Source: a virus. From it: a DNA stretch of 26,502 nt. The stretch lies in the IMG/VR virus record IMGVR_UViG_3300000167_000020, positions 1 to 26,502 of that record, one strand, 5' to 3'. Of this stretch, positions 1 to 26,502 are shown in pieces (within the stretch, counting starts at the first letter, position 1; each line of letters begins with the position of its first letter). Below the pieces are notes generated by a model. The model worked only from the letters and a program-made list of their open reading frames with translations. It was not told the DNA's origin and made no database searches. The translations under genes were made by a program, and so were the position numbers.

Positions 1-1118
1 AATGAGAATGACAAATTACCGCTTCCACCGCCGGACGAGCCACCACTACTACCACCACCACCACCGCCACCGCCACCGCCACCGATAAAGGGGGTTATGG
101 GAAACGGACTTGTTTGTTCCGTATGCCCTAAATTCTCGCCAGTTTGTTGATTCCCGGCCGGATCATATGTATTATAATGCGCCAAGTCTTGCGTTACACC
201 ATCTCCTGTGTTTATTTTACCAGCCTGCAAAGCATAATCTCCATCAACTTCGCAACGTATTAATCCAGTCTGTGTTAACTGGCCGAATGAGGTATCCAAT
301 GCACCCATTAATGAATTAACAACACCCAATACTTGTGCTATGGCAGCTCCTGCTGAGGCTGCACTACCTCCACCCACATTAAATTCAGAACCATCGCCTA
401 TATTGAGATTCGCCATTTCATAATCTTCATTATTTGTACCAGGAGCGGCGGGACGCATAGTTGTTTGCCCGGTACCTTTATTGCCCATACCATAAAATTC
501 TATTTTTGTTTGATGGTGTATTGGTTCAATTAAGCCGTCGATAGGACGTGCTTGGCCCGATGGCATTAGTTCTCCAGTAGCTGTTTTAGCACCAACTGGT
601 GCTAATTGATCAGGTTTACCAATAATTAAAGTATCATCCATAACTGTTATATGATCAAATACTGTGTTGTTCCAATTAATAACCCATTTAATTTTATTTG
701 ATGACGTAGCATCAAACCAATTACCTGGATGGATTTGATAACCAAACTTTCTAAAATGTGATAATACAGCATTAATACGCTTATGATTAACAAAAATATT
801 TGGATCAATTGCTTTTATTGCGGCTTGTACTTCTTTCATCGTCATTTCTGTAATACCAGGAATACGTTGAACCGAAGTAAACTCTGTTTTTCCTTTCCAT
901 CCAGAACCATACATGTAAACTTCTTCAAGTAAGAACCAATCACCATAGTTATAAACACCAGCCATACCTGCACCAGTGGAAATAACTGTTTTTACTTTTT
1001 CTAAATCAGAAGCATCTTCAATAGCATCATTAATAAATTCAATTTCTGCTTTTACTACTGCATCACCTAAAATTACTTTACCGCGTACCTCGCCGGCTGT
1101 TTTTGTATGACTTGCCAT
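1..1118 (-). CDS. Structural-type protein with C-terminal polyglycine linker (3' partial)
   Basis: This open frame starts at the ATG on 1118..1116 and runs off the left edge, so 372 codons are visible and no stop is seen. The N-terminal 300 residues look globular, with motifs such as GEVRGKVILGD and YNYGDWFLLEEVYMYGSGWK near the start. At about residues 346-356 there is a run of 11 glycines, followed by a Ser/Gly tract (SSGGSSGGGSG), typical of a flexible linker joining two domains; the second domain lies outside the window. A perfect late-promoter box ends exactly five bases before the ATG, so late expression and a virion role are inferred. I do not recognise the family. Neighbouring downstream sequence is needed to name it. 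Confidence 0.85.
   Translation of the reverse strand, partial: MASHTKTAGEVRGKVILGDAVVKAEIEFINDAIEDASDLEKVKTVISTGAGMAGVYNYGDWFLLEEVYMYGSGWKGKTEFTSVQRIPGITEMTMKEVQAAIKAIDPNIFVNHKRINAVLSHFRKFGYQIHPGNWFDATSSNKIKWVINWNNTVFDHITVMDDTLIIGKPDQLAPVGAKTATGELMPSGQARPIDGLIEPIHHQTKIEFYGMGNKGTGQTTMRPAAPGTNNEDYEMANLNIGDGSEFNVGGGSAASAGAAIAQVLGVVNSLMGALDTSFGQLTQTGLIRCEVDGDYALQAGKINTGDGVTQDLAHYNTYDPAGNQQTGENLGHTEQTSPFPITPFIGGGGGGGGGGGSSGGSSGGGSGNLSFS
48..84 (-). repeat. GGT/GGC triplet repeat coding polyglycine
   Basis: On the plus strand this is a run of CCA/CCG triplets; in the minus-strand gene it encodes 11 consecutive glycines followed by serines. The codons alternate GGT and GGC, then become pure GGT. 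Such a microsatellite could change length by slippage while keeping frame, altering linker length. Confidence 0.8.
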
Positions 1119-1123
1119 ACTAC

Positions 1124-1131
1124 TATTTATA
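1124..1131 (-). promoter_or_regulatory. Late promoter box TATAAATA
   Basis: TATAAATA on the minus strand, the exact T4 late-promoter -10 element. Five bases (GTAGT) separate it from the ATG at 1118. In T4 late promoters the start of transcription lies about six bases past the box, so the transcript would begin on the start codon. Confidence 0.75.
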
Positions 1132-1139
1132 TGGGAATA

Positions 1140-1352
1140 TTATTGAGACTTCTGTTTTTTCTTTTCTTTAACTGCTTTATCTACTTTAACTGCGTGATTA
1201 GCAGTTAATGGGGTTGGACGCTCTTGTTCTGTGCCAAGAGGACTAAACTTACCATCAGGATTATGCTTGTTAGCATCTACGCCTGGATTGGGATTTATGC
1301 CTACTTGTGTTAAGACTGTGTCTTTAGGTTCGGTAATTTCTTTTAGTCTCAC
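1140..1352 (-). CDS. Small protein with capsid-targeting-like N-terminus
   Basis: A 70-residue hydrophilic protein starting at GTG (1352..1350), whose GTGA overlaps the TGA stop of the preceding gene, implying translational coupling. The N-terminus MRLKEITE/PKD resembles the T4 capsid-targeting propeptide, with I-T-E as a possible prohead-protease site. The rest is low-complexity, rich in Pro, Asn and Asp, ending in a Lys-rich tail (KAVKEKKKQKSQ) that could touch DNA. No family is recognised. Placement at the end of a run of small late genes fits a packaged or assembly protein, but this is inference. Confidence 0.7.
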   Translation of the reverse strand: MRLKEITEPKDTVLTQVGINPNPGVDANKHNPDGKFSPLGTEQERPTPLTANHAVKVDKAVKEKKKQKSQ

Positions 1353-1714
1353 CAGCTTATTTCCCAGTAAAAAGTATCATTAGTTGTTGTGTTTTTCTTT
1401 CTAACAATTGTATATTTTTTACTGGTAAAATGGGTCATTACTTCGCTCATTTGCTCTGTTTGTAATGTACTAATAGTGGTGCCTTTCCAAACTTTATAAT
1501 AGGACTCACCAGTAGCATCATTGTTTGTCATTGGACTACCAGTAACTGTTGTGCCATTAATTGACACGGTAGTTATATCTGTTGAGGTTATTGTTAATGC
1601 GTTAGCTGCAATTGCCACTAATACACGCATTTCTAATATTGAGATTTCTTGAGCAATTAAACTATTGTTTTGTCCACGTTCTCTTGCTAATGTTGCTGTA
1701 GGGAAATATGCCAT
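1349..1714 (-). CDS. Conserved marine-phage protein of unknown function
   Basis: A 121-residue protein. A helical N-terminal third (ARERGQNNSLIAQEISILEMRVLVAIAAN) is followed by Thr/Ser-rich beta-type sequence and a C-terminal stretch, VMTHFTSKKYTIVRKKNTTTNDTFYWEISW in outline, that resembles small conserved proteins I recall from T4-like cyanophages ending in a similar N-T-x-x-W motif. Function unknown there too. The ATG at 1714 follows the upstream stop directly, and a purine-rich AAGAGAA lies upstream as a weak ribosome-binding site inside the preceding gene. It sits in a tightly packed cluster of four genes (1140-3203) that probably share the late promoter at 3239-3246. Confidence 0.75.
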   Translation of the reverse strand: MAYFPTATLARERGQNNSLIAQEISILEMRVLVAIAANALTITSTDITTVSINGTTVTGSPMTNNDATGESYYKVWKGTTISTLQTEQMSEVMTHFTSKKYTIVRKKNTTTNDTFYWEISW

Positions 1715-2086
1715 TTAAATTCTCTTCTTCATTGCTCGTTTAGCCATGTCATCTACTGTATTTAGACTTGGCTCTTCTATATTTTCTGGATCACCCATAT
1801 TAACATCTATCTCTTCACCAGTGTTGAGAGTAACAAACTCATCATCAAAACTTTGTACCAAATGTTTCCAATCTGGTTCCATATCATACATCTGCTTGAA
1901 ACCATCATAATCAAGTGGTGGGACATCTTCGGGCATCATTTGGATTATTGTTTGCCAGCTTATTCTATTATCACCTGCACTAGTAGAGTCATTGTATTGA
2001 TGAACTAGATGATCTAACACTTGTTTAAGTGACGTACTTAATGTATCATCTATCTCTTCTTTAAACAATAACTCTGAAACACGCAT
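1715..2086 (-). CDS. Conserved acidic marine-phage protein, unknown function
   Basis: A 123-residue acidic protein. It contains the segment PPLDYDGFKQMYDMEPDWKHL followed by a LVQSFDDEFVTLNT-type strand region and ends in basic MAKRAMKKRI. I recall the same order (LDYDxFKxxYD, then an FD motif, then a short basic MAKRAxxKR tail) in small proteins of marine T4-like phages, but not a function. The N-terminus MRVSELLFKEE is a weaker member of the capsid-targeting-like set seen in neighbours (hydrophobic pair then E). Only one base separates it from the gene upstream, so it is in the same operon. Confidence 0.75.
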   Translation of the reverse strand: MRVSELLFKEEIDDTLSTSLKQVLDHLVHQYNDSTSAGDNRISWQTIIQMMPEDVPPLDYDGFKQMYDMEPDWKHLVQSFDDEFVTLNTGEEIDVNMGDPENIEEPSLNTVDDMAKRAMKKRI

Positions 2087-2087
2087 A

Positions 2088-3203
2088 TTATCGTTCCGCT
2101 CTGCCTACTTCTTCCTCACCAACAGCTACATCAGCAGTTGCAAATTCTTCTGCTGGTAGGGGTGCTGTTTCCACCGTTCCAGCTTCAACAGGTATTTCCT
2201 CTGCGCCCATTGCCTGTGGTGCTTGTTCTTCACCAGTAAGTATTCTACTTGCTTGTGAAAGTGTTTCACGTGCTGTACCATTAGCGATAACTAATTGATC
2301 TAATGTTGGAATAGCAATATTAGCATATGCACTACTAATTTCTGCACCAACTTCATCACGCATTGCATCTAGCAATGGTGGGAGATCTTCGTTGCGTAGT
2401 TTACTTAAATCATCAACTGCTTTTTGCACTCTATCTACAACATCCTTTGATGCTAATAATAGTTCTGCTTGGTCTTCTTGACTTTCATATAAGCCACGTA
2501 ATTTATCTGAAACTTGTTCTACGCTTTCCTCTATACCCAATCCTCGTTTTGCTCGTTTATCTAAATTTTTTAACATTTGAACATTTGCCATTCCACTTCG
2601 CATAATGTCATCTAATACATCAATTAAAGGAACAAATGATTTCATAAACACAGCTGGAACTGATCTACCATTTTTTGCCATTTCCATAGCACGTCTAGCC
2701 TTTGCCATATCAGTAGCACCAACTAACATACGTAATGCTACCATGCCTTTGGGATCAAAACTATAAGAATCTGATTTTTTTGTTACTTGATGTTTCTCAG
2801 TAACATGTTCCTTGTTTTCTTTTCCGCCTGCTTGTGGTATTCCTTTTTTCTTTTTCTTGCCTGCGCCAAATCCGGCACTACTAGTACCACCTTGGCCTGG
2901 AATTGTTTGTGCATCTGCGGCGGCAGTATTTGCTTTAGTAAATTCATTAAGTTGAAGCTCAGCAATATGTTTTTCTAAGTTTTCTTTAATAAAAACTTTA
3001 GCCAAATAAGATTTTGTTGTGTGTAGTTTGTGTCTATCTTCTGATAAACGTTGCTTCTGTATTTGTTCATTAACAGAAATTAATAGTTTTGCTGACTTGT
3101 CTAAGTCAAGTTTACTAATATCTACTGTTACACCAAACGTATTTTGCATACTATTTGCAAATTGTAGTGCTGTTTGCGTTGGTTTAATATCAGTTAAATT
3201 CAT
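2088..3203 (-). CDS. Coiled, scaffold-like protein
   Basis: 371 residues. The N-terminal ~60 residues (MNLTDIKPTQTALQFANSMQ, then VDISKLDLDKSAKLLISVNEQIQ) match in style an N-terminal domain I recall in marine T4-like phage proteins of unknown role. A Gly/Lys linker (GAGKKKKKG) follows near residue 115, then a helical, charged central region with heptad-like stretches (DKLRGLYESQEDQAELLLASKDVVDRVQK in outline), and a low-complexity Ala/Glu/Pro tail from about residue 325. This layout suits an elongated scaffold, tail or core protein, but nothing is diagnostic. A late-promoter box lies 36 bases upstream of the ATG. First gene of a four-gene late cluster. Confidence 0.75.
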   Translation of the reverse strand: MNLTDIKPTQTALQFANSMQNTFGVTVDISKLDLDKSAKLLISVNEQIQKQRLSEDRHKLHTTKSYLAKVFIKENLEKHIAELQLNEFTKANTAAADAQTIPGQGGTSSAGFGAGKKKKKGIPQAGGKENKEHVTEKHQVTKKSDSYSFDPKGMVALRMLVGATDMAKARRAMEMAKNGRSVPAVFMKSFVPLIDVLDDIMRSGMANVQMLKNLDKRAKRGLGIEESVEQVSDKLRGLYESQEDQAELLLASKDVVDRVQKAVDDLSKLRNEDLPPLLDAMRDEVGAEISSAYANIAIPTLDQLVIANGTARETLSQASRILTGEEQAPQAMGAEEIPVEAGTVETAPLPAEEFATADVAVGEEEVGRAER

Positions 3204-3238
3204 AGTTGTGTATCCAATATTGTAAAATAAGTTATATG

Positions 3239-3246
3239 TATTTATT
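3239..3246 (-). promoter_or_regulatory. Late promoter box AATAAATA
   Basis: AATAAATAC on the minus strand, 36 bases upstream of the ATG at 3203, giving a leader of about 30 bases. The TAA stop codon of the upstream gene (3247..3245) directly precedes TAAATA. A 17-base identical copy of this segment (3233-3249) occurs at 5330-5346. Confidence 0.65.
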
Positions 3247-3727
3247 AAAAAACATGATTATAATACATCGTATTTAATGTGTGCTGTGCGGATTCTGCTT
3301 GCCATATCCAATTTTTCAATCTATCTTCAAATATATGCACCTTAAACCAATCATTTTCATTAGCATAATATCTCATTCGACCCTTGGCGATGTGTAATTT
3401 AGCAATTGCACTAGAATACTTTCCATCTAATTCTAATACTTCTTTATAATGCATCATATTTTCTTGATTGTAAAAAATGGCCAGCATTATTGCTGACTTT
3501 TTAATGGCAATATCTTTTTCAATAATAGAAAATCCTCTATGAAATCCTTTCTTTAATATATAACCATACTTGTTTTTCTGTATCCGTATATCTCCTATCT
3601 TAATACCTTTTCCAATTTTTTTAACTTTAAGATAATGAAGACGGTTGTCTTTTTTTAGTTGATTAATTAAAGAATCGTATACATCAACGAACTTTCTATC
3701 AATCTTTTTCTTTGATTGTTGTTGCAT
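3245..3727 (-). CDS. Basic protein of unknown function
   Basis: 160 residues with a strongly basic N-terminal half (MQQQSKKKIDRKF, then LKVKKIGKGIKIGDIRIQKNKYGYILKKG, a predicted beta region) and a helical C-terminal half rich in Tyr, Trp and His. I do not recognise the family. The ATG at 3727 lies exactly five bases after a TAAATA box, so it is probably a late gene with a leaderless or very short-leader transcript. It stands alone between short AT-rich spacers. Confidence 0.7.
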   Translation of the reverse strand: MQQQSKKKIDRKFVDVYDSLINQLKKDNRLHYLKVKKIGKGIKIGDIRIQKNKYGYILKKGFHRGFSIIEKDIAIKKSAIMLAIFYNQENMMHYKEVLELDGKYSSAIAKLHIAKGRMRYYANENDWFKVHIFEDRLKNWIWQAESAQHTLNTMYYNHVF

Positions 3728-3732
3728 AATAT

Positions 3733-3740
3733 TATTTAAT
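3733..3740 (-). promoter_or_regulatory. Late promoter box ATTAAATA
   Basis: ATTAAATA followed by ATATT and then the ATG at 3727: the core TAAATA is exactly five bases before the start codon. The 42-base spacer around it is almost pure A/T, so the match is less specific than others, but spacing equals that at 1118, 8759, 16382 and 23230. Confidence 0.55.
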
Positions 3741-3769
3741 TATAATTTAATTATTAAATTAATTACTGA

Positions 3770-4573
3770 TTAAGCGTCAAACTCATCGCCACCATACTTG
3801 AGGCGGTAAGCCATTGGGTCTTTTTCAAACTCAATTTGCCCTGCTGATTTTTTGTTTGGATCTGTTTTGGGTTTTACTAATTGTGCTGTTTGATTTTTTT
3901 GTTGTTTGTATAATTTTAATTTATTAGTAATATCTTGTTGATACTTTAATCCAGCATCTCCTTTAGGAGTTGGACCAGTATTATACATTCGTGATGCTTC
4001 ATCATCTGTTTTTGCACCATATTTTTCTTTTTGTAATTTCCAATATAATCCAGCAGTTCTTATATTATCTTCAGGATCATCTAAATTTACTGAGCGACCA
4101 AGATAATTTTCTACATCTTTTCTTGCTCCTGCTCTAATTTGACCTATACCAAATGCAGTACCTTTATCACCGGTGAGTGTTTTTCCAGTTTTATCACTTG
4201 TTTGATTAAAACTTGATTCTTGATGTAAATGAGCAGCTAATCTTTCATATGGAATACCAAGTTCTTTTGCAATTTTAGCAATACGATCTTTATATAATTT
4301 ATATGAGTTTGGAATTTCTAAAGATTCTTTTAAAGGCAACCTAACTTGTATTTCGTTTTCATTTATTTGAGTATTACGAATAAAAGCAATCTTGCCTTCT
4401 TTTTTAACACGTTTAAATACAGACTTATTAACCAATCCATTAGCAGTATGAACTTCTCGTTCTGTCAAATCTTTTTTGTATACTGGTTCACTGGAATAAG
4501 AAAGTAAAAACTCACTTTCTACTAAATTAATATATACTAAAGCGGCCAGGCCTGCTATATGTGCAAATCTCAT
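3770..4573 (-). CDS. Lytic transglycosylase (SLT-like) protein
   Basis: 267 residues. A goose-type/SLT lysozyme-like domain spans about residues 95-215: catalytic glutamate E119 in HLHQESSFN, the FGIGQI motif at 141-146, and YNTGP at 197-201, the standard order ES, GxxQ, Y/NxG of soluble lytic transglycosylases. It would cleave peptidoglycan glycan strands with formation of anhydro-muramyl ends, during entry (virion-borne) or release. The N-terminus (IAGLAALVYINLVESEFLL) is moderately hydrophobic, so a weak signal anchor is possible; LVE/S could alternatively be a prohead-protease site. The Lys/Pro-rich C-terminal tail has no recognised domain. Two bases separate it from the upstream gene, and a coil-plus-TM protein lies nearby at 6536. 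Confidence 0.85.
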   Translation of the reverse strand: MRFAHIAGLAALVYINLVESEFLLSYSSEPVYKKDLTEREVHTANGLVNKSVFKRVKKEGKIAFIRNTQINENEIQVRLPLKESLEIPNSYKLYKDRIAKIAKELGIPYERLAAHLHQESSFNQTSDKTGKTLTGDKGTAFGIGQIRAGARKDVENYLGRSVNLDDPEDNIRTAGLYWKLQKEKYGAKTDDEASRMYNTGPTPKGDAGLKYQQDITNKLKLYKQQKNQTAQLVKPKTDPNKKSAGQIEFEKDPMAYRLKYGGDEFDA

Positions 4574-4575
4574 AG

Positions 4576-5058
4576 TTATAGCACTGTTACAACAGCACCT
4601 CGTCCTAATCTATTAATTGTTTGATATTTTTCTGCTCTTGATCGTTCATCTTCAAAACTAATCATTCCATCACTATTATCAACATCAATATAATAGTTCA
4701 TACCATGTATTCTAGTTTCTGTAGCATCAGGATCCGCTGGATCTGTTGCTACTATCATATTACCATGTATAGAAACAACTTGCCATTCTCTATAACCACC
4801 ACCAGGCTGTGCTACTCTAAACGTAGAACCCAGGCCCATTTGTTTAGTAATAAATTGGGTTTGTTCTGCTTCTGTAAATTTAGGTTTAATAACTAGGCCT
4901 TGTGAACTGTCTTTATCAATTCTTTTATCATTTAAATCAACAACAGTTTCAGTATTATCACCTTCATTACCTACCAAAGGTAATTCACTGCCTCGCACAG
5001 GGCCGGCAATTGAATATTGTCCTTCAGTAATTGCTAAAAATAATTCTACTAGTTTCAT
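4576..5058 (-). CDS. Late protein with capsid-targeting-like N-terminus
   Basis: 160 residues. The N-terminus MKLVELFLAITE/GQYS resembles a T4-type capsid-targeting propeptide ending in I-T-E before Gly. The rest appears beta-rich and acidic: GLGSTFRVAQPGGGYREWQVVSIHGNMIVATDPADP suggests a small barrel-like fold, followed by a charged helix and a final VVTVL strand. No family recognised. Its ATGA overlaps the stop of the basic protein gene upstream (5055-5327), so the two are translationally coupled and probably share the late promoter at 5336-5343. A packaged internal protein or a minor head protein is inferred from the N-terminus and partner only. Confidence 0.75.
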   Translation of the reverse strand: MKLVELFLAITEGQYSIAGPVRGSELPLVGNEGDNTETVVDLNDKRIDKDSSQGLVIKPKFTEAEQTQFITKQMGLGSTFRVAQPGGGYREWQVVSIHGNMIVATDPADPDATETRIHGMNYYIDVDNSDGMISFEDERSRAEKYQTINRLGRGAVVTVL

Positions 5059-5327
5059 TTTGACGCCGCGTTTAACTTTGTTTTCATTATACTCGCTGGA
5101 TTTGTACGCATAGTTCTCTTTGACTTTCGTCTCATTTTAGAACCAATTTTTGCTTTAAGCATTTTCAATCTAAAACGTTTTTTAATATCTGGGGCCGCGA
5201 AACATTGTGATGGTTTTGATACTATACGACTTTTGCGGCGACCTGACGTACAGCGATACTTACGAACGAGTTTATTGCCAACCCGCCCCCATGCCATTTT
5301 TGCTTCAAAGAGTTCTTCTAAATACAT
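5055..5327 (-). CDS. Small highly basic DNA-binding-type protein, candidate internal head protein
   Basis: 90 residues, about a third Lys/Arg. N-terminus MYLEELFE/AKMAWGRVGNK: the first eight residues look like a capsid-targeting propeptide with L-F-E before Ala, the classic T4 gp21 cleavage context, and the conserved core AWGRVGNKLVRKYRCTSG begins right after it. I recall this basic family (WGRVGNKxVRKYRCTSGxRxGR, then DIKKR, ending in TNPAS) widely in marine T4-like phages, without an assigned function. Two cysteines (CTSG and CF) could bind metal or form a disulfide. A basic, probably cleaved, late protein fits an internal DNA-condensing or co-ejected protein. Late-promoter box nine bases upstream. 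Confidence 0.8.
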   Translation of the reverse strand: MYLEELFEAKMAWGRVGNKLVRKYRCTSGRRKSRIVSKPSQCFAAPDIKKRFRLKMLKAKIGSKMRRKSKRTMRTNPASIMKTKLNAASK

Positions 5328-5335
5328 TGTATATG

Positions 5336-5343
5336 TATTTATT
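5336..5343 (-). promoter_or_regulatory. Late promoter box AATAAATA
   Basis: TAATAAATAC on the minus strand, eight bases before the ATG at 5327. The first TAA (5344..5342) is the stop codon of the upstream SGNH-like gene. It is part of a 17-base segment (5330-5346) identical to 3233-3249. Confidence 0.65.
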
Positions 5344-6523
5344 AAAGTTTTACACCTTCCTTAAGAAGAACATTTCTAGAAATATATGCTAAAAATTGAT
5401 GATAAAGTTCTGTTGGATGGCTTAAATCTCTAGCATATGGATATTTAATATTTTCTTCTATACATTCTCTAGTTTGATTCTTAAAAAATTCTGATGCGTA
5501 ATCCTTTACATCAATATAATTAATAACATTATCCAACTTATCAAATAACACTGTAGGTATATCTAAATCGTGCGATAATTCACGTTGTTTTGTACTTCCT
5601 AAATATTTCATAGGTAATTTATTAATTGATGCATTAATTAATGTTTCAAATTCTAATCGAATTCTTTTTTCATGTTCTATCATATCATCTTGGCCAAAGC
5701 CTGCTATCTTTTTATATGTAGAAAAACTATCATAAACTACAGAAAATGGATGAAATGATTTAAAAAGAATATTGTTATTTTCACAAATCTCGTTCATAAT
5801 AGCATAATTTTTAGTTAAATTATTATAATTTTCACAATTACTAGTTATTTGTTGATAATATGGCATATATTGTTCTCTACTAGGTAATACAGATTGATGG
5901 TTGTGTTGTAATTCACTAAGTATTACATCATCGTTTTTAAACACGTTAGATGATTCCATTTCTGTTAGGAAATATCTATTAACAAGTCTTCTTCCTGGAT
6001 TTGTAGGGGACCACAAAACTATATCAGGTTTAATAATATCAATTAATTGATAAAGAGAAATAGCATTTAAATCTGCTGATGCACCAGGTATTGATATATT
6101 ATACACTTTTGCTTTATTAGATATATTGTTACACCAAACATCTTTATCATCAACACCAGTACCAAATGCTATACTACATCCTAATGTTAATATTTTCAAA
6201 TCAGAATCAGTATCAAATGGTTCAGACCTGTAACCATGAGCATTAAATGTGTAATTAATATCTTTATTATGATATTTAGGATTTAATTCTTTATGCTGTT
6301 TGTTTTTGTTATAATGTTCTTCTGAATCAGTGTCATGCCACTTATAGCTATGACTTTTTATACCATCATAAAAATTTTTATATAATTCATTCGCACTATC
6401 AGACAAAGACTCGTTACGGTTACGCTTATCCCAATTAACATACGTACTAAGAATTGGAGGTATGAACGGATTCCAAAAGTTTTTAGTCCATTGAGAAACA
6501 TTATATAATTCATCGAATTTCAT
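5342..6523 (-). CDS. SGNH/GDSL hydrolase-like protein
   Basis: 393 residues from the ATG at 6523 (a TTG one codon upstream is less likely). An SGNH-hydrolase fold is suggested by block I LTLGCSIAFGTGV (the nucleophile Ser is residue 117 from the ATG), block II IPGASADLN about 30 residues later, and a C-terminal D-x-x-H (ARDLSHPT) that supplies the Asp/His pair. The preceding NAHGYRSEPFD motif is also typical of this family in phages and polysaccharide-modifying proteins. Likely an esterase or acetyl-hydrolase acting on a glycan or lipid; substrate unknown. The middle region (residues 170-340) is helical and not diagnostic. The late promoter at 6530-6537 suggests late expression, so a virion or envelope-modifying role is possible. 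Confidence 0.7.
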   Translation of the reverse strand: MKFDELYNVSQWTKNFWNPFIPPILSTYVNWDKRNRNESLSDSANELYKNFYDGIKSHSYKWHDTDSEEHYNKNKQHKELNPKYHNKDINYTFNAHGYRSEPFDTDSDLKILTLGCSIAFGTGVDDKDVWCNNISNKAKVYNISIPGASADLNAISLYQLIDIIKPDIVLWSPTNPGRRLVNRYFLTEMESSNVFKNDDVILSELQHNHQSVLPSREQYMPYYQQITSNCENYNNLTKNYAIMNEICENNNILFKSFHPFSVVYDSFSTYKKIAGFGQDDMIEHEKRIRLEFETLINASINKLPMKYLGSTKQRELSHDLDIPTVLFDKLDNVINYIDVKDYASEFFKNQTRECIEENIKYPYARDLSHPTELYHQFLAYISRNVLLKEGVKL

Positions 6524-6529
6524 CAATGA

Positions 6530-6537
6530 TATTTATT
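6530..6537 (-). promoter_or_regulatory. Late promoter box AATAAATA
   Basis: TAATAAATATC on the minus strand; TAAATA ends six bases before the ATG at 6523 (predicted leader of about one base). The stop codon TAA of the upstream gene (6538..6536) directly abuts TAAATA, the same arrangement as at 3239 and 5336. Confidence 0.65.
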
Positions 6538-6784
6538 ATGCTACTGTTAATAGATAGACAACTGCGGAAAATAGAGCAGTAATAATGGAACCACTTAAAA
6601 TATACATAGATTTGTACTTATTTTTTTCGTTAACTAATAGACTATGTCTAATTTCATCGAGTTGTTGCTCAATGACCGTTAATCGACTTTCAATTCGTTC
6701 CATATTCTCCTCCAAGTAACCGTAGCGTTCACTGCAGATTTCTACGTGTGCCTCGAGGCTCTGTTTTTCAATATCTGATGGCAT
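6536..6784 (-). CDS. Coiled-coil protein with C-terminal membrane segment (XhlA/holin-like)
   Basis: 82 residues. Residues 14-52 form a charged coiled coil (ENMERIESRLTVIEQQLDEIRHSLL); residues 59-80 (MYILSGSIITALFSAVVYLL) form one transmembrane helix ending at the C-terminus. This architecture is that of XhlA/haemolysin-type phage membrane proteins that work with holins and lysins. With a transglycosylase in the same late region, a lysis or membrane-anchoring role is plausible but unproven. An AAAGGA ribosome-binding site lies about seven bases upstream of the ATG, and a late-promoter box is found about 110 bases upstream. Confidence 0.7.
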   Translation of the reverse strand: MPSDIEKQSLEAHVEICSERYGYLEENMERIESRLTVIEQQLDEIRHSLLVNEKNKYKSMYILSGSIITALFSAVVYLLTVA

Positions 6785-6913
6785 AATAATCCTTTAATGT
6801 CATACAAAAAATGCCTTCCGCCCGCCCTATATTATGTGCCTTTACAAATGCCAATCATTTCGCCTAAAATGAGCCTAAGTCTCTGCCTAGTATAATTATT
6901 TATGAAGGGTGGG
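6785..6913 (-). promoter_or_regulatory. 129-base leader region with late promoter box CATAAATA (6897-6904)
   Basis: The longest gene-free stretch in the window. On the minus strand it opens with CATAAATAATTATA (box at 6897-6904), which would give a leader of about 105 bases to the coil/TM gene. Within the leader I see a weak hairpin (TCATTT/AAATGA, loop TAGGCG), a G-rich run (GGGCGGGCGG) followed by a T6 tract without a matching stem, and the AAAGGA site next to the gene. No ORF or RNA gene is apparent. Confidence 0.5.
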
Positions 6914-7471
6914 TTACAGATTAAAAGGTATTTTTTCGTTTAGAACAAAATATATATTTTTATTACGAGGATTTATTGCTTCCCAGATTGGGGTTTTTAA
7001 TTTGATTGTTTCTGTTAAATTAACAATTACAGGAACATTTGTAAAATCATTTGTCAGGCCTGATAATGGTTGATCTTCTTGTCCCCGTTCAATATAAAGT
7101 CCAATTTGCTCCACAGTAAAAGAAGTAGACCAAAATATATGTTTTCCTTTATAAGAGGAACCAAAATCTAATTGCTTAATATTATCTACTGTATATTTGC
7201 GTGGAAGTTCAATATACATAGGATTACCACGTAAACTAATAGTTTGTATCAATGTCTCACAATTGCTTTGTTGATTTCTACTTTTATTCCAAGATTGTTC
7301 ACTATTAACTATTTGATTTGCATCATCTACAAACGCAGGAACATCTGTTCTGTAAGGTGATACAACACCAGATTGTGTAATATCTATTAATGTGTATATG
7401 GTAATAAACTCGCCAACGCCACTTCCAAACTTGCCTTCGCCAGCAATACCATGTGCTCTTTCTTTTGCCAT
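6914..7471 (-). CDS. Structural-type protein, unknown
   Basis: 185 residues, apparently mostly beta (GVGEFITIYTLIDITQSGVV, SFTVEQIGLYIER, VPVIVNLTETIKLKTPIW). No recognised family. The repeated short strands and lack of catalytic motifs suit a virion component such as a tail or head accessory protein. It has a late-promoter-like ACTAAATA box about 27 bases upstream and an AGGTAAG site before the ATG at 7471. It is a single-gene unit, isolated from the gene upstream by a strong terminator. Confidence 0.7.
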   Translation of the reverse strand: MAKERAHGIAGEGKFGSGVGEFITIYTLIDITQSGVVSPYRTDVPAFVDDANQIVNSEQSWNKSRNQQSNCETLIQTISLRGNPMYIELPRKYTVDNIKQLDFGSSYKGKHIFWSTSFTVEQIGLYIERGQEDQPLSGLTNDFTNVPVIVNLTETIKLKTPIWEAINPRNKNIYFVLNEKIPFNL

Positions 7472-7497
7472 AACTTACCTATAATATGCTATTATAA

Positions 7498-7505
7498 TAT
7501 TTAGT
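7498..7505 (-). promoter_or_regulatory. Late promoter box ACTAAATA
   Basis: ACTAAATATTATA on the minus strand, with a predicted leader of about 20 bases before the ATG at 7471 that contains AGGTAAG as ribosome-binding site. It lies just downstream of the terminator at 7512-7540, consistent with a fresh transcription unit. Confidence 0.5.
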
Positions 7506-7511
7506 GCAGGC

Positions 7512-7540
7512 AAAAAAAAGCGGAGGATAAGTCCTCCGCT
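7512..7540 (-). terminator. Rho-independent terminator
   Basis: Perfect 9-bp stem AGCGGAGGA/TCCTCCGCT with a 4-base loop, followed on the minus strand by eight Ts. It ends transcription of the 108-residue protein gene at 7597-7923. The strongest terminator in the window. Confidence 0.9.
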
Positions 7541-7596
7541 CTTTAAAATTACTAGTCTCTAGAAATTTCTAAAAACTGGGTGATTTTACGCTAATC

Positions 7597-7923
7597 TTAT
7601 ACAAATGTTAGTGCTGAAATTATAACAACTGTTAAGGCCTGTGCGGCTACTGCATCTAAAGCTGCCTCTAGTGCTGTAAAATTTGTGCCTGTACCAGCTG
7701 CTACGTGTGCATCACAACCTGAAACGCCTACTATGACGCCTGCGGCTGTTGCTGTGCCTACAACTTCAATTGTTGCATATGATGAAATTGCTCGCAAAAC
7801 TGCTGCCATATCTGCGTTTGCTGTGAAGTCACCACCTGTTGATTTCAACCATGTAATATCACGACCAATAAGTTCTACTGGATCATGAACATTGGATAAC
7901 GCATTATTTGTTAAACTTGCCAT
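7597..7923 (-). CDS. Ala/Val-rich small protein, probably highly expressed virion component
   Basis: 108 residues, rich in Ala, Val and Thr, with predicted beta strands (YATIEVVGTATAAGVIVGVSG) and a C-terminal hydrophobic strand (LTVVIISALTFV). Function not recognised. What stands out is the gene's own complete unit: late-promoter box GATAAATA about 53 bases upstream, AGGAG ribosome-binding site eight bases before the ATG, and a strong terminator 57 bases past the stop. The coding sequence also uses more GC-ending codons than its neighbours. Such insulation is typical of abundant structural proteins (for example a capsid decoration or tube-like protein); that role is inference. Confidence 0.75.
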   Translation of the reverse strand: MASLTNNALSNVHDPVELIGRDITWLKSTGGDFTANADMAAVLRAISSYATIEVVGTATAAGVIVGVSGCDAHVAAGTGTNFTALEAALDAVAAQALTVVIISALTFV

Positions 7924-7975
7924 TTTTAAATCTCCTATATCTTGTAGTGTGTAAACTAATTTACACCGTTAATAT

Positions 7976-7983
7976 TATTTATC
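7976..7983 (-). promoter_or_regulatory. Late promoter box GATAAATA
   Basis: GATAAATAATATT on the minus strand, upstream of a predicted 47-base leader that contains AGGAG. Serves the 108-residue protein gene at 7923. Unlike the five-base cases, this gene has a conventional leader and ribosome-binding site. Confidence 0.65.
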
Positions 7984-8012
7984 TCAAAAATAGAAAATTA
8001 TTGGCTGTTATT

Positions 8013-8759
8013 TTACTTCTTCTTAGCACCAAAAGTATAATCAAAATCAGTATCTTGATAGCCAGTTATCCCTTTTGCTAGTTTCTTACCCAACCAATAA
8101 CCAGCAACACCGGAGGCGGCCGCCGCCGCGGCTTTTGCACCAAAGGATGTTTTTCCTGCTATTTCAGAATTATGTACATCTTTAAGCTCATAACCACCCT
8201 TACGAACAAATGTTTCATATGGACTACGTAAATCACTACGAGCAGACTTTGATCTTATTGCTTGTAATAAACGAGTTGTACTTAATTTACGTTCACTACC
8301 AAGCAGTCTATTCCAATCACTCAATAATCTTCGTGTTGCACTATATTGAGCATTATGAATACCTAAATTTCGCTCTAAACTCATTAAAAATTGTTTATCA
8401 AAATTTGGATTTACTTTACCACTTGCCACTTGCCGCAAATATTGTTTAAATTGTAATATTGGTATATTTGCTCTTCCAGCAGGACCTATTTTATCAACAT
8501 ATCTATCTGCTTGATTAAAAACAGCGACCCAATTATGTAAATCTGTAGCAGTAGTACGAATATTATCAAAACCAGGATTCATCATTGTTTTTTTAGCATA
8601 TTCTTGTGCAAATTTCATTGAATTAGGATCATGCCGCATTGCCTGAAGTGATAAAACATTCATATAAATGTTTTCTGCCACTTGCTCAGCACTCATATTT
8701 TTCAATCCACGTTGATTACGTAATGCTTTTGATTCGTATAAATCTTTAATAAATCCCAT
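8013..8759 (-). CDS. Helical basic protein with capsid-targeting-like N-terminus and glycine-zipper segment
   Basis: 248 residues, mostly helical and basic. The N-terminus MGFIKDLYE/SKAL matches the capsid-targeting-like pattern, with L-Y-E before Ser. A central region repeats Arg/Leu helices (LQFKQYLRQVASGK; TRRLLSDWNRLLGSERKLSTTRLLQAIRSK). Residues about 207-230 (AKAAAAAASGVAGYWLGKKLAKGI) form an Ala/Gly small-residue segment that could insert in membranes, as in ejected internal proteins. The C-terminus is FGAKKK. No family recognised. The TAAATA box lies exactly five bases before the ATG and its TAA is the stop codon of the upstream gene. A protein packaged in the head and ejected with the DNA is my best guess. 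Confidence 0.75.
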   Translation of the reverse strand: MGFIKDLYESKALRNQRGLKNMSAEQVAENIYMNVLSLQAMRHDPNSMKFAQEYAKKTMMNPGFDNIRTTATDLHNWVAVFNQADRYVDKIGPAGRANIPILQFKQYLRQVASGKVNPNFDKQFLMSLERNLGIHNAQYSATRRLLSDWNRLLGSERKLSTTRLLQAIRSKSARSDLRSPYETFVRKGGYELKDVHNSEIAGKTSFGAKAAAAAASGVAGYWLGKKLAKGITGYQDTDFDYTFGAKKK

Positions 8760-8764
8760 AATAC

Positions 8765-8772
8765 TATTTACC
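8765..8772 (-). promoter_or_regulatory. Late promoter box GGTAAATA
   Basis: GGTAAATA followed by GTATT and then the ATG at 8759: core five bases before the start codon. The TAA is also the stop codon of the ligase-like gene upstream (8770..8768). The first two bases depart from TATAAATA, so this is a weaker match by sequence but exact by spacing. Confidence 0.5.
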
Positions 8773-10033
8773 CTCCTGCCAGGAAGTTACGTCGTGAAAA
8801 TTCCAATCTATTAATTAATTTTACAGCGCCACCAACATGGTCTATTGCTACAAATCCTTCTGGACCGGCAACTTCATAACCATTATCTGTTTTATAAAAT
8901 GCTTGTATGCCTTCTATAGCATTAAGTTTTTTCATTAATATTGACTTAACTTGTATAATTTGTTTATAAACTGCCAATATTGCCAGCAACGTGTTACTAT
9001 TATCTTCAATAAATGCCCTAGTTGCTTCTATTTTATTAATACGTGCTTCGGCGGCCGGACTCCATCCTGATGCTGTTTTATCAGAAGCACCACCATCTTT
9101 AAGTTTATCTATTTCTGCTTGCTTTTTACTATCATAGTAATCAATGAATTCTTTCAAAAAAGCATTAGCATTTCCAACTTGTGGTCGGTCTGCTCTAATT
9201 TTACTATTAACAAATGGTTCAATATGTTCTCTAAACTCTTCATTGTTCATTAGTGTATTAAATCTATTTGCATTTATTTTTTGCAAAATTCCTTGTAATT
9301 TATCAAGTCCATTTGCTACTTGTGCTGTTTCACGTCCAGTCATTGTAGCACGACCAGTTAAATCTCTATAATCAGCATCTTGTGACCATACATTTTTATT
9401 TCCTACAGGGGCGGCCGCACCAAATGATGCTGTCAAATCTGACATCTCAGGACCACCACTATATAATGTGTGCCATACAACACCAATCTCAGCCGCAAGT
9501 AATTCTTTTGCTAAATCACTGCCCGCTGGAACAGCATATGCTATTTCATTTGGTTTAAAAACAACATATGACTCACCATCTATATCTTCAGTTGTCAAAT
9601 CACCTTTAGTAAACATAATATCGCCTTGCAATATACCGTCAAAATTAAGTTTACGCAAATGTTTTAATGCTATATTTAATTTATGTGCTAAACCTGGTAT
9701 TTTACCATGATTTTTTCTAATATCTGCAGGAGTTTTATTTAATAATGGAGTAGCATTAAATACACTTTTTGTTCCTACAAAAAACTTACCATCTTTAGGA
9801 TCATTACCAGCAATTACAGCAGGCTTACCATCCCATTTTACAGATATTCTACCCGCTTCGCTTGTTCCTGCTAACATTTCTGCTGTTTGTGCAAGATGAT
9901 TTATTGCTTTTTTTACACCTTGGTAACCTTGATAAAATACTAAATCCTCTATATGAGTCATATGAGTATTTTTGCCGCCAGTATCTTCAACGATCATCCA
10001 TTTACATTCACCTTGAACTTCAAATAGTTTCAC
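8768..10033 (-). CDS. Candidate nucleotidyltransferase (DNA/RNA ligase-like), capsid-targeting-like N-terminus
   Basis: 421 residues, GTG start overlapping the upstream TGA. Motifs appear in the order of the covalent nucleotidyltransferase (ligase/capping enzyme) superfamily: motif I K66-W-D-G in RISVKWDGKPAV, with K66 as the candidate AMP-accepting lysine; GKFFVGTKS (83-90) like motif Ia; FDGILQGDIMF (131-141) like motif III/IIIa; EGFVA (392-396) like motif IV; and AVKLINR (403-409) like motif V. A helical insertion lies between. I recall homologues as uncharacterised proteins of marine T4-like phages, so the ligase reading is mine from motifs. The extreme N-terminus MKLFE fits loosely the propeptide-like set nearby. 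A nick-sealing or end-modifying enzyme is possible; a catalytically dead structural relative cannot be excluded. Confidence 0.6.
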   Translation of the reverse strand: MKLFEVQGECKWMIVEDTGGKNTHMTHIEDLVFYQGYQGVKKAINHLAQTAEMLAGTSEAGRISVKWDGKPAVIAGNDPKDGKFFVGTKSVFNATPLLNKTPADIRKNHGKIPGLAHKLNIALKHLRKLNFDGILQGDIMFTKGDLTTEDIDGESYVVFKPNEIAYAVPAGSDLAKELLAAEIGVVWHTLYSGGPEMSDLTASFGAAAPVGNKNVWSQDADYRDLTGRATMTGRETAQVANGLDKLQGILQKINANRFNTLMNNEEFREHIEPFVNSKIRADRPQVGNANAFLKEFIDYYDSKKQAEIDKLKDGGASDKTASGWSPAAEARINKIEATRAFIEDNSNTLLAILAVYKQIIQVKSILMKKLNAIEGIQAFYKTDNGYEVAGPEGFVAIDHVGGAVKLINRLEFSRRNFLAGG

Positions 10034-10341
10034 TGATCGTCCTCGCCTCCAATCCGTGATGTTCGTCCTTGGCGAGTTGTTCTATCACTTGTACGCAACC
10101 CAGGTTTCTTAGACGTAACTTTTGGTTTTGCTAGATTTGCCAGATTCGACTCTGGCTGCTGGTAGAGCTGGTTGATATGATCATCACTACCAATACCAGT
10201 TATATTTTTAAAACCAGCCCACGCACCACTAGGTAATTTTTTTAAATAATTTAAAATATTATTTCCAACCTTACCTTCCCAATCATGTGATCCTGACGCG
10301 AGAAATCCATGGTCTTCTTTTATAAAGTCTTTTGCTCTCAT
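10030..10341 (-). CDS. Small late protein with capsid-targeting-like N-terminus
   Basis: 103 residues. N-terminus MRAKDFIKE/DHGF aligns well with the T4 internal-protein propeptide style (MKTYQEFIxE), with I-K-E as a possible cleavage site. The body is short, with an amphipathic NNILNYLKKLP helix and a basic, Ser/Thr/Arg-rich C-terminus (KPKVTSKKPGLRTSDRTTRQGRTSRIG) that could bind DNA. Overlaps by four bases with genes on both sides (ATGA upstream; GTGA with the ligase-like gene), so it is translationally coupled with both. No family recognised. Confidence 0.75.
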   Translation of the reverse strand: MRAKDFIKEDHGFLASGSHDWEGKVGNNILNYLKKLPSGAWAGFKNITGIGSDDHINQLYQQPESNLANLAKPKVTSKKPGLRTSDRTTRQGRTSRIGGEDDQ

Positions 10342-10592
10342 ATATCTACACCCTGCATAATATCTAAAAGTTCTGTAACAGCATTGCTGAAACGTGCTTT
10401 AGATTCAGGATCAAGCTTCGGGTCTTCCCAATCAACTTTTACCCATCTATCTACAATATGTTCTAATTCTTGTGACATTTCATCAACAATACCACTAGTC
10501 TTACCTGTAGGTATACGTGAAGATATTGAGTGAGGTCTATCTATGTGTATGTTAGATGTATCTGAGAAATCAGATATTTCATTCAATCTCAT
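10338..10592 (-). CDS. Small acidic protein
   Basis: 84 residues if started at the ATG on 10592 (MRLNEISDF), which has GGTGA just upstream and a 14-base overlap with the preceding gene; a longer frame to 10643 would overlap far more and lacks such support. The N-terminus again follows M-R-x-x-E-I but has Asp instead of the Glu expected at a cleavage site. The C-terminal half is one acidic helical domain (SGIVDEMSQELEHIVDRWVK; SKARFSNAVTELLDIMQG). Function unknown. Confidence 0.65.
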   Translation of the reverse strand: MRLNEISDFSDTSNIHIDRPHSISSRIPTGKTSGIVDEMSQELEHIVDRWVKVDWEDPKLDPESKARFSNAVTELLDIMQGVDI

Positions 10593-10833
10593 TGTCACCA
10601 GCCTTACGTATGCTACGGATAAACTTTTTATTATCCTGTCCACGTATGCTGTTAAGAAGACGGCGTTCTAGCTCAGAAGCAACTTCATGATCATAGTGTT
10701 CATGTATAATATTAACTAAATTAATAGCACTATCAATGATATGAATAGCACGACTTTCTATGATCGCACTTTTATTGTGATCCTTATACAAGGAATTCAA
10801 TTCTTCTAATATTGTTCTAGTCTTACGTTTCAT
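10579..10833 (-). CDS. Small helical conserved phage protein
   Basis: 84 residues from the ATG at 10833 (MKRKTRTILEELNSLYKD). Other starts are possible: ATG 10839 (two residues longer) or ATG 10884, which overlaps the upstream stop. I prefer 10833/10839 because a late-promoter-like box (ACTAAATA, 10862-10869) sits 20-30 bases upstream and because conserved similarity seems to begin at KRKTR. The sequence KxxxIIESRAIHIIDSAINLVNIIHEHYDHEVASELERRLLNSIR resembles small proteins of T4-like marine phages (ESRGxHxIxxAINLLExI type) with no known role. Confidence 0.65.
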   Translation of the reverse strand: MKRKTRTILEELNSLYKDHNKSAIIESRAIHIIDSAINLVNIIHEHYDHEVASELERRLLNSIRGQDNKKFIRSIRKAGDNEIE

Positions 10834-10861
10834 TGTCATATGTGTCACATTATGTTTATTA

Positions 10862-10869
10862 TATTTAGT
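10862..10869 (-). promoter_or_regulatory. Possible late promoter box ACTAAATA
   Basis: TAAATATAATAAA at this site is identical over 13 bases to the sequence behind the clear late promoter at 15539-15546. It would give a leader of about 17-23 bases for the gene ending at 10579. It lies inside an alternative longer reading frame, so it is only tentative. Confidence 0.4.
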
Positions 10870-10883
10870 TAAATTGTGACCCA

Positions 10884-11417
10884 TCAATTATCAAATTTAG
10901 ACTGTTTACGTATTGCCCACCTACCAAAAGGGCGGACTGACCAAAAACAGGAAAATATTTTCCAATTCGGAATGGTAGGATCAGCATCATCCATGCCTCT
11001 CCTAAACACATTATCAGCTTGGGCCCGCAATACTTTTACAGTTTGTGGATTCAATCCTTTTACTGCCACAGTTTTACGCAATGCACCATATAATACATCG
11101 TGTATTACCGCCGCCCTTGCAATATCCCAAGGTGATATAATATTCCACATAATGCGATGTATAGATGCTAAATCTGTTTGATACCCAACTGGTGCTGTAA
11201 TTAAAATAGTGGTTGGTGTAGTTTTTACATCTACATTTAAATTTGTCCAACTAGAAACCCATTCGTCCATCCCAGCACTTCTACTTTTTTCTAATTCATA
11301 GGTAAGTGGTTGAGTAAGTACCCAATATTTTGGTCCATGAAATTCAGCTTCTAATAAACCATGCCATGCCATTTTTGATGCTCCTAAATAAATTCTCATG
11401 GCGGGATGATTCTTCAT
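10884..11417 (-). CDS. DUF1353 family protein
   Basis: 177 residues from the ATG at 11417. The DUF1353 signature is clear: TDLASIHRIMWNIISPWDIARAAVIHDVLYG (about residues 81-111), with conserved Asp, and His-Asp in AAVIHD. DUF1353 proteins occur in many tailed phages; their biochemical role is not established. Longer frames to 11459 would start at GTG or ATG inside the helicase gene, but the perfect TATAAATA box at 11437-11444 would place transcription start near 11431, leaving a 14-base leader with GGCGGAA as ribosome-binding site before 11417. First gene of a leftward late cluster reaching the ligase-like gene. Confidence 0.8.
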   Translation of the reverse strand: MKNHPAMRIYLGASKMAWHGLLEAEFHGPKYWVLTQPLTYELEKSRSAGMDEWVSSWTNLNVDVKTTPTTILITAPVGYQTDLASIHRIMWNIISPWDIARAAVIHDVLYGALRKTVAVKGLNPQTVKVLRAQADNVFRRGMDDADPTIPNWKIFSCFWSVRPFGRWAIRKQSKFDN

Positions 11418-11436
11418 CGACAAGTTCCGCCAATGG

Positions 11437-11444
11437 TATTTATA
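11437..11444 (-). promoter_or_regulatory. Late promoter TATAAATA inside the 3' end of the helicase gene
   Basis: TATAAATACCATT on the minus strand differs by one base from the extended T4 late consensus TATAAATACTATT as I recall it. Its TAA (11442..11440) is the stop codon of the helicase. Marks the switch from replication genes to late genes. Confidence 0.8.
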
Positions 11445-12855
11445 TGTCATCTGAAGCACTCATATTACGTAATAAAGATCTTATTTTGCTTCCACTTGCT
11501 TCAGCAGTTACTTTAGGTGTATCCTCATTAGGTTGTACTGTTGCACTTCTGTTTATTCTGTCAAATATATTTGTTGATTGTGATTGTGTTGCTGTATAAG
11601 AAGTATCTTCTTCTGGTTGTGCATCTTCTCCCAAGTCTCGTATACGCAAACTGCTTATATCAAATTCCAAATCTACTTTAGAACCAACACCGCTACTACT
11701 TCTTGTTTTCATAAACTGTACTTGATAACGTCCACGCTCACGCATTGCTCTACTTGTAAAAATACCAATAACATTATCTGCTGTATTAATTTTACTAATA
11801 CCACCTGCAATGTGACTATGATCAAATTCTATTTCGTCTACTGCACTTCTGTTTAACTGCGATGCTGTGACAAATACAACATCTAACTCTTTGGATAAGT
11901 TACGCAGTTCTTCTGCAACATACTTGTCTTTAACATATAAATCACTTGGTGCTACTTTAGTGCTTATTGGCATACACAAATCTAAATAATCTACTAACAC
12001 TACGTCTGCTTTCATACCTTTTTGCACATTTAATTCTTTTATATAACTGCGAAAGTCATTAATGTTACTTTGTGCTGGCATATATTTTATTTGCAAGCTG
12101 CCTGCTTTTTTACTTACAAGTTTAATTTTCATTTCAACAGTATCCAAATCCTTAAATATTTGGTTTGTCGGAATATTAGATATCATACTGTCAATTCGCA
12201 TTGCTGTTAATTCCTCACTCAACTCCAATGTAAAATATAATACATTGAGTCCTGCAAGTATCCAATTAACTGAGAGATTTTGCATAAACAAACTCTTACC
12301 ACTGCCACTACCACCAGCAAATATTTGTAACTCACCTCTATTAAATCCACCAAACAATTTTCTATCAAACATTTCCCAACCAGTGCTAACTTGCCCATTA
12401 CTTGTTTTTAAATTCATCAAACGTTCACGCGGATTGTCCCAATAATCAGTTCCCATGTCTGTTGTAAGGCCAACCTGCACAGCTTCCTTAATTTTGGCCT
12501 CTACTAACCCATAATCACCTTTCTCTAACAAATCCGCACTGTCTAATATCGCTCGTTCTAATTCTTTATGCCTACTAAATTGTTCAAACTCGTCTAATAA
12601 CCAATTACTATGCTCTTCTAATTGATCCATTACAATATCTTGTAATTTAGAACCTGTTTTGCTGTTTATTTGCTTTACTTCTGGCAATGCCTTATATTCA
12701 TCTACATAATTTAAAACAAAAGTTGCTATTGGACGCAAACTTCTATCAAAATTCTGTGGATTAAATATATTTTGCACCCTAACAAATGCTTCTGGATTGC
12801 TTACTAGCATTTCCAAGTATAATTTCTGTAATTCTACGTTATATTCTTTATTCAT
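11440..12855 (-). CDS. Replicative DNA helicase, DnaB/T4 gp41-like
   Basis: 471 residues. RecA-like DnaB-type ATPase: an N-terminal helical domain (1-120), STGWEMFDRKLFGGFNRGELQIF leading into Walker A GGSGSGKS at 181-188, an LYFTLELSEE segment (H1a) at 206-215, Walker B VVLVDYLD at 285-292, and VTASQLNR (sensor/H3) at 329-336. The Arg-rich region IFTSRAMRERGRYQVQFMKTRSSSG corresponds to the C-terminal motif H4 with the arginine finger. As a ring hexamer it would unwind the fork and work with the primase encoded 13 bases upstream, as gp41 does with gp61 in T4. The acidic, Ser/Thr-rich C-terminal tail (about 410-471) is probably disordered. Confidence 0.93.
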   Translation of the reverse strand: MNKEYNVELQKLYLEMLVSNPEAFVRVQNIFNPQNFDRSLRPIATFVLNYVDEYKALPEVKQINSKTGSKLQDIVMDQLEEHSNWLLDEFEQFSRHKELERAILDSADLLEKGDYGLVEAKIKEAVQVGLTTDMGTDYWDNPRERLMNLKTSNGQVSTGWEMFDRKLFGGFNRGELQIFAGGSGSGKSLFMQNLSVNWILAGLNVLYFTLELSEELTAMRIDSMISNIPTNQIFKDLDTVEMKIKLVSKKAGSLQIKYMPAQSNINDFRSYIKELNVQKGMKADVVLVDYLDLCMPISTKVAPSDLYVKDKYVAEELRNLSKELDVVFVTASQLNRSAVDEIEFDHSHIAGGISKINTADNVIGIFTSRAMRERGRYQVQFMKTRSSSGVGSKVDLEFDISSLRIRDLGEDAQPEEDTSYTATQSQSTNIFDRINRSATVQPNEDTPKVTAEASGSKIRSLLRNMSASDDI

Positions 12856-12868
12856 ATACTATAATTAT

Positions 12869-13840
12869 CTATATTTGTAATCGTTTTTGATGTAATTGGA
12901 TTTTAAGCCTTGTAGATTGGACATTATCCAATATATTCTTTAATGTAAATATTTTACCATAATTTAATACTGATTCATTTATATCCTTGCAAGTATCATA
13001 CCAAGTTGGAAAACTAACGTCCCAATTATATTTTAATGCTTGTGTTATAAGTTTATTGCCAGCACTATCATTGTCTGGCATCATTATTACTTGTTTATTT
13101 AAACTTTCTATTAAATCTACCTGGGCATCACCAATATCACTACCCAATATTGCAACACCATCTACAGCGATTGCATCAAATGGGCCTTCTGTTACTATAA
13201 CAAACTTACGATCTTCAGTTTGCCTGTCCATATTAAACACATAACCTGCAGGCGTACTTGTAAAATATTTTGGATTACCCTTAACTGCTAGTCGTGCTGT
13301 GTATCCTACTATTTCACCTTGCCAAAAGAATGGAATAATTACACGCCTGTCAAATTTTGTCTCTGTAATTGGTGTCCAGTAATATGGATAATCATTTTCA
13401 TCCAATCCGCGCTTATGTAAATATTCTAATATAAGTTTATTATCAGACGCTAATGGACTGCTTTGCTCTGGAAAGTCTTTCTTCTCAAAATTAAATTCAA
13501 CTTCCTCTGGAATTAAATTTTGTTCAATTGCTGTCTCTTTTAATTGTATAGCAGTTAATACAAGACGCTTTATATCAGATTCCGGAGTGCCAAGCCAATC
13601 CATCAATTGCCGTAGTTTACGACTTAATGGTCTGCCCGGTTGCCAGCCTGTTTTATACCCACAATTAAAGCAATTATACGATATTGCCTCTCCGTTAAGT
13701 ATAATACCGCCTCTACCACGTTTGTCTTGCGTTTCTCCGTTATGAACACAGCACGGAGCATTAAAGGATTGCCAACCACTAGAACTTTTCTTTACCCTTC
13801 CTGGTAAATTGCTCATAATGACTGACTGTATTTGATTCAT
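12869..13840 (-). CDS. DNA primase, T4 gp61-like (zinc finger plus Toprim)
   Basis: 323 residues. N-terminal zinc-binding motif: C30, C31, H33 (APCCVHNG), then C57-x2-C60 (YNCFNCGY). The central region has YYWTPITETKFDRRVIIPFFWQG, typical of primase RNA-polymerase domains; the Toprim domain shows E218 in VTEGPFDAIAVDG and the D-x-D pair in MMPDNDSAG at 254-261, which bind catalytic Mg. It would make short RNA primers for the lagging strand with the adjacent helicase. Length is close to T4 gp61. A consensus sigma-70 promoter ends so that the predicted transcript starts on the ATG. Confidence 0.92.
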   Translation of the reverse strand: MNQIQSVIMSNLPGRVKKSSSGWQSFNAPCCVHNGETQDKRGRGGIILNGEAISYNCFNCGYKTGWQPGRPLSRKLRQLMDWLGTPESDIKRLVLTAIQLKETAIEQNLIPEEVEFNFEKKDFPEQSSPLASDNKLILEYLHKRGLDENDYPYYWTPITETKFDRRVIIPFFWQGEIVGYTARLAVKGNPKYFTSTPAGYVFNMDRQTEDRKFVIVTEGPFDAIAVDGVAILGSDIGDAQVDLIESLNKQVIMMPDNDSAGNKLITQALKYNWDVSFPTWYDTCKDINESVLNYGKIFTLKNILDNVQSTRLKIQLHQKRLQI

Positions 13841-13846
13841 ACAGTT

Positions 13847-13875
13847 ATTATATAGGAATTACTACTAGAAGTCAA
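13847..13875 (-). promoter_or_regulatory. Consensus sigma-70 promoter for primase-helicase
   Basis: -35 TTGACT at 13875..13870, 17-base spacer, -10 TATAAT at 13852..13847 on the minus strand. Six bases then lead to the ATG at 13840, so the expected start of transcription coincides with the start codon. The TGA inside the -35 box is the stop codon of the radical SAM gene upstream. Indicates early expression by host RNA polymerase. Confidence 0.85.
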
Positions 13876-15164
13876 GAATGTATTTCATTATATACTACAG
13901 GAAAGAGTTCTTTATAATTTGTACCGCGCCGCTTATCTAATTCAGTGAGATATATATGAAATTGTTTTTGTAATTTTTTGTCAGGAGTGGACTGCTCTAT
14001 GCTTTTGGCAATACCTCTATAATATTCTTTAGTAGATATTATAATATCTTCATCAAAGTCTTGTAATTTATTAATAGCATCAATATAACCCCAGTCAAGA
14101 ATTTTTGGTCCAAAAATTGAAGGATGTACATATGGTCGGCCAGCGGCTTGCATTAAACTATTATGTACTATTTGATAATCATCTTTCCCTCTATTAGTAA
14201 CAATCCATTCATTCCACTCATTTGTTTTTTCCATTAGATCTGGTAAAGTAAATGTTGTTAATGGCATCCAACATATATTAATACCTGTTGATATATCTGT
14301 ATTTTTAAAAATATACTGAATATTCTTCTCAAATAGTTTGAGATCTAAACCAAACCTAACATATTCTGCCTCAGGTCCCCAACAATCTATACTGCCAGTC
14401 ACTTTACCACCACGAATATTATCATCTTCTATTAGTTTTTGTAACTTATCTAATCGCACTCTCGTTTTATCATGTTCTACACTAAGATTACTAAAAAATG
14501 TTATATTCAAATCAGGATTACGTTGAGTAGATAATAAATCTAATAATCTATCACTTTGTGGTTGTTTAAATGGCTCTCCACCCAAAACATATAACGTACG
14601 AAGGGATTTTAAATTTTCCTCCAGCCAAGTAAACATTTTTTCTGTAAGACTTAACTCTGTGTAATCCTCATAAACATCATATGCTACTCCTTCTGTCACA
14701 ACATCTATATGACCAAATTTGGTATTTTCTGATTGCCAAGTACTACTAAAATGCTCACCACAATATATACAAGATAAATTACAATTATTACTAAAATATA
14801 TCTCTAACTCTGTTGGAGAGACATGTACTGCTTGCGGATTATCTAATAATTCTGGAGGTGAACCAGGGGCAAATGGATGAGTTAAATGTAACATTCTATC
14901 ACTCATTCCACCAGCATCTTCTATAACTCTACAATGCTCACACCCTTTTTCAGGCCAAACGTTATCAAGCATTTGTTGTCTAGCAAGTAATTTTTCTGGA
15001 GTATTATGAAAATCAAAATTATCCGGAATAGCATCATGATTTACTCTATGACAACTGGCCGTCGTTCCTTTAGTAAGAAAAACTGTACTATGTGCCCATT
15101 TTAAACGACACTGTAAATCTGATTGTATTGGATGCAGTACTGCTGTTTTTTGAGGTTTATGCAT
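13872..15164 (-). CDS. Radical SAM protein, twitch-type
   Basis: 430 residues. The radical SAM [4Fe-4S] motif C128-x3-C132-x2-C135 lies in NNCNLSCIYCGEHF, followed by the LGGEPFKQ motif that binds the S-adenosylmethionine amino group. N-terminal cysteines (SCHR at 38; GCEHC at 75-78) precede it, as in the twitch-domain radical SAM proteins I recall from marine viruses. It should cleave SAM to a 5'-deoxyadenosyl radical; the substrate is unknown. No maturase peptide or nucleotide-modification partner is obvious next to it. One base separates it from the 124-residue gene upstream, suggesting one operon. Confidence 0.85.
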   Translation of the reverse strand: MHKPQKTAVLHPIQSDLQCRLKWAHSTVFLTKGTTASCHRVNHDAIPDNFDFHNTPEKLLARQQMLDNVWPEKGCEHCRVIEDAGGMSDRMLHLTHPFAPGSPPELLDNPQAVHVSPTELEIYFSNNCNLSCIYCGEHFSSTWQSENTKFGHIDVVTEGVAYDVYEDYTELSLTEKMFTWLEENLKSLRTLYVLGGEPFKQPQSDRLLDLLSTQRNPDLNITFFSNLSVEHDKTRVRLDKLQKLIEDDNIRGGKVTGSIDCWGPEAEYVRFGLDLKLFEKNIQYIFKNTDISTGINICWMPLTTFTLPDLMEKTNEWNEWIVTNRGKDDYQIVHNSLMQAAGRPYVHPSIFGPKILDWGYIDAINKLQDFDEDIIISTKEYYRGIAKSIEQSTPDKKLQKQFHIYLTELDKRRGTNYKELFPVVYNEIHS

Positions 15165-15539
15165 TTACTTAACCTTTTGGATTAATTGTATATTACGGCG
15201 TTTAGTTCTGCGTTGTGCTAGTTCATTCATACTAACATATGGACCATGGACTATTTCTACGTCTTTAGCCATAAATGTTTTAATAAATGGTTTAAATGCG
15301 ATAAAGTCTCGTTTGAGAAATATGTTTATAGGGAACATTCTATTTGATTCCCACCACCATACTTCGCCCAGTTCTAAAAACTTTTCTTTTGTCTCTATGT
15401 TTGGTAGTGCATTAAAATCGTAAACGCTTACTATAGTTGCATCTTTATTAAGAATAATACCAACGACTTCCCTATCAATATGTTTAATATAACTGATAAA
15501 AGGATACTTTTCTGTTAGCTCTTCGTATATGTTTGGCAT
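15165..15539 (-). CDS. Conserved small phage protein next to radical SAM gene
   Basis: 124 residues: YPFISYIKHIDREVVGIILNKDATIVSVYDFNALP, then LELGEVWWWESNRMFPINIFLKRDF, ending in basic RRTKRRNIQLIQKVK. I recall marine T4-like phage proteins with the same plan (EKYPF, a GII strand, EWWWxSNRxxPINIFLK, and a basic RRxIQL tail), without known function. It is co-directional with and one base from the radical SAM gene, so a shared role or simply shared transcription is possible. Its ATG overlaps the late-promoter box of the divergent gene at 15566. Confidence 0.75.
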   Translation of the reverse strand: MPNIYEELTEKYPFISYIKHIDREVVGIILNKDATIVSVYDFNALPNIETKEKFLELGEVWWWESNRMFPINIFLKRDFIAFKPFIKTFMAKDVEIVHGPYVSMNELAQRRTKRRNIQLIQKVK

Positions 15540-15546
15540 ATAAATA
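15539..15546 (+). promoter_or_regulatory. Late promoter TATAAATA, rightward
   Basis: Perfect TATAAATA on the plus strand, giving a predicted 14-base leader that contains AAAGG before the ATG at 15566. It overlaps the start codon of the divergent leftward gene by one base, so leftward and rightward transcription compete within 26 bases. Confidence 0.8.
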
Positions 15547-15565
15547 TAATAAAAGGTCTTATAAT

Positions 15566-16345
15566 ATGTTAGTTACTACGGTCTATTTATATAACCAGAA
15601 TGTTAATCTGAAAATAAAGGCGGACACTGATAAGGAGCATTGGGGGTATGAAATGTATAATCATCCTATAAAGGTATACAAGGGTATTGACAATACCATA
15701 CAATTGTCACTAAAGAACGATAATCAAAAGTCGTTAACGATCACTGATAAAACAATAACGTTTAATATTTTAGATAATGTTGGTGATACTGGTGTGTTAT
15801 TAAGTAAAACGGCCACATTAGTAGATGGAATTAAAGGAACGGCGAAAGTTGTTATAACAGAAGGTGATCTACTAAATTTAGACTCTCAATATCTTAATTA
15901 CTCTGTAACAGTAGTAGACGGTGAATCCAATACTAGTATTGGTTATGTAGATGGCGCATATGATGTATTAGGACAATTACAAATTTCAGATGGTGTTTTT
16001 CCAACACTTACAGATAGTAAAGTATTAAACACAGCAGACTTTACCATCTCAGGTTCAACTCATACAAGTAATCCATTAGTAGCAGATTCAAAACTTAATC
16101 AAAATACAGCATTACAAACTGCGGCGTTTTATTTTTCAGGTACATATACTGGCACTATTGTAATACAAGGTACATTAAATGAAAATATATCATTAGCAGA
16201 TGATGATTATTTTGATATTAAAACATTAAATTTAACTGACCAAACTGGTGTTGGTTATACAAACTGGAATGGTGTTCATAGTAGAATTCGTATTAAATGT
16301 ACTCCTACATCAGGTGGATTAGAAAAAGTTTTATATCGTCCTTAA
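15566..16345 (+). CDS. Tail/neck-type structural protein with BppU-like N-terminal domain
   Basis: 259 residues from the ATG at 15566; a frame extending to a TTG at 15533 would run through the promoter and is rejected. The N-terminal domain (PIKVYKGIDNTIQLSLKNDNQK, then ITFNILD...VLLSKTATLVDGIKGTAKVVITEGDLLNL) resembles the Ig-like BppU N-terminal domain used in phage baseplates and fibres, and I recall near-identical openings (MLVTTVYxY, IKxYKGVDNT) in T4-like marine phages. The second half is Thr/Ser/Gly-rich beta sequence with a carbohydrate-binding-like look (YFSGTYTGTIVIQGTL). A virion protein of tail, neck or fibre is likely. Expressed late. Confidence 0.75.
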   Translation: MLVTTVYLYNQNVNLKIKADTDKEHWGYEMYNHPIKVYKGIDNTIQLSLKNDNQKSLTITDKTITFNILDNVGDTGVLLSKTATLVDGIKGTAKVVITEGDLLNLDSQYLNYSVTVVDGESNTSIGYVDGAYDVLGQLQISDGVFPTLTDSKVLNTADFTISGSTHTSNPLVADSKLNQNTALQTAAFYFSGTYTGTIVIQGTLNENISLADDDYFDIKTLNLTDQTGVGYTNWNGVHSRIRIKCTPTSGGLEKVLYRP

Positions 16346-16368
16346 ATTCTCGTACAGTTATAAAAAGC

Positions 16369-16376
16369 AGTAAATA
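16369..16376 (+). promoter_or_regulatory. Late promoter box AGTAAATA, rightward
   Basis: AGTAAATA followed by ATAAT and then the ATG at 16382: core exactly five bases before the start codon, in the 36-base gap after the structural gene. Same geometry as on the minus strand at 1118, 3727, 8759 and 23230. Confidence 0.6.
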
Positions 16377-16381
16377 ATAAT

Positions 16382-18157
16382 ATGCGTATAAAATTTATCG
16401 TATTTGGCTCAAACGCCGACACAGGTGATCTAACCACTGAATTAAGGCAAGATGGCTCACTTGAAGGAATAAATGATTATTTTCTAACGCCAATATATTA
16501 TTTCTTAAAATCTTTCTATAAAAAAATTGGAAAATACTATAACAAATACATATGGCTACCTACTGAATATGGTGAATTCAAGAATACTAGTGTAAAAAAT
16601 ATAATATCCATAATCGAAAAAGAAAAACCAGATATTATTTGTTTCTCTATGTTTTTATGGAATTTTGATGTACAAATAAAAATAGCAAATATAATAAAAC
16701 AAAAACATCCTAATATAAAACTTATTGCTGGCGGGCCGAGCATTGATCATAAAAATCCAAATACTGCTAATAACTATCCTTTTATAGATTATTTTGTCTA
16801 TGGTGATGGTGAAAAAGCTTTTACTATGTTGTTAGATAGTTTTTATGAGCCAATAGATGAAAGAACAATACCGAATTTAATAACAAAAGAATTTAAAACT
16901 AATCACGAAATCTTACGATTTAAAGATTATCCAGCATTTAGTCCATATTGTGATTTAAAAGAAGACTTTATTAATGAACATAATCAGATTACAGATTACT
17001 TAAACAAAAATACTACTAATAATTACGTACTTACTTACTCTTTCGAAAGAATACGTGGTTGTCCATATGCTTGTACGTTTTGTGATTGGAGTGGTGGGTT
17101 ACATCACAAATTAAACAAAAGATTGGGAGATTGGAAGGAAGAAATAAAGTTTCTTTCAAAATTTAATAACATATCTATGCATTGGATTGATGCTAATATT
17201 GGAATGATGAAGGAGGATATTGAAATATTTAAATTTGGTCTATCATACACAACTAATTCTTTTTCCTTTAGCGGCGGGAACATGGCAAAATTACATAAAA
17301 GCAATGTTTTTGATATATGGAGAGCTATATATGAACATGGGCGCGGCAATGTGTTTAAAGTATCATTACAACATCAAGATAAACAAATATTAAAAAACAT
17401 TAATAGACCAGAACTTCCATGGAATGAACATAAAAAATTATTAATTAATTTTAGACAAAAATATAATAAGGCAGAATATAAAGTAGAATTAATTCATGGA
17501 TTACCTGGCGCAACTATTGAAGCTCATAAAAAACAATTAATAGAATTCAGTGAAATACCTATAAGTATTGCATCTTTGTATGCATGGGAGTTATTACATA
17601 GTAGTCCTGCATATGACAAATCTTATCAAGAAAAACATAATCTAAAAATAATCACTGCTGGAGTTGTTAACACCAATGTCATAAACTCCACTATTGATGA
17701 TTTATATCATAATGTATCATCTGATAATTATAATCCAATAGAAATATATCAATCAGAGAGAATATGCGATAGTAATTTAGGTTTTAAAGAATATTTGATT
17801 ATCACGTATATGACAATATTATATAATATGTTATTTGAAACTACATTAACAACGTCTGAATACAATAAAATTAGATTTATTAACTTTTTAGATTATGCAA
17901 TGCCAATAATTGAAAAATTGGCCGGGGAGCAAACTAAAGACTGGGATGAGAAATTAGAAAAATACGGATTTATTATATTCGGGTTACCGTTTGGATCAAA
18001 TAAAACTCAAACAGTACAACTTGGCTTAGGATTGACAATGATTTGTAATAAATTATTTAGTGGATTACTTTCAGGAAATATTCAAACACCATGGTGGGAT
18101 GCGTATGGTCATATAGAAGATAAAACGAAACAAAGAGGTTCATTGAGTGAGGTTTAA
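16382..18157 (+). CDS. Radical SAM protein with B12-binding-like N-terminal domain
   Basis: 591 residues. N-terminal Rossmann-like region (1-150) matches cobalamin-binding domains of radical SAM enzymes: EKPDIICFSMFLWN, IKLIAGGPSIDH and the YPFIDYFVYGDGEKAF motif; the DxHxxG histidine motif that ligates cobalt is not seen, as in many class members. The radical SAM cluster is C227-x3-C231-x2-C234 in IRGCPYACTFCDWSG. The region YKVELIHGLPGATIEAH is typical of the B12-binding radical SAM barrel. The C-terminal 150 residues are helical. Substrate unknown; methylation or another C-C modification of a glycan or small molecule is possible. Its 3' end overlaps the convergent DnaE-like gene by 18 bases. 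Confidence 0.88.
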   Translation: MRIKFIVFGSNADTGDLTTELRQDGSLEGINDYFLTPIYYFLKSFYKKIGKYYNKYIWLPTEYGEFKNTSVKNIISIIEKEKPDIICFSMFLWNFDVQIKIANIIKQKHPNIKLIAGGPSIDHKNPNTANNYPFIDYFVYGDGEKAFTMLLDSFYEPIDERTIPNLITKEFKTNHEILRFKDYPAFSPYCDLKEDFINEHNQITDYLNKNTTNNYVLTYSFERIRGCPYACTFCDWSGGLHHKLNKRLGDWKEEIKFLSKFNNISMHWIDANIGMMKEDIEIFKFGLSYTTNSFSFSGGNMAKLHKSNVFDIWRAIYEHGRGNVFKVSLQHQDKQILKNINRPELPWNEHKKLLINFRQKYNKAEYKVELIHGLPGATIEAHKKQLIEFSEIPISIASLYAWELLHSSPAYDKSYQEKHNLKIITAGVVNTNVINSTIDDLYHNVSSDNYNPIEIYQSERICDSNLGFKEYLIITYMTILYNMLFETTLTTSEYNKIRFINFLDYAMPIIEKLAGEQTKDWDEKLEKYGFIIFGLPFGSNKTQTVQLGLGLTMICNKLFSGLLSGNIQTPWWDAYGHIEDKTKQRGSLSEV

Positions 18158-18718
18158 ATTAAGTAAATTCATATGCACAACGACCAAATGTGCATAGGCA
18201 ACCGCATGTGATTTCTTAAAATAATAACCTTTATCAGGCTTTTCCCATACTTGCTCACCAATTTCTTCCCATGATTTGCCAATCAAATAACGTTTTGCTG
18301 GCCGTATTACAGATAAAAACATTGCCATGCGTGGAATAGTATCTGGCATCATTTTTTTAATAAGATCATATTGATTACCGATATGTATTACTTGCTCACA
18401 ATATTCTTTCTCTGCTAATCTTTCCCAAGGTGGTTCTGTAAACATTAAATCAATCAAATGTGCTTCACTTTCAACTTGGCTATATACATTTACATTAAGC
18501 AAATCCAATTTAAAATATCCGCGTTCTTCCGCGTCTTTATGATCAAGTGAACAAATACCTTTTACTGGATCTGTCGGCACATCAGTAAAATACGCACCAG
18601 TATTATGCTTAATTAATTCATTTGCCCTAATAATAGTCGCAGGAGTATGATGCTTTACTTTTTCCAGCACAGCAGTTCTATCTGCAAAATCTATATCAAT
18701 ATCAAACTTAAGGCTCAT
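18140..18718 (-). CDS. Compact DnaE-like (family C polymerase palm) protein
   Basis: 192 residues. Short segments correspond in order to the catalytic core of bacterial DNA polymerase III alpha: FDIDIDFADR (D8, D10) to E. coli DFDMDF (D401, D403); GYFKLDLLNV (D72) to VKFDFLGL (D555); DTIPRMAMFLSVIRPAK to the FEDMIALVALFRPGP region; and GYYFKKSHAVAYAHLV (164-179) to GYGFNKSHSAAYALV. So all three metal-binding aspartates are kept while PHP, most of the fingers, thumb and C-terminal domains are absent. I recall uncharacterised marine-phage homologues of similar size. It may be a regulatory or template-binding relic, a minimal nucleotidyl transferase, or a structural homologue without polymerase activity. 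It overlaps its upstream gene by 11 bases. Confidence 0.75.
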   Translation of the reverse strand: MSLKFDIDIDFADRTAVLEKVKHHTPATIIRANELIKHNTGAYFTDVPTDPVKGICSLDHKDAEERGYFKLDLLNVNVYSQVESEAHLIDLMFTEPPWERLAEKEYCEQVIHIGNQYDLIKKMMPDTIPRMAMFLSVIRPAKRYLIGKSWEEIGEQVWEKPDKGYYFKKSHAVAYAHLVVVHMNLLNLNLTQ

Positions 18719-19415
18719 TTTGATTTCTCGTTCTTGGTATAATTGGCAATGCTAAAAATCCTAAACGTGGTGTTGGTAAATTTCCACCAGCATCATCAAA
18801 TGCTTCTATATATTCATATCCATGATTAAAATATGTTTTTTTATAATAACTTGAATCTTCCCACCACACTATCAATTCTTTATGCTTATCTATTGGGTCT
18901 GGATTGGATCGCAAGTGTACTTCTATAATATTATCATCAATACACTCTACATTTATTTTACCTACATCTTTCAACTCATCAAACCACTCTGGAAGTTCAA
19001 CAAATCTATTCATCTTAACCCATTTACTCCATCTCCACAACTTTTCTTCTCCAGTTTCCCTGTATCCTTCCCAACAATTTAATTGTCGCCAACCTTTTGT
19101 ATATCGCGGAGTTCTTAATGGTCCTTCCCAGTCCTCTTCCCATTCAAAATCATATGAGAAATGTCTCCCTTCAAACTTTTCACACCAAAAATGACCCGAC
19201 GGTATGGTAATCCATTCATGTGGATCCATTTTTATAGTTTTAGCACCCACACCCATACCTTCTAAATTCATAATAGGGCGCACAATATATTCTTCATCAA
19301 ACAATACATTTACACCAGCCGGGCCACATCTATAGCCTAACTTTTCACTTAACCATAACTTATTATACCATTTACGGTGATGTGGATAAGTGTCATAGGC
19401 AACTGCGTCATCCAA
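18708..19415 (-). CDS. Conserved phage protein, ATP-grasp-like
   Basis: 235 residues, probable TTG start (no in-frame ATG near; the frame is closed 20 bases upstream). YIVRPIMNLEGMGVGAKTI (43-61) looks like the ATP-grasp nucleotide loop (xxKPxxGxGGxGV), and HFWCEKFEGRHFSYDFEW (75-92) like the following E-x-x-E-G-x-E-x-S-V-D strand. The C-terminal half is rich in Trp and Glu and not recognised. I recall phage proteins with the same GPAGVxxx...YIVRPIxNLxGMGVGA signature. Might ligate or phosphorylate a small substrate; equally it could be a partial, inactive fold. Eight-base overlap with the small coiled-coil gene upstream. Confidence 0.65.
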   Translation of the reverse strand: MDDAVAYDTYPHHRKWYNKLWLSEKLGYRCGPAGVNVLFDEEYIVRPIMNLEGMGVGAKTIKMDPHEWITIPSGHFWCEKFEGRHFSYDFEWEEDWEGPLRTPRYTKGWRQLNCWEGYRETGEEKLWRWSKWVKMNRFVELPEWFDELKDVGKINVECIDDNIIEVHLRSNPDPIDKHKELIVWWEDSSYYKKTYFNHGYEYIEAFDDAGGNLPTPRLGFLALPIIPRTRNQNEP

Positions 19416-19602
19416 ATTTTTGCTCCATAAACATTATTTTATCTTTAAGCCATAACTTTTCTTTTTTCAATTCAATTATTTTCATATGTACTTCGCCAAT
19501 ATCTTGCTCATTCTCCTCGATTTCCCATATCGTTTTATCTAACTCTTTATGCCTAATTTTTAACTTTTCCAAATCAAGGTTGTATACATTTTCATTAGTC
19601 AT
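19408..19602 (-). CDS. Small coiled-coil protein
   Basis: 64 residues, almost entirely charged helix with heptads of Leu/Ile/Met (LDLEKLKIRHKELDKTIWEI; VHMKIIELKKEKLWLKDKI), resembling in size and form the YdcH/DUF465 type of small helical hairpin, though I cannot assign it. The strongest ribosome-binding site in the right half, AAAGGAG, lies seven bases before the ATG. A regulatory or adaptor role is possible. Confidence 0.7.
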   Translation of the reverse strand: MTNENVYNLDLEKLKIRHKELDKTIWEIEENEQDIGEVHMKIIELKKEKLWLKDKIMFMEQKFG

Positions 19603-19614
19603 TAAATATCTCCT

Positions 19615-20316
19615 TTACATGTTTGCGTCACTTAAAATATGTTTAACCCATTCTACATCGGCCATAAACGCTTCAAAACGTCTACTCCAATATATTGGGT
19701 CTATAAAATCATTAATTAAACCTAACTGCTCATCAGTCATTTTCTCTAACATTTCCATGCCTGTTTTACTATTATAGATTGTCCATGGACTTATTTTTCC
19801 ATTTCTAATTAATGCTACTGCTTTATTGAAACTTACAAACTTAAAAAAATGATTGAACCGGGCATCATTTTCAGTTGCCCATTTTTCCATAGTTATAATA
19901 CTGCGCTCTAATGCATCACGAACGTTTTCAGTTTTAATATATGGTAATAGATACTCCTCATATACAGCATCTTTACACCAGTGATCTAACTTTGTATTAC
20001 TTTTAATAACATAATCTATAAAGTAATCTGGATTTATTACGTTAATATTAATAATGTGGTTACCAAATTTTACAAAAGCATTATAATATTGACTTTGTGA
20101 AAAGTGCTCATATGTTTTAAAATTTGAACTGCCTTGTGTTAACTCATAGAACCGTTTGTAAGCAATATACGCAATTTGTACATGCTTTGCATCCTGTTGT
20201 TGATGCCTACGCTTGGGCTCACATACGTGCGCCGCTAGTGTTTTCTCTCTTGTAAAACTCCTTTTACAAAATTGGCACTCATAATCTTTCTCTGATTGAC
20301 TTATCATCATAACCAT
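19615..20316 (-). CDS. Zinc-finger phage protein
   Basis: 233 residues. The N-terminus holds C14-x2-C17-x12-H30-x-C32 in YECQFCKRSFTREKTLAAHVCEPKRR, a C2HC variant of the classical C2H2 finger, followed by a basic KRRHQQ tail. The remaining 190 residues (YKRFYELTQ; YYNAFVKFGNHIININVINPDYFIDYVIKS; LDHWCKD; ERSIITMEKWA; ISPWTIYNSKTGMEML) match in order a protein I recall from T4-like cyanophages, function unknown. Nucleic-acid binding is inferred from the finger. Starts at 20316, 20310 or 20307 are possible; all overlap the clamp-loader-like gene. Confidence 0.75.
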   Translation of the reverse strand: MVMMISQSEKDYECQFCKRSFTREKTLAAHVCEPKRRHQQQDAKHVQIAYIAYKRFYELTQGSSNFKTYEHFSQSQYYNAFVKFGNHIININVINPDYFIDYVIKSNTKLDHWCKDAVYEEYLLPYIKTENVRDALERSIITMEKWATENDARFNHFFKFVSFNKAVALIRNGKISPWTIYNSKTGMEMLEKMTDEQLGLINDFIDPIYWSRRFEAFMADVEWVKHILSDANM

Positions 20317-20749
20317 GTTCTATTGCTAATTGTTTAAGTTCTTTCTTGTCACACATCTCAGCATATGCTTCGACGTCACTTAATTTCCAAGTTGGATATA
20401 ATTCTCTTAGAAACTTTGTCTTTTTATTATCTTTTACATTTTTTTTCATTGGCAGATACTTGCGATTAAAACTGCCAATTTTGGGATTAATAGCACACAA
20501 AATCATCCATACTAACTTTGGATGCTTACTAATTTCCCAGAAATCTTTATTTAATTCTTCATTTGTAGAGCGTATCATATACTCTTGCAAGTCGTTATTA
20601 CCCGTAGCACTTGCATTATATTTTAATTGCAAATAAGAACTAAATGCTTTTTGCTTTTCTTTCCCAATCCGACCATAGAACCAATAATCTTTATTATCTA
20701 ATGCATTAAATATCTCTTTAAGAGGTAATATTGGTTGTTTACGTGGCAT
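20279..20749 (-). CDS. Probable DNA polymerase clamp loader subunit A (T4 gp62-like)
   Basis: 156 residues. The order of features, LPLKEIFNALDNKDYWFYGRIGKEKQKAFSSYLQLKY, then EYMIRSTNEELNKDFWEISKHPKLVWMILCAINP, then KFLRELYPTWKLSDVEAYAEMCDKKELKQLAIEHGYDDKSIRE, resembles phage clamp-loader subunit A proteins of marine T4-like phages as I recall them. In T4, gp62 joins four gp44 ATPases to load the gp45 sliding clamp. Size (156 versus 187 in T4) fits. No gp44-type ATPase is in this window; the AAA+ at 25726 is a different family. Gene overlaps both neighbours. The assignment rests on recalled resemblance rather than catalytic motifs. Confidence 0.65.
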   Translation of the reverse strand: MPRKQPILPLKEIFNALDNKDYWFYGRIGKEKQKAFSSYLQLKYNASATGNNDLQEYMIRSTNEELNKDFWEISKHPKLVWMILCAINPKIGSFNRKYLPMKKNVKDNKKTKFLRELYPTWKLSDVEAYAEMCDKKELKQLAIEHGYDDKSIRERL

Positions 20750-21362
20750 TTCTTTCTCTTATATGGGTATGAAAGTTATTTGTAAATACTTCTGATATAT
20801 ACTCTTCTATTTTAACATGTTTCATATATTTGTCAAGTTCGAAGGGTATACTATCAGCAACCCGAGTAATGATGCCGCCTTTTTCTCTAAACCTATTGCT
20901 AATCATTTTCAAGTTGTATGCGTCTATAATAAACCCGCCTGCTTCTTTATTGCTTGGCTTATATTGGGGTGAATCCTTATACACATTGTTTGTTAATCCG
21001 TCAGTAGTTTCAAGATCAAATCCAATAATATCAATTTCTTTATGATCCCGCATTGCTATGCATATTGCCATATGTCCGGAATTCATCATTGGTTCATATT
21101 CGGGCATATCTTCCACAAAATAAACATGCTTTGGCATACCATAAAATGTATTACCTTCTGGTTCATCTACAGCACGACCAGCCTGATGAGAATTATATTC
21201 AAATTCAGTCCGCATTTCTTTATCAATTATAACTAAATGATCTGGATTAAATTCTCTATATAGAGCATTACATCCATATATTTCCCACTCATTGCGTTTG
21301 AATAAATTTAAACCAATTCTTTTTCGACTCTCACCATTTCCTACTACTAATGCTTTTTTCAT
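20739..21362 (-). CDS. Rossmann-like protein with GNGES motif, possible glycosyltransferase relative
   Basis: 207 residues from the ATG at 21362; a TTG 18 bases upstream is less likely. It opens with KKALVVGNGESRKRIGLNLFKRNEWEIYGCNALYREFNPDHLVIID, a strand-loop-helix with GNGxS as in MptE/DUF115 and GT42 sialyltransferase-type proteins, followed by MMNSGHMAICIAMRDHKEIDIIGFDLE, which also occurs in such folds (nucleotide-sugar site). I cannot choose between these; a glycosyltransferase or pyrophosphokinase-type function is only a suggestion. Its stop overlaps the clamp-loader-like gene by 11 bases. Confidence 0.65.
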   Translation of the reverse strand: MKKALVVGNGESRKRIGLNLFKRNEWEIYGCNALYREFNPDHLVIIDKEMRTEFEYNSHQAGRAVDEPEGNTFYGMPKHVYFVEDMPEYEPMMNSGHMAICIAMRDHKEIDIIGFDLETTDGLTNNVYKDSPQYKPSNKEAGGFIIDAYNLKMISNRFREKGGIITRVADSIPFELDKYMKHVKIEEYISEVFTNNFHTHIRERNAT

Positions 21363-21393
21363 TTTACGTTGAAGGCCCAATGCTCCAAAACTT

Positions 21394-22230
21394 CTAGTAC
21401 GGGCTATTCATCCGGCCGGCCTCGTCATCCCAATGCCAATACTCACAATTTCCACCATGAATATGACAGTGGCCTGGACCCAACATATTAAAATGAAAGT
21501 AATCTATCATATCACCAACTCTACCATGAATATGAGCAATATGTGCTTGAGCAGGAGTATTTTCTTGTTTAAACACATCCAGTATAAAATGAGCCAAATT
21601 TTTATTATTTTCATCATTCATATGATTATTTCTTTTGGTGTCAACTGGATCAGTGTCAACATTACGGGTCCAATCTTTCTCAGATAAAAATTCTGACTTA
21701 GAAATAGCGATTAAAGGAATACGTGCCATTGGTCCACTTTTAGGTATATAATCATTCATACTGTTCTCAAAACACGGTAACCATATACATCGTTGTCTAT
21801 ACTCAAGCAACATATTATCAATTGATTGTAATAATGCGACCTGTATATCAAGATTATATTCCTCATCATACAGCATTTTATAATATAATGTAATTGCTTT
21901 TTTGTATTCGAACATTTGACTAATATTATCTTTCTCCCAATTTAAAAAAGTTGTACTCATGTTTTGATCAAAATCAACTTTAACATGTTTATTATATAAT
22001 CTATGCGGATTCGTAACACATATCACAATATAATCAACTTTTCCGATTACTGTTTTAATTTGCTTATAAGCACTATACAAGGCTGAAGCAGGTTGGCCAG
22101 CACACATAATTTCAGCACTTAATTCATATGCTATTATATCTAAATATGACACACTGTCACAATTGTAGTATGGCGTCCGGAAGTCCCGGGAGTCTGCACA
22201 AAAACTATCTCCGCAAAATGCTATTTTCAT
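21394..22230 (-). CDS. SGNH hydrolase-like protein with His-rich C-terminus
   Basis: 278 residues. Block I MKIAFCGDSFCAD has the GDS nucleophile serine S9; YIVICVTNPHR at about 68-78 matches the block III strand and Asn (SGNH N); RNNHMNDENNKNLAHFIL near residue 210 supplies the C-terminal His. The last 45 residues are unusually His-rich (AHIAHIHGRVG, FHFNMLGPGHCHIHGG), which could bind metal. Likely an esterase acting on an acylated glycan or lipid, as for the protein at 5342-6523, with which it shares only the general fold. Its start overlaps the upstream stop (TAATG). Confidence 0.7.
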   Translation of the reverse strand: MKIAFCGDSFCADSRDFRTPYYNCDSVSYLDIIAYELSAEIMCAGQPASALYSAYKQIKTVIGKVDYIVICVTNPHRLYNKHVKVDFDQNMSTTFLNWEKDNISQMFEYKKAITLYYKMLYDEEYNLDIQVALLQSIDNMLLEYRQRCIWLPCFENSMNDYIPKSGPMARIPLIAISKSEFLSEKDWTRNVDTDPVDTKRNNHMNDENNKNLAHFILDVFKQENTPAQAHIAHIHGRVGDMIDYFHFNMLGPGHCHIHGGNCEYWHWDDEAGRMNSPY

Positions 22231-22730
22231 TACATTACCTGGTTAACATCTATTACCTCAGATTGTTTATTAATTTCACTTACAAAATATGCACATTGGG
22301 GTTTTGGATCATCATTTAATGGTATTGCTAATAATTGACCTGTTTTAAGTTTTGGAAAATACCATTTAACTTCTGTATAGATATCTACAATGTCTATTTC
22401 TCTATACTCATGCATATATCCACTTAGACAATTATATAAAAATGCTTCAAAACCTCTATCATTCACACTTGTTAGGGGCAATACTTCTAAGTCTCCCACT
22501 TCAGGACTACCCACTACAATGTGCCAATCAACTGGCATCATTATTCTATCTTTCCCCAATTGAATTACTAATGCTGGCGCATTAAAACTCTCTAAAAATA
22601 TTAAGGGAATAAAAAAGTAATCTGGATCCTGTGGATTACTATTATCTAATATACAAAAACGAACATCATCTACCTTTTCAGGCATCTCATTCATAGCGAA
22701 TGCTTTATCTTCTAATGTATGTATTCTCAT
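22230..22730 (-). CDS. Conserved phage protein, unknown function
   Basis: 166 residues, acidic, beta-rich. The stretch IVVGSPEVGDLEVLPLTSVNDRGFEAFLYNCLSGYMHEYREIDIVDIYTEVKWYFPKLKTGQLLAIPL is strongly reminiscent of a conserved T4-like marine phage protein (SPEVGDLEVLPLTSLNDRGFxAFxxNPLSG, then VKWYFPKLKxGQLLAVPL) whose role I do not know. An AAGGA site lies just before the ATG, and a TAAATA box overlaps it nine bases from the ATG. Followed directly by the SGNH-like gene. Confidence 0.75.
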   Translation of the reverse strand: MRIHTLEDKAFAMNEMPEKVDDVRFCILDNSNPQDPDYFFIPLIFLESFNAPALVIQLGKDRIMMPVDWHIVVGSPEVGDLEVLPLTSVNDRGFEAFLYNCLSGYMHEYREIDIVDIYTEVKWYFPKLKTGQLLAIPLNDDPKPQCAYFVSEINKQSEVIDVNQVM

Positions 22731-22739
22731 TGATTTCCT

Positions 22740-22747
22740 TATTTAAT
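22740..22747 (-). promoter_or_regulatory. Possible late promoter box ATTAAATA
   Basis: ATTAAATA on the minus strand with TAAATA nine bases before the ATG at 22730. If used, the AAGGA ribosome-binding site would be excluded from the transcript, so one of the two signals is probably not functional under this promoter. Confidence 0.35.
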
Positions 22748-22750
22748 TGA

Positions 22751-23230
22751 TTAAAAAGGTGGAATTTGATCAGCAGTTCCATCATCTGCTGTATTACCTC
22801 CATCTTTTATAGCATCGTCTTTATCCGTCGTAGGTGGTTTATAATTAGGATTTGGCACTATTCCTTTCTTAGGATCTACTACATATGCAGAATTATCTTT
22901 TGGTGGAATAGATAGAGGTGTATTAGCATCTCCATGTCCTTTAACTGTAGTACTTGCTCTTGGTGCTATACCTGGTGCAACTGGCGTTGATGATTTAACA
23001 TCTGCAGCTTTCTGATCTTGTAACTTTTGAGCAAGGTTTAAAGTATTAACTATTTTTTCTAATGATGCAATTTGCTTCACTAATAAAATAATTTCAGACT
23101 GTAATCCCTTGTTCTCGGCTTTGGCCCTAATTAACTCCTCCGCAAGGTCCTTAATAGATTCTTGTATAGATTTGATGTTGTCGGACACTTCGTGGTGCTT
23201 TTTGTAAAGATCACTCACTTGTGTACTCAT
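22751..23230 (-). CDS. Coiled-coil protein with Pro/Thr-rich tail
   Basis: 159 residues from the ATG at 23230 (a GTG five codons upstream is rejected because the promoter lies there). Residues 1-80 form a coiled coil (VSDNIKSIQESIKDLAEELI; LQSEIILLVKQIASLEKIVNTLNL); residues 85-159 are low-complexity, rich in Pro, Thr, Asp and Lys with many TxxP segments, probably disordered. No family recognised. The TAAATA box five bases before the ATG suggests late expression even though the neighbours are replication genes, so a virion-associated or late regulatory role is possible. Confidence 0.7.
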   Translation of the reverse strand: MSTQVSDLYKKHHEVSDNIKSIQESIKDLAEELIRAKAENKGLQSEIILLVKQIASLEKIVNTLNLAQKLQDQKAADVKSSTPVAPGIAPRASTTVKGHGDANTPLSIPPKDNSAYVVDPKKGIVPNPNYKPPTTDKDDAIKDGGNTADDGTADQIPPF

Positions 23231-23235
23231 GCCAA

Positions 23236-23243
23236 TATTTAGC
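23236..23243 (-). promoter_or_regulatory. Late promoter box GCTAAATA
   Basis: GCTAAATA followed by TTGGC and then the ATG at 23230: TAAATA exactly five bases before the start codon. It lies immediately after the UvsW stop codon (TAG, 23247..23245). Confidence 0.5.
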
Positions 23244-23244
23244 A

Positions 23245-24693
23245 CTACTGCCAGTTAATTTTATCTACTGTAAACGGATATTCTGCCTCCCTATAAAAAC
23301 TTTTCCTTTTTGTTAAGTGACGTTTTGCAAACTTACAAGTACTCGTTATATCCCATATTTGCACAAAGTCCTTGTCCTCTGCTTTACGGACGCCACGCCC
23401 GATGCTCTGTATAACCCGCACAAAACTTTTTCCTGGTTCTATTAACACAAGATTAAATATTCGCGGGATGTTAATTCCTACTGATGCAACGCCATACGTT
23501 GCTATAATGATTTTTGCTTCTGCTGTACGTACTTCATCATAATGCTCTTTACGCTCATCCGCTTTTGTAGCACCACTGATGAATACACTATCCTTTAATT
23601 TTAATTGTATTGCTTTACCAGCACTAATTCTGTCTACAAGTATAAGTGTATTGCCACTCTTTTTAACATCATTTAAAAACTCGCCTATATACGATACCCT
23701 ATCCTCGTTAGTAAGCAAATACTTTAATTCGCTTTGATAGTTATTATACTCACCATAGTCCTGTAACTGCACGATATTCACGTGACAGTTTGCCAGAACG
23801 CCCTTCTCCTGCAAATCGGCGGCAGCTACCCTATTGACTACTTCCCCTATGCTGACACGCAGTGACATCCATTCGAATTGCTCCTTGGGTATGGTTCCAG
23901 TTAAACCCCAACGTATGGGTACATGAGACAATTGCTGGGTCAGTAACTGCTTGAGCACGTCTGCCTTACTCTGATGTACCTCATCTACTATCACACAGCA
24001 AACGTCCTCTATAAAGTCTTCAAACGTTATATCTGCTTGAGCATTACGAGTACGCTTCATCAGTATATTAAGGGATTGCCACGTACATATAGTATGAGTG
24101 TGTCCAAACTCTTTTCTATCTCCATAGAACACACCTACATCTAAACCCAAGTTGGCATAGTCTTCCTCTGTTTGAGTAACTAAACTCTTATTGGGTACTA
24201 TAACTATTGTCCTACCATATGGCTCACATTTGTGACTGAGTATTGCTGTAACAAGTGTCTTACCAGCACCAGTAGCAACCTCTTGAATGGACTGCGGGGA
24301 TTGTAGAAAGTTATTGATAACCTCTACTTGGTAATCTCGCAATATAATAGGTTGCCCTTCGTGCGTATGTTTTTTAGGCCATTTATATTCACTATAACTA
24401 ACTTCAGTTACTGGCTCAAATACTAAATCAACTGGCTTACGATAATCTATCAGATCAATTTTATAATTAGAAATGTCATCTAATATGTCTGGCAAGAGAT
24501 TAATAAACGTGCTACCGCCCAATTGGAAGAAACTTATTTTGCCATCCCAGCGTCCTAAACGAACTGCTGGCATAAATCGCGCATGAGGAATATCGAATTT
24601 AAACTTATTAGATAACTTTCGTCTATCCGTTAAGTCTAATCCCTCAAATTTACAATTTACTTCGTCTTTTAAATATAACTTACACTTTGGCAT
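23245..24693 (-). CDS. uvsW: DNA/RNA helicase, UvsW-like (superfamily 2)
   Basis: 482 residues from the ATG at 24693; a TTG at 24714 would lengthen the overlap with the gene upstream. Domains: N-terminal accessory region (1-110), Q-motif-like ILRDYQVEVINNFL, Walker A EVATGAGKT at about 138-146, DEVH box at 237-240, GLTGTI (motif III), and motif VI QSIGRGVRKAEDKDF. This is the SF2 set of T4 UvsW, which unwinds branched DNA, R-loops and stalled forks and switches off origin-dependent replication in favour of recombination-dependent replication. Length close to T4 UvsW (about 500). Confidence 0.92.
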   Translation of the reverse strand: MPKCKLYLKDEVNCKFEGLDLTDRRKLSNKFKFDIPHARFMPAVRLGRWDGKISFFQLGGSTFINLLPDILDDISNYKIDLIDYRKPVDLVFEPVTEVSYSEYKWPKKHTHEGQPIILRDYQVEVINNFLQSPQSIQEVATGAGKTLVTAILSHKCEPYGRTIVIVPNKSLVTQTEEDYANLGLDVGVFYGDRKEFGHTHTICTWQSLNILMKRTRNAQADITFEDFIEDVCCVIVDEVHQSKADVLKQLLTQQLSHVPIRWGLTGTIPKEQFEWMSLRVSIGEVVNRVAAADLQEKGVLANCHVNIVQLQDYGEYNNYQSELKYLLTNEDRVSYIGEFLNDVKKSGNTLILVDRISAGKAIQLKLKDSVFISGATKADERKEHYDEVRTAEAKIIIATYGVASVGINIPRIFNLVLIEPGKSFVRVIQSIGRGVRKAEDKDFVQIWDITSTCKFAKRHLTKRKSFYREAEYPFTVDKINWQ

Positions 24694-25630
24694 AATAATT
24701 TTGACCAGGCCCAACCATTCCTTCCTTTGATTTTATATTACTATAATAACATACTTTGGGTATTTGGTCAATTAAAATGTTAAAACTATTCTCGTTTACC
24801 ATTCGTGTAAAAAATATCATTTGTGGTTCAATATTACTTTGTATCAATGTTTGTATTGAATAACTATAATAAACATCACAATTAGACTTCATCTTGTGAC
24901 TTGGTGGTAATAACACTACACTAATTTTATTTTTATTCACTAATTTATTAACTACTTTAGTTACTAATTCACTATAGTGTCCTAAATTAGGATCTTCGTT
25001 ATTGTCTGGCTTATAAAATACTATAGGTGTTCTCTTATACTTTAGAGCGTATTGTATAATCTGCTCAAGTTTAGAATGCTCATTTTTACTGCCAGTAAAC
25101 AACGTCACATATTGATTATTGAGCATTGTATGCTCTACTGAATCGTCTAATAAACCTAAAACGTTACTACTTAATCCATAACACAACTCAATAGACTTAT
25201 CTATTAATTGCCACACATTTTCAACTTTATTCTGCTTAAGATATTCTATCAATTCATCACTAGCATTTTTCATAATAGGTTTGCCATTTATGAAATCTAA
25301 CTGAATAAGATGATTGTGAATTTCTGATTGTACTTTTTCTATTTCATCTAAATAATAGCAAACATCTTCATCAAAAATAACATCTTCTTCCATATCATTA
25401 TTACGCAAATAATTAGCAAGAAATAATAAATTGGGTTCGCTTAAATTAAAAATCCAAGCATCTTCTTCCGGGTCATAATAAACATTTTGGGCCGCTTCCT
25501 TAACATACTCATAAAATTGCTGTGATATTTTTTGGACATACGAAGTGCCCCATTGTTCTAAATCGAACTCAGGCACCCTTACGTGAATACTATCGTCTTG
25601 TATGGAAACTTGCCAGCAATTATATTTCAT
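24680..25630 (-). CDS. Unknown protein upstream of uvsW
   Basis: 316 residues, two apparent halves. The N-terminal ~130 residues include VYYDPEEDAWIFNLSEPNLLFLANYL, reminiscent of small domains that precede SNF2/SF2 helicases; the C-terminal half has Rossmann-like strands (YVTLFTGSKN; RTPIVFYKPDN; KISVVLLPPSHK; PQMIFFTRMVNENSFNILID) but no Walker A, DExH or other catalytic motif. I do not recognise a family. Its stop overlaps the uvsW start region by 14 bases, so the two are translationally linked. The start codon lies six bases past the T-tract of a strong terminator, an odd arrangement. Confidence 0.7.
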   Translation of the reverse strand: MKYNCWQVSIQDDSIHVRVPEFDLEQWGTSYVQKISQQFYEYVKEAAQNVYYDPEEDAWIFNLSEPNLLFLANYLRNNDMEEDVIFDEDVCYYLDEIEKVQSEIHNHLIQLDFINGKPIMKNASDELIEYLKQNKVENVWQLIDKSIELCYGLSSNVLGLLDDSVEHTMLNNQYVTLFTGSKNEHSKLEQIIQYALKYKRTPIVFYKPDNNEDPNLGHYSELVTKVVNKLVNKNKISVVLLPPSHKMKSNCDVYYSYSIQTLIQSNIEPQMIFFTRMVNENSFNILIDQIPKVCYYSNIKSKEGMVGPGQNYYAKV

Positions 25631-25636
25631 ATCAAT

Positions 25637-25661
25637 AAAAAGGGAGGCTCATGGGCCTCCC
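25637..25661 (-). terminator. Rho-independent terminator after AAA+ gene
   Basis: On the minus strand GGGAGGC, loop CCATGA, GCCTCCC, followed by TTTTT: a 7-bp G/C stem with T-tract. It terminates the AAA+ ATPase gene and ends only six bases before the ATG of the next gene. Confidence 0.88.
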
Positions 25662-25725
25662 CGAAGCTTATAGATACTTATAGTTGGAGCGATACTAAAG
25701 TATCTTTTAGGAAATTGTTATTATT
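25662..25725 (-). promoter_or_regulatory. Intergenic region with small inverted repeat
   Basis: Between the AAA+ stop and the terminator. Minus strand holds GATACTTTAGTATC (5-bp inverted repeat) and two TATAAG elements that could act as -10 boxes (ACTATAAGTATCTATAAG); no good -35 is visible at the usual distance. May promote the downstream gene through the terminator, but evidence is weak. Confidence 0.3.
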
Positions 25726-26502
25726 TTAGTTAGCCGACGCCTGCTTACTGACGCGGGTCATAACCGTTGTCTCCGCTAGGCGCTTCCAGTTGTCTTTCGA
25801 CATTTTACGCAGGTCACCAATCTTCAGTGCCATACGTAGGCTCATTTCCCGAAGCCTATCCTTGTTTTCTTCCATGTAGTCCAAAATCTCGTCCTCATCG
25901 GAAGACTTAAACCCGTATCCTACAAACAACTCACCATTCTTGGCAATGTCCTTAATACGGAGTATTTTGTCGCGCATTGTATCGAGCGTCAAATCCAGGT
26001 AATGGCAACGCGACTGAAGTGCGTCCAAGTGATCTTTGATCTTCTTGCTCCGGACGTTTTCAAACTTCACGTTGGTGATAAAGATCGCTGAGCCATTAAA
26101 GTCAAACATATTCGGAATCCCTTCCGCTCTCAGTTTAGCACTATCAGCATTCCAGTGGATTCGGCGTCTCTTACCTGAGTCCAATGCCGCTTTCAGTATG
26201 TTGAGTGACAAGTCATCAAACAATACAGTGTCGCAGTCATCAAACACTAGCACATTGTTCTTGTCGCTGTATTCATACAGTTTGGCGTAAAGTCCAAGGG
26301 CAGTCATCGCGCCTTTGACTACGTCATAACGTATCTTCTTACCAGCAATCTTGTCAAACAATACGGCTTTCTCAAGAGTGGTTTCCACAATGTAGGACTT
26401 ACCAACCCCTGGAGGGCCTGTTACGATCATTGCTCGAACATCACCATCGATTGTGGCTTGGGTCATACTGCCCAAGATCTCAAATCGCTCTGCAATGCGA
26501 GC
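25726..26502 (-). CDS. AAA+ ATPase, T4-like marine phage type (5' partial)
   Basis: Open to the right edge; 258 residues are visible, beginning ARIAERFEILG upstream of any ATG, so the true start lies outside. Walker A GPPGVGKS at visible residues 29-36, Walker B VLVFDDCD at about 84-91, sensor-1-like SAIFITNVKF. The wording (TGPPGVGKS, FDDCDTVLFDD, LNILKAALDSGKRRRIHW, FITNVKF, DHLDALQSRCHYLDLTLDT, REMSLRMALKIGDL) closely resembles an AAA+ protein I recall from T4-like marine phages, distinct from clamp-loader gp44; its role is not established. Hand counts give roughly 40-55% G+C per 60-base line against 25-35% in the gene at 24680-25630, so composition is distinctly different. Confidence 0.85.
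   Translation of the reverse strand, partial: ARIAERFEILGSMTQATIDGDVRAMIVTGPPGVGKSYIVETTLEKAVLFDKIAGKKIRYDVVKGAMTALGLYAKLYEYSDKNNVLVFDDCDTVLFDDLSLNILKAALDSGKRRRIHWNADSAKLRAEGIPNMFDFNGSAIFITNVKFENVRSKKIKDHLDALQSRCHYLDLTLDTMRDKILRIKDIAKNGELFVGYGFKSSDEDEILDYMEENKDRLREMSLRMALKIGDLRKMSKDNWKRLAETTVMTRVSKQASAN

Follow-up and report, generated by a model that had tools for sequence, protein, structure and literature searches.

We propose that the DUF6267 protein encoded in the 26,502-nucleotide stretch of viral DNA analysed here (hereafter ‘the window’) is a ligase-type covalent nucleotidyltransferase, which viruses of this lineage package in their heads and which works on the ends of RNA or DNA during the first stages of the next infection; we would put the probability of this reading, taken as a whole, at roughly 55%. 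In catalytic terms, a nucleotide, probably AMP, would go onto Lys66 and then be passed to a nucleic-acid end, such that the protein would most likely be an RNA or DNA ligase. Within the infection cycle, it would be synthesised late, a capsid-targeting leader would probably put it into the core of the prohead, and a gp21-type protease would trim this leader after Ile-Val-Glu16; injected along with the genome, the enzyme would then repair ends at the outset of infection.

DUF6267, whose cyanophage copies are annotated as T4-GC 71, is widespread in T4-like cyanophages, has further members in SAR11 and Methylophilales phages, and is without a described function; for this common marine-phage family, the ligase-type prediction is real and previously undescribed. 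Adenylation of Lys66 represents a catalytic prediction that can be tested; concerning a gene so common in marine viruses, and coupled with a predicted path of the enzyme into the next host, it would, if true, open up both the biochemistry of DUF6267 and the question of which enzymes phage heads carry.

The gene and its family

The open reading frame picked out in an earlier, sequence-only reading of this DNA, with its MKLFE start, is real; it lies on the minus strand, which that reading did not give, and encodes 421 amino acids from a GTG start that overlaps the stop codon of the gene upstream (Table 1). The window is itself a fragment, a 26.5-kb virus record, and near-identical proteins (94-100%) are found on other viral contigs, the largest of which reach 322 kb.

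The protein is a member of DUF6267 (PF19782; E 7.3e-94, 315.6 bits against a cut-off of 27) and falls into PHROG family 455, for which the function is listed as unknown. The match to the family (DUF6267/PHROG 455/T4-GC 71) is full-length, with all motifs and the synteny with gp41 alike; most cyanophage members lack the leader described below, but nothing contradicts membership. By tblastn, DUF6267 is present in 466 phage records, chiefly from Synechococcus and Prochlorococcus phages and mostly T4-like, with further copies in phages of Methylophilales, Pelagibacter, Stenotrophomonas and Vibrio. It was not found in the genomes of T4 or of one Vibrio T4 relative, nor in the plasmids searched, and the family goes unnamed in the literature searched, whether as DUF6267, PF19782 or PHROG 455. 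A further 36 loci come from cellular genomes, nearly all of them on contigs from metagenome-assembled genomes that span unrelated phyla; these we read as phage contigs binned with those genomes.

Table 1. Positions in the window of the DUF6267 gene, its parts and its surroundings (aa, amino acids of the DUF6267 protein)
Feature	Position	Strand	Remarks
DUF6267 protein, coding sequence	8768..10033	minus	ORF call and Pfam PF19782, residues 22-418
Leader MKLFEVQGECKWMIVE, aa 1-16	9986..10033	minus	putative capsid-targeting; ends in a prohead-protease-like site, I-V-E followed by D
HxxHxED, aa 24-30	9944..9964	minus	H24, H27, E29 and D30 in 121/121; the ligase motif set has no counterpart
Motif I, KWDG, aa 66-69	9827..9838	minus	K, D and G in 121/121; ends modelled beta strand 62-66
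Motif III-like, GDIMF, aa 137-141	9611..9625	minus	inside modelled strand 134-142; Q136 and D138 invariant
Helical insertion, approx. aa 232-372 (about 140 residues)	8918..9340	minus	separates motifs III and IV; reduced in length in compact cyanophage forms
Motif IV, EGFV, aa 392-395	8849..8860	minus	E392 and G393 in 121/121
Motif V-like, AVKLINR, aa 403-409	8807..8827	minus	K405 lies 13 residues past E392
Upstream neighbour, 103 aa	10030..10341	minus	overlaps the coding sequence by 4 bases; N-terminus MRAKDFIKE, capsid-targeting-like
Downstream neighbour, 248 aa	8013..8759	minus	N-terminus MGFIKDLYE; homologues near DUF6267 elsewhere (10 loci)
TATAAATA, candidate T4-type late promoter	11437..11444	minus	nearest upstream; at end of helicase gene; heads the gene run into the coding sequence
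gp41-type replicative helicase	11440..12855	minus	DUF6267 lies near gp41 in many T4-like phages

Invariant motifs and the predicted fold

Four segments of the protein had been likened to motifs I, III, IV and V of ligases and capping enzymes, and the positions given for them are exact to the residue (Table 1). Conservation of K66 and E392 across homologues had been named as a check on that likeness, and both residues are identical in all 121 relatives of our combined alignment (sets were made of 10 first relatives, 74 long forms and 47 compact cyanophage forms, with the latter two making up the 121), even though isolated compact forms share only some 25-30% identity with the window protein. 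The same complete identity holds for D68, G69, P71, K89, Q136, D138, G393, K405 and R409, and, further, for H24, H27, E29, D30, H188, T189, Y191, N276, K363 and N416. The motif residues come in ligase order; the variable position of motif I varies in the manner of ligases (KWDG, KYDG, KIDG); E392 and G393 of motif IV are followed by F or Y and then, in 120 relatives, by V; and the spacing of 13 residues between E392 and K405 is that between E227 and K240 of T4 RNA ligase 1. Judged from the aligned sequences, the motif pattern in DUF6267 relatives exceeds chance, and we regard K66 as the candidate nucleotidyl-accepting lysine.

Known ligases have a Glu in motif III, and the ATP-dependent enzymes carry K-x-K in motif V. 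The test for the former failed here, with an invariant Asp138 (as Q-x-D) in its place in all 121 relatives, and in motif V the invariant K405 is accompanied, at the position of the second Lys, mostly by V or I, with the invariant R409 after it. The additional HxxHxED segment may be the mark of a different cofactor or substrate.

In the AlphaFold model of the window protein (pLDDT 86.5, pTM 0.83), the lysine of motif I closes a strand, a further strand contains motif III, and motifs IV and V occupy strands that lie next to each other. Comparison of the fold with ligases, which the sequence-only reading had put forward, gave a result that points the same way in part. A Foldseek search of the PDB with this model gave no significant match, with ligases (probability 0.1-0.3) scattered among carbonic anhydrases and others; in the BFVD viral library, members of the family came first, followed by the RNA ligase of Agrobacterium phage Atu_ph07 as the best-scoring match outside DUF6267 (E 4.5e-3, probability 0.97). 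A compact relative was modelled as well, to lessen the effect of the helical insertion (pLDDT 93.4, pTM 0.88), and its best 15 matches in the PDB are all ligases: DNA ligases, T4 RNA ligase 2, a Naegleria RNA ligase and RNA-editing ligase 1 (E 0.07-0.38, probabilities 0.16-0.57), although the same proteins recur among many of these entries, so that the 15 amount to a handful of independent families. Against this, neither model has a PDB match at E < 0.001, and sequence profiles provide no link. HHalign against profiles of T4 Rnl1 and Rnl2 gave probabilities below 2%, the best-aligned block being the short EG(F/Y)V...K segment; the PF01068, PF01653, PF09414 and PF09511 profiles had no match in the window protein or any convincing one in family members, with a single weak match (1 of 74 members, to RNA_lig_T4_1, E 0.017); scanning every member against Pfam with E values as high as 10 allowed returned, besides DUF6267 itself, chance-level matches only; and phmmer and hmmsearch against PDB sequences found nothing, or coiled-coil and other chance matches.

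Synthesising these findings, a ligase-like fold for DUF6267 is supported but not proven; in our judgement such a fold is very probable, and catalytic activity probable, with somewhat less assurance. Since DUF6267 failed to match the ligase profiles and lacks the Glu of motif III, we do not file it in a known ligase family: it looks like a divergent ligase-type nucleotidyltransferase, lying outside every one of them. What these failures weaken is the claim to be a ligase of a known family, not ligase-like working as such.

Set beside RNA ligases 1 (RnlA, gp63) and 2 (RnlB) of T4, DUF6267 has in common the KxxG lysine and the EG(F/Y)V motif, along with the distance of the motif V lysine from the motif IV Glu (in Rnl1) and a place for Rnl2 among the top-ranking structures found with the compact model. 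It departs from both in its lack of profile homology, in the Asp that stands for the motif III Glu and in having one motif V Lys; the helical insertion between motifs III and IV, the N-terminal HxxHxED and the packaging leader are found in DUF6267 only. The window protein also ends 12 residues past AVKLINR, so that an OB-fold domain after motif V has no room.

A putative leader towards the phage head

Ahead of this domain sits a separable leader with a cleavage-like site at its end, modelled as disordered (pLDDT 31-37), in which E16 is conserved at 90% or above in alignment A2. In T4 IPIII, the first 10 residues suffice for targeting, positions 4 and 7 being the main ones, while processing involves positions 8 and 10 and gp21 cuts after L/I-x-E (PMC9026906). 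The window leader, MKLFEVQGECKWMIVE, fits the cleavage-site part of this pattern but not the strict T4 form, with its targeting residues at positions 4 and 7; it also fits a clade-specific form, MKLFE(I/V)...[LI]xE, and the leaders of near relatives are MKLFEIKKQTPQWLLTE and similar.

More broadly, most non-cyanobacterial DUF6267 proteins carry a short leader ending in [LIV]-x-E just ahead of a conserved KNTH..H.ED. Such an [LIV]xE lies no more than 8 amino acids from H24 in 73 of 78 relatives, and 44 of the 78 have a strict T4-like leader, whereas among the 345 other ORFs of these loci 21 do. The pattern was derived from this set, and the count was therefore repeated on contigs fetched later: among these held-out relatives, 18 of 32 have the strict leader and 26 of 32 the [LIV]xE site, compared with 0/80 and 3/80, respectively, in the compact cyanophage set. 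Other ORFs on the held-out contigs also bear strict leaders (25 of 149), which probably reflects a clustering of tagged genes, and the leader accordingly sets DUF6267 apart from its neighbours less clearly than from the cyanophage forms.

Three viruses with a 95-100% identical DUF6267 protein also encode a prohead protease (PF03420), and in one of these a similar site, QYLSE followed by AA, occurs in the major capsid protein. The likeness to the T4 internal proteins IPI-IPIII and Alt thus extends to a short leader, an L/I-x-E-like site before the mature protein and a gp21-type protease in the virus group, although the mature parts are unrelated and the window leader fits only loosely. Delivery of the enzyme with the DNA, which had been floated earlier as an unusual possibility, is strengthened by the leader analysis, with packaging itself still only predicted. 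Our view is that the leader probably loads DUF6267 into the head in the window virus and its non-cyanobacterial relatives; head packaging is not a universal function of DUF6267, because the family is mostly recorded in cyanophages and most copies there are without a leader.

One could also suppose that DUF6267 is a head protein that retains a ligase-like fold and has no catalytic role. Such a role would sit well with the packaging leader and with the helical insertion of about 140 residues, but invariance of the motif lysine and the acidic residues over very divergent sequences would be unexpected without catalysis, and the compact cyanophage forms dispense with the leader altogether; we think this very unlikely.

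Virion proteomes offer a calibration through a second group of enzymes, nucleotidyltransferases of the HIGH family. Mass spectrometry has revealed tagged proteins of this kind (S-SM1 T4-GC 190, MKKFSAFLNEA; S-SZBM1_140, MRFRQFIIEA; S-CREM2 gp154, MKNFSSFLTEA) in the virions of S-SM1 (PMC3037559), S-SZBM1 (PMC9146016) and S-CREM2 (PMC10665884), the authors of the last cautioning that such proteins might co-purify with virions (PMC10665884). The untagged DUF6267 proteins SSZBM1_141, starting MAKNTHLEHLED, and S-CREM2 gp87, starting MNKATKPLTHIEHPED, are missing from the virion protein tables of these two phages (PMC9146016, PMC10665884), absence from a table not being proof of absence. S-CREM2 gp160, a virion-detected protein whose size would fit, was weighed as a candidate for the family's representative in that phage and rejected as unrelated, gp87 being the family member.

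Possible partner enzymes, neighbours and plausible late expression

The tagged HIGH-family (cytidylyltransferase/NMNAT-like) virion proteins of cyanophages share with DUF6267 a neighbourhood in many phages and the kind of leader, and the two are fused in S-PM2; they differ in fold and motif set, and it is the HIGH-family proteins that have been detected in virions. A HIGH-family gene lies near DUF6267 in 38 loci, and a PF01467 protein is encoded in 17 of 18 DUF6267 genomes searched; the T4 genome, also searched, has neither. The S-PM2 fusion is seen in the newer record, from a deletion mutant, as one 591-amino-acid ORF (L021:4992-6767); the older record gives the DUF6267-cytidylyltransferase gene as two ORFs (L016:5992-7771).

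This association suggests another role, in which a nucleotidyltransferase of the same fold, together with an NMNAT-like HIGH-family partner, would modify something else than polynucleotide ends awaiting sealing, for example a protein, a small molecule or the 5′ end of an RNA, the HxxHxED segment belonging to a different cofactor or substrate site. The invariance of that segment, foreign to the ligase motif set, and the departures in motifs III and V would suit such an enzyme as well. In the nearest relatives of the window, however, the best PF01467 protein is of another type (GGFDPIHKGH) and is encoded far from DUF6267, such that the partnership may fail in this very lineage, and we consider the idea rather improbable.

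Returning to an enzyme of nucleic-acid ends, some DUF6267 loci also carry tagged zeta-toxin-like P-loop kinases and HAD phosphatases, and some carry small, very basic proteins, part of them tagged. Capsid-targeting-like leaders were noted on genes of the kinase/HAD-type phosphatase kind at L041:3818-4537, L041:4544-5074, L055:884-1540 and L083:5504-6223. A wider and frankly doubtful speculation is that T4-like marine phages inject a packaged end-processing set, made up of the DUF6267 ligase-type enzyme and tagged HIGH-family nucleotidyltransferases, with tagged kinases and HAD phosphatases in some phages; DUF6267 would then be a new family of the ligase superfamily with an HxxHxED site of its own, possibly using NAD+ from the NMNAT-like partner.

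As to where such an enzyme would work, we infer that it would seal nicks or RNA ends in the newly entered host, as first suggested by the sequence-only reading. It might instead serve as a replication-associated DNA ligase inside the infected cell, standing in for the canonical enzyme that most cyanophages lack, with the leader incidental or there for some other purpose. The vicinity of DUF6267 includes a gp41-type helicase gene in 44 loci; DUF6267 belongs to a conserved T4-like cyanophage cluster in which it is mostly untagged; and a canonical ATP- or NAD-dependent DNA ligase is missing from most DUF6267 genomes searched, including those of S-PM2, P-HM2, S-SM1, Melnitz and HTVC008M (and none of the DUF6267 genomes searched yielded an Rnl2-type RNA ligase that passed the Pfam cut-off). 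However, the 322-kb virus encodes a canonical ATP-dependent DNA ligase as well as an identical DUF6267 protein, which weakens a replicative part for the window protein in particular, and canonical ligases are also present in DLP6 and S-CRM01; the bacterial host’s LigA would make a phage ligase dispensable, and outside cyanophages the leader is conserved together with its cleavage-like site. On balance, we regard this as unlikely.

The gene had also been placed between proteins with capsid-targeting-like N-termini, and these neighbours are real (Table 1). Leaders with a glutamate site are in fact found on several minus-strand neighbours, namely MKLVELFLAITE, MYLEELFE, MGFIKDLYE and MRAKDFIKE, at 4576-5058, 5055-5327, 8013-8759 and 10030-10341; going by these leaders, the genes concerned may encode further head-packaged proteins. 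The product of 5055-5327 is a small, very basic protein, the homologues of which keep a glutamate shortly ahead of MAW or MVW.

The description of this region as ‘late’ is plausible from where ATAAATA, the core of T4-type late promoters, occurs, although counts of TATAAATA or of ATAAATA as such do not exceed chance in the window. ATAAATA is found nine times, eight of them on the minus strand, and five of seven minus-strand sites checked fall in gaps between genes, which make up only 7.7% of the sequence. Examples on that strand are 3239-3245, 5336-5342, 6530-6536, 6897-6903 and 7976-7982, mostly in short gaps before genes.

Elsewhere in the window, the minus-strand gene at 3770-4573 encodes a transglycosylase (SLT) domain protein similar to internal virion proteins that carry an endolysin domain. 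By eye, radical-SAM-like cysteine motifs (CNLSCIYC, CPYACTFC) can be made out in 13872-15164 (minus) and 16382-18157 (plus), and a GDSL/SGNH-like N-terminal motif (LGCSIAFG, FCGDSFCAD) in 5342-6526 and 21394-22230 (minus).
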